A stretch of 64,000 nucleotides of DNA from Mycolicibacterium fortuitum subsp. fortuitum. GTDB taxonomy: Bacteria > Actinomycetota > Actinomycetes > Mycobacteriales > Mycobacteriaceae. Position numbers and translations under genes: made by a program. The DNA lies in contig NZ_AP025518.1 of the NCBI RefSeq assembly GCF_022179545.1, forward strand, positions 3,658,001 through 3,722,000. The letters are read 5' to 3'. The notes under the pieces were generated by a model that was not told where the DNA came from, searched no databases, and worked only from the letters and a program-made list of their open reading frames with translations. How positions within the stretch are numbered: the stretch's first letter is position 1; each line of letters starts with the position of its first letter. Shown here piece by piece: positions 1-64,000 of the stretch.

Positions 1-2
1 GC

Positions 3-482
3 ACGCCTGCCGATCCGTCCGGCTTCCATACCGCAACGCGCCAAGGCCAATCCACCGATCTCGGCGACGACATAGCCTTCGTCGCCCCCTCGGGCAAGGC
101 CCGCTGCGCCACCGACAAGAACGTCGAAGGCCAATTGGCGTGCCTGATCCAGGCCGACGGCCTGCCCTCCAAGCCCGCCGATGTCGAGGGCCAGTGGATC
201 CCCGGCTGGGTGGATTTCGCCGGCGAGACCGTGGACATCGGCTCGCTGCACGGAGATCCGGGCCGGTTCAACTACGGCGATGGCGCGCAGCTGCCCGCGG
301 GCAAGTCACTGGCCTTCGGCGACTACCGGTGCCGGGGTGACGACTCCACGCTGGTGTGCGTCAACTACGCGCACCAGTCGGCAGTGCTGCTGAGCTCCTC
401 GGGGGTAGAACCACTGGGCTGCCTCAAGCCGGTTCCACCGCCGGTCGGCGTCGGACGTCAGCTCGGCTGCACGCCCGACTAA
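3..482 (+). CDS. C-terminal part of an exported Cys-containing hypothetical protein (5' end outside window)
   Basis: The reading frame is open from the window edge to TAA at 480-482, so only the last 159 residues are seen and no start or signal peptide is visible. The visible part has six cysteines, low-charge Gly/Asp-rich composition and a Pro-rich tail, as in secreted or lipoprotein domains of mycobacteria. I do not recognise the family with confidence; an LppI-like lipoprotein is one possibility. It converges on the next gene with a 4-base overlap. Confidence 0.6.
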   Translation, partial: TPADPSGFHTATRQGQSTDLGDDIAFVAPSGKARCATDKNVEGQLACLIQADGLPSKPADVEGQWIPGWVDFAGETVDIGSLHGDPGRFNYGDGAQLPAGKSLAFGDYRCRGDDSTLVCVNYAHQSAVLLSSSGVEPLGCLKPVPPPVGVGRQLGCTPD

Positions 483-817
483 CGCCAGCCGTCGGCGGCC
501 TTCGCGGCCTGCAACAGCACGTCACACAACTGCCGCAGTTCGTCGGCCCCGGCGCCCTCGTCGACCGCGGTCGCGACATCCTCGGCCGCACACCGCACCT
601 GAAACACCCGGTCGGACAATTGGGCTGCCTCGTCCGCACTGAGCACCACCGAGTCCGGGGCCAGTGAGGTGCCTTTCACCATGGCGCGTTGTTCGTAGGC
701 CCGCTGCCGGCAGGACTGCCTGCAGTACTGACGACGCCGGCCCATCTGCGCATCAGCGACCTCACGCCCGCACCACCGACACGGCTGTGGACGGTTCCTT
801 CTGTGGTGGTGCGCCAT
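479..817 (-). CDS. Small zinc-knuckle hypothetical protein (Rv2049c-like position)
   Basis: The ORF is 112 aa from the ATG at 817. A longer frame to 916 exists, but its extra N-terminus runs into the rbpA promoter region and looks non-coding. The N-terminus is His/Arg-rich and followed by CRWCG and YCRQSCRQRAYEQR, a probable C-x2-C/C-x3-C zinc site. The rest is an acidic helical segment. The gene is divergent from rbpA, the place held by Rv2049c in M. tuberculosis. The biochemical role is unknown; nucleic-acid binding is only a guess from the zinc motif. Confidence 0.7.
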   Translation of the reverse strand: MAHHHRRNRPQPCRWCGREVADAQMGRRRQYCRQSCRQRAYEQRAMVKGTSLAPDSVVLSADEAAQLSDRVFQVRCAAEDVATAVDEGAGADELRQLCDVLLQAAKAADGWR

Positions 818-939
818 GGGTCCTGACTGTAGACTGCCCGACGCCGCGACCCGCGTATCATCGATGGTCGAGTCGGGAACTTCGCAACGCTGTGCTGCGT
901 TGATACATCCGGACAAACGCCGAATAAGGAGTGTTGACG

Positions 940-1278
940 ATGGCTGATCGCGTCCTGAGAGGCAGTCGCCTCGGAGCCGTGAGCTACGAGACCGACCGCA
1001 ACCATGACCTGGCGCCGCGTCAGGTCGCGCGCTACCGCACCGAGAACGGCGAGGAATTCGACGTTCCGTTCGCCGACGATGCCGAGATCCCCGGCACCTG
1101 GCTGTGCCGCAACGGCCTCGAGGGCACCCTGATCGAGGGTGACGTGCCGGAGCCCAAGAAGGTCAAGCCGCCGCGCACCCACTGGGACATGCTGCTGGAG
1201 CGTCGCTCCGTCGAAGAGCTCGAGGAGCTGCTCAAGGAGCGCCTCGACCTGATCAAGACCAAGCGTCGCGGCAGCTGA
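940..1278 (+). CDS. rbpA: RNA polymerase-binding protein RbpA
   Basis: RbpA is an essential actinobacterial transcription factor that binds RNA polymerase and group 1/2 sigma factors and stabilises the open complex. The 112-aa product (family about 111-114 aa) begins MADRVLRGSRLGAVSYE, has the core domain with its WLCRNG segment, the basic linker KKVKPPRTH and the C-terminal sigma-interaction helices ending KTKRRGS. An AAGGA ribosome site lies 9 bases before the ATG at 940; the upstream ATG-like start at 931 is not supported. A strong terminator follows directly, so the gene is probably monocistronic. Confidence 0.97.
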   Translation: MADRVLRGSRLGAVSYETDRNHDLAPRQVARYRTENGEEFDVPFADDAEIPGTWLCRNGLEGTLIEGDVPEPKKVKPPRTHWDMLLERRSVEELEELLKERLDLIKTKRRGS

Positions 1279-1287
1279 GCCGAACAC

Positions 1288-1328
1288 AAAACCGCGGCCA
1301 TGCCCTGTGGGCATGGCCGCGGTTTTTT
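1288..1328. terminator. Bidirectional Rho-independent terminator between rbpA and ppm1
   Basis: A perfect 18-bp stem (1288-1305 with 1309-1326) has a 3-base loop and a run of T on the + side and A on the - side. It lies 10 bases after the rbpA stop and 10 bases before the ppm1 stop on the other strand, so it can end both convergent transcripts. Confidence 0.93.
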
Positions 1329-1338
1329 GCGTCGACTA

Positions 1339-2127
1339 CTAGTTGCGCACCACACCTCTGGCGCGATCGAGACGGCCACGGATACCCCACTCCGCCACCT
1401 TGAACATCGCCTCGCGGATGTTGGAACCGCTCATCTTGGAGACACCGAGTTCACGTTCGGTGAAGGTGATCGGCACCTCGACGACCTTGAATCCGTTGTT
1501 GATGGCACGCCAGGTCAAGTCGATCTGGAAGCAGTAGCCCTTGGAGTCCACCGCCGACAGGTCGATCTTCTCCAGTACCTCACGCCGGTAGGCGCGGTAC
1601 CCCGCGGTGATGTCGTGGATTCCGACACCCAACAGCAACCGTGAATAGGTGTTGGCGGTCTTGGACAGCACCAGCCGACGCACCGGCCAGTTGCGCACCG
1701 TGCCGCCGGGCACGTACCGCGAACCGATGGCCAGGTCCGCTCCGGCGTCGACCGCGTCCAGCAGCCGGTTGAGTTCCTCGGGGGCGTGGCTGCCGTCGGC
1801 GTCCATCTCGACGAGCACGGAGTACCCCCGACCCAGGCCCCAGGCGAAACCGGCCAGGTAAGCCGCGCCGAGACCCGCTTTGCTGGTCCGGTGCATCACG
1901 TGCACGCGATCGGGGTCGGCCAGCGCCAGCTCGTCGGCCAGCTGGCCGGTGCCGTCGGGGCTGCCGTCGTCGACGACCAGGATGTGTACCTCCGGGCAGG
2001 CGTGGTGCACCCGCCCGACGATGAGCGGCAGGTTCTCCCGCTCGTTGTAGGTGGGAATGATCACCAAGGTGCGCTGACTCGGGCGTTCACCGTCCTGGGG
2101 GCGCGCTCCGTCACCAGGGACTGTCAT
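1339..2127 (-). CDS. ppm1: Polyprenol-phosphate mannosyltransferase Ppm1 (GT2 domain only)
   Basis: This enzyme transfers mannose from GDP-mannose to polyprenyl phosphate, giving the donor for lipomannan, lipoarabinomannan and protein mannosylation. The 262-aa product carries the GT2 fold: the [11 protein letters not shown] start, [10 protein letters not shown] at residues 51-60 and the metal-binding EMDADGSH at 107-114. It has no membrane domain of its own. In M. tuberculosis this domain is fused to the Lnt domain; here the lnt gene ends 9 bases upstream, so the two are separate but co-transcribed, as in M. smegmatis. The C-terminus is basic ([13 protein letters not shown]). Confidence 0.95.
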
Positions 2128-2136
2128 GTGGCTCCT

Positions 2137-4047
2137 TCATCGTCGCGGGCCTTCGCCGGTGCGACGCCTCAACATTCTTTGCACGAACCCTCCATTGTGC
2201 AGTATTGCGGCAACGAGTGTCCCAATACCAATCGTGACCAGCACCACCTGCAGGGCGGGCCCCCACTTGGTGGCCGGTGTCAGATCCGATTTCAGCCTGA
2301 TCTGGCTGTCAAGATAGGCGGGCTGGAAGAACTCCGTGCGGGCCAACTCCCGCCCGTCGGGAGCGATCATCGCACTGATGCCGGTGGTCCCGGCGACCAC
2401 CAGGTACCGGTCGTGTTCGACGGCGCGCAGTTTGCCGAACGCCAGCTGCTGTGCGCTCATGTTCTCGTCGAACGTCGCGTTGTTGGTGGGCACCGTCAGT
2501 ACCTGGGCGCCGCTGAGCACCGATTCTCTGGCGGCCCGGTCGAAGATCACCTCCCAGCAGGTGGTCACCCCGATCGGCACGCCGGCCGCATGCACGACGC
2601 CGTTGCCCTCGCCCGGAACGAAGTAGCCGGCCCGGTCGGCGTACGACGACAGGTGTTTGAAGAAACTGCGCCACGGCAGGTACTCGCCGAACGGTTGCAC
2701 GATCTTCTTGTCGTGACGCTCGCCCGCTCCGTGCTCGGGATCCCAGACGATCACGGTGTTGGTGGCCACCGGGTTGTCCGCGGTGTAGCCGTCGGCCTTG
2801 GTGACCGTGCCGACCAGGATCGGCGCGCCGATCGCATCGGCCGCTGCGGTGATCTGCGCCGCGGCATCGGCGTTGGCCAGCGGATCGATGTCGGAGGCGT
2901 TCTCCGGCCACACCACGAACATCGGCTGTGGGGCCCTGCCCGCCCGTACATCGTCGGCCAGCCGCTGCGTCTCCTTCACGTGGTTGTCGAGCACCGCGCG
3001 GCGCTGGGCGTTGAACTCGAGTCCGAGACGGGGCACGTTGCCCTGGACTGCGGCCACGGTGACGGACTGCTCGTCGCCGGCGCCGGTTCCGGAATGGCGG
3101 ACCTGCGGCCACAGCAGGGCGGTGGACAGCAGCACCACCGTGATGCTCAGACCCGGCAGCATGACCGCGGGGGCCGGGAAGCCCGGCTTGTGTCCGTGAT
3201 GCCACCACTGCACGATCTCGTACGCCAGGAGGGTGATGCTGAAGCCCACCAGCGCCACCGCGAGCGACAGCAGCGGTGCGCCGCCCCAGCGTGCCAGCGC
3301 CAGCAGCGGTCCGTTGGTCTGGCCGAATGCGAGGACGCCCCAAGGGAATCCGCCGAAGGGCACGGCCGATTTGAGCCACTCTTGAGTGCCCCACAGCGCG
3401 GCGAACCACAGCGGCCACCCTGGCAGTTGCCGGACCACCACAGCCGCCAGACCGAAGAGTCCGCAGAACAGCGCCTCCATGGCCGCCAGGGCCAGCCACG
3501 GAACCGCACCGACCAGACCGCTGATCCAGGGCAGCAAGGGGACATAGAACGCCAAGCCGAACAGGAATCCGTAGCCGAAGCCGCCGGCGCGAGTGGTGGA
3601 GCGCAGGGTCAGTACCCAGCCGATCAACGCCAGCCCGATGAAGGCCACCCACCACCAGCCGGTCGGCGGATAGCTCAGGCACAACGCGAGCCCGCCGGCG
3701 ACCGACGCGCTCAACTGCGCCCACCGCACAGCCGTGGCCCGGCCGAACCGAGACGCCCACGCCGCCACGACGGACCAGCGGTCGGGCGTGCCGTCCGCGC
3801 TCAGGCGATAGTCGAGCTCTTCGGGTTCCTCGTCGGGATCGATGTCGGCCACCGGATCACCGGTGACGTCCTCGTCCAGTTCCTCGAAGGACCCGTCATC
3901 GAGTGCATCGAGTTCGGCGAGTTCGTCATCCTCGATGGCGGGGATGACGTCGGTGGTCTCGTTTGGTGCCGGCCGCGGGCGGCCGAAACGGTCTGCGTTC
4001 AGGGGCCGCGGACGACCCGTCTTGTCTCTGGGACGGTCACTGCCCAT
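2137..4047 (-). CDS. lnt: Apolipoprotein N-acyltransferase Lnt
   Basis: Lnt adds the third acyl chain to the N-terminal cysteine of lipoproteins in the membrane. The 636-aa product has a long hydrophilic acidic N-terminal extension (about 90 residues), a hydrophobic multi-helix region and a C-terminal nitrilase domain. The catalytic triad is visible as Glu382 (VVWPEN), Lys447 ([13 protein letters not shown]) and Cys497 (TTCWEV), with E. coli-like spacing. The ATG at 4047 overlaps the end of the amidohydrolase gene by 11 bases, which fits translational coupling; the frame extends to 4209 but that part is antisense-like. It probably supports Ppm1 at the membrane. Confidence 0.93.
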
Positions 4048-5632
4048 GGATGACGACACCCCGGTGAACGGTCTGACGGCAGCGCGGCAGTTGCGCATCG
4101 GCGGCCAACCGCGGCAGTGCGGGCACCCGTGACCGCGGGTCGGTGGACCACCGTTGGACGGCGTTGGCCGGCGCGCTGACCTCAAGGTCGTCGGCTTCCC
4201 ACACCGCATAGCTGGCCGGGGCGCCGGGTGTCAGGGTCCCGGTGACACCGTCGCGCACCCCAGAGGCACGCCAGCCGCCACGGGTAGCCGCAGCGAACGC
4301 CGCACGAGCAGAGATGGCACTGCCCGGGCTGCGGTGCGAGACCGCGGCACGCACGGTTTGCCAGGGGTTCATGCTGGTAACCGGGGTGTCTGAGCCGAAC
4401 GCGAGGGGCACGCCTTTGGATGCTAACAGCGCGAACGGGTTGAGCTGGTGAACTCGGTCAACCCCGAGACGCTGGGCATACATACCTTCTTCGCCGCCCC
4501 AGAGGGCGTCGAAGTTCGGTTGCATGCTAGCCATCACGCCCCAGGCCCCCAACCGGGCGGCCTGCTCGGCATCGACCATCTCCAGATGCTCCAGGCGGTG
4601 ACCGCAGCGGGCCAGCGCCGGGCCACCCAACCGCTGCGCGACGGTCTCGAAACCCTCGACGACCGCGGCAACGGCCGCGTCGCCGATCACATGGAACCCT
4701 GCCGGTATTCCGGCCTCGGTACAGGCCTGTACGTGAGTGGCGACGGCGTCGGCGTCGAGGTACTGGTTCCCGCAGGTATCGGGTGCGTCGCAGTAGGGCT
4801 CACTCAGCCATGCGGTGCGAGAGCCGAGGGCCCCATCGACGAAAAGATCACCGGCCAAGCCGCGGGCGCCGGTCTCGGCGATCAGATGACGGGCGTGCTC
4901 GGCGTCGGCGGCGGGTTCTCCCCAAAAGCCGACAACCTCCACGCCGTGCTCCAGCGCCCGCAACTCCTGCCAGTCCGACAAGCCGCCGATCTGGGGGCCC
5001 GCGCACTCGTGGACCGCGGCGATTCCCATTCGGGCCGCGTGGTCGAGAGCGGACACACGCGCGTCGTGCCGTTGCCGCGAGGTCAGCTGCTCACGTGCGG
5101 CTGCCCGGACGAGGTGATGCGCATCGGCGCTCAGCGGCCGCTGCGGATCGAACCCGGCAGCCTCGGCCAGGGCCGGAACCAAACGGCGCAGCCCGGTGGT
5201 CGCGGCGGCCGAGTGCACATCCACGCGCGCCAGATAAGCCGGCCGCTCCCCCAGCACGCCGTCGAGATCCGCAGTGCTCGGGGCTGTGCGCTCGGGCCAA
5301 CCCGACTCATCCCAGCCATGACCCCACACCGGTCCCTCGGGATGCCGGCGGGCGTAGTCACCCACCAGTTGCAGACAGTGCGCCAGCGAGGTGGCAGCGC
5401 GCAGGTCCAGGCCGTCTAGGTTGAGCCCGGTGGCCGTCAGATGAACGTGGCTGTCGACGAATGCCGGTGCCACGAAGCCGCCGTCCAGGTCGACGATCTC
5501 GGCGTCGGGAAACTGGGACCGGCCGACGTCGTCGGTACCAAGCCACGCCACAACCCCGTCGCGGACCGCAAATGCGGTCGCGTCGGGATAGCTGGGGCTG
5601 TGGATGCGCCCGTTGATCAGAAGTGTGGTCAA
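4037..5632 (-). CDS. Metal-dependent amidohydrolase, YtcJ-like family
   Basis: The product is 531 aa, typical for YtcJ/amidohydrolase-3 proteins. The metal site is seen as DSHVHL near residue 61 and later His-containing segments ([16 protein letters not shown]), followed by FGSDTPV with the catalytic Asp near the end. A small N-terminal and C-terminal beta-sandwich flanks the barrel. Substrate cannot be told from the sequence; relatives hydrolyse N-substituted formamides or similar amides. It lies between fxsA and lnt on the same strand and overlaps lnt. Confidence 0.85.
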
Positions 5633-5649
5633 GCTGTTTCGGGTGGCAG

Positions 5650-6144
5650 TTAGGCCTTGGGAGGCAGGCGGTACGGATCGACGTCGTTGACGTCGATTAC
5701 TTCGCCGTCAATGTAGTCGCCTGTGCCCTGCCGATAACCGGCGGCACCGGTCGCCGCACGGAAACCGGCGGGCGCCGCAACGATGAGCGGCATCCGTCGG
5801 GAGACCAGGCCCGCAAGCACCGGCCGCGCGGCTGCCCTGCCCGGCGGCAGCAGCAACAGCGCACCGAGGGCCGAACTGGCCAATCCGGGAATCACCACCA
5901 GCACGGTGCCCAACGCCACCAGAAGGCTGTCGGACACCGCCGCCTGCGGGTCGGACAAACCGCCGGACAGGCCTTTGCGCAGTCGGCGGATCTGCCGATT
6001 GAGCTGCGAACCGGCGAGCACCAGGCCGATCACGAATGAGGCCGACAGCACCAGCACCGTCCACCCGAAACCGATGGTCGCCGTCAGCGCGACGATCACC
6101 GCGATCTCCAGGACGGCGTAGATGAGGAACAGCCGCTTAGCCAT
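5650..6144 (-). CDS. fxsA: FxsA-family membrane protein
   Basis: The 164-aa product has two N-terminal hydrophobic helices (about residues 4-23 and 28-44), a short basic loop with LNRQIRRLRKG, and a second hydrophobic pair at about 75-110 containing the family's VVIPGLASSALGALLLLPPGR segment in shortened form. The C-terminus is hydrophilic. FxsA is named from E. coli, where it relieves phage F exclusion when overproduced; its normal role is unknown. The order fxsA-amidohydrolase-lnt/ppm1 matches the Rv2053c-Rv2051c side of M. tuberculosis. Confidence 0.88.
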   Translation of the reverse strand: MAKRLFLIYAVLEIAVIVALTATIGFGWTVLVLSASFVIGLVLAGSQLNRQIRRLRKGLSGGLSDPQAAVSDSLLVALGTVLVVIPGLASSALGALLLLPPGRAAARPVLAGLVSRRMPLIVAAPAGFRAATGAAGYRQGTGDYIDGEVIDVNDVDPYRLPPKA

Positions 6145-6150
6145 GCCTGC

Positions 6151-6579
6151 TCAACGATCGGGTGGGCGGTTCGGTTCCTGTCCGTTTGCCGCGCTGCCGA
6201 CAGCGCGTACCTCGATCGCGCTGTGCACCGTGTCGATGCCACCCCTCAGCAGTGCCTGCGGGATGAAGTACCACGCGTGATTCCAGTACCGCCTGACGAT
6301 CGCGTCGAACACCCGCCTGGTCTCGGTCTTCGGTAGGTTGCGGGCCACGGCCTCCACGGGCTCGCCCTTGGGGGCGCCGAGTACCCCGCACTTCTGGATG
6401 GTGACCCGGCCAGTGTTGTTGATGCGCTTGGTCTTCCACGAACCGTGGTCGGTGATGATCATCAGCTTGTCACCGTCGGGTACGCCCCATACCGCGGTCG
6501 GTTTCGGTTTCCCGTCCTTGGTGAACGTGGTCAGCAGCAGATACTTCTCGCGGTAAACATCCTCGAAGGTGGGCGCCAT
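6151..6579 (-). CDS. Split-barrel flavin/F420-dependent (PPOX-class) protein, copy 1
   Basis: The 142-aa product (ATG at 6579; a longer frame to 6639 overlaps the neighbour) begins MAPTFEDVYREKYLLLTTFT and has the PKPTAVWGVPDGDKLMI strand pair and SWKTKRINNTGRVTI typical of FDOR/PPOX split barrels. Such proteins bind F420, FMN or heme-type ligands; the exact cofactor is not evident. It is a close paralogue of the next upstream gene and its start lies 5 bases after that stop. The C-terminal tail is hydrophilic, without the Asn/Ser ending of copy 2. Confidence 0.82.
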   Translation of the reverse strand: MAPTFEDVYREKYLLLTTFTKDGKPKPTAVWGVPDGDKLMIITDHGSWKTKRINNTGRVTIQKCGVLGAPKGEPVEAVARNLPKTETRRVFDAIVRRYWNHAWYFIPQALLRGGIDTVHSAIEVRAVGSAANGQEPNRPPDR

Positions 6580-6584
6580 GCTAC

Positions 6585-6968
6585 TCAGTTCACCGGTTTG
6601 AGCAGCAGCGAAACATTGTTCTGCATGCCGCCGCGCCACTTGGAGAACAGATTGAAGGTCTTGCCCAGCAGACCGTAGCGCTTGCCGATCGCGTCATAGG
6701 TGGCGGCGTTGGCGGATTTGGGCAGGATCTCGGCGACGGCCTCGACCGCTTCGCTCTTGGGATTGCCCCGCACGTCACACACGGCCACGGTGACACGTGG
6801 GGTGTTGCGGATCCGTTTGACCTTCCAGGAGGACTCCTGGGTGATCACGACGAGCCCATCGGCCGACGGCGCAGCCCAGATCGCCGTCGGTTTGGGCCTG
6901 CCGTCCTTGGTGAACGTGGTCAGCAGAACGTAGTTGGCCTTGGCGACGTCGGCGAAGGTGAGAGCCAT
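6585..6968 (-). CDS. Split-barrel flavin/F420-dependent (PPOX-class) protein, copy 2 (Rv2061c-like)
   Basis: This 127-aa protein shares TFADVAKANYVLLTTFTKDG, PKPTAIWAAP and SWKVKRIRNTPRVTV with copy 1. It sits just downstream of cobN, the place of Rv2061c in M. tuberculosis, so it is the likely orthologue and copy 1 the extra. A deazaflavin or flavin oxidoreductase role is inferred from family only. It is 20 bases from the cobN stop, so co-transcription with cobN is likely. Confidence 0.85.
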   Translation of the reverse strand: MALTFADVAKANYVLLTTFTKDGRPKPTAIWAAPSADGLVVITQESSWKVKRIRNTPRVTVAVCDVRGNPKSEAVEAVAEILPKSANAATYDAIGKRYGLLGKTFNLFSKWRGGMQNNVSLLLKPVN

Positions 6969-6988
6969 GAAGTGAATCTACTGGCTCG

Positions 6989-9900
6989 TCACCCTTCCAG
7001 CTCGCCCTCGGTTTCCAGCAACACCTGCCGCAGCCCGTCGAGAGTGGCCTGCTCGGGCTCGGCCCACATGCCGCGGCCTGCGGCCTCCAGCAGCCGCTCG
7101 GCCATGCCGTGCAGCGCCCACGGATTGGATTCGGACATGAATTTGCGGTTTTCGTCGTCGAGCACGTATTCGGCCGATAGCCGCTCGTACATCCAGTCGG
7201 CCATCACGTGCGCGGTGGCGTCGTAACCGAACAGGTAGTCGACCGTGGCCGCCATCTCGAACGCGCCCTTGTAGCCGTGCCTGCGCATCGCCGTGATCCA
7301 GCGTGGGTTCACCACCCGGGCCCGGAAGACGCGGTTGGTCTCCTCGGACAAGGTGCGGGTGCGGACGGCGTCGGGGCGGGTGTTGTCGCCGATGTAGGCC
7401 GCCGGGGCCTGCCCGGTCAGCGCCCGCACGGTGGCGACCATCCCGCCGTGGTACTGGAAGTAGTCGTCGGAGTCGGCGATGTCGTGTTCGCGGGTGTCGG
7501 TGTTCTTGGCCGCCACCGCGATTCGCCGGTAGGCCCGGTTCATGTCGTCGGCGGCGGGCGCACCGTCGAGGCCCCGGCCGTACGCGAACCCGCCCCATGC
7601 GGTGTACACCTCGGCCAGGTCGGCGTCGTCACGCCAGTTCCGGCTGTCGATCAGCTGCAGCAGGCCCGCGCCGTAAGTTCCCGGCTTGGAGCCGAAAATC
7701 CTTGTCGTGGCCCGCCTCTGATCACCGTGCTCAGCCAGGTCGGCTTGCGCGTGGGCGCGCACGTAGTTGTCCTCGGCGGCCTCGTCGAGACCGGCCACCA
7801 ATGCCACGGCATCGTCGAGCATGGTGACCACGTGCGGAAACGCATCGCGGAAGAACCCGGAGATGCGCACTGTGACGTCGATGCGCGGGCGCCCGAGTTC
7901 GGCGAGATCGATCGGCTCGAGGTTCACCACCCGACGCGAGGCGTCGTCCCAGACCGGCCGCACGCCCAGCAGGGCGAGCACTTCGGCGATGTCGTCACCG
8001 GCAGTGCGCATGGCCGAGGTGCCCCACACCGAGAGGCCCACCGACTGCGGCCAGCGGCCGTAGTCGGTCCGGTAGCGGTCCAGCAGCGAATCCGCCATCG
8101 CCACACCGGTTTCCCAGGCCAGTCGTGACGGAACCGCCTTGGGGTCCACCGAGTAGAAATTGCGTCCGGTGGGCAGCACGTTGACGAGGCCGCGCAGCGG
8201 CGATCCGGATGGCCCCGAGGCGATGAAGCCGCCGTCCAGAGCCCGTAGCACCTGGTCGATCTCAGCGGCGGTGCCTGCCAATCGGGGCACCACCTCGGTG
8301 GCGGCGAACCGCAGGATGCGGGCGATCTCGGGGTTGTCGGTGATCCTGTCGACAGCGTCTGCATCCCAACCGGATTCCTGCAGTGCGGCCACCAGTTCGC
8401 GGGCCCCGGCCTCGGCCGCGTCGACGGCTGCCCGGTCGTCACTGCCGTCCTCGGTCAGGCCCAGCGCCTGCCGCAGTCCGGGAACCGTCTGCTCGCCGCC
8501 GAACAGCTGGCGCGCCCGCAGGATGGCCAGCACCAGGTCGAGTTCGCCCTCGCCGGTGGGCTTCTGCCCGAGGATGTGCAGGCCGTCGCGGATCTGCACA
8601 TCCTTGATCTCGCACAGCCAGCCGTCGACGTGCAACAGCATGTCGTCGAAGGTGTCCTCGTCGGGACGATCCTCCAGGCCCAGGTCATGGTCCATCTTGG
8701 CCGCGCGCATCAACGTCCAGATCTGCTGGCGGATCGCCGGCAGCTTGCCGGGGTCCAGCGCCGAGACAGTGGAGTGTTCATCGAGCAGCTGCTCGAGTTT
8801 GGCGATGTCACCGTAGGTTTCGGCGCGCGCCATCGGCGGGATCAGGTGATCGACGAGGGTGGCGTGCGCCCGGCGTTTGGCCTGGGTGCCCTCCCCCGGA
8901 TCGTTGACCAGGAACGGGTAGATCAACGGAAGATCGCCGAGGGCGGCGTCGGTGCCGCAGGCCGCGCTCATGCCGAGGGTCTTGCCGGGTAGCCATTCCA
9001 GGTTGCCGTGCTTGCCCAGGTGCACGACGGCATCGGCCCGGAAAGATCCCGGGAACGACGAGTCCAGCCAGCGGTAGGCGGCCAGATAGTGATGACTGGG
9101 CGGCAGATCGGGGTCGTGGTAGATCGCCACAGGGTTCTCACCGAAGCCGCGCGGCGGCTGCACGATCAGCACCACGTTGCCGGCCTGGATGGCCGCGATG
9201 ACGATCTCGCCGTCGGGATCGCTGCTGCGGTCGACGAAGAGCTCACCGGGCGGCGGCCCCCAGTGCTCGACGACGGCGTCGGCGAGTTCGGCAGGCAGCG
9301 TCGCGAACCAGGCCCGGTAATCCTTGGCCGGGACCCGAATCGGGTTGGCGGCCAGCGCTTCGTCGGTCAACCAGTCCGGGTCCTGTCCGCCGCGTTCGAT
9401 CAGCGAGTGGATCAGGGCGTCCCCGTCGCCGGAGTCGATGCCCGGGATGTCGCCGATGTCGTAGCCGGCATCGCGCATGGCGCTTAGCAGTGCGACTGCG
9501 CTCGCCGGAGTGTCCAGGCCGACGGCGTTGCCGATACGGGCGTGCTTGGTGGGGTAGGCCGAAAACACCAGGGCCACCCGCTTTTCAGCGGCCGGGATGG
9601 CGCGCAACCGAGCGTGGCGCACGGCCAGGCCCGCCACCCGCGCACACCGCTCGGGGTCGGCGACGTAGGAGATCAGCCCTTCCGAGTCGATCTCCTTGAA
9701 CGAGAACGGCACCGTGACGATGCGTCCGTCGAACTCGGGGACCGCGACCTGGGTGGCGACGTCCAGCGGCGACATACCGTCGTCGTTGGCTGACCACTGA
9801 TCCCGCGAACTGGTCAGGCAGAGCCCCTGCAGGATCGGGATGTCCAGTGCCGCAAGGTGAGCGACGTTCCACGAATCGTCGTTGCCCCCCGCCCCGACTG

Positions 9901-10573
9901 CGGCGGGGGTGGCGCCGCCGGCCGCCAGCACGGTGGTGACGAGCGCGTCGGCGGTGCCGAGGAGCTCGAGGAGTTCAGGTTCGGCGGTGCGCAGGGACGC
10001 ACAGAACACCGGCAATGCCCGTCCGCCGGCCTGCTCGATCGCGTCGCACAGCGCTTCGACGTAGGCGGTGTTGCCGGCCAGTTGCTGGGCGCGGTAGTAG
10101 AGCACGGCCACGGTCGGTCCGGCGGCCTCGGTGGTGGCGCGCTCCAGGACACCCCAACTCGGGGTCGTCACCGGCGCCGCGAATCCGAACCCGGTCATCA
10201 GCAGGGTGTCGGACAGGAAGGCATGCAGATTCGTCAGGTTTTCCAGGCCGCCCTGGGCCAGGTAGATGTGGGTCTGTAGGGCTGCACCCTGCGGCGCGGT
10301 CGAATGCCGCATCAGTTCGGCGTCGGGCGACTGCTCACCGCTGACCACGACGGTCGGCAGGCCGCTGGCCACCACGGTGTCGATGCCGTCCTGCCAGGCT
10401 CGGTAGCCGCCGAGGATCCGGATCACCGCGATGTCGGCACCGTCGAGAAGTTCCTCGAGCTCACCGTCGATCAGGCGCGACGGGTTGGCCCAGCGATACC
10501 GGGCCCCGCTGGCGCGGGCAGTGATCAGATCGGTGTCCGAGGTCGACAGCAGCAGGACAGTGGGAGCTAACAC
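6989..10573 (-). CDS. cobN: Cobaltochelatase large subunit CobN
   Basis: CobN inserts cobalt into hydrogenobyrinic acid a,c-diamide in the aerobic B12 pathway, working with a CobS/CobT- or ChlI/ChlD-type ATPase not seen here. From the GTG at 10573 the product is 1194 aa, the length I recall for M. tuberculosis CobN, and starts LAPTVLLLSTSDTDLI. Typical CobN/BchH segments are present: VVHLGKHGNLEWLPGK, IYPFLVNDPGEGTQAKRR, FGSKPGTYGAGLLQLID. A GTG at 10591 would add six residues but lies inside a 20-bp stem. The stem ends 7 bases before the chosen start. Confidence 0.96.
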   Translation of the reverse strand: MLAPTVLLLSTSDTDLITARASGARYRWANPSRLIDGELEELLDGADIAVIRILGGYRAWQDGIDTVVASGLPTVVVSGEQSPDAELMRHSTAPQGAALQTHIYLAQGGLENLTNLHAFLSDTLLMTGFGFAAPVTTPSWGVLERATTEAAGPTVAVLYYRAQQLAGNTAYVEALCDAIEQAGGRALPVFCASLRTAEPELLELLGTADALVTTVLAAGGATPAAVGAGGNDDSWNVAHLAALDIPILQGLCLTSSRDQWSANDDGMSPLDVATQVAVPEFDGRIVTVPFSFKEIDSEGLISYVADPERCARVAGLAVRHARLRAIPAAEKRVALVFSAYPTKHARIGNAVGLDTPASAVALLSAMRDAGYDIGDIPGIDSGDGDALIHSLIERGGQDPDWLTDEALAANPIRVPAKDYRAWFATLPAELADAVVEHWGPPPGELFVDRSSDPDGEIVIAAIQAGNVVLIVQPPRGFGENPVAIYHDPDLPPSHHYLAAYRWLDSSFPGSFRADAVVHLGKHGNLEWLPGKTLGMSAACGTDAALGDLPLIYPFLVNDPGEGTQAKRRAHATLVDHLIPPMARAETYGDIAKLEQLLDEHSTVSALDPGKLPAIRQQIWTLMRAAKMDHDLGLEDRPDEDTFDDMLLHVDGWLCEIKDVQIRDGLHILGQKPTGEGELDLVLAILRARQLFGGEQTVPGLRQALGLTEDGSDDRAAVDAAEAGARELVAALQESGWDADAVDRITDNPEIARILRFAATEVVPRLAGTAAEIDQVLRALDGGFIASGPSGSPLRGLVNVLPTGRNFYSVDPKAVPSRLAWETGVAMADSLLDRYRTDYGRWPQSVGLSVWGTSAMRTAGDDIAEVLALLGVRPVWDDASRRVVNLEPIDLAELGRPRIDVTVRISGFFRDAFPHVVTMLDDAVALVAGLDEAAEDNYVRAHAQADLAEHGDQRRATTRIFGSKPGTYGAGLLQLIDSRNWRDDADLAEVYTAWGGFAYGRGLDGAPAADDMNRAYRRIAVAAKNTDTREHDIADSDDYFQYHGGMVATVRALTGQAPAAYIGDNTRPDAVRTRTLSEETNRVFRARVVNPRWITAMRRHGYKGAFEMAATVDYLFGYDATAHVMADWMYERLSAEYVLDDENRKFMSESNPWALHGMAERLLEAAGRGMWAEPEQATLDGLRQVLLETEGELEG

Positions 10574-10580
10574 CCCCCAT

Positions 10581-10625
10581 TCGTACCGCACCGGCTACCC
10601 GATGTGGGTAGCCGGTGCGATACGA
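10581..10625. repeat. Large inverted repeat directly before the cobN start
   Basis: Two 20-base arms (10581-10600 and 10606-10625) pair with one mismatch around a 5-base loop. The stem lies between the 35-codon gene at 10638-10745 and the cobN GTG, both on the minus strand. It has no T-run, so a classical terminator is unlikely on sequence grounds, although mycobacterial terminators often lack one. Its position would place a strong hairpin over the cobN ribosome-binding region. Confidence 0.85.
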
Positions 10626-10637
10626 GAAGGTCGTGGG

Positions 10638-10745
10638 TCAGGGCTGGGTTTCACCGAAGCGGTTGTGCCACGACTGCCGGTACGGCGAACCCGTCATCGC
10701 CACCAGCACCAGGACGAATGCGGCAAATGCACCGAATGCAAGCAT
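10638..10745 (-). CDS. Possible 35-residue membrane peptide upstream of cobN
   Basis: An ATG at 10745 is preceded by a strong ribosome site (GGAAGGAG, spacing 7). The 35-codon frame encodes MLAFGAFAAFVLVLVAMTG, a clear single membrane helix, then a polar tail with RQSWHNRFGETQP. It stops 12 bases before the large inverted repeat that precedes cobN. It is not a match to CbtB that I can recognise, though a small membrane protein near cobN invites that comparison. Real translation is supported by the ribosome site, hydrophobicity and position only. Confidence 0.6.
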   Translation of the reverse strand: MLAFGAFAAFVLVLVAMTGSPYRQSWHNRFGETQP

Positions 10746-10929
10746 GGATCGCTCCTTCCATCAGAGTCTCTGGTCGAGCCGTTCGACTTCCCGGTACCGA
10801 TGGTCCCGGGAATTCCTCTAAACGGTACGTCCGGCGGCGCCGAAAATCGTCGATCTGTAAGCGACCGAACAGGTTTCCGAACCTGTGACCGATGTCACAG
10901 CGATCACCGAAAGTAAGATGGCGGGCGAT

Positions 10930-12048
10930 ATGACCAGGACCCGCGACGACGACGCCTGCCCCGGTGCGCTGACCGTGCACCAGGCTGCCGACGGCGCCCT
11001 GGTGCGAGTCCGGCTGCCCGGTGGGATGATCACCCCGGCCCAATTGACGGCCTTGGCCGAAGTTGCCGAGCAATTAGGTTCCCCCGCAATGGAACTGACC
11101 TCTCGTGGCAACATCCAGATCCGGGCGTTGACCGATACCGGCGCGGTCGCCGCGGCACTGTCCGACGCCGGCCTGCTCCCGTCACCGACACACGAGCGGG
11201 CCCGCAACATCGTGGCCTCGCCACTGTCCGGGCGCTCCGGCGGCATCGTCGACATCCGGCCCATGGTCGCCGAACTCGACCAGGCCATCCAGGCCGACCC
11301 GGCGCTGGCCGGACTGCCCGGCAGATTCTGGTTCAGCCTCGACGACGGCCGCGGCGACGTGTCCGGTATCGACGCGGACGCCGGAGTGCATGCCCTCGAC
11401 GACGGCAGCTGTGCACTGCTGCTGGCCGGACGCGACACCGGAGTCCGCCTGGACCCCTCCGAGGCGGTGGACACCCTGACCAGGGTGGCCAGACGGTTCG
11501 TCGACATCCGCGGAAAGGCTTGGCGGATAAACGAACTCGACGATCATGCGGTTCTGTTGCACGGTATGACGGTCGCCGCCCCGGCGGGTGCCACCTGGCC
11601 GCCCACGGTGAAACCGCCGGTCGGCTGGATCGAGCAGCGCGACGCCCTAGTGACGCTGGGGGCCGCGGTACCGCTGGGTGTGTTGCAGGCCCGGGTTGCC
11701 CACTTCCTGGCCGCGATCGAGTCGCCGCTCGTGATCACCCCATGGCGTTCGGTTCTGGTGTGCGACGTGTCCGAAGGGGCTGCGGACACCTCCCTCCGCG
11801 TGCTGGCACCGATGGGCCTCGTATTCGACGAGAACTCGCCGTGGCTGAGGGTCAGTGCGTGCACCGGTAGTCCCGGCTGCGCCAAGTCGACCGCCGACGT
11901 GCGCGCCGACGCCGCCGACGCGGTCGATGCACCGACAGAGACACACCGGCACTTCGTGGGCTGCGAACGGGCGTGTGGCAGTCCGCCTGCCGGCGACGTC
12001 CTGGTCGCCACCGAGGACGGATACCGCCTGCGTATCACGCCCCCGTAG
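10930..12048 (+). CDS. cobG: CobG-type precorrin-3B synthase (sulfite/nitrite reductase-like)
   Basis: CobG oxidises precorrin-3A to 3B in the oxygen-dependent B12 route and carries siroheme and a 4Fe-4S cluster. The 372-aa product has the ferredoxin-like half domain (MELTSRGNIQIRAL) and the cluster cysteines CTGSPGCAKS and CERACGSP near the C-terminus. Starts at GTG 10885 and ATG 10918 are in frame; ATG 10930 gives MTRTRDDDACPG, the form closest to the family start I recall, but the choice is uncertain. It is divergent from cobN and the first gene of cobG-cobH-cobIJ. Confidence 0.92.
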   Translation: MTRTRDDDACPGALTVHQAADGALVRVRLPGGMITPAQLTALAEVAEQLGSPAMELTSRGNIQIRALTDTGAVAAALSDAGLLPSPTHERARNIVASPLSGRSGGIVDIRPMVAELDQAIQADPALAGLPGRFWFSLDDGRGDVSGIDADAGVHALDDGSCALLLAGRDTGVRLDPSEAVDTLTRVARRFVDIRGKAWRINELDDHAVLLHGMTVAAPAGATWPPTVKPPVGWIEQRDALVTLGAAVPLGVLQARVAHFLAAIESPLVITPWRSVLVCDVSEGAADTSLRVLAPMGLVFDENSPWLRVSACTGSPGCAKSTADVRADAADAVDAPTETHRHFVGCERACGSPPAGDVLVATEDGYRLRITPP

Positions 12049-12057
12049 GGTGTTCGC

Positions 12058-12684
12058 GTGCTCGACTACATCCGCGACGCCGCTGAGATCTACCGGCAGT
12101 CATTCGCGACGATCCGCGCCGAGGCGAACCTGTCGCGCTTCCCCGACGATGTTTCGCGGGTGGTGGTCCGGCTGATCCACACCTGTGGTCAGGTCGATGT
12201 CGCCGATCACGTCTCCTACACCGATGATGTCGTGACCAGGGCGCATACCGCCCTCGCCGCGGGTGCTCCGATTCTGTGCGATTCGTCGATGGTGGCGGCG
12301 GGCATCACCCGGTCCCGGCTGCCCGCCGACAACGAGGTCGTCTCACTGGTGGCGGATCCGCGCGCTCCGGAGTTGGCGGCGAAGTTGGGTTTCACCCGCT
12401 CGGCGGCAGCAGTCGATCTGTGGGCTGACCGGCTCGGTGGGGCGGTGGTCGCGATCGGCAACGCGCCGACAGCGCTGTTCCGCCTGCTGGAGCTGCTCGA
12501 CGACGGCGCGCCGGTCCCGGCGGCCGTACTGGGCGGTCCGGTCGGTTTCGTCGGATCGGCACAGTCGAAGGATGAGCTGATCGAACGCCCGAGGGGCATG
12601 TCCTATCTGGTGGTGACGGGCCGGCGCGGTGGCAGCGCCATGGCCGCGGCCGCCGTCAATGCGATTGCGAGTGAACGCGAGTGA
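12058..12684 (+). CDS. cobH: Precorrin-8X methylmutase CobH
   Basis: CobH moves the C11 methyl group to C12, turning precorrin-8X into hydrogenobyrinic acid. The 208-aa product starts at GTG 12058 ([19 protein letters not shown]) and has the conserved active-site histidine in [22 protein letters not shown] and [16 protein letters not shown] match the family's C-terminal motifs. It lies 9 bases after cobG and overlaps cobIJ by 4 bases (GTGA), so the three genes form one operon. Confidence 0.95.
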
Positions 12685-14207
12685 CTACCGATACCACCAA
12701 GCGTGGAACCCTGTACGGCGTCGGGTTGGGGCCGGGCGATCCGGAACTCGTGACCGTCAAGGCGGCCCGGCTGATCGGTGCGGCAGACGTGGTGGCCTAT
12801 CACAGCGCCAGGCACGGCCAGAGTATCGCCAGAGGTATCGCCGAGCCCTATCTGCGCGACGGCCAGCTCGAGGAACACCTCGTCTATCCGGTCACCACCG
12901 AGACGACCGAGCATCCCGGCGGGTATGTCGGCGCGATGGAGGATTTCTATGCCTCTGCGGCGGAGCGCATCGCCGCGCATCTGGAGGCCGGCCGCGACGT
13001 CGCCCTGCTGGCCGAGGGTGATCCGCTGTTCTACAGCTCCTATATGCACATGCACACGAGGCTCACCGAGCGGTTCCATGCCGTCATCGTTCCCGGTGTC
13101 ACGTCGGTGAGCGCGGCTTCAGCTGCCACCGGCACGCCGCTCGTGCAGGGCGACGACGTGCTGACGATCCTGCCGGGCACCCTGCCCACCGCGGAGTTGG
13201 AACGGCGTCTGGCCGACACCGACGCGGCGGTGGTGCTCAAACTGGGCCGTTCCTACACCCGGGTTCGCGAGGCACTGGTGTCGACCGGACGGCTGGACGA
13301 GGCCTACTACGTCGAGCGGGCCAGCACTGACCGTCAGCGGGTCTCACCGGCCGGCGAGGTGGGCAGCGATGGCGGTGCGGACGTCAAGGTGCCGTACTTC
13401 TCGCTGGCGATGGTCCCGGGCCGCTCCCGGTCCACCGCACCGCAGGGCAGCGTGGTGGTCATCGGTCTCGGTCCGGGCGACTCGGACTGGATGACCCCGC
13501 AGAGCCGCCGCGAACTGTCCGCCGCCACCGATCTGATCGGGTACGGCCCCTACCTCGATCGCGTGGGGGCCCGCGCCGGCCAGCACCACCACCCCAGCGA
13601 CAACACCGACGAGCCGGCCCGCGCACAACTGGCCTGCAAGCTTGCCCAGGAGGGCCGCACGGTCGCGGTGGTCTCGTCGGGCGATCCCGGTGTCTTCGCG
13701 ATGGCCACCGCGGTTCTCGAAGAGGCCAAGCAGTGGCCCGGCGTCGAGGTGCGCGTGATTCCGGCGATGACGGCCGCCCAGGCGGTCGCCAGCCGGGTGG
13801 GCGCACCGCTCGGCCACGACTACGCCGTCATCTCTCTGTCCGACCGGCTCAAGCCGTGGGACGTCATCGTCGAACGGTTGTGGGCCGCGGCGAAGGCCGA
13901 TCTGGCTCTGGCGATCTACAACCCCGCATCCAAGACCCGGACCTGGCAGGTGGGCGCGATGCGCGACCTGCTGCTTGAGTACCGCGACCCGAGCACCCCG
14001 GTGGTCGTCGCGCGTGCCGTCTCCGGTGCCGAGCCCGGCCCGGGCGAGCGGGTGTCCGTCGTGCGCCTCGCCGATCTGGATCCGGCTCAGGTGGACATGC
14101 GCACGATGCTGATCATCGGCTCGTCGCAGACGCAGTGGTACACGGGTTCGGCGGCCGGCGACACCACCGAGGATCGGGTGTTCACCCCGCGGCAGTATCC
14201 CGGCTGA
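12681..14207 (+). CDS. cobIJ: Fused precorrin-2 C20- / precorrin-3B C17-methyltransferase CobIJ
   Basis: The 508-aa protein joins two SAM-dependent tetrapyrrole methylases. The N-terminal CobI domain (about 1-245) opens with [18 protein letters not shown]; the C-terminal CobJ domain (about 255-508) opens with [18 protein letters not shown] and has [11 protein letters not shown] and [10 protein letters not shown]. CobI methylates C20 of precorrin-2, and CobJ methylates C17 with ring contraction. The fusion is normal for mycobacteria. The start is GTG at 12681, overlapping cobH. Confidence 0.95.
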
Positions 14208-14229
14208 CACAAGAGGCGGGAGGAAGACA

Positions 14230-14784
14230 TTGTCAGAGAATCCGCCGGAACCTCAACTAACGGGCGCGCAGGCCACCGGGCTGTGGGGGCTCGAAGCCGC
14301 CGAAACGGCGCTGATCACCGTTGTCTACGGCATGACCATCCGGCCTGAGATCATCTCCGGACCAACACTGAACGCGTCGGCGTTTTCTGCCCTATGTGGG
14401 TTGTTCTTCACCATCATCGTCTACCAACGCGAACAGATTCTGCGGCTCGTCTACGAAGGCACCCGGGTTGCAGAAGAAATCGCCACCCGGTGGCTGGCCG
14501 CTGTGGTCGCTACCGTGATCGCCGCAATCTCGGCTTCGGTGCAGATCAGCGTCGATAATCCCTGGTTGCCGCTGGCAATATCCGCGGGTCACGCAGCGCT
14601 GCGCGGATTGATACTGGCTGCCAGCAAATGTCCGACCCCGACCATATCGGCTGTGCTCGACTCATCGACCCGATTGAGCAATCTACGCGCCATGTGGTGG
14701 CGATATCGGGTCCGCAAGGGTGGAGAGCGAGAATTGAAGCGGCGGATGCGCAACGCGTTGACGTACCGCGACGCCAATAGGTGA
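14230..14784 (+). CDS. Hypothetical membrane protein
   Basis: The TTG at 14230 is supported by a strong GGGAGGA site six bases before it. The 184-aa product has hydrophobic helices at about residues 25-40, 52-68, 88-108 and 112-130, and a basic C-terminal tail (RYRVRKGGERELKRRMRN). I do not recognise a family. It follows cobIJ by 22 bases but its composition and lack of cob relatives suggest cargo rather than pathway membership. Confidence 0.6.
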   Translation: MSENPPEPQLTGAQATGLWGLEAAETALITVVYGMTIRPEIISGPTLNASAFSALCGLFFTIIVYQREQILRLVYEGTRVAEEIATRWLAAVVATVIAAISASVQISVDNPWLPLAISAGHAALRGLILAASKCPTPTISAVLDSSTRLSNLRAMWWRYRVRKGGERELKRRMRNALTYRDANR

Positions 14785-14813
14785 GCTCATCGACTGACGC
14801 GCGTCGAGACTCA

Positions 14814-14840
14814 TTGACAGCTGTCAGTATGACGGATAGT
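14814..14840 (+). promoter_or_regulatory. Promoter with perfect palindrome upstream of the TetR/kinase pair
   Basis: The 12-bp palindrome TGACAGCTGTCA (14815-14826) overlaps a TTGACA-like -35 at 14814-14819; a GATAGT -10-like box follows at 14835-14840, with a short 15-base spacer. It lies about 40 bases before the TetR start, so autoregulation by that TetR protein is the simplest reading. Confidence 0.6.
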
Positions 14841-14881
14841 GTCCGGCGTCACACCCGTTAGAAATGGGAGGGCCGGCCACC

Positions 14882-15538
14882 ATGCCGACGGCACCACAGG
14901 GCGCACCCGCGCGGTCGCTCCTCGACCGGCGCCGACCACAACGCAGTGATCAGAGGCGCACCGCGATCCTGGAGGCGCTCAACGAGCACCTGCAGAAAAC
15001 CGGGTTCGACGCACTGAACATCGCCGAGGTGGCACGCCAGGCCGGGGTCGGCCGGTCGGCGTTCTACTTCTATTTCGAGAACAAGGCCAGCGCAGTGGCA
15101 GCCCTGCTGGAGCCTATGCACGAGGCACTGCTGGCGGCCAACAACATCCTGGCCAACACCGCCGAGCCGCCGCGCTCCCGGGTCCGCGGCACGCTTGAGG
15201 CGGTGGTCCGCACCGCCGAGGAACATCGCTACCTGTTCCAGGCGATGTGGGAGGCCCGCGGAGCCAACAGCGCCGTGCGCGACATGTGGGACCAGGCTCG
15301 AGAATCGTTCGTCCCCACCGTTGCTGCCGTGATCACCGCCGACCGTGACGCGGGCCGGGCCCCCAACGGTGCTGACGCGCACGTTCTGGCCAGCCTGCTG
15401 ATGGAACTCAACGATCGCCTGGTGGAGCGGATCATCGTCGGCGGCCAGCTGACCCGCGAACAACTACTGGAAGGTGCGGAAGCCATGTGGATGGGCACGA
15501 TCTACGGCTCGATCAGCGAAACCGGGGCCGCGCGATGA
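14882..15538 (+). CDS. TetR-family transcriptional regulator
   Basis: The 218-aa protein has an N-terminal helix-turn-helix (about residues 25-70: RTAILEALNEHLQKTGFDAL, then VARQAGVGRSAFYFYFENK) and a helical ligand domain. The ATG at 14882 is preceded by GGGAGGG with good spacing; an earlier GTG at 14864 lies in that site. It overlaps the phosphotransferase gene by ATGA, so the pair is translationally coupled. The ligand is unknown. Confidence 0.88.
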   Translation: MPTAPQGAPARSLLDRRRPQRSDQRRTAILEALNEHLQKTGFDALNIAEVARQAGVGRSAFYFYFENKASAVAALLEPMHEALLAANNILANTAEPPRSRVRGTLEAVVRTAEEHRYLFQAMWEARGANSAVRDMWDQARESFVPTVAAVITADRDAGRAPNGADAHVLASLLMELNDRLVERIIVGGQLTREQLLEGAEAMWMGTIYGSISETGAAR

Positions 15539-16596
15539 CGGCCGCGGTGTCCATTCCGAGCACACCCGCCGAGGTGACCGCCGGATGGCTGTCGCAGATC
15601 CTGGGCGCCACTGTGGACACGGTGCAGACCGCGCCGATCGGCACCGGCCAGACCGGTGCCACCTACCGGGTATCGGTCACCTACCGCGACGACGCCGGCC
15701 TGCCGGGCACATTCGCGGTCAAGCTGCCGTCACAGGATGAGACCGTCCGTGACCGTGTCACCATCGGCTACCGCTCCGAGCATGCCTTCTACACCAACGT
15801 CGCCGACCACGTGCAGATCCCCACGCCGCACTGCCATCACTGCGAGATCGCCGGCGAGGGAGCCGATTTCGTCCTCGTCCTGGCCGACATGGCACCGGCC
15901 GAGCAGGGCGATCAGATCGCCGGATGTACACCGGCCGAGGCCAGGTTGGCAGTGCTCGCACTCGCCGACCTGCACGGGCCGACGTGGTCGGACCCGCAGT
16001 GGGCGAACTTCCCGGGTATCGCGATGCCCAAACCGGAGCCCGACTCGGCCAAGGGATTCGGGGACGTCGCCAAGATGGCCGCCGACATCACGCTGGACAA
16101 GATCGGTGCACGACTGAGCGCCGAAGATCAGGACACGATGCGTGCAGCGATGTCGATGGTCACCCCGTGGCTGCTGGCCGAGCCCGACCGGTTCGCGGTC
16201 CTGCACGGCGACTACCGGCTGGACAACATGCTGTTCGACCCCGACCGGACGCGGATCACCGTGGTGGACTGGCAGACCCTCGGCTCGGGGCTGCCGGCCC
16301 GCGATCTGTCCTACTTCACCGCGACCAGCCTGGACCCCGCTGTCCGCGCCGCCGCCGAAGGCGATCTCGTCGGCGCCTACCACGACCGGCTGCTGTCCCA
16401 CGGCGTCACCGGATATGACCGCGAAACCTGTTGGCGGGATTACCGTTTGGGCATGCTTCAGGCACCGCTGATCACCGTTCTCGGTACCGCTTTCGCCAAC
16501 TCCACCGAACGCGGCGACGACATGATGGTGGTGATGGCCCAGCGCGGCTGTCAGGCCATCCGCGAACTCGGCACCCTCGACCTGATCGGTGCCTGA
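15535..16596 (+). CDS. Aminoglycoside-phosphotransferase-like kinase
   Basis: The 353-aa product has the APH/choline kinase fold: a small lobe with TFAVKLPS (ATP-binding Lys), then the catalytic loop HGDYRLDNMLFD near residues 222-233 and the metal-binding VVDWQT. The family phosphorylates varied small molecules, including antibiotics and ecdysteroid-like alcohols, so resistance cannot be concluded. The start is the ATG at 15535 inside the TetR stop. The regulator upstream suggests an inducible catabolic or detoxifying step. Confidence 0.85.
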   Translation: MTAAVSIPSTPAEVTAGWLSQILGATVDTVQTAPIGTGQTGATYRVSVTYRDDAGLPGTFAVKLPSQDETVRDRVTIGYRSEHAFYTNVADHVQIPTPHCHHCEIAGEGADFVLVLADMAPAEQGDQIAGCTPAEARLAVLALADLHGPTWSDPQWANFPGIAMPKPEPDSAKGFGDVAKMAADITLDKIGARLSAEDQDTMRAAMSMVTPWLLAEPDRFAVLHGDYRLDNMLFDPDRTRITVVDWQTLGSGLPARDLSYFTATSLDPAVRAAAEGDLVGAYHDRLLSHGVTGYDRETCWRDYRLGMLQAPLITVLGTAFANSTERGDDMMVVMAQRGCQAIRELGTLDLIGA

Positions 16597-16599
16597 CGG

Positions 16600-18141
16600 T
16601 CAGGTGACGTGGTACCCCGGGGTGACCCGGGCGATGCCCCGCACGATCCGCGGCATCCGCCTGGCCATCACCGCCATGGCCTGATCCGACCGGCGCATCG
16701 TCGGCCTGGGACCCGGCGTCGGCACCGACGCCAGGTCCGCTTCCGGTGTTCCGGCGCGGGCGCCGTGACGATCCACCGCGAGAAGCCGCCAGGTGCCGGG
16801 CACCCCACGCAGCTCGACGTCGCCACGGTCCTCGAAGCCGGTTCCCGAACCGACGACCAGATCGCGCACGGTGCTGGACACCAGGATCTCCCCGGCGCCG
16901 GCCAGACCCAGGATCCGCGCCGCGATGTGGACCGCGATTCCGCCGATATCGCCGTCCATCAGCTCACATTCGCCGGTGTGGATGCCGGCCCGGATCTCGA
17001 TGCCCATGGCCTCGGTCTGATCGCGCAGCGCTTCCGCGCAGCGGATCGCCTGTGTCGGACCGTCGAACGTCGCGAGGTGTCCGTCGCCCGTGCTCTTGAC
17101 CACGATGCCGCCGAAGCGACCGGTCAGGTCTGCGGTGATCTCGCCCATCCGGTGCAGCACCGCCCGCCACCGCTCGTCCCCGGTCGCGGCGGCGTGCTGG
17201 GTGGAGGCGACCATGTCGGTGAACAGAACAGTGCGCAGGGCCCGGTGGGACTGCGACGGCGCGGCGTGGCTGCCGGTGAGGAATTCCTCGATCTCGCTGG
17301 TGATCTCGTCGGGATTTGCAATCCACGGCGCATGGTCGGTGCCGGCCACCTCGAGCATTCGGGCGCCCGGGATCCGGTCGGCGATGTACCGCCCGCCCTG
17401 GACGGGCACGAGATCTCCGGTGGCGTGGATGACCAGGGTCGGTGCCGTGATCATCGGCAGGACCGATCGCACATCGATCCGGAACAGCGCCCCCAGCGTG
17501 GCCCTGGCCATTCCCGGGCTGGCACTCATCCGCTCCACCATTCCGAGCTGGCGCACCGACCCGGCGGCCGGGAGCAGGAGTTTGAGCGCGGTCCCGGTGC
17601 CCCACTGCGAGACACTGGCTCGGCCGAACTCTTGGAAGGTGGCAAGCTGCCGCGGCGAGGGCGTGTAGTCCTCACCCATCTCGGTCAGGATCCGCGCGTG
17701 CAGCTCCGACGGGTCACGGTCGAAGTCCGCCCATTCGGTGATACCGAAGTAGGCGAAGGTGCCGGCGAGGATCAGGGCCTGGGTGCGTTCGGGCCGGGTT
17801 GCCGCGAACAGCATCGCTGCGGGTCCGCCCTCGCTCAGCCCGAACAGCACGGCACGGCCGAACCCCGCGGCGTCCATCACGGCCTCGATCTCTGCCGCCC
17901 GTTCATCGAGCGTGCGTACCTGCGGGACGGGGTCAGACAGCCCGACGCCGGCCTTGTCGAACAACAGCACGCGGCAGAACGTCGAGATCCGCTCCATGAA
18001 GGCCTCGAACTCCGGCATGGTCCAGAACAGCTCAAGGTGGCTGACGAAGGACCCGGCATAGACGAGCTCGACGGGCCCGTCTCCGAATACCTGGTAGGCG
18101 AGACTCAGACCGCCGCATGGTGCGTATGACGTCTCCGCCAC
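16600..18141 (-). CDS. Alpha/beta hydrolase fused to a class III adenylate/guanylate cyclase domain
   Basis: The 513-aa protein has an N-terminal hydrolase domain (about 1-285) with nucleophile motif GLSEGG, Asp in HATGDLVP and His in GTDHAPW, then a cyclase domain (about 300-470). Cyclase residues visible are the metal Asp in FTDMVAS, Lys and Asp in VVKSTGDG, the second substrate Asp in GDIGG and Arg in VHIAAR. The usual transition-state Asn is His (VHIAAR), a variant I recall from other mycobacterial hydrolase/ATPase-linked cyclases. It could make cAMP in response to a hydrolase ligand. It converges with the kinase gene, 3 bases apart. Confidence 0.87.
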   Translation of the reverse strand: MAETSYAPCGGLSLAYQVFGDGPVELVYAGSFVSHLELFWTMPEFEAFMERISTFCRVLLFDKAGVGLSDPVPQVRTLDERAAEIEAVMDAAGFGRAVLFGLSEGGPAAMLFAATRPERTQALILAGTFAYFGITEWADFDRDPSELHARILTEMGEDYTPSPRQLATFQEFGRASVSQWGTGTALKLLLPAAGSVRQLGMVERMSASPGMARATLGALFRIDVRSVLPMITAPTLVIHATGDLVPVQGGRYIADRIPGARMLEVAGTDHAPWIANPDEITSEIEEFLTGSHAAPSQSHRALRTVLFTDMVASTQHAAATGDERWRAVLHRMGEITADLTGRFGGIVVKSTGDGHLATFDGPTQAIRCAEALRDQTEAMGIEIRAGIHTGECELMDGDIGGIAVHIAARILGLAGAGEILVSSTVRDLVVGSGTGFEDRGDVELRGVPGTWRLLAVDRHGARAGTPEADLASVPTPGPRPTMRRSDQAMAVMARRMPRIVRGIARVTPGYHVT

Positions 18142-18167
18142 GGTTGGAGCCTACTGCCGCGAGCCTG

Positions 18168-18899
18168 TCAGCCTGCGGTTTCGGCCCTAACCCAGTCCAC
18201 CGCCTCCTCGACCGTGGCCACCGCACACACGCCGGCCGGTAGCGGCGGACGGTCCACCATCACCACCGGCACACCCGCAGTCTCGGCCGCCCGCAGCTTC
18301 GGCTCGGTCATCGCGCCTCCACTGTTCTTGGTCACCAACGCGTCGACCCGGTACTCGCGCAGCAGCGCCAGCTCGCCGTCGTACTCGTACGGTCCGCGGG
18401 ACAAGAGCAGTTGATGATCGACGGGCAGCGTGTCGGGATCCGGCGGGGTGACCGCCCGGATCAGGAACCAGGCATCGACGTCCTTGAATGCGCGGGTACC
18501 GGATCTGCCGGTGGTGAGGAATACCCTCGCGTAGCCGTTTGCCGCCACAGTCTCGGCCGCTTCGGTGTCTGATCCCACCAGGATCGCATCGCCGGGCGTC
18601 CACGCCGGCCGGGCCAGCACCAGATGCGGCAACCCGAGTGCGGCGCACACCTGTGCCGCATGCGCGGTGATGGTGGCGGCGAAAGGATGGGTGGCGTCAA
18701 CAACGGCGTCGACGCGCTCATCGATCAGCCATTGCCGCATACCGTCGACACCGCCGAACCCGCCGATGCGGACCGGCCCGACCGGCAGCGCGGGATCCGG
18801 CACCCGTCCGGCCAGGGAACTGATCACCTCGATCTCGGGGTGCAGCGCCGCGGCGAGGGCACGGGCCTCCCCGGTACCGCCGAGCAGCAGAACCTTCAT
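18168..18899 (-). CDS. cobK: Precorrin-6A reductase CobK
   Basis: CobK reduces precorrin-6A with NADPH. The 243-aa product begins MKVLLLGGTGEARALAAAL, the dinucleotide-binding start, and contains DATHPFAATIT and SRGPY, conserved in CobK/CbiJ, plus TKNSGG. Its ATG at 18899 overlaps the cobM stop, so cobL-cobM-cobK are coupled on the minus strand. Confidence 0.95.
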   Translation of the reverse strand: MKVLLLGGTGEARALAAALHPEIEVISSLAGRVPDPALPVGPVRIGGFGGVDGMRQWLIDERVDAVVDATHPFAATITAHAAQVCAALGLPHLVLARPAWTPGDAILVGSDTEAAETVAANGYARVFLTTGRSGTRAFKDVDAWFLIRAVTPPDPDTLPVDHQLLLSRGPYEYDGELALLREYRVDALVTKNSGGAMTEPKLRAAETAGVPVVMVDRPPLPAGVCAVATVEEAVDWVRAETAG

Positions 18900-19654
18900 C
18901 AGTGAGTGGCTCCACGACGCCTGCCCGACGAGTACAGGTAGCTGTCGGAAAATCCTTCGGCGGCAAGCACATCGCCGACCACGATCACCGCGGTTTTGGT
19001 GACCGCGGCGGCATGCATCTTCTCGGCGATGTCGGCGAGCGTGCCGCGCAGCACGATTTCCTGCGGCCAGCTGGCGAACGCCACCACGGCGCAAGGCGTT
19101 TCGGGCTGATACCCACCGTCGAGCAGTTGCGGGACGATGTTGTCGATCTGGGCTGCGGCCAGGTGCAGCACCAGTGTCGCGCCCGGGGCCGAAAGGGTAT
19201 GCAGATCCTCCCCCTCGGGCATCGCCGTCGACAGGGTGGCCACCCGACTCAGAGTGACGGTCTGAGCCACCCCGGGGACGGTGAGTTCGCGACCCAGCGC
19301 CGCGGCCACGGCGGCGAATGCCGGTACGCCCGGCACGACCTCGTATGCGATGCCCAGTTCGTCGAGACGGCGGCACTGCTCGGCCAGCGCACTGTAGATC
19401 GACGGATCGCCGGAGTGCAGGCGTGCCACATCGACACCCGCTGTGTCCGCGGCCACGAGCTCGCCGATGATCTGATCCAGGTTCAGCCGACCGGTGTCGA
19501 CGACCTTCGCGTCGGGTGGACACAGCGCCAACAGGTCGTCGGGCATGATCGACCCGGCGTACAGACACACCGGGCAGCTGCCGAGCAGCTTGGCACCGCG
19601 CACGGTGATGAGGTCGGCCGCGCCGGGGCCAGCGCCGATGAAGTACACCGTCAT
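18899..19654 (-). CDS. cobM: Precorrin-4 C11-methyltransferase CobM
   Basis: The 251-aa protein is a SAM-dependent tetrapyrrole methylase: VYFIGAGPGAADLITVRGAK at the start, LHSGDPSIYSAL and EVVPGVPAFAAVAAALG in the middle. It methylates C11 of precorrin-4. Its stop overlaps cobK's start and its start overlaps the cobL stop (ATGA). Confidence 0.96.
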   Translation of the reverse strand: MTVYFIGAGPGAADLITVRGAKLLGSCPVCLYAGSIMPDDLLALCPPDAKVVDTGRLNLDQIIGELVAADTAGVDVARLHSGDPSIYSALAEQCRRLDELGIAYEVVPGVPAFAAVAAALGRELTVPGVAQTVTLSRVATLSTAMPEGEDLHTLSAPGATLVLHLAAAQIDNIVPQLLDGGYQPETPCAVVAFASWPQEIVLRGTLADIAEKMHAAAVTKTAVIVVGDVLAAEGFSDSYLYSSGRRRGATH

Positions 19655-20838
19655 CGCTTGGTCACCGCCCACTGGGTGACCGGTAGCGCGGGGCGCCAGC
19701 CGGTGAACCCGCCGACCGCACCGCCCTGATAGTGCTGATAACGCCGCACCTCGCCACCTTCCTTTGAATACCATTGCGCCACAACCGCTTCTGATTCCAG
19801 CGTGACAGCGTTGACCAGCAAACGCCCGCCCCGGGGCAACCGGTCGAAACACGCCTGCAGCAGCCCGGGTTGAGTGACGCCGCCACCGATGAAGATCACG
19901 TCCGGGTCGGGCGCGCCGTCGAGGGACTCGGGCGCACCGCCCCGCACGTCCACCCGAACTCCGAACGCCGTGACGTTGCTCAGGATCCGGTCCCGTCGCT
20001 GCTCGTCGCGCTCGAAGGCCACTGCCGCGCAACCGGCTGCGCTGCGCGACCATTCGATCGCGATGCTGCCCGACCCGGAACCGACGTCCCACAGCAGCTC
20101 CCCGGGCCGTGGCCCGAGCGCGGCCAGGGTGACGGCCCGGATGGACTGCTTGGTGAGTTGCCCGTCGTGAGCGAACACATCGTCGGGTAACGCATGGGCG
20201 CGGCGTTCGTCGGGCAGGTAGGCCACCGCGATCACGTTGAGGTCGTCGATACCCACCGGCGGTGCCGTTGCCCAGTCCCGGGCGGTGCCGTCGACGCGCC
20301 GCTCCCCCGGGCCCCCTAGCTGCTCGAGCACGGTCAATTCCGTTGCGCCTCTGCCGGATTCGTTCAGCAGTCGCGCCAGTGTCGCGGGTGTGTGCGCGTC
20401 GCGGGACAGCACGATCGCCCGGCCGCCACGACGTACCGCGGTGTGCGGCGGAGCCGTGACCAGACTGATCACCTCGGTGTCGGGCACCGTCCACCCCATC
20501 CGTGCACACGCCAACGTCACACTCGACACATGCGGCAGCACCCGTACCCGTCGTGCGCCGAACAAGCGGATCAGGGTCGCACCGATGCCGTGCAGCAGCG
20601 GATCCCCGCTCGCCACCACATGCACGTCACCATCCGCCTCATCGAACAGCGCCGGCAGGGTCGGCAGCATCGGCGACGGCCATTCCCGGCGGTTGGGGGT
20701 CACGCTGTCGTCGAGCAGTTCGAGTTGCCGCGGTGATCCGTACACCACGGTGGCGCGGGACAATTCGTCCTGCGAGGTACGTGACAATCCCGCCATCCCG
20801 TCGGCCCCGATGCCGACCACGGTGATCATCGGGCTCAT
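19651..20838 (-). CDS. cobL: Precorrin-6Y C5,15-methyltransferase (decarboxylating) CobL
   Basis: The 395-aa protein joins a CbiE-type methylase (ITVVGIGADGMAGLSRTSQD at the start) to a CbiT-type domain (LWDVGSGSGSIAIEWSRSA, the SAM-binding loop). It methylates C5 and C15 and removes the acetate carboxyl at C12. The ATG at 20838 overlaps the SDR stop (ATGA); an alternative ATG lies at 20829. Confidence 0.94.
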   Translation of the reverse strand: MSPMITVVGIGADGMAGLSRTSQDELSRATVVYGSPRQLELLDDSVTPNRREWPSPMLPTLPALFDEADGDVHVVASGDPLLHGIGATLIRLFGARRVRVLPHVSSVTLACARMGWTVPDTEVISLVTAPPHTAVRRGGRAIVLSRDAHTPATLARLLNESGRGATELTVLEQLGGPGERRVDGTARDWATAPPVGIDDLNVIAVAYLPDERRAHALPDDVFAHDGQLTKQSIRAVTLAALGPRPGELLWDVGSGSGSIAIEWSRSAAGCAAVAFERDEQRRDRILSNVTAFGVRVDVRGGAPESLDGAPDPDVIFIGGGVTQPGLLQACFDRLPRGGRLLVNAVTLESEAVVAQWYSKEGGEVRRYQHYQGGAVGGFTGWRPALPVTQWAVTKR

Positions 20839-21602
20839 CGCGGCAACCTGCGCCAGATCGGTCTCGGCACGAACCGCGTCACAAAGATCATCGGCCTGAT
20901 CACCCACGGCACCCACACCGCGCTTCTACCCTGACGCAGCGCCTTGGCCGCGGCGTCGGCCACCTGAGCCGGTGTGCTGGAGAACGGTGCCGGTTCCATG
21001 CCCTCGGTCATCCGGCCGATCACGAATCCCGGTCGCACGATCAGCAACTGCACACCCGTCCCGTGTAGCGCATCGGTCAGGCCGGAGGCGAACGCGTCGA
21101 GGCCGGCCTTGGCCGAACCGTAGACATAGTTCGCGCGGCGGGCCCGGGCTCCGGCGATCGAGGAGAACACCACGAGCCGGCCACGGTCCCTGGTGCGCAT
21201 GCGCTGGGCCAGCACGGTCAGCAGACCGACCTGTGCCACGTAATCGGTGTGCACGACGGCCACGGCATGCGCAGGGTCGGCCTCGGCCCGGTCCTGGTCG
21301 CCGAGCACCCCGAAGGCCAGGACCGCGGTGTCGATGGGTCCCTGCTCGGCTTCGATCGTCTCGACGACGCGGACGTGGCCTGCGGTGTCGTCGGCGTCGA
21401 ATTCCACGGTGCGCACCGCCGCGGCGCCCGCCGCCTGCACCGCCGCAACCTGCTCACCGAGCTGATCGGCGCGGCGGGCGGCCAGCACGACCACCGCCCC
21501 GGCGGCCAACCGAACGGCGAGTTCGACACCGATCTCGCTGCGGCCCCCGAAAATCACCACGACGCGGGGATCCGTGCCGACCGTGTCTGCCGTGTCCTCC
21601 AT
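20835..21602 (-). CDS. Short-chain dehydrogenase (Rv2073c-like, DprE2-related)
   Basis: The 255-aa SDR has a variant cofactor loop [11 protein letters not shown], the [21 protein letters not shown] stretch with Ser, Tyr and Lys of the catalytic set (YVYGSAK) and a C-terminal hydrophobic segment. The arrangement resembles DprE2-type sugar-lipid oxidoreductases. It heads the cobL-cobM-cobK strand, as Rv2073c does. A direct role in B12 synthesis is not known. Confidence 0.86.
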
Positions 21603-21637
21603 GGCAGCGATTATGTCCTGCGCTAGCGTGGACCCCG

Positions 21638-22063
21638 ATGGCTACATCTCGTGGCAAGGCGACCACCAAGCTCACCAGCGAGGCACTGGCGTTCCTCACC
21701 GAACGTCACCTGGCCATGCTCACCACGCTGCGCTCCGACAATTCCCCGCACGTGGTCGCGGTGGGTTTCACCTTCGACCCGAAGACGCACATCGCACGAG
21801 TCATCACCAACGGCGGTTCGCAGAAGGCGGTGAACGCGCACGAGCGCGGCATCGCCGTCCTCAGCCAGGTCGACGGCGCCCGCTGGTTGTCGCTGGAAGG
21901 CAAGTCCACGGTGAGCGACGCGCCCGACGCGGTCCGCGACGCCGAGCTCCGGTACGCCCAGCGCTACCGCACCCCGAGGGTGAATCCCCGTCGGGTGGTT
22001 ATCGAGGTACGGATCGAGCGCGTGCTCGGTTCCTCGGAGCTGCTGGACCGCGGCGAGGGTTAG
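21638..22063 (+). CDS. F420-dependent biliverdin reductase-like split-barrel protein (Rv2074-like)
   Basis: The 141-aa product begins [20 protein letters not shown] and has [19 protein letters not shown] and [19 protein letters not shown] typical of Rv2074, which reduces biliverdin with F420H2. The position divergent from the Rv2073c-like SDR also matches. The ATG at 21638 lies 8 bases after a TAGCGT -10-like box (21624-21629), so the transcript is probably leaderless or nearly so. Confidence 0.9.
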
Positions 22064-22069
22064 TTCCGC

Positions 22070-23197
22070 CTAGCCGACCGGCACGACGACGAGATCGTGC
22101 GGCTGGTTGTTCACCGACAACGCCCCGTCTTCGGTGACGACGACGATGTCCTCGATGCGGGCACCCCACTGGCCCGGGAAGTACACACCCGGCTCCACAC
22201 TGAAGGCCATCCCGGCCTCAAGCCGCAGATCGTTGCCGGCCACGATGTAGGGCTCCTCGTGGACCGAGAGCCCGATGCCGTGCCCGGTGCGGTGCACGAA
22301 GGCCTCGGCCAGGCCCTCGGCGGCCAGCACGTCACGGGCGGCCGCGTCGATCTGTTCGGCGGTCACTCCGGGCCGGACGGCCGCAACTGCCGCCTGCTGG
22401 GCCCGCTGCAGCACCGCATAACGACGGGCCACCTCCGGATCGGGCTCACCGAGGCTGTAGGTGCGGGTGGAGTCCGAGTTGTACCCGGGCTCATACGGCC
22501 CGCCGATGTCGACGACGACGATGTCACCGGCGCGCAGTTCGCGATCCGAGCATTCGTGGTGCGGGTCGGCACCGTTGGGACCGGAGCCGACGATGATGAA
22601 CGCCACCTCTGAATGCCCTTCGGCGACAATCGCTTCGGCGATGTCAGCGGCCACGTCGGCCTCGGTGCGCCCCGGTACCAGAAACCCCGGAACCTGTGCG
22701 TGCACCCGGTCGATCGCCGCGCCGGCCTTACGCAGCGCATCGATCTCGGCGGGGTCCTTGATCATCCGTAACCGGCGCAGCACGTCGGTCGCCAGAACCG
22801 GAACCACCCCGAGCAGATCGGCCAGCGGCAACAGGTGCAGTGCGGGCATGGAATCGGTGACGGCCGTCGTGACGCCCGAGCCGCCGAGGGCCTCCACGAC
22901 CATCTGGTACGGGTTCTGGCCGTCCACCCAATCCTGCACCGTCACACCGAGTTCGGTGACCGCCGATTCGCGCAACGCGGCCAGCTCCAGGCGCGGCACC
23001 ACGATGGTGGGGGCTCCCGTTGCGGGCAGGACCAGCGCCGTCAGCCGCTCGAAGGTCTGCGCCCGCGAGCCCACCAGATACCGCAGGTCGTAGCCGGGCG
23101 TGATGATCAGTCCGGCCAGGCCGGCATCTGCGGCCGCTGACGCCGCCGCCGAAAGACGCTGGGCGTAGACATCGGTGCTGAATCGACTGACGGTCAT
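22070..23197 (-). CDS. pepE: Xaa-Pro dipeptidase / M24 metallopeptidase PepE
   Basis: The 375-aa protein has a creatinase-like N-domain and a pita-bread C-domain. Dinuclear metal ligands are visible in VVVDIGG and NSDSTRTY (two Asp), RTGHGIGL (His), SVEPGVY (Glu) and ARIEDIVVVTEDG (Glu). The ATG at 23197 gives MTVSRFSTDVYAQR; the frame runs on to 23254 without support. In M. tuberculosis pepE is Rv2089c, 14 genes away from Rv2074; here it is the immediate neighbour. Confidence 0.93.
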   Translation of the reverse strand: MTVSRFSTDVYAQRLSAAASAAADAGLAGLIITPGYDLRYLVGSRAQTFERLTALVLPATGAPTIVVPRLELAALRESAVTELGVTVQDWVDGQNPYQMVVEALGGSGVTTAVTDSMPALHLLPLADLLGVVPVLATDVLRRLRMIKDPAEIDALRKAGAAIDRVHAQVPGFLVPGRTEADVAADIAEAIVAEGHSEVAFIIVGSGPNGADPHHECSDRELRAGDIVVVDIGGPYEPGYNSDSTRTYSLGEPDPEVARRYAVLQRAQQAAVAAVRPGVTAEQIDAAARDVLAAEGLAEAFVHRTGHGIGLSVHEEPYIVAGNDLRLEAGMAFSVEPGVYFPGQWGARIEDIVVVTEDGALSVNNQPHDLVVVPVG

Positions 23198-23271
23198 GAG
23201 ATCGAGGCTAATGGCTGCCGCACCGCGGTGTCCGTCCGGGCGCGTCGGCCGCACCGGCTACTGTCGCTGGA

Positions 23272-23526
23272 ATGTTGCGTGACATCCGTGATCTCACGGA
23301 GGATCCGGAGGCGTACGCCGCCGAGCTGCGCAGGCGCTGGGGCGGCCTGCTGAGTTACCGCTACCTCGGGCGCTCGTACTCGTCGATGGATCTGGGCCTC
23401 CGGGTCGACACCCAGCTATTGCCCGGCGCAGGCGGCACTGTCGCGGTTCGGGCCACCCTGCACGACGAAGGTGCCGGCGGCAAGGCCGTCACCGCCGCCT
23501 CATATGTCTTCGGGAGGACCCAGTGA
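23272..23526 (+). CDS. Small hypothetical protein coupled to the 5'-3' exonuclease gene
   Basis: The 84-aa product ([20 protein letters not shown]) is charged at the N-terminus and beta-rich after, with no recognised motif. Its stop overlaps the exonuclease GTG (GTGA), so it is likely translated with it. A TACTGT box 8 bases before the ATG suggests a leaderless start. Function unknown. Confidence 0.6.
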
Positions 23527-24482
23527 GCGACCCTGTTCTGCTGCTCGACGGCGCCAGTATGTGGTTCCGGTCGTACTTCGGCGTGCCGTCGTCGATCAAG
23601 GCGCCCGACGGCCGGCCGGTCAACGCGGTGCGCGGGTTCTTCGACTCCATCGCCACACTGGTGACCAAGGAGCGGCCACGCCGGCTCGTGGTGTGCCGCG
23701 ACGACGACTGGCGGCCGCAGTGGCGCGTCGATTTGGTGCCGTCGTACAAGGCGCACCGGGTAGAGGAGCCCCGGCCCGACGGTATCCCCGACGTCGAAGA
23801 GGTTCCCGATGAACTCACGCCGCAGGTCGAGATGATCATGCAGTTGCTCGACGCGTTCGGCATCGCGACCGCCGGAGCACCCGGATTCGAAGCAGACGAC
23901 GTGCTCGGCACGCTCGCCACCCGTGAGCGACACGACCCGGTGGTGGTGGTCAGCGGAGACCGCGACCTGCTGCAACTCGTACGCGACGAGCCCAGCCCCG
24001 CGGTGCGGGTGCTCTACATCGGTCGCGGCCTGGCGAAGGCGACGAAATTCGGTCCGCAGGAAGTCGCCGAGCAGTACGGCGTGCCGATCGACCGGGCCGG
24101 GCCTGCGTATGCGGAACTGGCCCTGCTGCGCGGTGACCCGTCGGACGGTCTTCCCGGGGTCGCCGGGATCGGTGAGAAGACGGCCGCGACGCTGCTGGCC
24201 CGGCACGGCTCGCTGGAGGGCATCCAGCAAGCCGCTCAGGACCCGAAATCCTCACTGTCCAAAGCACATCGGGCCAAACTGCTGGCCGCCGCCGACTATA
24301 TGGCCGCGGCTGAACCCGTGGTCCGGGTGGCCACCGACGCGCCGGTGAAACTGTCCGCGGCAACCGATGATCTGCCGCTGGCCGCCAACGACCCGGTGCG
24401 GGTCGCCGACCTGGCCGCGGCGTACGGGGTGAGCTCGTCGATCAGCCGGTTGCAGTCGGCACTGGACCGATTGCCCGGCTGA
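23523..24482 (+). CDS. 5'-3' exonuclease (Rv2090-like, polymerase-I exonuclease fold)
   Basis: The 319-aa product has the PIN/FEN-like fold of the Pol I 5'-3' exonuclease domain: [38 protein letters not shown], and the helix-hairpin-helix [16 protein letters not shown]. It probably cleaves RNA or DNA flaps during repair or replication. It starts at GTG 23523, coupled to the small gene before it, and is the Rv2090 counterpart by position beside pepE. Confidence 0.92.
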
Positions 24483-24538
24483 TCGTCGGGCGGCTGCGGT
24501 GATTCACTCATCCGAGCCGCTTTGCCGGCGCTGCCCGG

Positions 24539-25342
24539 CTACTTGGGGCGGCCGACCTCGTAGGTGCCCTTGTCGTCCTTGAACGTCACCGTGACCTTGC
24601 GCTTGGTGCCGTCGATGGTGACCTCGCAGTCGAACGTCGCGTCCTTCTCGACCTTGGGGTTCTCACCCTCGTTGCACTTGACGCCGGTGACCTTGGTGGC
24701 GCCGTAGCCGTTGGTCTTGTCGGTCAGGATCTGCTCGACACCACTCTGGGCCTTGTCGATGTCCAGCTTGGTGGTGACCGCCCAGCCGGGCAGCCAGAAA
24801 GCGGTGACCGCCAAGATGATCAGCACCAGGGCCACCGCGCCGCCGACAACGCCGCCGATCACCCCGAGTGACGCCTTGGAGCCCGACTCCGCGCCCGGAA
24901 TGGGGTACTGACCGAACTGGCCGGGAGCCCCGAACTGGCCTGGTTGTCCGTACTGTCCGGGCTGCCCCGGCGCACCGTACTGCGGCTGACCAGGTTGACC
25001 CGGCTGGCCGTACTGCGGCTGCTGACCGTAACCGGGCACCTGGCCGTACTGAGGCTGCTGACCGGGCTGCGGGTACCCCGGCTGGGCGTATTGCTCGGGC
25101 CCGGGGTACTGCGGCTGCTGAGGCTGCTGCGCACCGGGCTGCGGCTGCGGCGGGTACGACGGGTACTGCTGCGGCGTATACGCCGGGGGCTGCCAGGCCG
25201 GAGCGTTGGTCGTGGCGTCCTCGGAGGCGGGCGTCGCCGTCGGCGGCTGCCACGCCTCGCCGCCGGGCGCCTGATCAGCCCCGGGCTCAGGCTGCTGACC
25301 GGACCACTGCTGTCCCTGGTCAGATCCCTGCGGTCCGCTCAT
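24539..25342 (-). CDS. Pro/Gln/Gly-rich single-pass membrane protein with C-terminal DUF4333 domain
   Basis: The 267-aa protein has a low-complexity cytoplasmic N-half (about 1-155) of [12 protein letters not shown] units, one membrane helix (about residues 162-190, [20 protein letters not shown]) and an extracytoplasmic DUF4333 domain with two Cys (VKCNEGEN and FDCEVTID). Rv2091c has this layout in M. tuberculosis. Role unknown. It is upstream of nothing obvious and converges with the exonuclease. Confidence 0.85.
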
Positions 25343-25380
25343 GGTTCTCCTTGATCCTGTTCGGTATCGCCTGCCACACC

Positions 25381-28140
25381 CTACCCCGCATCAACAGCAA
25401 CAACGCCGCGGCGGACGTCGTTTACAGCGCGTTTCGCGGTATTGCGCAGGGCGGATTGTGGCGCGGCGTTTCGGACCTGGTCGAGCAGATCGAGCACCTG
25501 ACGGCACCATCGCACGAAATCGCCTGCCGAGAGCGCCGAACCCGACCCGGTCACGTCAGACGCAGCGAGCGCGGCTGCCAGATCGCCCGTGGTGGCCCAG
25601 CGGTAGACCGCGGTGACGAAACCTTCGTCGGGTTCACGGCTGGGGGCCAGCCTGTGCCGCTGCTCATCGCCGCGCAGGTCGGCCGAAACCCGCCGGGTCT
25701 GGGCCAGTGCGCGCCGCAGGCCCGCGGTGGGAATGTCGACTCCCACCACACCGCCGGCGGTGTCCCCGCGGGACTCGAACAGCACGGCAGAGAGCACCGC
25801 GGCCAGTTCGGCCGGCTGCAGGCCCTGCCACAGGCCGGCCCGCAGGCATTCGGCCACCAGCAGATCGCTCTCGCTGTAGATGCGGGCCAGCAGCCGGCCG
25901 GCGTCGGTGACGCGGGGTTCACCCGAATCGGCCTCGATGAACCCGCGTTCGCTGAGCAGCGTCACGATGCGGTCGAAGGTGCGGGCCAGTGAGTTGGTTG
26001 CCGCATTCACCTTCTGCTGTATCTGGGCATTGTCACGTTCGATGCGCAGATAGCGTTCGGCGATCCGGGCCTGGGCTTCCCGGTCCGGCAGGTGATGTGC
26101 CGGATGGTTGCGCAATTGCTCACGCAGACCGGCAAGTTCGGGATCGACGTCGCGTTCGAGCACGCCGGCGCGCCGGCCCGATCGCACCGAGGGGAGCGAC
26201 AGTTCCTCCGCGGCCGAGCGCAACGCCGATGCCAGGTCGCGCCGGACACGTGGCTGCCGGTGTTCGACCCGCTTAGGTAGCGCCATCGTGCCCAACGGCG
26301 CCGATGCACCTGAATAGTCCGCCGAAGAAATCCGGCCGGCCCAACGGTGTTCGGTGAGCACCAGTGGTCTCGGGTCGTCGCTGTCGCGCTGGGCGGCCTC
26401 GAGTACGACCGCCAGCCCGCCGCGCCGTCCCTGCGTGATGGTGATGATGTCGCCGCGTCGCAAGGCAGCCAACGCGTCCGTGGCCGCCCGGCGCCGCTGC
26501 AGTCGCGAGGCCCGTGACTGCGCACGCTCCCGTTCACCGATCTTGGCCCGCAACCGGACGTAGTCGAGGATCGGTGCGTCGGCGCCGCCCAGTTCTGCGG
26601 CCAGCTCGCCCATCATCCGCTCACCGCGTGCGATTCCGCGCACCAACCCGACCACCGACCGGTCGGCCTGGTACTGGGCGAAGGACCGTTCCAGCAGTCG
26701 GTGGGCCTGCTCGGGCCCCATCTGCTGCACCAGGTTGATGGTCATGTTGTAGCTCGGCGAGAACGAGCTGCGGAGCGGGAAGGTTCGGGTCGAAGCCAGT
26801 CCGGCGACCTCGGCCGGTTCGGCATTGCTGTCGTCGGGCCGCCACAGCACCACGGCGTGGCCTTCGACGTCGATGCCGCGGCGTCCGGCGCGTCCGGTCA
26901 GCTGGGTGTACTCCCCCGGGGTCAGCGGAACGTGCTGCTCGCCGTTGAACTTCACCAGCCGCTCGAGCACCACGGTGCGGGCGGGCATGTTGATGCCCAG
27001 TGCCAGGGTTTCGGTGGCGAACACCGCCTTGACCAGACCCGCGGTGAACAGCTCCTCCACGGTGTGCCGGAATACCGGCAGCATGCCGGCGTGGTGGGCG
27101 GCGAGCCCGCGCAGCAAGCCCTCCCGCCACTGGTGGTAATCCAGCACGATCAGGTCGGATTCGGCCAGGTCGGCGCAGCGTCGGTCGACGATGTCCGCAA
27201 TCCGGGCGCGTTCCTCATCGGTGGTGAGTCGCAGTGGCGCGCGCAGGCACTGTTGGACCGCCGCGTCGCAGCCCGCTCGCGAGAACACGAAGGTGATGGC
27301 AGGCAGCAGGCCGGCTGAGTCCAGGGTGGCGATGACGTCGGGCCGGCTCGGTGGCCGGTAGAGCTGCGGGCGGCCGCCCCCGCTCCTACCGCGCCCGCGG
27401 CCGCGCGGTTGCCAATCGGCGAGGCGATCGGCCTCGCGCCGGTGGCTGATGTGGCGCAGCAGTTCCGGATCCACGAGTGCACTGTCGGTGCCCTCGAACA
27501 GATCGAACAGCCGCCTGCCGACGAGCATGTGCTGAGACAGCGGGACCGGCCGGTGTTCGTCGACGACCACGGTGGTGTCGCCGCGCACGGTCTGGATCCA
27601 GCCACCGAACTCCTCGGCGTTGCTGACAGTCGCGGACAGGCTGACCAGCAGCACCTCCTCGGGCAGGTGCAGGATCACCTCTTCCCACACCGCTCCACGC
27701 ATCCGGTCAGCCAGGAAATGCACTTCGTCCATCACCACGTAGGAAAGACCGTGCAGTGCAGACGAATTCGCATACAGCATGTTGCGCAGCACTTCGGTGG
27801 TCATCACCACGATGTCGGCGTCACCGTTGATGGACTGGTCGCCCGTGAGCAACCCGATCTTGTCCGGGCCGTAGCGCGCCACCAGGTCGTTGTGCTTCTG
27901 GTTGCTCAGCGCCTTGATCGGGGTGGTGTAGAAGCATTTGCCGCCCGCCGCGAGCGCCAGGTGCACGGCGAACTCGCCCACCACGGTCTTGCCCGCTCCG
28001 GTGGGCGCGCACACCAGCACTCCGTGTCCGCTTTCCAGCGCGCGGCAGGCACGCAGCTGGAAATCATCGAGCGCGAACGGGTACTCGGCGGTGAACTTGG
28101 TCAGTTCGCCACCGTTCTGGGCGCCCGACTCAGGTGGCAT
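25381..28140 (-). CDS. helY: HelY-type DEAD/DEAH RNA helicase
   Basis: The 919-aa protein belongs to the Ski2-like helicases. Walker A is APTGAGKT, the DEVH box is [12 protein letters not shown] and motif VI is [12 protein letters not shown]. The C-terminal rRNA-processing-arch-like and helical regions follow. It is likely an ATP-driven RNA remodeller; the substrate is unknown. The start overlaps the tatC stop by 11 bases. The Arg/Gly-rich stretch [11 protein letters not shown] lies around residues 241-251. Confidence 0.93.
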
Positions 28141-29068
28141 CTTCGTCGATGCGCGACGGGCCGGTAACCGGTTCAGGCCTGGAGACCGGTTCCACCGTCG
28201 GGATCGGCGCTGCTTCGTCCTCGGGCACTTCCAGTGCCTCCCGGCGGGCTTTGCGCTTGTCGTTGATTCTGGAGACCTGGATCGCGAATTCCAGCAGCAG
28301 GCTCAACGCGCAGGCCAGCGCCAGCATGGTGAATGGGTCCGAGCCGGGGGTGGCGAACGCCGCGAACACGAACAATCCGAAGATCAGTCCACGGCGCCAC
28401 GACTTCAGCCGCTCGTAGCTGAGCATGCCAACCAGGTTGAGCATGATGATCAGCAGCGGGAACTCGAAACTGATCCCGAACACCAACAGCAGGTTGATCA
28501 GGAATCCGAAGTACTGCTCGCCGGACAGCGCGGTGACCTGTACGTCGCTGCCGACGGTCAGCAGGAACCCCAGGGCGGTGGCCAGCACGACGTAGGCCAG
28601 CACCGCGCCCGTGATGAACAACACCGCGCCGACGCCGACGAACGCCATCGCGAACCGGCGTTCCTTCTTGTACAGGCCGGGGGTGATGAACGCCCACAGC
28701 TGGTACAGCCAGACCGGGCAGGCCATCACCAGGCCGGCCGCCAGTGCCACCTTGAGGCGCAGCATGAACTGGTCGAACGGGCCGGTCGCCAACAGCCGGC
28801 ACTCGCCGTCGGGGGCGATGGTGGCGCGGGCCGAATCAGGCAGCGAACAGTACGGGCCGCGCAGCCATTCACCCAGGCTGTGCACACCGAAGAAACCGTG
28901 GGTGTACCAGAGGAACCCGAAGATGGTGGTGACCAGAACCGCGGCCACCGCGATCAGCAGACGGTTGCGCAGTTCCTGCAGGTGGTCGACCAACGACATC
29001 GTGCCGTCGGGGTTGACCCGCGAGCGGCGGCGGCGCGGATCGAGCTTTTTGATGAATCCGGAGGTCAC
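28130..29068 (-). CDS. tatC: Sec-independent translocase subunit TatC
   Basis: The 312-aa protein has six membrane helices and the family signatures [15 protein letters not shown] near the start and [11 protein letters not shown] later. It binds twin-arginine signal peptides and, with TatA, moves folded proteins across the membrane. The C-terminus is a charged tail ending near EDAT. The order tatA-tatC-helY matches M. tuberculosis Rv2094c-Rv2092c. Confidence 0.97.
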
Positions 29069-29144
29069 GGGCGTGTTCTAACGGCCTGGTCGTAGACGCG
29101 ACGCGGCATCGCGGGGCGATGACCGCGATCGGGTGCCGGACCGG

Positions 29145-29402
29145 TCAGGCCGTGTGGCGGTCCGGGGACTGCTCCGGCGCAGGGGCCTCGACCCGCTCGG
29201 AAGCGATCGGCTTGGCCGGCGGCGGCGTGCTGTCGGTCCCGGAAGAGCCGGAGGAATCCGACTGCATCTCCTTGATCTCCGACTTGAAGATCCGCATCGA
29301 CTTACCGAGCGACCGGGCGGCGTCCGGCAGCTTCTTGGCACCGAAAAGCAGAACGAACACCGCGATGACAATGATCCAGTGCCAGGGTTGTAGACCACCC
29401 AA
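29145..29402 (-). CDS. tatA: Twin-arginine translocase subunit TatA
   Basis: The 85-aa protein has an N-terminal membrane helix ([20 protein letters not shown]), the FGAKKLPD hinge and an amphipathic helix, then a Ser/Pro-rich tail. It polymerises to form the Tat pore. It sits 76 bases upstream of tatC. Confidence 0.96.
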
Positions 29403-29432
29403 TTTGGTTACCTCCAGACGTCCGTGCCGAGT

Positions 29433-30422
29433 CTACCCGCGAGCCTCGTCGGCGTCGTAGCCGTGCGACGCGACCGCGTCGTACACGCGCAGCGCGTCTC
29501 CGGCCGATTGCTGCACCCGCTGCGCGAGTTCGGCCGGGGCCAACACCCGCACCGCCGAACCGAATCCGAGCAGGAAACGCGCCATCCATTCGGGCGAGGC
29601 ATAGGTCATCACCGCTTCGCACGACCCGTCGGGCAATTCGTTGACCACCCGCAACGGGTAGTAGTCGAACATCCATGACGCGGACGGATCGATCAGCAGG
29701 GTCGCCGACGGCAACGACGGATCCGCGGTGTCGGGATCGAACAGCGAGGTGTCGGTGCCGGCCTGCACCGCAGGCGAAGGCGGCGCGGAGGCGTCGGAGA
29801 GCCGCTCTGCCCCGACGATCCGGTCGAACCGGAACATCCGGACCGCTTCGGCGCTGCGGCACCAGGCCTCCAGGTAGGTGTTGTCACCGATCAGCACGAC
29901 CCGGATCGGGTCCACGGTGCGCTTGGTCAGTGAATCGCGCGATGCCGAGTAGTACTCGAGGGTCAGCGCACGGCCATCACGTACGGCGGCGCGGACCGCC
30001 GCCGCCGCCCCGGTTTCCTCGGGAACGCTCTCCTCCACGCCGGCACGCTGGCTGCCCGCCGCGGATTCGATCTTGGCGATGGCGCTACGAGCGGCCTCCG
30101 GATCGACCATCCCGGGGACGTCGACCAGCGAACGCAGCGCCACCAAGATGCCGGTGGCTTCCGTGGACGTCAGCCGCAACGGGCGGTCGACACCTGCACT
30201 GAAGGTGACCTCGACGGTGTCCCCTTCGAAGTCGAAGTCGATCAGGTCGCCCGGACTGTAGCCGGGAAGACCACACATCCACAGCTGACGCAGATCGTCG
30301 TCGAGTTGCTTGGCGGTCACGCCGAGGGCAGCCGCAGCAGCCGAGCGGGTGACCTTCGGATTGGCCTGGAAGTACGGAACCATGTTGAGCATCCGGACCA
30401 GCCGGGTCGAGACCTGACTCAT
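29433..30422 (-). CDS. pafC: WYL-domain transcriptional regulator PafC
   Basis: The 329-aa protein has an N-terminal winged-helix (MLNMVPYFQANPKVTRSAAA), a WYL domain and a C-terminal WCX-like region. PafB and PafC act as a pair that activates the mycobacterial DNA-damage response independently of LexA. It lies 31 bases after pafB on the same strand, as Rv2095c. Confidence 0.93.
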   Translation of the reverse strand: MSQVSTRLVRMLNMVPYFQANPKVTRSAAAAALGVTAKQLDDDLRQLWMCGLPGYSPGDLIDFDFEGDTVEVTFSAGVDRPLRLTSTEATGILVALRSLVDVPGMVDPEAARSAIAKIESAAGSQRAGVEESVPEETGAAAAVRAAVRDGRALTLEYYSASRDSLTKRTVDPIRVVLIGDNTYLEAWCRSAEAVRMFRFDRIVGAERLSDASAPPSPAVQAGTDTSLFDPDTADPSLPSATLLIDPSASWMFDYYPLRVVNELPDGSCEAVMTYASPEWMARFLLGFGSAVRVLAPAELAQRVQQSAGDALRVYDAVASHGYDADEARG

Positions 30423-30453
30423 GCGCGATCCACCTCCGGCTCCTCGCTCACCC

Positions 30454-31443
30454 TCACGCCTGCACCACCTGCGCCCGCAACCGGTTCACCACGTCGTCAC
30501 GCAACGATTGCGGTTCCAGCGCAACGGCATCGGCTCCGTAGCTGGCGATCTCACGGGCCAGCCGATCCGACATTCCGATGTCGACGGTGATCTCCTCCCC
30601 TGCGCGCCCGCCCAGCGTGCGCGGCACGGTCTCGATGGCCTGGCGGCGCAGCGCCGTCGCACGTCCGCCGGCGATCCACACCCTGGCCTGTTCTCCGGTC
30701 GGCAGTTCGGCCACCGCCCGGGCCACGATGTCACGCAGATTCACGCCTTCGGGCTTGACCACCGCACCGGCCGGGCCGACCGTGCTGACGTCGGGGTCGA
30801 TGCGGGACAGCCGGAAGGTACGGGTGTCGTCGCGGTCGCGATCATGGCCCACCAGGTACCACCGGCCGCGATGCGTGACGACGCCCCAGGGCTCGACGTT
30901 GCGGTTGGTGTACTCGGCGTTGCGCGAGGCGCGGTGCCGGAACCGCACCGCATGCCCGGAATCGATCGCGGACAGCAGGATTCGCAATACCTCTTCAGAG
31001 CCGCGCAGCCCGGGCAGCGTCGCGGTCGACGCGATCGCCACACCGGCCCCGTCGACATCGACGTCCACACCCGCGGCGCGCAGCTTCAGCAGCGCCCCCT
31101 GCGTCGCGTTGATCAGCTCGGGCGACTGCCACAGCTGGGTGGCGACCGCGACCGCGGCCACTTCATCGCCGGTCAGTGTGACAGGAGGCAGCGCGTACTC
31201 GTCGCGGTTGATGCGGTAGCCCTCGGTCGAGTCGAACTTGGAGACCCGCCCGGTCTCCAACGGGATCCCCAGGTCGCGCAGTTCGTTCTTGTCGCGCTCG
31301 AACATCCGGGAGAACGCCTCATCGGTGGGGCTGTCCTCATAGCCCTGGACGATCTTGCGGATCTTGTCGGCCGGCAGAAACCGATCGCTGGACAACAGGG
31401 CGATGACAAGATTGATCAACCGCTCGACTTTGGATACCGCCAC
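30454..31443 (-). CDS. pafB: WYL-domain transcriptional regulator PafB
   Basis: The 329-aa protein is paralogous to PafC: N-terminal HTH (VERLINLVIALLSSDRFLPA), WYL region (HRGRWYLVGHDRDRDD) and C-terminal extension. It activates DNA-repair genes with PafC, probably sensing single-stranded DNA. It lies 18 bases after pafA, so pafABC are one operon. Confidence 0.94.
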   Translation of the reverse strand: MAVSKVERLINLVIALLSSDRFLPADKIRKIVQGYEDSPTDEAFSRMFERDKNELRDLGIPLETGRVSKFDSTEGYRINRDEYALPPVTLTGDEVAAVAVATQLWQSPELINATQGALLKLRAAGVDVDVDGAGVAIASTATLPGLRGSEEVLRILLSAIDSGHAVRFRHRASRNAEYTNRNVEPWGVVTHRGRWYLVGHDRDRDDTRTFRLSRIDPDVSTVGPAGAVVKPEGVNLRDIVARAVAELPTGEQARVWIAGGRATALRRQAIETVPRTLGGRAGEEITVDIGMSDRLAREIASYGADAVALEPQSLRDDVVNRLRAQVVQA

Positions 31444-31461
31444 GAGATGAAAGCTTAAGCC

Positions 31462-32820
31462 TCACATACTGGCGATCAGGCGCTTGACCCGCTCGTCGAC
31501 CGACCGGAACGGATCCTTGCACAGCACGGTGCGCTGAGCCTGGTCGTTGAGCTTGAGATGCACCCAGTCCACCGTGAAGTCGCGCCCGGCTTCCTGTGCC
31601 GCGCTGATGAACTCGCCGCGCAGCTTGGCCCGCGTGGTCTGCGGCGGAGTGTCGACCGCCGCGTCGATCTCCTCGTCGGTGGTGATGCGGGCGGCCAGCC
31701 CCTTGCGCTGCAACAGATCGAACACTCCGCGACCGCGCTTGATGTCGTGGTAGGCCAGATCGAGCTGGCTGATCTTGGGATCGGACAGCTCCATGTTGTA
31801 GCGATCCTGGTAGCGCTGGAACAGCTTTCGCTTGATCACCCAGTCGATCTCGGTGTCGACCTTCGCGAAATCCTGGCTCTCGACCGCATCGAGCTGGCGG
31901 CCCCATAGATCGACGACCTGCTCGATCTGTGTGCTCGGCTCGCGGGTCTGCAGGTATTCCACCGCCCGGCTGTAGTACTCGCGCTGGATGTCGAGGGCGC
32001 TGGCCTGCCGGCCTCCGGCCAGACGCACCGGACGCCGGCCGGTCAGGTCGTGGCTGACCTCGCGGATGGCCCGGATCGGGTTGTCCAGGGAGAAGTCCCG
32101 GAACGGGATACCGGCTTCGATCATCTCCAGCACCAGCGAGGCGGTGCCCACCTTGAGCATGGTGGTGGCCTCGCACATGTTGGAGTCGCCGACGATGACG
32201 TGCAGCCGGCGGTACTTCTCGGCGTCGGCGTGCGGCTCGTCGCGGGTGTTGATGATCGGCCGGGACCGGGTGGTCGCGCTGGAGACGCCCTCCCAGATGT
32301 GCTCGGCGCGCTGGCTCAGGCAGTAGGTGGCCGCCTTCGGCGTCTGGAGCACCTTGCCCGCGCCGCAGATGAGCTGGCGGGTGACCAGGAACGGCAGCAG
32401 CACGTCGGAGATCCGGGAGAACTCTCCGGCACGGACGATCAGGTAGTTCTCGTGGCAGCCGTAGGAGTTGCCCGCCGAGTCGGTGTTGTTCTTGAACAGA
32501 TAGATGTCGCCGCCGATGCCCTCGTCGGCGAGCCGCTGCTCCGCGTCGATCAGCAGGTCCTCCAGGACGCGCTCACCGGCGCGGTCGTGGGTGACCAGCT
32601 GGGTCAGGTTGTCGCACTCGGCGGTCGCGTACTCGGGGTGGCTGCCCACGTCGAGGTACAACCGGGCGCCATTTCGAAGGAACACGTTGGAACTGCGGCC
32701 CCACGACACGACCCGCCGGAACAGATAGCGGGCAACCTCGTCGGGACTGAGCCGGCGATGGCCATGGAACGTGCAGGTCACACCGAATTCCGTCTCGATG
32801 CCCATGATTCGTCGCTGCAC
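31462..32820 (-). CDS. pafA: Pup-protein ligase PafA
   Basis: PafA uses ATP to join the C-terminal glutamate of Pup to lysines on target proteins, marking them for the proteasome. The GTG at 32820 gives 452 aa, the length of M. tuberculosis PafA, with the start [12 protein letters not shown]; the frame continues to 32871 without homology. Glu9 binds metal and the catalytic base Asp57 sits in [31 protein letters not shown] is the glutamine synthetase-like core. It is divergent from the baeRF-like gene. Confidence 0.97.
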
Positions 32821-32964
32821 GTCATCGAGCTTACGGGGTGCTTGACGGTATCGGTGGGCAAGCTGGTCCATCGTGTTCGTGGCGCTACCAATCTAGGTCT
32901 TTTGCCCCTGGTCAGCCCCCCTCGCGGGCATAGGGTTGGCAGGAGTCCACGCAAAGGAGTGGTG

Positions 32965-34089
32965 ATGACCCGCTACGAACTGCCCGATGTTGCCGACCTC
33001 ATCCGCCTCGGCGAGCCCCATGAGAACGCCATCACGGTGTACGCGGAAACCGCACCGGGACCGGACGAGCGCGAGAAGAGTGTGCTGACGGCCAAGAGTG
33101 CGGTGGACCGGGCACTGCGCGCGATCCGCGACTCCGGGGCGCGCCACGCCGTCGAGGAACGGCTGCGCTCGCGCTGGAACGAGATCGCCGGATCCGACCT
33201 TTGGCTGAGCCTGTCCCGTTCGGTGGCCATCTTCATCGCCGACGACTTCCACGAGGTCTACGTGCTGCCCAACAGCTTGGAGAACCAGCTGCAGGTAGGC
33301 AGCTATTTCGACATCGGCCAGTTGGTCCGGGCGGTCACCACGCCGCAGGAGGCCTTCGCACTGACGCTGTCCGCCGACGGCTGGAACCTGTGGCAGGCCA
33401 CGGCGACCACGCGCGCCGAGGAGTTGGAGCTCACCGGCGAGTACGCGGTCGACGTGGCCGACGCGACCAACCGTGCGACGGTGCGGGACCGGGGCCACGT
33501 ACGCCGTCTGGTCGGCGACGAGGGCAAGAAGGTGCTTCTTGAGCAGTACGCCAAGCGCGTCGCCGACGCGGTCGACGGCGAGCTGGGACAGCTCGATCCG
33601 TCGTCGGCGCGGCCGTTGTATCTGTTCGCGACCGACCCACTGCTCGACATGTACCGCGCTCTCGACCACAAGCGCCAGATCGTTGCGGTGCCCGGCGCCG
33701 CGGATCTGCTACGACCGGATCAGATCGACGGCGCCATCCGCGAGTCGCTGCCCGCGCTGAACGCCGAACAGGCCAGTGCCTGGGTCGACGAGTTGGGCGA
33801 CGACATCAGCAAGGGGCTGGTCGCCACCGATATCGGCGATATCACCCGGGCCGCGACCGCCGGCGCCGTGGACACGCTCGTCTACAACTTCACCGTCGAT
33901 GTGGTGGGCCGGATCGAGGCTGCCACCGGCGCCCTGCACTACGACGATTCCGGCTATGACGTGCTGTCGCGCGTCGCGGTCACCGTTCTCGACAAGGGCG
34001 GTGCGACCTTCGCCGTGCGGCCCGACGAGATCACCGCAGATATCTGGAATCAGACCGCCGTCGCGAAGCTACGTTTTCCCCTCAGCTGA
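32965..34089 (+). CDS. baeRF-like (bacterial archaeo-eukaryotic release factor-type) protein
   Basis: The 374-aa protein starts after an AAAGGAG site. The arrangement of an N-terminal region with VAIFIADDFHEVYVLPN and a later beta-rich half resembles the baeRF group related to eRF1 and Vms1. Such proteins are proposed to act at ribosomes, but the catalytic GGQ of release factors is not seen here, so function is uncertain. It is divergent from pafA and overlaps the TetR gene end by 21 bases. Confidence 0.62.
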   Translation: MTRYELPDVADLIRLGEPHENAITVYAETAPGPDEREKSVLTAKSAVDRALRAIRDSGARHAVEERLRSRWNEIAGSDLWLSLSRSVAIFIADDFHEVYVLPNSLENQLQVGSYFDIGQLVRAVTTPQEAFALTLSADGWNLWQATATTRAEELELTGEYAVDVADATNRATVRDRGHVRRLVGDEGKKVLLEQYAKRVADAVDGELGQLDPSSARPLYLFATDPLLDMYRALDHKRQIVAVPGAADLLRPDQIDGAIRESLPALNAEQASAWVDELGDDISKGLVATDIGDITRAATAGAVDTLVYNFTVDVVGRIEAATGALHYDDSGYDVLSRVAVTVLDKGGATFAVRPDEITADIWNQTAVAKLRFPLS

Positions 34090-34752
34090 GGGACCCGGTT
34101 GGTGCAGTGACCCGGCGGGTGCACCGAGGATGCGTTCGAAGGCCTGCAGGTAGGCACCCACCACTTTTTGGGCGTTGGGGCCGCTGATGTCGACGCCCTC
34201 CGCGCCGTCTGCCTCGATCGCGTCGATGAAGGCGTCGGCCAGGTGCAGGCCCATCCCGGTGATGATCCCCGCCGCCTCGTGCGGGTAGTCGGTGTCGAAG
34301 ACCCCTTCGGCGCAACCCTGACGGATGATCGACTCGAGCAGAGGCGCGGTGGTGCGCAGGGAGCCCTGCGCCATCTTCTGCCTCAACAGCGCATTGTTCT
34401 CGTGGTGCCAGAGCCGGACCAGCGTTGCCACTTCGGTCGCGCTCTCCGTTTTCCATGTCCTCGACGCGTCGAAGTAGGCGTGCATCTTCTCCAGCGCACC
34501 GCGGTCCGGGTCGTCGATGATGCCGGTCAGTCCGGCGGCGGCCCGTTCACCCATCTGCTCGATGACGCCTTCGAGCAAGGCCCGCTTGGACCGGAAGTAG
34601 TGGTACAGAGCACCTTTCGAGATCTCCAGGTCGGCCAGGAGGTCTTCGATGGTCATCGCGTCGTAGCCCTTGTCATGCATCAGCCGCAGGGCGGCGTCGA
34701 GGATCTCGTGACGCCGGGCGGCGTGTTCGGCGGGGTTCACCTGTCGTGCCAC
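34069..34752 (-). CDS. TetR-family transcriptional regulator
   Basis: The 227-aa protein has an HTH with ISKGALYHYFRSK at about residues 44-56 and a C-terminal domain with the WHHENNALLRQ segment. It is divergent from a membrane-protein gene, with an inverted repeat between them. Its C-terminus overlaps the end of the baeRF-like gene. Confidence 0.88.
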   Translation of the reverse strand: MARQVNPAEHAARRHEILDAALRLMHDKGYDAMTIEDLLADLEISKGALYHYFRSKRALLEGVIEQMGERAAAGLTGIIDDPDRGALEKMHAYFDASRTWKTESATEVATLVRLWHHENNALLRQKMAQGSLRTTAPLLESIIRQGCAEGVFDTDYPHEAAGIITGMGLHLADAFIDAIEADGAEGVDISGPNAQKVVGAYLQAFERILGAPAGSLHQPGPSAEGKT

Positions 34753-34799
34753 GAGTCCTCCTCCTTGACGCTGAATGTGCGTCGCACCTAGCCTAATTT

Positions 34800-34820
34800 A
34801 TAGACCGTCAGTCGGTTTAT
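34800..34820. promoter_or_regulatory. Probable operator between TetR gene and membrane-protein gene
   Basis: ATAGACCG and CGGTTTAT form an imperfect inverted repeat (7 of 8 positions) with a 5-base spacer. It lies midway between the divergent starts at 34752 and 34837, and is of the size typical for TetR operators. Confidence 0.6.
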
Positions 34821-34836
34821 TAATGAGGAGCCATCG

Positions 34837-35274
34837 ATGCCGCAACCCAGCGCCGAAGCCCGGCAGCGCACCCGCATGTTCGCCCGCGTTCTGGGGCCTT
34901 TCGTCGCGGTCGCCACGTTGATCGTCGCGGTCCGCCTGCCCAGCCTCGGCGACCTGTTGGGAGATCTGTTCACCACCGGGATCCTCCCCTGGATGCTCGG
35001 CGCCACCATGCTCATGATGGGGCTGGTCGTGATCGCCTTTCACCAGTACTGGTACAGCGTCACCGCAGTGCTGATATCACTGTTCGGCTGGTTCGTCGCA
35101 CTGCGCGGAGCAGCCATGATGGCCATTCCCTCGGCCATCGAATCCGGTGCCGATACCACGCTGGACAGCCCCGGACTGCTGCTCGCAGCACGGTGCTTCT
35201 TCCTACTGCTGACCGTGATGGGGTTGTGGTTCACCTACGTCGGCTGGCGGCCGGAGAACTCCGATAGCCGGTGA
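34837..35274 (+). CDS. Small integral membrane protein, target of the divergent TetR
   Basis: The 145-aa product has four hydrophobic helices (about residues 16-36, 48-67, 72-92 and 110-133). A GAGGAG site precedes the ATG at 34837. I do not recognise a family. It is arranged with the TetR gene as in small efflux or stress loci. Confidence 0.62.
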   Translation: MPQPSAEARQRTRMFARVLGPFVAVATLIVAVRLPSLGDLLGDLFTTGILPWMLGATMLMMGLVVIAFHQYWYSVTAVLISLFGWFVALRGAAMMAIPSAIESGADTTLDSPGLLLAARCFFLLLTVMGLWFTYVGWRPENSDSR

Positions 35275-35290
35275 GTTGACCGTCGGCTAC

Positions 35291-35670
35291 CTATCGAGCC
35301 CTGAGCCCATCGAGCACGAACCCGAGATGACGCCGCCAGATACCGTCGTCACCGGCTGCCATCGCGATGACCTTCGACATCGCCCACATCAATGTCGCGA
35401 GGTCGTCGGCGCCGAAATCGGCTCGGAGCACTCCTGATTCGCGAGCCCGATCCACGACGGCTGCCAACATCCCCCCAGCGCGGCCACATTCCCCCGCGAC
35501 ATCGACGGCGCCGACCGGATTTCTGGCCACCGCGTCGTTGATGCTGCGGTCCGATGCCTGCATCGAGAACAGCCCGTCGAGAAATCCGGCGAATCCCCGC
35601 CACGGGTCGGCATCGTCGAGCGCCTGCTGCGCCAACCGGTCGATCACGGCCAGCCGGTCGGACAACACCG
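35291..35670 (-). pseudogene. C-terminal remnant of a TetR-family regulator
   Basis: The frame encodes a TetR C-domain (VLSDRLAVIDRLAQQALDDA and onward to VLDGLRAR) but has no helix-turn-helix. Upstream of about 35670 the frame runs into antisense of an SDR gene remnant. A 139-codon ORF exists from an ATG at 35710, but its first residues are an artefact of the junction. Read with the next entry, this looks like a deletion scar. Confidence 0.7.
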
Positions 35671-35834
35671 GCACCATCACCATCGGCGGGCTCATCGAGC
35701 GCGGTGACATTCACCGGGCGATGGCAGGCAACGGCGACTTGCCGACGATCAATCCCGATGAGCTGGCAGAGCTCGCGTGGGGTCTCTACCGCGACGGCAC
35801 CGAGGCCGAAGCGGTGATCAACCTACTTTTCTGA
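35668..35834 (+). pseudogene. C-terminal remnant of a short-chain dehydrogenase
   Basis: From about 35668 the frame reads TGTITIGGLIERGD and ends DELAELAWGLYRDGTEAEAV, a recognisable SDR C-terminus; the nucleotide-binding and catalytic parts are missing. The upstream part of the same frame is antisense to the TetR remnant. The stop (35832-35834) overlaps the prcA stop by 12 bases. Confidence 0.65.
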
Positions 35835-36584
35835 CTTCTTCGGCTTTTCCGAAGGCTCTTCTTCGGCCGCCTTCTCCGAAACCGCTTCGGGCAGTAACGC
35901 TTCCAGTGCCGCGCCGGTGATCCGGCGGAAGCAGCGGCGCGGTCGAGTCGCGTCGAGCACCGCTACTTCGAGCGTCGACGGACCCAGTGTGCGCGGCTCG
36001 GAGCCGTTGCTGCTCGCGCTCAACGCCTGCACGGCGATCTTGACCGCCGCGCCCAGATCGGCGTTTTCCGCATACGACTCGTTGAGCGCAGAGATGATCG
36101 GCTCGGTGGTACCGCCCATCACGACGAAGTGCGGCTCGTCGGCGATCGACCCGTCGTAAGTGATCCGATAAAGCTCAGGGGCTTTCGTCTCGCCGTAGTG
36201 CGCCACCTCGGCCACGCACAGTTCGACCTCGTAGGGCTTGGCCTGCTCGGTGAAGATCGTGCCCAAGGTCTGCGCGTAGACGTTGGCCAGCTGGCGGCCG
36301 GTCACATCACGGCGGTCGTAGGCGTAGCCACGGGTGTCGGCGAACTGGATCCCGCCGCGCCGCAGATTGTCGAACTCGTTGAACCGCCCGACGGCAGCGA
36401 AACCGACCCGGTCGTAGAGCTCGCTGACCTTCTGCAGTGAGCGCGACGGGTTCTCCGCCACGAAGAGCACACCGTTGTCGTAGGCCAGCGCCACGACGCT
36501 ACGGCCACGGGCGATGCCCTTACGCGCCAGTTCGGAGCGCTCACGCATCGCCTGCTCAGGCGAGATGAAGTACGGGAAGCTCAT
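35823..36584 (-). CDS. prcA: Proteasome alpha subunit PrcA
   Basis: The 253-aa protein begins [20 protein letters not shown], the gating N-terminus of actinobacterial alpha subunits, and lacks a catalytic Thr. Alpha rings cap the core particle and receive substrate from Mpa. The C-terminal tail is charged (EKPKKSEK). It follows prcB directly, with the two genes abutting. Confidence 0.97.
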
Positions 36585-37448
36585 TTACCCCTCACCGCCC
36601 AACCGGGTCCGGCGCGCGATGACCTCGCGGGCCAGCTCGGCGATGCGTTCCTCGGTGATCTCAGCGGCGCCGTCGGCACCGATGGTCACCGCGGTCGGAT
36701 AGATACCGCGCACCAGGTCGGGACCGCCGGTGGCCGAATCGTCGTCGGCTGCGTCGTACAGCGCTTCGATGGCCACCTTCAGAGCGGAATCCGCATCTAC
36801 CACTTGCGGATACAGCTTCTTGATCGACGACTTGGCGAAGATCGAGCCGGAGCCCACCGATTGGTATCCCTCTTCCTCGATGTTCCAGCCGCCCGCGGCG
36901 TCGAACGACACGATGCGACCGGCGTTCTCGGCGTCGGCGGCATCGACGTCATAGCCGACGAGCAGCGGAAGTGCCACGAAGCCCTGCAGCGCCGCGCCGA
37001 GGTTGCCGCGCACCATGATGGCCAGGCGGTTCACCTTCCCACGGAAGGTCAGGGCGACACCTTCGAGCTTCTCGTAGTGCTCCAGTTCGACCGCATAGAG
37101 CCGGGCGAACTCCACGGCGATGGCCGCGGTGCCCGCGATGCCCGTCGCCGTGTAGTCATCGGTGATGTACACCTTCTGCACGTCACGCCCGGCGATCATG
37201 TTGCCCTGGGTCGAGCGGCGATCACCGGCGATCAGCACCCCACCGGGGTACTTGATCGCGACGATGGTCGTGCCGTGCGGGACCGCGTTGGTGGGGTCGA
37301 ACCCACCGTCGGCGACACGGTTGACCGGCAACAGTTCGGGGGCCTGCCGGCGCAACAATTCAGAGAAAGACGACAGGTCCATTGCTACAGAGGGGTTACC
37401 GATAGAGGGCTGGGGCAGAGACGAAGACAGGTTCTCGCGCCAGGTCAC
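36585..37448 (-). CDS. prcB: Proteasome beta subunit PrcB
   Basis: The 287-aa proenzyme has a propeptide of about 59 residues ending before Thr60 ([13 protein letters not shown]). Numbering from that Thr, Asp17 (LIAGD) and Lys33 (DVQK) of the catalytic set are present. The start is GTG at 37448, overlapping the pup stop (GTGA). Beta rings form the peptidase chamber. Confidence 0.97.
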
Positions 37449-37639
37449 TGGCCGCCCTTTTGGACGTACGCGCGCACGAAGTCTTCTGCGTTCTCTTCCA
37501 GCACATCGTCGATCTCGTCGAGCAGATCGTCGGTCTCCTCGGCAAGCTTCTCGCGACGCTCCTGGCCGGCAGCGGATGCACCCGGGAGGTCGTCATCCTC
37601 ACCGCCGCCACCGCCACGCTTGGTCTGCTCTTGAGCCAT
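37445..37639 (-). CDS. pup: Prokaryotic ubiquitin-like protein Pup
   Basis: The 64-aa protein, same length as in M. tuberculosis, is Gly/Glu/Asp-rich, contains the Mpa-binding helix ([16 protein letters not shown]) and ends YVQKGGQ. The terminal Gln must be deamidated by Dop before ligation. The ATG at 37639 ([10 protein letters not shown]) is chosen over an upstream ATG at 37654. pup-prcB-prcA are one operon. Confidence 0.98.
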
Positions 37640-37744
37640 CGCTGCCTCCTGCAATTGTCATCGGCTGGGCTAACCGCCCAACCGGTTCTTCCACAGTACC
37701 GGTCGGCACCCGAATTGCCCGGGATAGCTCACCGGTCGGGATCG

Positions 37745-39253
37745 TCAGTTCGTAAGTTGATCGACGAGTTCGGCAGCACTGTCCACCGAATCCAGCAGGG
37801 CGCCGACATGGGCCTTGCTTCCGCGCAGCGGCTCCAACGTGGGAATCCGGACGAGCGAATCACCGCCGAGGTCGAAGATCACCGAATCCCAGCTCGCCGC
37901 GGCGATGTCGGCACCGAATCGACGCAGGCACTCGCCCCGGAAGTAGGCGCGGGTGTCGGTCGGAGGGTTGTCGACGGCGTCGAGCACCTGCTGTTCGGTG
38001 ACCAGGCGTTTCATCGAGCCCCGGGCGACCAGCCGGTTGTAGAGGCCCTTGTCCAGCCGGACGTCCGAGTACTGAAGATCGACCAGGTGGAGCCGCGGTG
38101 CCTGCCAGCTGAGGTTCTCCCGCTGGCGGAATCCCTCCAGCAACCGCAGCTTGGCCGGCCAGTCCAGGATTTCGGCGCATTCCATCGGATCGCGTTCGAG
38201 CAGGTCCAGCACATGGGCCCAGGTTTCGACGACGTGCGCCGCGCGGGGATCCGGGTCCCGGCTGTCGACCAGTTTGGCCACCCGGTCCAGGTAGACCCGT
38301 TGCAGTGCCAACGCCGTCATCTCACGGCCGTCGGCCAACGCCACCGTGGCCCGCAGCGACGGGTCGCGACTGATCACGTGCACCGCGTGTACCGGCCGGG
38401 CCAGGGCCAGGTCGGACAGGTCGAGCCCGAACTGCGGGCCCTCCTCGATCAGGTCGAGGACGAGTGAGCTCGTGCCGACCTTGAGGTACGTCGACGTCTC
38501 AGCCAGGTTCGCGTCACCGATGATGACGTGCAGCCGGCGGTACTTGTCGGCGTCGGCGTGTGGCTCGTCGCGGGTGTTGATGATGCCGCGCTTCAGCGTG
38601 GTCTCCAGACCGACCTCGACCTCGATGTAGTCGGCCCGCTGGGACAGCTGGAAGCCGGGATCGTCGCCGGACGGCCCGATACCCACACGGCCGGAGCCCG
38701 TCACCACCTGCCGCGACACCAGGAACGGGGTGAACCCCGCGATGACCGCCGAAAACGGCGTCTGGCGGCTCATCAGGTAGTTCTCGTGCGACCCGTACGA
38801 GGCGCCCTTGCCGTCCACGTTGTTCTTGTAGAGCTGCAGCTTGACCGCGCCCGGCACGCTGGCGACATGGCGGGCGGCGGCCTCCATCACGCGCTCGCCG
38901 GCCTTGTCCCAGATCACCGCGTCCATCGGATCGGTGCACTCGGGCGCCGAGTACTCCGGGTGTGCGTGGTCGACGTACAACCGGGCACCGTTGGTGAGGA
39001 TCATGTTGGCGGCGCCGACCTCGTCGGCATCGACGATCGGCGCCGGACCGGAGGCCCGGGACAGGTCGAATCCGCGGGCGTCGCGCAACGGGGATTCCAC
39101 CTCGTAGTCCCACCGGGTGCGCTTGCCGCGCTGGATTCCCGCGGCCGCCGCGTACGCCAGCACCGCCTGAGTAGAGGTGAGGATCGGATTGGCGGTCGGG
39201 TCGGACGGCGAGGAGATGCCGTATTCGACCTCTGTTCCGATGATCCGTTGCAT
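37745..39253 (-). CDS. dop: Pup deamidase/depupylase Dop
   Basis: The 502-aa protein is the paralogue of PafA: start [14 protein letters not shown] with the metal-binding Glu, Asp95 in [13 protein letters not shown], and [18 protein letters not shown]. Dop converts Pup-Gln to Pup-Glu and removes Pup from targets. The longer Dop-loop region is present at about residues 38-80. It is upstream of pup by 105 bases. Confidence 0.97.
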
Positions 39254-39262
39254 AGGGCCAGC

Positions 39263-40195
39263 CTAGGTGACGGCCTGTGCGCTCCGAGCCGCCAGGTATT
39301 CGGGCCGTGGCCGCTTGGCGGCGAACGGGTCGGTCAGCGCGTTGTCCACCGAGTTGAACACCAGGAAGACGTTGGAGCGCGGCAGCGGTGTGATGTTGGA
39401 CCCCGAGCCGTGCAGCAGATTCGCGTCGAACCACAGAGCCGTGCCGGGCGGACCGGTGAACTGGTGGATGTCGTGCTGGTCGACGGCCTTGGTCAACGTC
39501 GTCTGATCGGGCACACCGATGCTCTGGGCCACAAGCGAGGTGTCGTGATTGTCATCGGGTGTGGCCCCGACGCACGGGTAGAACGTTTGGTGCGATCCGG
39601 GGATCACCATGAGCGAACCGTTGTACGGATAGTTCTCGGTCAGGGCGATCGAGCACGACACCGCGCGAATGGCGGGCATGCCGTCCTCGGCGTGCCAGGT
39701 CTCGAAGTCCGAATGCCAGTAGAACCCGGTCCCGGTGAACCCCGGCATGAGGTTGATCCGGGCCTGGTGGATGTAGACGTCGCCGCCCAGCAGCTGCCGG
39801 GCGACCGGTAGCACCGTGTCGAGCCGGACCACCTGGGCAACCAGGTCGCTGAGCAGATGCGGTTCGAAGATCGAGCGGATGGTGCCACGCGGCTCGCGGA
39901 TCACCCGGGGGTCATCCGGCTCCAGATCCGCTGCGATCCGGTCGAGTTCGTGCCGTAACAGCGGCAACCAGTCCTCCGAGACGGTCTCCGGCGCCACCAG
40001 ATACCCGTATTCGGAGAAACCATCCAGATGATGCTGGCTGAGCGGACCGTCGGCGGCGCCGCCCCACACCACCGGCTCCTGGCGCGGGATCGGCTCGATG
40101 GCGTGGTCGAGCCGGGTCGGGTAACGGTCTGTCCGTTCAGTACTTGGCATGCCGATGTGCGATCCACCGTCGGCTGGTCGCTGGACTGCCGTCAT
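39263..40195 (-). CDS. ectD: Ectoine hydroxylase EctD
   Basis: The 310-aa product is a 2-oxoglutarate and iron dioxygenase that makes 5-hydroxyectoine. The EctD signature is present (FYWHSDFETWH, then DGMPAIR); the distal His and 2-OG Arg are in LHGSGSN and PLPRSN. The start ATG 40195 overlaps the ectC stop (ATGA); ATG 40150 gives 295 aa and is a possible alternative. It is the last gene of the ect operon. Confidence 0.95.
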   Translation of the reverse strand: MTAVQRPADGGSHIGMPSTERTDRYPTRLDHAIEPIPRQEPVVWGGAADGPLSQHHLDGFSEYGYLVAPETVSEDWLPLLRHELDRIAADLEPDDPRVIREPRGTIRSIFEPHLLSDLVAQVVRLDTVLPVARQLLGGDVYIHQARINLMPGFTGTGFYWHSDFETWHAEDGMPAIRAVSCSIALTENYPYNGSLMVIPGSHQTFYPCVGATPDDNHDTSLVAQSIGVPDQTTLTKAVDQHDIHQFTGPPGTALWFDANLLHGSGSNITPLPRSNVFLVFNSVDNALTDPFAAKRPRPEYLAARSAQAVT

Positions 40196-40584
40196 GCCAC
40201 GGACTGCGGCGCCGGGTACACGCCGTTCTCGTCGTGCACTTCCCGCCCGGTCACCGGAGGGTTGAACACGCACAGCATCCGCAGCTGCTCGTCACACGTA
40301 ACCCGGTGGCGGTCATGGTTGTTGAGCAGATACATGGTGCCGTCGGCGAGCGGGTACTGCTGGCCGGTCTCCAGATCCGTCAGGGTGCCGGTGCCCTCGA
40401 TCACCCACACCGCCTCGACGTGATGCTGGTAGTGGAATTCGTTGACCGAACCGGCCTCGATCGTGGTCTCGTGGAACGAGAATCCGACCCCGTCGCCGGC
40501 CAGGATGATCCGCTTCGAACGCCACGTGCCGTCGGCCACATCGCGGTCGGTTCCGGTGATCTCAGTTGTGGTGCGAACGATCAT
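40192..40584 (-). CDS. ectC: Ectoine synthase EctC
   Basis: The 130-aa cupin cyclises N-gamma-acetyl-diaminobutyrate to ectoine. Family motifs include NEFHYQHHVEAVWVIEGTG and LNNHDRHRV. It lies 13 bases after ectB and overlaps ectD. Confidence 0.97.
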   Translation of the reverse strand: MIVRTTTEITGTDRDVADGTWRSKRIILAGDGVGFSFHETTIEAGSVNEFHYQHHVEAVWVIEGTGTLTDLETGQQYPLADGTMYLLNNHDRHRVTCDEQLRMLCVFNPPVTGREVHDENGVYPAPQSVA

Positions 40585-40597
40585 GTTTCGAGCCTCC

Positions 40598-41884
40598 TCA
40601 GGCCAACGTGACGGCGACGGACTCGGCCAGGATGTCCAGGCCCTCGGACAGTTCGGCGGCCGAGGTGGTCAGCGGCGGGAGCAGTTTGACCACTTCATCG
40701 GACGGTCCACTGGTCTCCATCAACGCGCCGCGGTCGAAGGCTGCCCGGCACACCTGCCCGGCGAGTTCGGCCCGGTCGAACTTGATGCCCTGCGCCATGC
40801 CTCGCCCGCGGGCGGTGACGCCGTCGTGGGCGGCGGCGATCTCCTCGAGACGGGCCCGGGTCAACTCGCCCTTGGCGACCGTTTCAGCGCTGAACTCATC
40901 AGTTTCCCAATATGTTTCGATAGCCGCGGTTGCGGTGACGAACGCCGGGTTGTGGCCACGGAACGTGCCGTTGTGCTCCCCCGGAGCCCACACGTCGAGA
41001 TCGCGTCGGAACAACGTGAGCGCCATCGGCAGACCGTATCCACTGACCGACTTCGATATCGTGACGATATCCGGCACGATGCCTGCGGCCTCGAAGCTGA
41101 AGAACGGGCCCGTGCGGCCACATCCCATCTGCACATCATCGACGATCAGCAGGATGTCGCGCTTGCGGCACAACTCGGACAGCGCCCGCAGCCATTCGAT
41201 CCGTGCCACGTTGAGACCGCCCTCGCCCTGGACGGTTTCGACGATCACCGCCGCCGGGCGGTTGAGCCCGCTGCCCGAATCGTCGAGCACGCGCTCGAAC
41301 CACTGGAAGTCCTCGGTGACCCCGCCGAAGTAGTTGTCGTACGGCATCGGGGTGGCGTGCACCAGCGGGATACCCGCTCCCGCACGCTTCATCGAGTTGC
41401 CGGTGACCGAGAGAGCACCCAACGTCATGCCGTGAAATGCGTTGGTAAAGCTGATGACAGACTCCCGGCCCGTCACCTTCCTGGCCAGTTTGAGCGCGGA
41501 TTCCACCGAGTTGGCCCCTGTCGGCCCGGGGAATTGGACCTTGTAATCGAGCCCGCGCGGCCGCAGGATGAGCCGGTCGAAGCTCTCCAGGAACCGCTGC
41601 TTGGCCGCGGTTGCCATGTCCAGAGAGTGCACGATCCCGTCAGAGGCGAGGTATTCGAGCAACGGCTCCTTGAGCGCGGCGTTGTTGTGGCCGTAGTTCA
41701 GCGCCCCCGCCCCGGCGAAGAAATCGATGTAGGTACGGCCGGAGGTGTCGGTGACCCAGGAACCCGCAGCGCGATCCATGACGGTCGGCCATCCGCGGCA
41801 ATAGCTGCGAACCTCGGACTCCACCGAGCTGAACACCTCGGGCAGGTCTGATTCGGTCAACGGCGCTGTCGTTGCGAGCAGCAA
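40598..41884 (-). CDS. ectB: Diaminobutyrate-2-oxoglutarate transaminase EctB
   Basis: The 428-aa class III aminotransferase converts aspartate semialdehyde to diaminobutyrate using glutamate. The PLP Lys is in TISKSVSGYGLP; FHGMTLGALSVTGN and VDDVQMGCGRTG are conserved. The start is TTG at 41884, supported by GGAAGGA at a normal distance; no better in-frame start is seen. Confidence 0.95.
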   Translation of the reverse strand: MLLATTAPLTESDLPEVFSSVESEVRSYCRGWPTVMDRAAGSWVTDTSGRTYIDFFAGAGALNYGHNNAALKEPLLEYLASDGIVHSLDMATAAKQRFLESFDRLILRPRGLDYKVQFPGPTGANSVESALKLARKVTGRESVISFTNAFHGMTLGALSVTGNSMKRAGAGIPLVHATPMPYDNYFGGVTEDFQWFERVLDDSGSGLNRPAAVIVETVQGEGGLNVARIEWLRALSELCRKRDILLIVDDVQMGCGRTGPFFSFEAAGIVPDIVTISKSVSGYGLPMALTLFRRDLDVWAPGEHNGTFRGHNPAFVTATAAIETYWETDEFSAETVAKGELTRARLEEIAAAHDGVTARGRGMAQGIKFDRAELAGQVCRAAFDRGALMETSGPSDEVVKLLPPLTTSAAELSEGLDILAESVAVTLA

Positions 41885-41931
41885 GGCACAATCCTTCCAA
41901 TCAATTCAAACTGGTTATCAGACAACCGACT

Positions 41932-42477
41932 TCAGCGATGCAGCGGTGTGGCGATGGGCCCCATCCGCAGGATCGGCTCTTCTTCGTGCGCGCCTGTTGC
42001 GTCGAGGAGGTCGGACCCGAAATGCGGGTCTTCGACCATGGGAACGCCGTGCCGGCGGGCGAAAGCACCGAAGAATGCACGTGATGCGGTGTTGCCGGGC
42101 GCGACCGTGGCCTCGACCGTGACGGGACGCCCGTCACGGGCTGTGCGCACCCGGTGCACGAGCGCGTCGAGCATCGTGCTCGCCAGTCCCCCGCCCTGTG
42201 CGAACGGAGCCACCGCGACCTGCCACACGAACAGGACATCCGGTCGCGGCGGCGGGTGGTATCCAGTGATGAATCCGTGCAGGTCACCGTCACGTTCGGC
42301 CACTATTGACGTGGCAGCAAAATCGGTTGCCAGCAAAAGATAGGCGTACGTGGAATTCAGATCCAGCACCTTGGTGGCTTCCGCGAGGTTACGGATACCA
42401 ATCGCATCGGTACCCCGCGGAGCACGCAGGAATTCTTCCCGGGAATGGCGTCCCGGGACGCTTTCTAAAACACGCAT
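41932..42477 (-). CDS. ectA: Diaminobutyrate acetyltransferase EctA
   Basis: The 181-aa GNAT enzyme acetylates diaminobutyrate. LDLNSTYAYLLLATDFAATS is a typical EctA segment, and the acetyl-CoA loop is seen near AQGGGLASTML. It is the first gene of ectABCD; a 412-base non-coding stretch precedes it. Confidence 0.96.
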   Translation of the reverse strand: MRVLESVPGRHSREEFLRAPRGTDAIGIRNLAEATKVLDLNSTYAYLLLATDFAATSIVAERDGDLHGFITGYHPPPRPDVLFVWQVAVAPFAQGGGLASTMLDALVHRVRTARDGRPVTVEATVAPGNTASRAFFGAFARRHGVPMVEDPHFGSDLLDATGAHEEEPILRMGPIATPLHR

Positions 42478-42889
42478 ATCGAGTTAAAAGTCACCACCGA
42501 ACTTCTCAGCGATCATCGTCAGTTTCAGGCCATCGGTGCACTCGACGTAAGCACACGCCCCTGCCCGGATCAAGCTCCGACACCGGCCGAGGCGCCTTGA
42601 TTCGTCGGTTGCCACCCGGTTTGACCTGCACCGATGCCGACATTCGTCAATCTCAGAAAAATGTTAGCGCCGTTATCGAATCGTTACGTTCGCGCACGAG
42701 CACCACGCTGAGACGCGGCTACGCGCATCGTGATGGCGGCTGTCACCATCCGGCAGGCCCGCACCTGACGGGAAGTCCTGCCGACAATTCGGATCGAAAA
42801 TTCAAACCGAAATTTAATAATCGAACTCCGGTGCCACCGCGGATAACCGGTCGAATATGCTCGGAGGGTTTCCTCCTATGGGCACCACA
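42478..42889 (-). other. Non-coding region upstream of ectA
   Basis: This 412-base stretch between ectA and the DMT gene has no ORF with coding character. It holds the likely ect promoter. A GTTAT-n6-GTTAC pair lies at 42672-42687 and an AT-rich patch at about 42787-42828. No terminator is clear at the DMT end. Confidence 0.7.
42672..42687. promoter_or_regulatory. GlnR-box-like motif upstream of ectA
   Basis: GTTAT CGAATC GTTAC has the 5-6-5 form of the actinobacterial GlnR box (GTnAC-n6-type half sites). It is about 195 bases upstream of ectA. In Streptomyces, GlnR represses ectABCD. This is a pattern match only, with one mismatch in the first half. Confidence 0.4.
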
Positions 42890-43885
42890 TCAGCCACCGT
42901 GCGGCAGAACGGGCAACGCTGCGGGATCCGCGGCGCCACCTCCCCCGCTCGTCGCGGACGACGACCGCCCGCACCGACATCCGGCACAGTCGTCGGTCGG
43001 CACCGACGACCATTGCCCCGCAGACGGAGCTACCAGCACTCTCCGCCCCCACGTGGTTCCGGCGATGACCAGCGCCGCACCGGCAATTGCCTTGGCGGTC
43101 ACGGGATCACCAGCCACCGCGACGCCGATGACGGCAGCCCACAGCGGTTCGGTACCCAGCAGCAGACTGACACGGGCCGGGCTGCTCGTGCGCAAGGCCC
43201 GCAGCTGAACGAGAAACGCGAACACCGTGCACGCGAACACCAGATAGCCGAGGACGCACCAGTCGGTGGCCCCATAGCCCGCCGTCACCGCCGCCACCGA
43301 TTGCCCCGACGCCGCACGCAGGATGAGCGCCAGCACGGCGACGGTGGTCAGTTGCACCAGAGTGGTTCGGGCCGAGTCGATTTCATGTGCCTCCGACATC
43401 CTCGCCATGACGGTGACATGCACCGCCCGTATCAGGGCGGCGATCACGATCACGATGTCGCCCGCTCGCGGGGTGGTCGGGCCGACCGCCTGCGTCAGCA
43501 GTGCGCACCCGGCCACCGCGAGCGCCGCCGCAAGGTAGTAGCGGTGCGCCACCCGCTGTCGCTGGATCATGGGCGTGGCCACGACGGTCATCGCCATGAG
43601 CAGACCCGCATTGGACGCCGACGTCATCGTCACGCCATAGGTCTCAGCCACACAGACTCCGGCCAGCAGTATCCCGCCGACGACACCCGAGCCCACCTCG
43701 ACGCGGCTCATCGCCGTCAGCCGCCGACAGAAGATGACGGCGAGCACCGCGGCCGCGAGCGTGAACCGGACCACCAGCAACGCGAAAACCGCGGCGGGCG
43801 TCGCGATTTCCTTGGTGGCCAGATAGCTCGAGCCCCACGCCACGGCCACGACGACCAGCCAGAAGTCGGTAGAGCGTCGAATCAT
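42890..43885 (-). CDS. EamA/DMT-family transporter
   Basis: The 331-aa protein has about ten membrane helices in two EamA repeats (VVAVAWGSSYLATKEIATPA at the start; LGTEPLWAAVIGVAV in the second repeat). The C-terminal tail is hydrophilic with RCGRSSSATSGGGG. It exports metabolites or amino acids in related cases. It is divergent from a LysR regulator. Confidence 0.87.
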   Translation of the reverse strand: MIRRSTDFWLVVVAVAWGSSYLATKEIATPAAVFALLVVRFTLAAAVLAVIFCRRLTAMSRVEVGSGVVGGILLAGVCVAETYGVTMTSASNAGLLMAMTVVATPMIQRQRVAHRYYLAAALAVAGCALLTQAVGPTTPRAGDIVIVIAALIRAVHVTVMARMSEAHEIDSARTTLVQLTTVAVLALILRAASGQSVAAVTAGYGATDWCVLGYLVFACTVFAFLVQLRALRTSSPARVSLLLGTEPLWAAVIGVAVAGDPVTAKAIAGAALVIAGTTWGRRVLVAPSAGQWSSVPTDDCAGCRCGRSSSATSGGGGAADPAALPVLPHGG

Positions 43886-43933
43886 GCGGAACAGCGTGTG
43901 CCGCGGGCAACAGTTCAGTCAAGCTAATGTTTT

Positions 43934-43948
43934 TACATCTTATATGTA
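43934..43948. promoter_or_regulatory. Probable LysR operator between DMT and LysR genes
   Basis: TACAT-n5-ATGTA forms an inverted repeat in a very AT-rich patch, with a further TACAT just before the LysR start. It fits the T-n11-A type of LysR box and lies between divergent starts at 43885 and 43959. Confidence 0.6.
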
Positions 43949-43958
43949 GGATTGCTAC

Positions 43959-44900
43959 ATGGATGTCGGTCGCCTCAGGATGCTGCGTGAGCTGGCCGAT
44001 CACGGGACGGTCGGAGCAGTCGCGCTGGTGCTGTCCATGACGCCCTCGGCCGTCTCCCAGCAGCTGAAGATCCTGCAACGCGAAGCCGGCGTGCCGCTGA
44101 TCGAACCCGACGGCAGGCGGGTACGACTGACCGAAGCCGGGCATGTCCTCGTCGAGCACGCCGACGCGGTGCTGGCCGCGCTCGACCGCGCCCGGGCCGA
44201 GATGGACGCCTACCGCAGCACACCTCGCGGCGCGGTGAGCGTGTCGTTCTTTCCGTCCGGAGCCGCGATGCTCCTGGCCCCGTTGATAATCCGGGCCGCT
44301 GAGCGCGGGGTCCAGGTTCTCGGACGCGACGTCGACGTTCCGGCATCCAGAGCCCCGGCGCAACTCGCCGATTTCGATGTGGTGGTGGTGCACCGCGACG
44401 AGCGCGACGCCGCGTCGTGGGGGCCGCGCTTCGAGGCGACCGAGCTGTTGCGTGAGCCGTTGGATGTCGTCCTACCACCCGCGCACCCGCTCGCGGACCG
44501 CGACGACGTTCGGTTGGCCGACCTGGCCGACGAACACTGGATCGGTGTCGAAGGCGGTTTGATGGTCGACGACGTACTGAACTCGATCGCGATCGTATCC
44601 GGAGTGCAACCCCGAATCACCCAGCGGATCAATGACTTCCGTGTCGTCGAGGAACTGGTCCACGCGGGCGCCGGCATCGCCTTGATGCCCCGTTACGTGA
44701 AATTGGCGCGCGAATTGGTGCGGTTGCCGATCACCGACATCTCGGTGGCCCGCCGGGTGGAGGCGATCACCCGTGCGGGGGCGGGCAACCGGCCGGCGGT
44801 GGCCGCCGTGCTCGAGGAGCTGCGCGCGATCGCAGCCGGCATCAGTCCAACAGCCGACGAACATGCCCGCGCACGATCCGCCGGGCCAGCTCGGGACTGA
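43959..44900 (+). CDS. LysR-family transcriptional regulator
   Basis: The 313-aa protein has an N-terminal winged helix (MDVGRLRMLRELADHGTVGA; SMTPSAVSQQLKILQREAG) and a periplasmic-binding-like ligand domain. It probably controls the divergent DMT gene. Its 3' end overlaps the convergent TetR gene by 59 bases. Confidence 0.92.
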   Translation: MDVGRLRMLRELADHGTVGAVALVLSMTPSAVSQQLKILQREAGVPLIEPDGRRVRLTEAGHVLVEHADAVLAALDRARAEMDAYRSTPRGAVSVSFFPSGAAMLLAPLIIRAAERGVQVLGRDVDVPASRAPAQLADFDVVVVHRDERDAASWGPRFEATELLREPLDVVLPPAHPLADRDDVRLADLADEHWIGVEGGLMVDDVLNSIAIVSGVQPRITQRINDFRVVEELVHAGAGIALMPRYVKLARELVRLPITDISVARRVEAITRAGAGNRPAVAAVLEELRAIAAGISPTADEHARARSAGPARD

Positions 44901-45399
44901 CCCGGTCCGGCTCCACCGCCACCGAACAGGCCAGCCCGTCCAACAGGGCCAGCAGTTCGACGGCAGCCTCCGCCGCGTCGACGCCCGGCGCAGCCTCCGC
45001 GATCAGATCGGCCAGCCAGCCCGACATCCGCGTCCAGTCCTGCCGATGCCGGATCGCGGTCTGCTCGTCGACCGCGGCGCGGGCCAGGCGCAATAACCAG
45101 GCCACGCTGATGTCGCGGTCGTCGGGTTCCGGACACACCAGCGCCACTGCCAGTGTCTCGAGTCTCTGCGCTGCAGACATTTCGGGACCGAGCCGCTCCC
45201 CCAGCCGGCCCATGAACCGCGTGCCTGCGCGGTCCATCGCGGCACCCAGCATCGCGTCCTTGGTCGGGAAGTGGTGTTGCACTGCGCCGATCGAAACCTC
45301 AGCGAGCGCGGCGACCTTGCGTACCGATACGCCCTCGAATCCCTCTGCCACCAGGACACGCAGCACCGCATCGGCCATGCGCTCATACGGCGTGCTCAC
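44842..45399 (-). CDS. TetR-family transcriptional regulator
   Basis: The 185-aa protein starts at GTG 45399. Its HTH contains ALAEVSIGAVQHHFPTKDAM, and the rest is a compact helical domain. A perfect operator-like dyad lies before the divergent DUF418 gene, so it likely represses that gene and itself. Confidence 0.88.
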   Translation of the reverse strand: MSTPYERMADAVLRVLVAEGFEGVSVRKVAALAEVSIGAVQHHFPTKDAMLGAAMDRAGTRFMGRLGERLGPEMSAAQRLETLAVALVCPEPDDRDISVAWLLRLARAAVDEQTAIRHRQDWTRMSGWLADLIAEAAPGVDAAEAAVELLALLDGLACSVAVEPDRVSPELARRIVRGHVRRLLD

Positions 45400-45417
45400 G
45401 ATCTCAGCATAGGCGAC

Positions 45418-45439
45418 CCATACGTTCGTATGGTAGCGT
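45418..45439. promoter_or_regulatory. Operator dyad overlapping the DUF418 promoter
   Basis: CCATACG-TT-CGTATGG (45418-45433) is a perfect 7-base inverted repeat. A TAGCGT -10-like box follows at 45434-45439, 9 bases before the ATG at 45448, so the message is nearly leaderless. Binding here would block the promoter. Confidence 0.75.
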
Positions 45440-45447
45440 CCGCCGAC

Positions 45448-46627
45448 ATGTCCTCGACACGCCTGCAGTCCCTGGACGTCCTGCGCGGCATCGCCATCCT
45501 CGGCACCCTGGGCACCAATATCTGGATCTTCACCGATCCCGAGGGGCTGATCGGCTACCTGCAGGGGCCTTCCGCCTCGCCCTGGCGGCCGGTCGAGATC
45601 ACGCTGCAGGTGTTGGCGCAGGGCAAGTTTCTTGGGTTGCTAACGATCATGTTCGGCATCGGCCTTGCCCTGCAACAACGTTCAGTGCTCAACGGCGGCG
45701 GCCATTGGCCGGGAAGTTACCCATGGAGGGCACTGCTGCTGCCTGATCGACGGGATCGTCCACTTCGTGTTGTTCACCGAGTTCGACGTCCTGACCGGCT
45801 ACGCCATCACCGGCTGGATCGTGTCCTATCTGTTGGTCACCGCGCCGCGTACTCAGCTCCGGATCATCGCGGCCGCCGCGGCCGTGCACCTGGCGTTGCT
45901 CACCGCGATCACCGTCGCCCTGCTGAACATGCCCGGCGGCGACGAATCACCACAACCGCTGGACCCGAATCCGTATGCGGACGGATCTTTCTGGGATCTG
46001 GTCGCTTTCCGGCTGGATCACGTGCTGCTCTTCCGCCTGGAGACGCTGCTGATCTTCCCGATGTCGATCGCGCTGTTCCTGTTGGGCGCCAGGCTCTTCC
46101 ATGCCGGCGTATTGGAAGCGCGCGGGGCGGCACTGCGTCGGCGGCTGATCTGGCTGGGGTTCGCAGTCGCCGCGCCGCTGGACATCGCGTTGGAGGTCGG
46201 GGGCGGGGGCCCCGGCTTGATCCTGGCGCGCTACGGCGTGGCACCGTTCGTCTCGATGGCCGTCCTGGCGTTGGTGGCCGAGTTCTACCTGCGCCGCCCC
46301 GAACCGGGGTGGACCGGCCGACGGATGGCCGAAGTCGGCCGGATGGCGTTGTCCAGCTATGTGTTACAGAACCTGGTGGCCTCGTCGATCTGCTACGGCT
46401 GGGGACTCGGCGTCGCCGCCGAGATTTCGGACGCTCATCGGGCACCGGCCACCGTCGCGATCTATCTCGCGGTGATCGCGGTGGTGATGTGCTTCGCGCA
46501 CCTGTGGCTGCGCCGGTTCCGCCGAGGCCCGGTGGAGTGGCTGTGGAACACCAGCTACCGGGCCCTGGCGGACCGCACGACAGACCGTCCTACAGGTACT
46601 GCCCCAGGTTCGACTCGGTGTCGATAG
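45448..46627 (+). pseudogene. DUF418 membrane protein, frameshifted
   Basis: The first frame encodes MSSTRLQSLDVLRGIAILGT and the family's LLTIMFGIGLALQQR to about 45741. The conserved continuation LIDGIVHFVLFTEFDVLTGY is in the frame shifted by +1, which then runs to 46627. Removing one C at 45742-45743 gives a continuous 392-residue protein of normal DUF418 length with about eight to ten membrane helices. The break may be a real mutation or a sequencing error. Its end overlaps mpa by 38 bases. Confidence 0.85.
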
Positions 46628-48431
46628 CCCTGCTGGCACTGCTGCTCTTCCCGGTGACCAGCGTGCGGATGTAGACGATCCGCTCGCCCTTCTTGCCCGA
46701 GATCCGGGCCCAGTCATCGGGATTGGTCGTGTTGGGCAGGTCTTCGTTCTCCGCGAACTCGTCGACGATCGAATCCAACAGGTGCTGGATACGCAGACCG
46801 GGCTGGCCGGTCTCCAGCACGCTCTTGATGGCGTTCTTCTTCGCCCGGTCGACAACGTTCTGGATCATCGCGCCGGAGTTGAAGTCCTTGAAGTACATGA
46901 CTTCCTTGTCACCGTTGGCGTAGGTGACCTCCAGGAACCGGTTGTCGTCGATCTCGGCGTACATCCGGTCCACGACCTTCTCGATCATGGTCTTGATCGT
47001 CAGCGAGCGGTCGTCGCCGAACTCGGCGAGGTCGTCGGCGTGCACCGGCAGATCCTCGGTGAGGTACTTGCTGAAGATGTCCTGCGCCGACTCGGCGTCG
47101 GGCCGCTCGATCTTGATCTTGACGTCCAGACGGCCGGGCCGCAGGATCGCCGGATCGATCATGTCCTCGCGGTTGGAGGCACCGATGACGATGACGTTCT
47201 CCAGCCCCTCGACGCCGTCGATCTCCGAAAGCAACTGCGGCACAACCGTTGTCTCGACGTCGGAGCTGACGCCGGTGCCGCGGGTACGGAAGATCGAGTC
47301 CATCTCGTCGAAGAACACGATCACCGGGGTGCCTTCGGACGCCTTCTCACGGGCGCGCTGGAAGATCAGCCGGATGTGACGTTCGGTCTCACCGACGAAT
47401 TTGTTCAGCAGCTCGGGGCCCTTGATGTTGAGGAAGTAGCTCTTCGCCTCACGGGCGTCGTCGCCACGAACCTCGGCCATCTTCTTGGCCAGCGAGTTGG
47501 CCACGGCCTTGGCGATCAGCGTCTTACCGCAACCGGGGGGACCATAGAGCAGCACGCCTTTGGGCGGACGCAGCGAGTACTCGCGGTACAGCTCCTTGTG
47601 CAGGAACGGCAACTCGACGGCGTCGCGGATCTGCTCGATCTGCCGGCCCAGGCCACCGATGTCGTTGTAGCTGACATCGGGCACCTCTTCGAGGACCAGG
47701 TCCTCGACCTCGGCCTTGGGGATGCGCTCGAAGGCGTATCCGGCCTTGGTGTCGACCAGCAGCGAATCGCCGGGACGCAGCTTGCGCGGCCGGTTGTCGT
47801 CGAGCGCGCCCTCGTAGCCATCGGGCAGGTCGGCGGCCGCGATCAGCGGCTCGGCCAGCCAGACGATGCGCTCCTCGTCGGCATGACCGACCACCAGCGC
47901 TCGGTGGCCGTCGGCCAGGATTTCGCGCAACGTGCTGATCTCGCCTACCGATTCGAAGTTGCCCGCCTCGACCACGGTGAGCGCCTCGTTGAGCCGGACC
48001 GTCTGGCCCTGCTTGAGCGAGGAGGTCTCGATGTTCGGCGAGCAGGTCAGTCGCATCTTGCGGCCGGAGGTGAACACGTCGACGGTGTCGTCCTCGTGGG
48101 TGCCCAGCAGGACGCCGTAGCCGCTGGGCGGCTGCCCCAGCCGGTCCACCTCCTCGCGCAGGGCGAGCAGCTGTTGGCGGGCTTCCTTGAGGGTGTCCAT
48201 GAGCTTGGCGTTCCGCGACGCGAGCGAGTCGATCCGCGCCTCAAGCTGGTGGACGTCACGGGCACTGCGCAGCCCGCTCTGGGGCCCTACCGCATTCTCC
48301 AGTTGCTCACGCAGAACCGCAGCCTCGCGACGCAGCGATTCGAGCTCGGCGGCATCGTCGCTGGACATGGGTTGCGAGTGGCCGTCCGAAAAACTCTCGG
48401 CATAGCCGTCCGAACGCTCTGACTCACTCAT
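46590..48431 (-). CDS. mpa: Mycobacterial proteasome ATPase Mpa (ARC)
   Basis: The 613-aa AAA ATPase unfolds pupylated proteins and feeds them to the proteasome. It has an N-terminal coiled coil (about 25-95) that binds Pup, two OB-like domains, and an AAA module with Walker A GPPGCGKT (Lys303) and Walker [13 protein letters not shown]. The C-terminus is GQYL, the motif that docks into the alpha ring. It converges with the DUF418 gene. Confidence 0.97.
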
Positions 48432-48576
48432 ATTGCGCTCCCTCCCGCACCGTAAGTTGGTGCAGTAACAACTTCAACGCTACCGGCGATTCAGCCATTG
48501 TGTGTGCTCTAGGAACGAGACACACCAGCACCACTGTTAGCCTCTTAGTTCAGTTGGTCCGATCGAAAGGACAGTC

Positions 48577-49080
48577 GTGGCCTTGAAAACCCTCGTTACC
48601 GGCTTTATCACCGCAGCTGCCGCCGCCGCCGTGGTGGGCGGAGCTGCGGCGGGTGTGACTTCCATTGCATCCAGCGGCATGTCGGCCGCCCCGGCGATCC
48701 AGCCGGTCGTGTTCGATGCACCCCTGCCGGCCACCCCGGCACCGGACCTGGCTACACCGCTGGTGCAGACCCTGCAGGCGCTCGCCAGTGGCGGCTCGTT
48801 CAGCGGCAAGGCCAGCTACATCCAGGGCGGCATCGGCCGCATCGAGAGCATCGCGGCGGACCGCGCGTACAGCAAGGCCGCAGCCGAAGGAAAGTTCCCG
48901 CTGACCTTCGACATCGCGAACATCGATGACCAGGGCGGCGTGGCGTATGCCGATGTCACCGCCACCTCGAACACGGGCGGCACCGCGACCCAGAACATCC
49001 AGTTCGTGGCAGGCCCCAGCCCCACCGGCTGGCAGATCTCCAAGGGATCGGCCATGGCGTTGCTGTCTTCTGTCGGCTGA
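48577..49080 (+). CDS. MTB12/CFP-2-like secreted protein
   Basis: The 167-aa product (GTG at 48577, GAAAGGA site) has a signal peptide (about 1-30; LVTGFITAAAAAAVVGGAAA) and a domain with GGIGRIESIAADRAYSKAA, as in the low-molecular-weight antigen MTB12. Function unknown; the family is secreted or surface-exposed. It lies next to LppK, which has a related domain. Confidence 0.83.
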   Translation: MALKTLVTGFITAAAAAAVVGGAAAGVTSIASSGMSAAPAIQPVVFDAPLPATPAPDLATPLVQTLQALASGGSFSGKASYIQGGIGRIESIAADRAYSKAAAEGKFPLTFDIANIDDQGGVAYADVTATSNTGGTATQNIQFVAGPSPTGWQISKGSAMALLSSVG

Positions 49081-49088
49081 GTAGGTAG

Positions 49089-49634
49089 TTGAACCGCAGT
49101 CGTATCGCAGTCCTGAGTGCCGCCACGATCGTGGCGGCACTTGGGCTCTGTGGGTGTAGCAGCGCGGATCACCCGGCGAAGAACTCGCATCCGACGACGA
49201 GCGCCCTGTCCGCCGCGCCGGAGGCACCCCCTGCCGCGCCGCTGCCTGCCCCTGAGGCACTCACCACCGTGCTGGACCGGCTGGCCGACGTGAACGTCCC
49301 CGGCGCCGACAAGGTCGGGCTGGTGGAACAGGGCAGCGCCAATGACGCCGCGGCGCTGGACAAGTTCGGCCGGGCGCTGGCCGATAACGGCTTCACCCCC
49401 CTGACATTCGAGGCCGACGATCTGGCTTTCTCGCAGACCGAGCCGAAAAACGTGGTCGCGACCGTCAAGGTCACCGCGGGCGGTGAGGATTCGACGCGCA
49501 ACTTCAGTTTCCCGATGGAGTTCACCCCCCACGGCGACGGCTGGCAGCTCACCAGACACACCGCCGACCTGCTACTTGTCATGGGCGCGGGCGCCGAGGC
49601 GTCTCCGCCGCCCGCCCCGACGCCGCCCCGCTGA
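49089..49634 (+). CDS. lppK: Lipoprotein LppK
   Basis: The 181-aa protein starts at TTG 49089 and has a lipobox at LCGC (Cys22), a Pro/Ala-rich linker, and an MTB12-like C-domain. In M. tuberculosis lppK is Rv2116, beside mpa. It should be acylated and attached to the membrane. It is 8 bases after the MTB12-like gene, so the two are probably co-transcribed. Confidence 0.88.
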   Translation: MNRSRIAVLSAATIVAALGLCGCSSADHPAKNSHPTTSALSAAPEAPPAAPLPAPEALTTVLDRLADVNVPGADKVGLVEQGSANDAAALDKFGRALADNGFTPLTFEADDLAFSQTEPKNVVATVKVTAGGEDSTRNFSFPMEFTPHGDGWQLTRHTADLLLVMGAGAEASPPPAPTPPR

Positions 49635-49637
49635 GCC

Positions 49638-49931
49638 ATGTGGATCGGCTGGCTGGAGTTCGACCTGTTGCTCGGCGATGTCCATTCGCTCAAACAGAAG
49701 CGCTCGGTGATCCGACCGGTGATCGCCGAACTGCACCGCAAGCTCGCGGTGTCGGCGGCAGAAACCGGGACTCAGGATCTGCATCGCCGAGCAGGCATCG
49801 GCGTGGCACTGGTCGCCGCCGACCGTACCCATGTGGTCGATGTGCTCGATGCCGCCGAACGCATGGTGGCCGCTCGCCCTGAACTCGAACTGCTATCTAC
49901 CCGCCGGGGCCTGCACCACAGCGACGACTAG
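49638..49931 (+). CDS. DUF503-family protein (Rv2117-like)
   Basis: The 97-aa protein has the DUF503 start MWIGWLEFDLLLGDVHSLKQKRS and the ADRTHVVDVLDAAERMV segment. Function unknown. It lies 3 bases after lppK and converges on trmI, with 87 bases between them. Confidence 0.88.
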   Translation: MWIGWLEFDLLLGDVHSLKQKRSVIRPVIAELHRKLAVSAAETGTQDLHRRAGIGVALVAADRTHVVDVLDAAERMVAARPELELLSTRRGLHHSDD

Positions 49932-50018
49932 TTCGACTCACATGCGCCGATTTCTGCCGGAGGGCGCTGAAAGCCGCCGGTCAACGACCGTGCGGTAGTA
50001 AACGCCGACGATCAACTG

Positions 50019-51800
<1,782 letters not shown>

Positions 51801-51804
<4 letters not shown>

Positions 51805-52598
51805 TCGGGTGTCACTACCGTCGGCTCGGTGCCGATGGTGAGTACCAGCTGTTCGAGTCCACCGCGGATACGCGGAGCAATTGGGATCCGGCCATCCAGC
51901 ACGGCTCGCCGCCGTTGGCGCTTTTGACCAAGGCCATCGAGGAGTTGACTGCGGGCTCAGGTCTGCGGGTCGGCCGGTTGACCCTCGACATCCTCGGCGC
52001 GATCCCCGTTGCGCCGGTACGGGTTCGGGCCTGGGTGGACCGGCCCGGGTCGCGTATCTCGATGGCCGTCTCGGAGATGGAGGCGGCCCGGCCGGACGGC
52101 ACCTGGCGCGCGGTGGCGCGGGTGACGGCCTGGCTGCTGGCCCCCAGCGACACCAGCGATGTGGCCACCGACCGCTTTGCACCGTTGGTCGAGGGCGAGG
52201 CCGCCGACGTGGCGCACAACTGGGAAGGTGCACCGGGCTACCTGGAGAGTGTGTCGTGGCGCCGGCAACGCACCGCCGAGGGTGAGGCGGCCGTGGCATG
52301 GATGAGTCCGTTGACCCCGGTGGTCGACGACGAGGAGACGACGGCGCTGCAGCGCCTGGCCCTCGTGGTGGATTCCGCCAACGGTATCGGCGCGGCACTG
52401 GACCCGGAGAAGTTCATCTTCATGAACACCGACACTGCCGTACATCTGCACCGGCTGCCGGAAGGCTCGGACTTCGCGGTGCGGGCCCGCGGTTCCATTG
52501 GGCCGGACGGGGTCGGGGCCACGACGGCGGAAATCTTTGACCGTAAAGGGTTTATCGGCACCTCCGCGCAGACCCTGCTGGTGATGCGGGCACCGTGA
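51801..52598 (+). CDS. Probable acyl-CoA thioesterase (TesB-like)
   Basis: The 265-aa product from ATG 51801 has the double-hotdog pattern: FESTADTRSNWDPAIQHGSP near the start and a second half with NGIGAALDPEKFIFMNTD. It likely hydrolyses acyl-CoA. It overlaps the RecB-like stop (ATGA) and the DinB-like GTG, so the three genes are coupled. Confidence 0.68.
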
Positions 52599-53110
52599 TC
52601 GCGCAGCTGCGCCGACAGTTCGAGCTGGCCTGGGCGCTGGCCGACCTGCACCTGTCGGCGCTGACCGACGAGGATCACCTGTGGGAGCCCGGTCGGTTGG
52701 TGTGGACGGTGCACGAGGATGCGTCGGGACAATGGCGGCCGGACTTCGCCGACGTCGAGCCCGACCCGATCCCGGTTCCGACCATCGGGTGGCTGACCTG
52801 GCACATGATCTTCTGGTGGTCGACCGCGCTGGCCCACATCGATGGCCGGCCGCCACCAGCACTCTCGGAGGTCGACTGGCCCGGACCAACGGCCGCGGTG
52901 CAGCGGATCAGGGTGCTCAGCGCCCGCTGGAGCGGCCTGCTGGACTCGCTGACCGACACGGATCTCCTTGGCCCCGCGACGTTTCCGTGGGGCCAGGACG
53001 CCGGCCGGTCACTGGCCGACATGGTGCTGTGGTTGAACGTCGAGCTGACCAAGAACGCCGCCGAGATCGGTCAATTGCGGATGCTGCGCGCCGTCTCGTC
53101 GACACACTGA
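52595..53110 (+). CDS. DinB-like four-helix protein
   Basis: The 171-aa protein (GTG 52595) has the DinB/YfiT layout: MIAQLRRQFELAWALADLHL and GWLTWHMIFWWSTALAHIDG with His residues that can bind metal. Members are often thiol-dependent transferases. Specific role unknown. Confidence 0.75.
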   Translation: MIAQLRRQFELAWALADLHLSALTDEDHLWEPGRLVWTVHEDASGQWRPDFADVEPDPIPVPTIGWLTWHMIFWWSTALAHIDGRPPPALSEVDWPGPTAAVQRIRVLSARWSGLLDSLTDTDLLGPATFPWGQDAGRSLADMVLWLNVELTKNAAEIGQLRMLRAVSSTH

Positions 53111-53147
53111 GCGTCGAGGCGGGGCCAAACCGCGCGGAGTCGTGCCG

Positions 53148-53510
53148 TCACCGACGGCGGGTGTTGGTTCTCCGCGGGGTTCGCGATTGCCGCGCGGCTT
53201 CCAGTTCGGCGTTGCGCAGTTCCAGTTCGTTGTTGGCCGATTCCAGCTCGATGTTCTTGTCCTGCAGACTGAGGATCTGCCCGATGCCGACCAAATTGAT
53301 GCCCTGGTCGGCCAGTTCGGTGATTCGCCCCAGCCGCTCGATGTCGTCATCGCTGTAACGTCGGGTGCCGCCTGCGGTGCGCGCCGGTGTGAGAAGCCCT
53401 ATGCGCTCATACAGGCGCAGCGTCTGCGGTCCGATCCCGGACAGTTCGGCGGCCACCGAGATGCCGTACACGCCCAGTGCTGACCGGGCAGCCCCTCGGT
53501 CCTTCGTCAC
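53148..53510 (-). CDS. HspR-like MerR-family regulator
   Basis: The 120-aa protein has the HspR core: GISVAAELSGIGPQTLRLYE, RIGLLTPARTAGGTRRYSDD and NLVGIGQILSLQ, then a coiled-coil tail rich in Glu/Asn and a basic end. HspR represses dnaK-type heat-shock genes. No dnaK is visible nearby; a HAIR box (CTTGAG-n-CTCAAG) was not found in the adjoining 1 kb. Confidence 0.85.
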   Translation of the reverse strand: MTKDRGAARSALGVYGISVAAELSGIGPQTLRLYERIGLLTPARTAGGTRRYSDDDIERLGRITELADQGINLVGIGQILSLQDKNIELESANNELELRNAELEAARQSRTPRRTNTRRR

Positions 53511-53863
53511 GACTCATCTCCATCTCGTCCACCAGCAGCGCCCACGTTTGGACGCAAGAAGGTGGTACTGCGATGAAAGAAGCTTATGACCAGCACTATA
53601 GATTTTCCAAAGAAGCTCGAAGACAAAATTTGTTGGCAATTTACCATATCGCCGGACGACGTGAGCGGTGGCTTCCGGGAGGTGTCGGCTGGTCCGGAAG
53701 CCACCGCGGGTGGGGACGGCCCCACCCCACGCCGAATCGGGGCCGTCCGTCGTCGGGCGTGACATGACCACGGGGCGTGCCACCCACCTAGATCTACCGC
53801 CGCGAGCGGTGTTATGTCCCGGCCGACAGTTGTCGGCCCGCAGTCACATCAGGATGGGTTCAA
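53511..53863. other. Non-coding stretch with hairpins between HspR-like gene and small gene
   Basis: An AT-rich patch at about 53555-53650 precedes a GC-rich structured part. A short + frame from ATG 53573 exists but half of it is hairpin sequence, so I do not call it. The stretch should hold the promoter of the HspR-like gene. Confidence 0.65.
53665..53748. repeat. Cluster of three hairpins
   Basis: Arms pair at 53665-53678 with 53694-53707 (14 bp, 15-base loop), 53708-53715 with 53720-53727 (8 bp, 4-base loop), and 53714-53723 with 53739-53748 (10 bp). The last two are mutually exclusive. No T-run follows on either strand, so it may be a regulatory RNA structure or a mycobacterial-type terminator. 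Confidence 0.75.
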
Positions 53864-54244
53864 TTATGGGCGACACGCGCCTCGTTGTCCTTGTCGATTG
53901 CCGGTCAGCGCATCACCTCCTCCTGACGAAATATGTTGTCGTTCAAGGACAGCCTCGGCAGCCTTCGGAGGAGAACGTTGGGTGGCCCATACCCGTGTCG
54001 CACGCCGCCGCGGCGGGGGGCACGGCCGCCTCAAGTGGAGCCGGCGCCCAAGGTGTGGGCCCGGCCGCGCGCAGGTGATCACCGTGACGTGGGGCGACAC
54101 CAGGCACGCGGCGGGCACCTCCGCGTACACGCCGTGGGCAGATCGGCGGGAGCCGTCATCGCGGATGAGGCGTAACCACTCGGCCTCCAAAATCGCCGCC
54201 GCCTCGTCAATCACGGCGACAGACTCCCCGATATCGATCACCAT
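53864..54244 (-). CDS. Small hypothetical protein with RxWATQRSPP-type tail
   Basis: The ATG at 54244 has a strong GAGGGAG site 6 bases before it. The first 60 residues (MVIDIGESVAVIDEAAAILE and on) look coding, and the later VWATQRSPP segment resembles an ending I recall in mycobacterial small proteins of unknown role. The last third may be low-confidence. It is divergent from the CIRCE-controlled operon. Confidence 0.45.
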   Translation of the reverse strand: MVIDIGESVAVIDEAAAILEAEWLRLIRDDGSRRSAHGVYAEVPAACLVSPHVTVITCARPGPHLGRRLHLRRPCPPPRRRATRVWATQRSPPKAAEAVLERQHISSGGGDALTGNRQGQRGACRP

Positions 54245-54583
54245 CTCACACTCCCTCTTGCTCGGAATGCTCATGTCGTGCACGCGGTCACGCCGTGATC
54301 GCGGTCGTTTCCCGTTCAGTGGCAACCGCGATGCGACGTGGCTTGGCCGCTCAACCTCCGATCCCGTCAGATCAGAAATCTATGTCTTTCGACATACTTT
54401 TCATATACCACTGGCAATAGGTCGATGCAAGGAAAAACGCGTCTTACGCCTCACCTACTTCGCGGCGCCAGTCCCGTTACGGGCCGAGTGAGGTTAAGCG
54501 ACAACAGTTCCCGATACAGAGCCGGCAGAAGACGCGACTCCCGACGTGGACGAAGACCCGTGGCGAAGCGGCCGCCGGTACGC
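54245..54583. other. Non-coding region upstream of the CIRCE promoter
   Basis: No convincing ORF. An AT-rich patch at 54376-54420 includes a TATGTC-n4-GACATA inverted repeat (54381-54396). It may hold a promoter for the divergent small gene. Confidence 0.6.
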
Positions 54584-54615
54584 CATAATTAGCACTCGTC
54601 GGATCTGAGTGCTAA
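54584..54615 (+). promoter_or_regulatory. CIRCE element (HrcA operator) and promoter of the glycosyltransferase operon
   Basis: TTAGCACTC (54589-54597), 9 bases, GAGTGCTAA (54607-54615) is a perfect CIRCE. A CATAAT -10-like box at 54584-54589 and a TGGCGA box 17 bases upstream make a plausible promoter whose start site falls inside the operator. It lies 27 bases before the GTG at 54643. CIRCE is bound by HrcA, the heat-shock repressor of groEL operons. Confidence 0.92.
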
Positions 54616-54642
54616 CGCCGCCCCGTGTCAAAGGAGGTAAAT

Positions 54643-55803
54643 GTGAGCGGCACTGACTTCGCCATCCCCACCGAAGCCGTCGAACCGATGCGTATCGCGT
54701 TGGTTGCACCACCGTATTTCGACATTCCGCCCAAGGGCTACGGGGGCACCGAGGCCGTGGTCGCCGATTTGGCAGATGCGCTCACCGCGCGCGGCCACCT
54801 CGTCACCCTTCTGGGCGCGGGCCAAAGCGGCACGACCGCCCAGCGTTTCATTCCGCTGTGGGAAAGCACCGTGCCCGACCGGTTGGGCCAGCCCTACCCC
54901 GAAATCATGCACGCGGTCAAGGTGCGCCGGGCAATCGAGAGACTCGCCGAAACCGATGGAATCGACCTCGTCCACGACCACACCTTCGCCGGCCCGCTCA
55001 ATGCGGCTGTCCACCGCTCGCTGGGTCTGCCCACGGTGCTGACCATGCACGGGCCGATCGATGACGACCTGTATCCGTACTACCGTGAGCTGGGCACCGA
55101 CGTGGGCCTGATCGCAATCAGTGACCGCCAGCGCGAGCTGGCCCCGGACCTGAATTGGGTTGGCCGCGTGCACAATGCGTTGCGGATCAGCGATTGGCCA
55201 TTTCGCAGCGACAAAGGCGACTATGCGTTGTTCCTCGGTCGCTATGCCCCGTACAAGGGCGCGCACCTGGCGTTGGACGCCGCCCATGCGGCCGGCGTTC
55301 CGCTCGTGCTGGCCGGAAAGTGCGATGAACCTGCTGAGCGGGCCTACTTCGAGGAGTACGTGCGACCGCGCCTTACCGACAAAGACCACGTGTTCGGGCA
55401 GGCCGATGCGGTCAGTAAGCGAAAGCTGCTCGCGGGCGCCCGGTGTCTGCTGTTCCCGGTGCAGTGGGAAGAGCCGTTCGGGATGGTGATGATCGAAGCG
55501 ATGGCCTGCGGTACGCCGGTGGTGGCCTTGCGCGGCGGCGCGGTGCCAGAGGTGGTGGTCGACTGTGTGACCGGATTCGTCTGCGATCATCCCGATGAGC
55601 TCGCCGATGCCGTGACCAAGACCCATACCCTCGATCCGGCGGCCTGCCGTCGCCATGTGGCCGCGCACTTCGCCGTCGGACAGTTCGGTTCGGGATACGA
55701 GCGGATCTACCGCGACGTGCTGAGCAACGCAGACGCCGCGAAATCCACGATCACGTTGCGACGCGTCGTCGAGCCGGACACCTCCGAGCGGGCCACCGCA
55801 TGA
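54643..55803 (+). CDS. GT4-family glycosyltransferase under CIRCE control
   Basis: The 386-aa product (GTG 54643, AAGGAGG site) has the GT4 fold: GYGGTEAVVADLADALTARG in the N-domain, LFLGRYAPYKGAHLALDAAH and the E-x7-E motif EEPFGMVMIEAMACGTPV in the C-domain. The sugar donor and acceptor are unknown. It overlaps the next gene by ATGA, so both are controlled by CIRCE. Confidence 0.9.
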   Translation: MSGTDFAIPTEAVEPMRIALVAPPYFDIPPKGYGGTEAVVADLADALTARGHLVTLLGAGQSGTTAQRFIPLWESTVPDRLGQPYPEIMHAVKVRRAIERLAETDGIDLVHDHTFAGPLNAAVHRSLGLPTVLTMHGPIDDDLYPYYRELGTDVGLIAISDRQRELAPDLNWVGRVHNALRISDWPFRSDKGDYALFLGRYAPYKGAHLALDAAHAAGVPLVLAGKCDEPAERAYFEEYVRPRLTDKDHVFGQADAVSKRKLLAGARCLLFPVQWEEPFGMVMIEAMACGTPVVALRGGAVPEVVVDCVTGFVCDHPDELADAVTKTHTLDPAACRRHVAAHFAVGQFGSGYERIYRDVLSNADAAKSTITLRRVVEPDTSERATA

Positions 55804-57935
55804 GTGGCACAGGGATTCTCAATGGCGGCGAGCCGGCCGCCATCGGCGTCGGGGGCGGCGGCGGCGACACGGTGACGCTGGTGGAAGGTGCCACCTTCTG
55901 TCTGTCGGACAGCCACGGTGACATTCAGCCTGGCCGTACTCACGGGCTGTTTTTTCGCGATGCCCGCCTGCTGTCGCGATGGGAGCTGCGCGTCGACGGT
56001 CGGCCGTTGGAGCCGCTCTCGGTGCAGCTCCCGGAAGCCTTTGCTGCCCAGTTCATCTCGCGCCGCACGCCGCGCCCTGGATTGGCCGATAGCACGCTGT
56101 TGGCCGTGCGGGAGCGAATCGTGGACGACGGCCTGCGTGAGACCGTGACTCTGCACAACCTGGCAGCAGAAAGCACGGTGGTCGCCGTCGAGCTACATGT
56201 CGACGCCGACTTCGCCGACCTGTTCACAGTCAAGGAGGGCCGCGTACCCCACGGCGGCGCCGACATGACGGTCGTCAGCGGCGAGCTGGTGCTCCATGAT
56301 CGCACCGAGGCAGTGCGGGGTTTGACCGTGAGAGCGTCCGGCGAGCCCACCGTGACGCCCGGCGCTTTCACCTGGCGCATCGTGGTGCCACCGCGGCAGC
56401 GCTGGCAGGCCGAAATCCTGGTGCAGCCCACCGGTGCCGCACACAGCGTCAACAGCCGGAGCCGTAGCGGCGACCGCCTGCAGTCCAGTGCGCCGGCCCA
56501 GAAGATCGAGGCGTGGCGGGACGTCACCACGACGGTCGAGACGGACCACTCCGGCCTCTCGAGTGCCTTGCGGCGCAGCGAAAGTGACCTCGCTGCGTTG
56601 CTCATTCATGACGACAGCGGCGAAGGCGACCCGTTCGTGGCGGCCGGGGCGCCTTGGTACATGACGTTGTTCGGCCGCGACAGCCTGCTGACGGCCTGGA
56701 TGGCGCTCCCGCTGGATCCCGGCCTGTCGGTGGGCACACTGCGGCAACTGGCCGAAGCGCAGGGCCAGCGCCTGGACCCGATCACCGAAGAGCAGCCCGG
56801 CCGGATCCTGCACGAGATCCGGCGCGGGCCGGCCAGCACCGACGTACTGGGTGGGGCTGTGTACTACGGAGCGGTCGACGCCACCCCGTTGTTCGTGATG
56901 CTGCTCGCCGAATGCTGGCGCTGGGGATGCGACGAGGATTTCGTCCGGTCGCTGCTGCCCGCTGCCGACTCGGCGTTGGGCTGGGCGGCGCGCTACGGCG
57001 ATCGCGACGGCGATGGGTTCATCGAGTACCGCCGAGCCACGGACCGGGGATTGATCAATCAGGGCTGGAAGGACAGCTTCGACGGGATCAATGACGCCCG
57101 CGGCCATGTGGCCGAGCCGCCGATTGCGTTGTGCGAGGTGCAGGGCTACCAGTACGCCGCGTTGCGTGCGCGTGCGCAGCTTGCCGAGGCATTCGACGAG
57201 CCGGCTACCGCCAGCCGACTCAACGATCGCGCGGAGCGATTGCGCACGCAGTTCCAGGAGTCGTTCTGGTTGCCGGACGCCGGCTGCTATGCGATCGCCC
57301 TAGACGGAGCCAAGCGTCCGGTAGATGCCCTGACCAGCAATGTCGGGCATTGCCTGTGGACCGGCATCGCCGCGGACGAACACGTGGAAACGATCATCGG
57401 CAGGCTCGGCGATGAGGACATGGACAGTGGCTTCGGCCTGCGCACGCTGGCGAGGTCGATGGGGGCATACAACCCGATGAGCTACCACAACGGATCGGTC
57501 TGGCCACATGACACCGCGATCGCCGTGGCGGGGCTGATGCGGTACCGACATGTGCCGGGGGCCGTCGAACTGGCCCAGCGGTTGGCCACCGGCCTCCTCG
57601 ACGCCGCCACCGCGTTCGGCGGTCGGCTACCCGAACTGTATTGCGGTTTCCCACGTTCCGAATTCAGCTCGCCCGTCCCCTATCCCACCTCATGCTCTCC
57701 GCAAGCGTGGGCAAGCGCAGCACCGCTGCTGCTGGTGCGGGCATTCCTCGGCCTGGAGCCGGACGCGCCTGCGCGGCGCATCACGGTCTCGCCGTGCCTG
57801 CCGGGCTCGTGGGGCCGTACCGCTTTGACGAACCTGAGATTGGGTGGCACGACGGTTCATATCGAGGCGGAAGGACAGAGTGCGAAGGTCAGTGGCCTGC
57901 CCGACGGATGGGAAGTGCTGACCCCTCAGGATTGA
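55800..57935 (+). CDS. Glycogen-debranching-type amylo-alpha-1,6-glucosidase
   Basis: The 711-aa protein has an N-terminal GDE_N-like beta domain (about 25-230; GRTHGLFFRDARLLSRWEL) and an (alpha/alpha)6 barrel with WYMTLFGRDSLLTAWMAL, NQGWKDSFDGI and YHNGSVWPHDTAIAVAG, as in bacterial GDE and MGH-like glucosidases. Acidic residues in FGRDS and KDSFD are candidates for catalysis. It probably trims or debranches alpha-glucans, paired with the glycosyltransferase. Confidence 0.86.
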   Translation: MSGTGILNGGEPAAIGVGGGGGDTVTLVEGATFCLSDSHGDIQPGRTHGLFFRDARLLSRWELRVDGRPLEPLSVQLPEAFAAQFISRRTPRPGLADSTLLAVRERIVDDGLRETVTLHNLAAESTVVAVELHVDADFADLFTVKEGRVPHGGADMTVVSGELVLHDRTEAVRGLTVRASGEPTVTPGAFTWRIVVPPRQRWQAEILVQPTGAAHSVNSRSRSGDRLQSSAPAQKIEAWRDVTTTVETDHSGLSSALRRSESDLAALLIHDDSGEGDPFVAAGAPWYMTLFGRDSLLTAWMALPLDPGLSVGTLRQLAEAQGQRLDPITEEQPGRILHEIRRGPASTDVLGGAVYYGAVDATPLFVMLLAECWRWGCDEDFVRSLLPAADSALGWAARYGDRDGDGFIEYRRATDRGLINQGWKDSFDGINDARGHVAEPPIALCEVQGYQYAALRARAQLAEAFDEPATASRLNDRAERLRTQFQESFWLPDAGCYAIALDGAKRPVDALTSNVGHCLWTGIAADEHVETIIGRLGDEDMDSGFGLRTLARSMGAYNPMSYHNGSVWPHDTAIAVAGLMRYRHVPGAVELAQRLATGLLDAATAFGGRLPELYCGFPRSEFSSPVPYPTSCSPQAWASAAPLLLVRAFLGLEPDAPARRITVSPCLPGSWGRTALTNLRLGGTTVHIEAEGQSAKVSGLPDGWEVLTPQD

Positions 57936-57977
57936 TGTGGCAAGGGCTGGGACACCGGCGCGGCCCACGGTCGCCCA

Positions 57978-57999
57978 TATATAGCCTTGTGTCTATATA
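57978..57999. promoter_or_regulatory. Operator-like repeat upstream of the ArsR gene
   Basis: TATATAG and CTATATA form an inverted repeat with an 8-base spacer (57978-57984 and 57993-57999), 22 bases before the ArsR start. It resembles ArsR-type operators in a very AT-rich patch. Confidence 0.65.
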
Positions 58000-58021
58000 G
58001 ATGTAGTGCAATACTCAAGGC

Positions 58022-58339
58022 ATGGACGTGTTCGAGGCAGTCGCCGAACCCAGCCGACGCGCATTGCTCGATGCCCTTGTCGACGGTGAGCGCACCGCGG
58101 GCGAGTTGGTGGCCACGCTGCCGGGATTGACTCAGCCGACCGTGTCTCGGCATCTGCGGGTGTTGCGAGAAGTCGGCCTGGTCGAAGTGCGCCCCGACGC
58201 GCAGCGCCGCATCTATGCGTTACGCGCCGACGGCCTGGTGCAGATCGATGAGTGGATCGAACGGTACCGACGCTACTGGTCCGATCACCTCGACGCCCTG
58301 GAACACCACCTCAAAGCGACCCACAAGGAGACGAAATGA
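58022..58339 (+). CDS. ArsR-family transcriptional regulator
   Basis: The 105-aa winged-helix protein has EPSRRALLDALVDGERTAGE and TQPTVSRHLRVLREVGLVEV. No cysteine pair for metal binding is evident, so this is the non-metal group often paired with AHSA1/SRPBCC proteins. It overlaps the next gene (ATGA). Confidence 0.9.
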   Translation: MDVFEAVAEPSRRALLDALVDGERTAGELVATLPGLTQPTVSRHLRVLREVGLVEVRPDAQRRIYALRADGLVQIDEWIERYRRYWSDHLDALEHHLKATHKETK

Positions 58340-58851
58340 CCAGTCGCGAAGGCAAACTCACCGTCGAGGGCGACCGCGCGGCGCTGAATTTCGAACGCCG
58401 CCTGCCCTACCCCGTCGAGGCGGTGTGGGCCGCGATCACCGATCCGTCGCAGCGCAACCAATGGATGGGCGAAACCACGATCGACGCCCGCGAGGGCGGC
58501 GAGATCGAGATGATCCCGCATTCTCCGCCGATCCCGCCGCAACAGAAGAAGATGACCGGCCGGATTCGGGTGTGGGACCCGCCAAGGGTTTTCGAACACG
58601 AGTGGAGCCAGGCCGTACTTTCGGCTCCTGAAGCCGGCGTCGTACGTTACGAACTCACCCCGGACGGCGACTGCACCCTCCTGCGGTTCAGCCACCGCGG
58701 CCTGACCGTCTCCGACGGCCAGGGCTTCCACCCAGGCACCCATGCCTATCTGGACCGGTTGGAGGCGTATCTCGGCGGGGAACCTTTGCCGGACTGGGGC
58801 AGGCGCTATCAGGAAGTCGCTCAAACCCTCGGCACCACGTGGACTCGGTAG
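58336..58851 (+). CDS. SRPBCC/AHSA1-domain protein
   Basis: The 171-aa product from ATG 58336 has the helix-grip pattern LPYPVEAVWAAITDPSQRNQ and an extended C-terminal helix (HAYLDRLEAYLGG). Such proteins bind small ligands. Coupled to the ArsR gene. Confidence 0.85.
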   Translation: MTSREGKLTVEGDRAALNFERRLPYPVEAVWAAITDPSQRNQWMGETTIDAREGGEIEMIPHSPPIPPQQKKMTGRIRVWDPPRVFEHEWSQAVLSAPEAGVVRYELTPDGDCTLLRFSHRGLTVSDGQGFHPGTHAYLDRLEAYLGGEPLPDWGRRYQEVAQTLGTTWTR

Positions 58852-58862
58852 AAGGAAACAAC

Positions 58863-59495
58863 ATGGCACACAATGGAACTGATATCGCCGCACCCACCAT
58901 CGCGGTGGTCTACCACTCCGGATTCGGCCACACGGAAACCCTCGCCGCCGCAGTCGCAGCGGGTGCCGCTGACGCCGGGGCCGACGTGAGCCTCATACAC
59001 GTCGAGACCATGACCGACGACGACTGGGATGTGCTGGACAACGTCGACGCGATGATCTTCGGCAGCCCCACGTACATGGGCAATGTGTCGGCGGGATTTC
59101 AGGCCTTCGCCGAGAAGACCGGCCGGCGCTGCATGGAGGGCGCCTGGCGCGACAAGGTAGCCGCCGGATTCACCAATTCCGGAGGTAAGAGCGGCGACAA
59201 ACTCAACACGCTCAGCTCACTGGTGGTCTTCGCCGCCCAGCACCACATGCATTGGGTCAACCTGGGTTTGAGTACCGGTTGGAACACCTCGTTCAGCAGC
59301 GAGAACGACCTGAACCGGCTCGGCTTCTTCCTGGGCGCCGGCGCTCAGACCAACGTGGACGCCGACCCCGAGCAGGTGCATCCCTCCGATGTGCAGACCT
59401 GCCGCCACCTCGGGCATCGGGTCGCGTTGGTGACGCGCCAGCTCAACATCGGCCGCACCGTCAGTCCAGCGGCTTCAGCTCCTGCAGCATCGTAG
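58863..59495 (+). CDS. Flavodoxin/NAD(P)H-dependent FMN reductase-like protein
   Basis: The 210-aa protein has an FMN-phosphate loop (YHSGFGHTETLAAAV) and GSPTYMGNVSAGFQ, as in WrbA-like quinone reductases. A GAAGGA site precedes the ATG. It follows the SRPBCC gene by 11 bases and may be in the same operon. Its end overlaps the convergent flavoprotein gene. Confidence 0.85.
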   Translation: MAHNGTDIAAPTIAVVYHSGFGHTETLAAAVAAGAADAGADVSLIHVETMTDDDWDVLDNVDAMIFGSPTYMGNVSAGFQAFAEKTGRRCMEGAWRDKVAAGFTNSGGKSGDKLNTLSSLVVFAAQHHMHWVNLGLSTGWNTSFSSENDLNRLGFFLGAGAQTNVDADPEQVHPSDVQTCRHLGHRVALVTRQLNIGRTVSPAASAPAAS

Positions 59496-60837
59496 GTACC
59501 AGCTCGCTGACGGTGGGGTGGATGTGCATGGTTCGCGAGATGGCGGTGTAGGGCAGCTTCGCGGTCATGACGTCGAGAATCGAGTGCACCACCTCGTCGC
59601 CTCCGACACCGAGGATGGCCGCCCCCAGGATCTCCTCGGTCTCGGCGTCCACGACCACCTTCATGAAGCCCTGGGTCTCGCCTTTCTCCACTGCTCGCCC
59701 GACCTTGGTCATCGGTCGCTTGCCCACCAACGCTTTTCGCCCGGATTTGCGTACCTGGTCAACCGTCAACCCGGCCCGGCCCAGCGGCGGATCGATGTAG
59801 AGCGCGTAGGTGGTGACGCGGTCACTCACGCGGCGCGGGTCGTCGTCGAGCAGATTGGCGGCGACGATCTCGAAGTCGTTGTAGGAGGTGTGGGTGAAGG
59901 CGCCCTTGCCGTTGCAGTCCCCCATCGCCCAAATGTGTTGGGCCGTGGTGCGCAGCTGGTCGTCGACCACGATGTAGCCGTGCCGGTCGACGTCCACGCC
60001 GGCGTTCTCCAACCCCAGATCATCGGTATTGGGCATGCGCCCCACTGCGAGCAGCAGGTGCGTTCCCTCGATCGGATCCGCACCATCGCGAGGCGTCACC
60101 TCGAAACCACTGTCCTGCTTCGTGAATCGAATATCCGTGGCGTTCAGCACCACCTCGATGCCCTCGGCCCGAAGAATTTCGGCGATGGTGGCTGATACAT
60201 CCTCGTCCTCGCGGGAAGTCAGCCGCGGCCCCTTCTCGATCACGGTGACTCGGGCGCCGAACCGGCGGTACATCTGGGCGAACTCCAGTGCGATGTAGCT
60301 GCCGCCGACGATCACCAGGTGCCCGGGCAGCTCGTCGAGGTCCAGGATTCCGACGTTGGTGAGGTAATCGACGCCGTCGAGGCCGGGGAACTCCGGAATC
60401 ACGGCTCGGCCCCCGACATTGAGGAAGAACCGGTCGGCCCGTAGCAATTGGCCGTCGACGTCGACGGTGTGTGGGTCGACGAATCGGGCGTGCCCGCGGA
60501 TCAGCGTGGCGCCGTCCATGCCCTGCAACCAGTCTTCGACCCCGTGGCGGTCGGCCAGCATGACCTCGTCTTTGCGAGCCTTGACCTTGGCCATGTCGAT
60601 GTCGATTTCGCCTGTGCCGACGCCGAAATCAGCCCCCCGCCGAGCCAGGTGGGCGGCATGCGCACTGGCCACAAGGGTTTTGGTCGGGATGCAGCCGTAG
60701 TTCACGCACGTACCGCCGACGAGCTTGCGTTCGATCACCGCAACGGTCTGGCCCGCCGCGGTCAGCCTGCCCGCCAGCGGCGGCCCGGCCTGGCCCGCGC
60801 CGATCACGATTGCGTCGAAACTCTGCGCGGACGCCAT
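59461..60837 (-). CDS. RclA/mercuric reductase-like FAD-disulfide oxidoreductase
   Basis: The 458-aa protein has FAD-binding AIVIGAGQAGPPLAGRL, the redox pair GGTCVNYGCIPTKTL, NAD(P)-binding VIVGGSYIALEFAQ and a C-terminal HIHPTVSELVPTML. It lacks a MerA-type N-terminal metal domain and C-terminal Cys pair, so it is closer to RclA (reactive chlorine or hypothiocyanite defence) than to a true mercuric reductase. It is 3 bases from the DUF4126 gene. Confidence 0.85.
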   Translation of the reverse strand: MASAQSFDAIVIGAGQAGPPLAGRLTAAGQTVAVIERKLVGGTCVNYGCIPTKTLVASAHAAHLARRGADFGVGTGEIDIDMAKVKARKDEVMLADRHGVEDWLQGMDGATLIRGHARFVDPHTVDVDGQLLRADRFFLNVGGRAVIPEFPGLDGVDYLTNVGILDLDELPGHLVIVGGSYIALEFAQMYRRFGARVTVIEKGPRLTSREDEDVSATIAEILRAEGIEVVLNATDIRFTKQDSGFEVTPRDGADPIEGTHLLLAVGRMPNTDDLGLENAGVDVDRHGYIVVDDQLRTTAQHIWAMGDCNGKGAFTHTSYNDFEIVAANLLDDDPRRVSDRVTTYALYIDPPLGRAGLTVDQVRKSGRKALVGKRPMTKVGRAVEKGETQGFMKVVVDAETEEILGAAILGVGGDEVVHSILDVMTAKLPYTAISRTMHIHPTVSELVPTMLQELKPLD

Positions 60838-60840
60838 GGG

Positions 60841-61323
60841 CTAAACGATCGCAGTCAGTGCCGCGATCGCGAACCCGCCGAGCACGGCGACCGCATCCTC
60901 GACGAGCGCGACCGGCAGATCGTGGCCGTCGTTGCGGGCTACGAGGCGGCTGCGCACCTCGTAGCCGCCCAAGGTTCCCAGCACTGCGCCGACCAGACCC
61001 GCACCCAGGCCACCGAAGGTGTACCCCCACGCGGTGCCGATCACCGCGCCGGCGAAGGCGCCCGTGATGAGGCGAGCGACGAACTGGACGGGGGTCTTAC
61101 GGCTGGGCGTACGCGGCAGCTGGTCGGTAACCAACTCCACCACAGCAAGAATGGTCAGCACGGTGACTGTGACCGGGTGCGCCAACCACTGGGCCCAGGT
61201 GCCGTCGAGGTTGATCCAGCTGAGCGCGGCTGCCCATGCGACCGCAGCCGGCGCGGTGAATGCCCGCAATCCGGCCACCACGCCGATGAGAAGAGCCAAC
61301 AACAGAACCAGAAAATGCGTCAC
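60841..61323 (-). CDS. DUF4126-family membrane protein (Rv2120c-like)
   Basis: The 160-aa protein has four hydrophobic helices and the DUF4126 pattern VVAGLRAFTAPAAVAWAAAL and TGAFAGAVIGTAWGYTFGG. Function unknown. It lies downstream of hisG on the same strand, as Rv2120c. Confidence 0.87.
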   Translation of the reverse strand: MTHFLVLLLALLIGVVAGLRAFTAPAAVAWAAALSWINLDGTWAQWLAHPVTVTVLTILAVVELVTDQLPRTPSRKTPVQFVARLITGAFAGAVIGTAWGYTFGGLGAGLVGAVLGTLGGYEVRSRLVARNDGHDLPVALVEDAVAVLGGFAIAALTAIV

Positions 61324-61389
61324 GGCGACCTCCGAGGCCTGGAATTGTCACCCGGACGCTAACACGCGACGTGCCGCGGCACTCGCCGA

Positions 61390-62244
61390 TCAGAAGCGGC
61401 AGAACCGAATATCCGATGCGAGTATCGCTTTGGCGCCGATGGCGGCGATCTCATCCATGATGGCGTTGACGTCGCGGCGAGGCACCAACGCCCGCACTGC
61501 CACCCAGTCCGGATCCGCCAGCGGCGCGATGGTCGGTGACTCCAGCCCCGGCGTCACCGCGGTGGCCCGCTCCAAAACCGCACGCGGGCAGTCGTAATCC
61601 AGCATGAGGTACTGCTGGCCGAACACCACGCCCTGCACACGTGCCGTCAGCTGGTCGCGCGCGGCGGCGTTGTCGTCACCGTCGGCACCGTCGCGTTCGA
61701 TCAGCACCGCTTCGGACTCGCACAGCGGCGCACCGAATGCCACCAGGTCGTGCAGGCCGAGAGTGCGGCCCGAGCCCACCACGTCGGCAATCACGTCAGC
61801 GACGCCGAGCTGGATCGAGATCTCGACGGCACCGTCCAATCGGATCACCGAGGCCTCGATCCCCTGTGCCGCAAGGTCCTTGCGGACCAGGTTCGGAAAC
61901 GACGTGGCGATGCGCTTGCCCGCCAGGTCCTGTGAGCTCCACTCCCGACCGGCCGGGCCGGCGTAGCGGAAGGTCGAATTGCCGAAGCCCAACGACAGGC
62001 GCTCACGCACCGGGGCGTCGGAGTCTGCGGCCAGATCGCGTCCGGTGATACCCAGATCGAGCTGACCCGAACCCACGTAGATCGCGATGTCCTTGGGACG
62101 CAGAAAGAAGAACTCGACGTTGTTGACAGGGTCGACGACGGTCAGGTCCTTGGGGTCACGCCGCCGCCGGTATCCCGCCTCGGCGAGGATCTCGGCAGCC
62201 GACTCGCTGAGTGAGCCCTTGTTGGGCACCGCGACGCGCAACAT
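61390..62244 (-). CDS. hisG: ATP phosphoribosyltransferase HisG
   Basis: The first enzyme of histidine synthesis. The ATG at 62244 gives 284 aa, the known mycobacterial length ([16 protein letters not shown]); GTG 62256 would add four residues. [25 protein letters not shown] and the C-terminal regulatory domain ([20 protein letters not shown]) are present, so it is the long, histidine-inhibited form. It follows hisE. Confidence 0.97.
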
Positions 62245-62259
62245 CTGATCGGCCACGGC

Positions 62260-62541
62260 TCACAACTTCCGGTAGACGTCGTCGAGGGTCAGCCCCCGGG
62301 AGATCATCAACACCTGGGTCCAGTACAGCAACTGGCTGACCTCCTCGGCCAGTGACTCGTCGCTCTCGTGCTCGGCGGCCAGCCACACCTCGCCGGCCTC
62401 CTCCAGGATCTTCTTGCCGAGCCCATGGATGCCGGCGTCAAGGGCGGCGACCGTGCCGCTGCCGGCAGGTCGGGTGCGCGCGTTGTCGCTGAGTTCGGCA
62501 AACAGGGCGTCGAAGGTCTTCACAGGCATGAATTGTTTCAT
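62260..62541 (-). CDS. hisE: Phosphoribosyl-ATP pyrophosphatase HisE
   Basis: The 93-aa protein hydrolyses PR-ATP to [25 protein letters not shown] is the metal-binding helix of the MazG fold, and [16 protein letters not shown] follows. hisE-hisG are separated by 15 bases. Confidence 0.96.
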
Positions 62542-62578
62542 GCTCTGAGGGGGTCCATTTGTGGGGTTCCATAGAAGG

Positions 62579-63079
62579 ATGAGCGAATCTGTCGGCGACG
62601 ACCTGCCGACCTACACCGCCCGGGTCGCGGCTGTCCACACCATCCTGGCCAAACACCTGCCGGTGACCGGCCTGGTCCAGAGCAATCGCCTGGCCAACCC
62701 GATTCCACCGCTCGACTGCCTGTCCGCTTCCTGGGGTGCGGACCTGAGCTCTCCCGCGACGCTCACGCTGTCGATCCATCGCGTACCGGACTTCGCCGCC
62801 GAGGTCGCCGAGCTGCGCTACGGCGCCGACCCGGCCCAGGGGACCTACGAGGCGCAACGTGCAGATCCCGACGAGTTTGCCCTGGTGCAGCCACGATTGT
62901 CCAGCGTCTGGGTGGTTGTCGGGCACTGTGAGGTGCATCTGACCCACCGCGGCGTCTCACCCGAGAAGCTGATCGACGCTGCCGTCGAGATCGCCCGCAG
63001 CGTGGGTTGCGGACGGTATGAAGACGATTTCGCTCCCCCGCTACTGCCGCCGGACTGGAAGCCTCCGGGGTATCGCTAG
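62579..63079 (+). CDS. Hypothetical protein divergent from hisE
   Basis: The 166-aa product from ATG 62579 (GTG 62561 is an alternative) has no motif I recognise. It is acidic and mixed alpha/beta, ending [10 protein letters not shown]. It overlaps the transporter gene end by 4 bases. Confidence 0.6.
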
Positions 63080-64000
63080 GCACTCAACGCGTTGGCGTGC
63101 ATGTCCTCGAGGTTCTTGCCCTTCGTCTCCTCAACCCACCGCCATACGAACAGGAACGACAGCACCGCGCACATGGCGTAGAAACCGTATGCCGCGCCCA
63201 GCACACTGCGCAGCTCCGGGAACGACACAGTGATCAGCCAGTTCGCCGTCCACTGCCCGGCCGCAGCCAGTCCGAGGGCTGCTGCCCGGATGCGGTTGGG
63301 GAACATCTCGCCGAGCAATACCCACACCACCGGGCCCCAAGACATGCCGAAGGCCACCACGAACAGATTGGCCGCGATCAGTGCGATCGGACCGGTGATC
63401 CCGCCGAGATACGGTTGCAGCTCCATCAGGCCGGTCGACTTGTTCAGCACCTCATGGGACCGGGCGGTGCCGAAGATGACGGCCATGGTGCCCAGGGTCA
63501 GCGCCATGCCGACCGAGCCGATCAACAGCAGCGGCTTACGACCGATCTTGTCGATCAACGCGATCGCGATCAACGTGGTGACGATATTCGTCACCGACGT
63601 GATGACGGTGATGATGAACGACGAGCTCTCGTCGAATCCCACCGCCTGCCACAGCACATTCGAGTAGTAGAAGATCACGTTGATGCCGACGAACTGCTGG
63701 AACACCGACAGCCCGAGGCCCACCCACACGATGCCGTAGACACCGCCCGCCGGTTTGCGCAGATCCCGCCAGGCCGGAGGCTTCTCCTGTTGGAGGGTGT
63801 CCTGGATCCGGCCGAGGGTGATCTCCAGGTTCTTCTCCCCCAGCAGGCGTGACAGCACCTTGCGGGCCTCCGGAATCCGGTGCGTGGCAACCAGATATCG
63901 GGGCGATTCGGGGATCGTGAACGTCAGCAGGCCGTAGACGACGGCAGGAACCGTCATCAGCAGGAACATCCAGCGCCAGGCCTCCATGTTGAGCCAGAGT
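63076..64000 (-). CDS. Sugar-porter MFS transporter (5' end outside window)
   Basis: The frame is open to the window edge; the visible 307 residues cover the end of helix 5 or 6 to the C-terminus. PESPRYL after helix 6, IDKIGRKPLLLIGS and VWRWVEETKGKNLED are sugar-porter signatures. Substrate could be a monosaccharide or polyol. The true start lies beyond 64000. Confidence 0.9.
   Translation of the reverse strand, partial: LWLNMEAWRWMFLLMTVPAVVYGLLTFTIPESPRYLVATHRIPEARKVLSRLLGEKNLEITLGRIQDTLQQEKPPAWRDLRKPAGGVYGIVWVGLGLSVFQQFVGINVIFYYSNVLWQAVGFDESSSFIITVITSVTNIVTTLIAIALIDKIGRKPLLLIGSVGMALTLGTMAVIFGTARSHEVLNKSTGLMELQPYLGGITGPIALIAANLFVVAFGMSWGPVVWVLLGEMFPNRIRAAALGLAAAGQWTANWLITVSFPELRSVLGAAYGFYAMCAVLSFLFVWRWVEETKGKNLEDMHANALSA

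Follow-up and report, generated by a model that had tools for sequence, protein, structure and literature searches.

A perfect CIRCE element in front of a glycosyltransferase–glycoside hydrolase operon: a possible metabolic branch of the HrcA regulon in some mycobacteria and Pseudonocardiaceae

The best-known role of HrcA is to repress chaperonin genes, and GroEL titration as a route by which HrcA is disabled is known from Bacillus. In Mycobacterium tuberculosis, the direct targets of the HrcA/CIRCE regulon named in the accessible part of one report are groES, groEL1, groEL2 and ruc (PMC7448276). Among enzymes, the nearest solved relative of the glycosyltransferase considered here is TeGSS, the glucosylsucrose synthase tll1591 of Thermosynechococcus elongatus (7fg9, 7fga), which is likewise a GT4 enzyme; as far as the accessible text goes, it makes soluble oligosaccharides, which build up in cyanobacteria exposed to salt and heat (PMC9909042). 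An archaeal enzyme named amylo-alpha-1,6-glucosidase removes alpha-1,6 branches, according to the accessible text of PMC9142091.

The window analyzed in this study is a stretch of 64,000 bases (3658001-3722000) of one 6,406,072-base contig. It holds a two-gene operon encoding a GT4 glycosyltransferase (GT) and a glycoside hydrolase (GDE), with the following features in window positions:

54560..54565, + strand: -35-like hexamer GTGGCG, read from the sequence, 18 bases before the -10 and weak by itself
54584..54589, + strand: -10-like CATAAT, read from the sequence, its last base being the first of the CIRCE
54589..54615, + strand: CIRCE of 9-9-9 layout, predicted HrcA operator, perfect in a pattern scan
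54632..54637, + strand: ribosome-binding site AGGAGG, read from the sequence, five bases upstream of GTG 54643
54643..55803, + strand: GT4 glycosyltransferase gene, from Pfam and a PDB sequence search (nearest solved relative TeGSS, 7fg9)
55800..57935, + strand: GDE_N_bis / MGH1-like glycoside hydrolase gene, from Pfam and a profile match to 7vma

The CIRCE reads TTAGCACTC-GTCGGATCT-GAGTGCTAA (54589-54615) and agrees at 0 mismatches with the 9-9-9 inverted repeat TTAGCACTC-N9-GAGTGCTAA used to recognize such sites. It is the only match in the window at up to 3 mismatches, a search in which shuffled sequences gave a mean of 0.01. An earlier note had described a perfect CIRCE 27 bases before a GTG with a ribosome site, overlapping a plausible promoter and heading GT4 and GDE genes coupled by ATGA, and this description was borne out. 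The end of the site lies 27 bases from GTG 54643, and the two translationally coupled genes overlap by ATGA at 55800-55803. Pfam domains scored over cut-off in both products (Glyco_transf_4 and Glycos_transf_1 in GT; GDE_N_bis, MGH1-like_GH and GDE_C in GDE). The span of 54584-54615 given for the element needs trimming: 54589-54615 is CIRCE, and the first five bases (54584-54588) belong to the -10-like CATAAT. We prefer GTG 54643 to GTG 54625, the GT start of the open reading frame list, because the latter would place the ribosome site inside the gene. Judged by sequence, the operator overlaps the operon promoter, the CATAAT touching the CIRCE, and this arrangement is conserved in mycobacteria (consensus CCATAAT just before the CIRCE in 45 promoters). 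TTGGCR-like sequences stand at about the matching -35 position in many relatives. There are no HAIR (HspR) sites in the window at up to 3 mismatches, and upstream of GT in the named loci HAIR gave only two matches, with 4 mismatches each.

The same note had proposed a genome search for CIRCE before this gene pair. When 396 Mycobacterium genomes were searched with GT (cut-off 1e-60), 59 gave a match: 43 carry a first-copy pair (GT 68-100% identical with GDE directly behind, one per genome), two a lone GT (G028, G079), and 14 only distant relatives at 38-44% identity. Loci were taken for 58 of the 67 matches listed, the nine omitted being 38-43% identical, and some species are represented both here and among the named loci treated below (e.g., L012/L116, L040/L112, L015/L133); all 43 first-copy pairs come from the present set. 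The CIRCE before the pair is not a matter of chance, since all 43 of the 43 first-copy pairs have one in front, with 0, 1, 2 and 3 mismatches in 19, 20, 3 and 1 of them, 98-182 bases before the codon of GT residue 16. The 58 loci together gave 44 forward sites and 0 matches in the reversed control; the 44th adjoins the lone GT of L139 but faces another gene. Sites were counted at up to 3 mismatches only; at 5, the reversed control itself gave 16 matches in L092-L149 and 7 in L012-L091. CIRCE was absent from three of three second copies of the pair (L135-L137), nor does one lie upstream of six GTs whose fetched stretch contains no GDE (L138-L143) or of six distant pairs (L144-L149). In the second copies the pair is followed directly, on the same strand, by hsp20; perhaps they perform the same function under another stress regulator. 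A DosR-like box before these copies was discarded, the best candidate having 3 mismatches, a score that shuffled sequence reached too.

Outside the genus, the same pair with CIRCE occurs in Pseudonocardiaceae. Among 80 named loci found via GDE, some of which have no GT in the fetched stretch or have it elsewhere, 12 carry CIRCE, always before GT (five Mycobacterium, Amycolatopsis thermalba, Prauserella, two Saccharothrix, Lentzea and two Nocardia). Across the order, a search of 397 genomes (cut-off 1e-120; 32 with a match) provided 27 loci, L150-L176, with five matches left out and two loci, L151 and L176, repeating genomes already covered; 12 of the 27, two of them Mycobacterium, have CIRCE at 0-1 mismatch. 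The site of L153 is damaged (five mismatches), and CIRCE is absent from nine of nine loci of a second genus of the same family in this set, which lie among Nocardia in the tree. If every distinct GT (at least 56% identity, GDE directly behind) is counted a single time, CIRCE precedes 60 of 101 distinct pairs; it is upstream of GT in 0 of the 33 rows, out of 134, excluded for identity below 56% or for having no GDE directly behind. A tree of 133 GT rows accounts for the distribution of CIRCE with 6 changes, where shuffled labels require 43.9 on average; this clustering is inflated by near-copies, and the tree has several deep branches open. In the main mycobacterial clade 45 of 47 rows have the site, as do 12 of 13 in the Pseudonocardiaceae clade and 2 of 20 and 0 of 16 in two Nocardia clades. 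Since most Nocardia pair loci have no CIRCE, the pair can work without it. A diverged CIRCE with a 9-base spacer was sought in the loci without a site and rejected, the best matches, with 6-10 mismatches, being no closer than those of shuffled sequence. With free spacing, for which there is no shuffle control, L019 gave 4 mismatches and L016, L064, L043 and L069 gave 5. In three of these loci, all Nocardia (L016, L019, L064), the CIRCE-like half-sites lie 18-19 bases apart, about one helical turn beyond the usual 9, reflecting either decay or an altered operator.

When 45 mycobacterial promoters were aligned on the site, the arms held 1.84 bits per base and the spacer 0.88, with 1.09 in the ten bases before the CIRCE, 0.34 further upstream and 0.57 downstream. 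In 14 non-mycobacterial promoters the arms reached 1.91 bits, the spacer 0.70 and the flanks about 0.5, and the -10 is not conserved (0.55 bits). These figures omit one of the 60 sites (L172), which lies at the edge of its 250-base stretch. The profile over arms, spacer and flanks therefore indicates that selection holds the operator and, in mycobacteria, the touching -10, a geometry that would amount to repression by occlusion.

The genome encodes hrcA (one match over cut-off, 293.5 bits against 197.2). Its 6.4 Mb hold 8 CIRCE sites at up to 3 mismatches, against 0 in the reversed control, and that of the operon is the only perfect one. One of the others lies before hsp20 (L006:3001-3027), one before groES-groEL1, two before groEL2 and two before identical copies of a zinc-ribbon gene, which by sight we take to be ruc; Pfam confirmed Hsp20, Cpn10, Cpn60 and the zinc ribbon behind these sites. 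The two ruc-like copies and their CIRCE sites are part of a repeat of 8,027 bases (contig positions 5085099-5093125 and 5166917-5174943, 82 kb apart) with 0 differences, which reflects either recent duplication of a large segment or an artefact of assembly. The remaining site, at 3231496 with 3 mismatches, was taken as chance, yet an open reading frame starts about 115 bases behind it.

Twenty-four Mycobacterium genomes, of which 16 have the pair and 8 gave no GT match, were surveyed at up to 2 mismatches; they hold 3-7 CIRCE sites each, and the reversed control gave none. Nine sites unlike those of groE, ruc or GT among the matches listed were fetched: eight lie about 70 bases before hsp20 (L185-L192) and one before an AhpC-TSA gene (L193). 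In this genome, too, the hsp20 CIRCE is about 70 bases upstream, and perfect sites precede hsp20 in two genomes without the pair (L185, L186). The gene hsp20 is thus a further predicted HrcA target, absent from the four of M. tuberculosis. The L193 site (3001-3027, 2 mismatches) is the one already met at L139; it lies between the lone GT and the AhpC-TSA gene on the same strand, and that gene is a possible one-off HrcA target by prediction. From the targets examined, CIRCE sites thus stand before chaperone genes, a single redox gene and, in genomes that have it, the GT-GDE operon. Because six of the seven other sites in this genome precede groES-groEL1, groEL2, the ruc-like gene or hsp20, the pair appears to be the single metabolic operon in a predicted chaperone regulon.

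TeGSS is by far the best solved relative of GT (E 9.4e-63, residues 16-363; next different protein 4.1e-21). Of the residues described in the accessible part of PMC9909042, the UDP-contacting Tyr18, Arg179, Lys184 and Glu256 are all kept. The acceptor rim differs: 4 of 11 residues are kept (Tyr18, Tyr70, Lys184, Trp254) and 6 are altered (Trp10, Glu74, Tyr97, Arg117, Thr119, Asn122), with Glu265 left unscored as residue numbering in the accessible text is inconsistent. Sucrose-phosphate synthase, the source of sucrose, was sought in the genome; the best match scored 76.5 bits where the cut-off is 576, and similar weak matches occur in all 14 control genomes. Because six rim residues differ and no sucrose-phosphate synthase passes the cut-off, the TeGSS product cannot be read across. 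GT would rather be a retaining, UDP-sugar-dependent transferase with an acceptor other than that of TeGSS, trehalose or another small sugar being candidates. It fails glycogen synthase models (75 bits against 302 for the nearest).

Unlike TeGSS, GT is paired with a hydrolase. GDE, whose nearest named relatives are Mycobacterium proteins, is well conserved (mean column identity 77% over 15 aligned sequences) and matches the profile of 7vma, an archaeal-type amylo-alpha-1,6-glucosidase, at E 1.6e-92. The catalytic domains of both contain the stretches GWKDS.DGI and LPELY.G, whereas the N-terminal domain matches at 13.5 bits only, and GDE fails the archaeal debranching model (gde_arch, NCBIfam TIGR01561) with 25.2 bits against 364.15. 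GDE is also present in Mycolicibacterium phlei. An AlphaFold model of GDE from 15 sequences had a mean pLDDT of 51.8 and was not used for a fold search.

The surroundings of the pair were compared over 103 loci, five near-duplicates having been dropped beforehand. In 10 of them the fetched flanks include an Hsp20 gene, in keeping with a role in stress. A sensor-kinase gene, Pfam-checked in one member (L123), flanks the pair in 10 of the 103 loci, among them the mycobacterial pairs L122-L126, L129 and L130, where by sight we take it to resemble MprB. About 1.1 kb from the operon in the window lies an HspR-like MerR gene (53148-53510, - strand), which scored 104 against the NCBIfam HspR cut-off of 105, one bit short. 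HspR-like genes are near the pair also in L015, L040, L131 and L134, and in those four loci an hsp20 gene is present too.

It could be argued that the CIRCE is inherited but idle, as Nocardia relatives live without one, or that it serves a gene on the opposite strand. However, its arms are conserved far above spacer and flanks over many species, and upstream genes vary between lineages while the GT side stays constant, which makes either possibility highly improbable. We consider the CIRCE to be very probably a working HrcA operator, and induction of the operon by heat through HrcA is to be expected with nearly the same confidence. The earlier note had linked folding stress to alpha-glucan metabolism. 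Its regulatory half, predicted HrcA control of a non-chaperone operon, is strongly supported by conservation, whereas "alpha-glucan" and "debranching" rest on a family name, with GT nearest a glucosylsucrose synthase.

HrcA might control the operon and the enzymes nevertheless remodel glycogen or another alpha-glucan, trimming branches and freeing carbon for trehalose, with no dedicated protectant. The GDE_C and GDE_N_bis domains, the match of the catalytic domain to 7vma, whose entry names it an archaeal amylo-alpha-1,6-glucosidase, and the branch removal described for its archaeal namesake in the accessible part of PMC9142091 all speak for this. Both enzymes nevertheless fall far below their models (GT 75 of 302 bits for glycogen synthase, GDE 25.2 of 364 for archaeal debranching), and the kinship of GT is to an oligosaccharide synthase, so that we regard glycogen remodelling as unlikely. 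Less probable still is a surface stress response in which the two enzymes, under HrcA control, assemble or trim a glycan of the envelope or capsule. Surface glycans are a frequent product of GT4 enzymes, and the MprB-like kinase would fit; however, the 28 commonest neighbor clusters, judged by sight, contain no lipid carrier, transporter or polymerase gene, and the TeGSS products described in the accessible part of PMC9909042 are soluble. A protective oligosaccharide is therefore a better, if unproven, guess than alpha-glucan debranching, and we favor a glucosyl-oligosaccharide protectant that is made and recycled, its identity being a guess.

We thus propose that the GT-GDE operon belongs to the HrcA regulon. 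In unstressed cells HrcA would sit on the CIRCE, over the -10 and the start site, and block transcription. Heat or misfolded protein would disable HrcA, by GroEL titration or, as in M. tuberculosis, by its proteasomal removal, and the operon would then be induced alongside groES-groEL1, groEL2, ruc and hsp20. GT would add a sugar, probably glucose from UDP-glucose as we infer from its kinship, to a small acceptor sugar; trimming or recycling of the product would fall to the coupled hydrolase. This regulatory claim, together with a make-and-recycle enzyme pair, seems to us likely. The product may be a compatible solute that works beside the protein chaperones as their small-molecule partner; that it is a dedicated protectant falls a little short of an even chance. 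The whole proposal, in which a single repressor, HrcA, sets free both the protein chaperones and a small-molecule chaperone, a glucosyl-oligosaccharide heat protectant forming the metabolic arm of the regulon in certain mycobacteria and Pseudonocardiaceae, is slightly more tentative. It points to a stress sugar to look for directly in heat-shocked mycobacteria.

The literature searched, which left most subscription papers and all regulon databases outside, gave no account of a CIRCE-bearing GT-GDE operon. The operator is of the textbook kind and its target is unusual; a conserved metabolic target would mean that HrcA, a sensor of folding stress, also sets sugar chemistry. Compared with M. tuberculosis as described in the accessible part of PMC7448276, the operator is the same and the same partner genes carry CIRCE here. 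The predicted mycobacterial HrcA regulon is widened by hsp20 and this two-gene carbohydrate operon, both outside the four direct targets named there.
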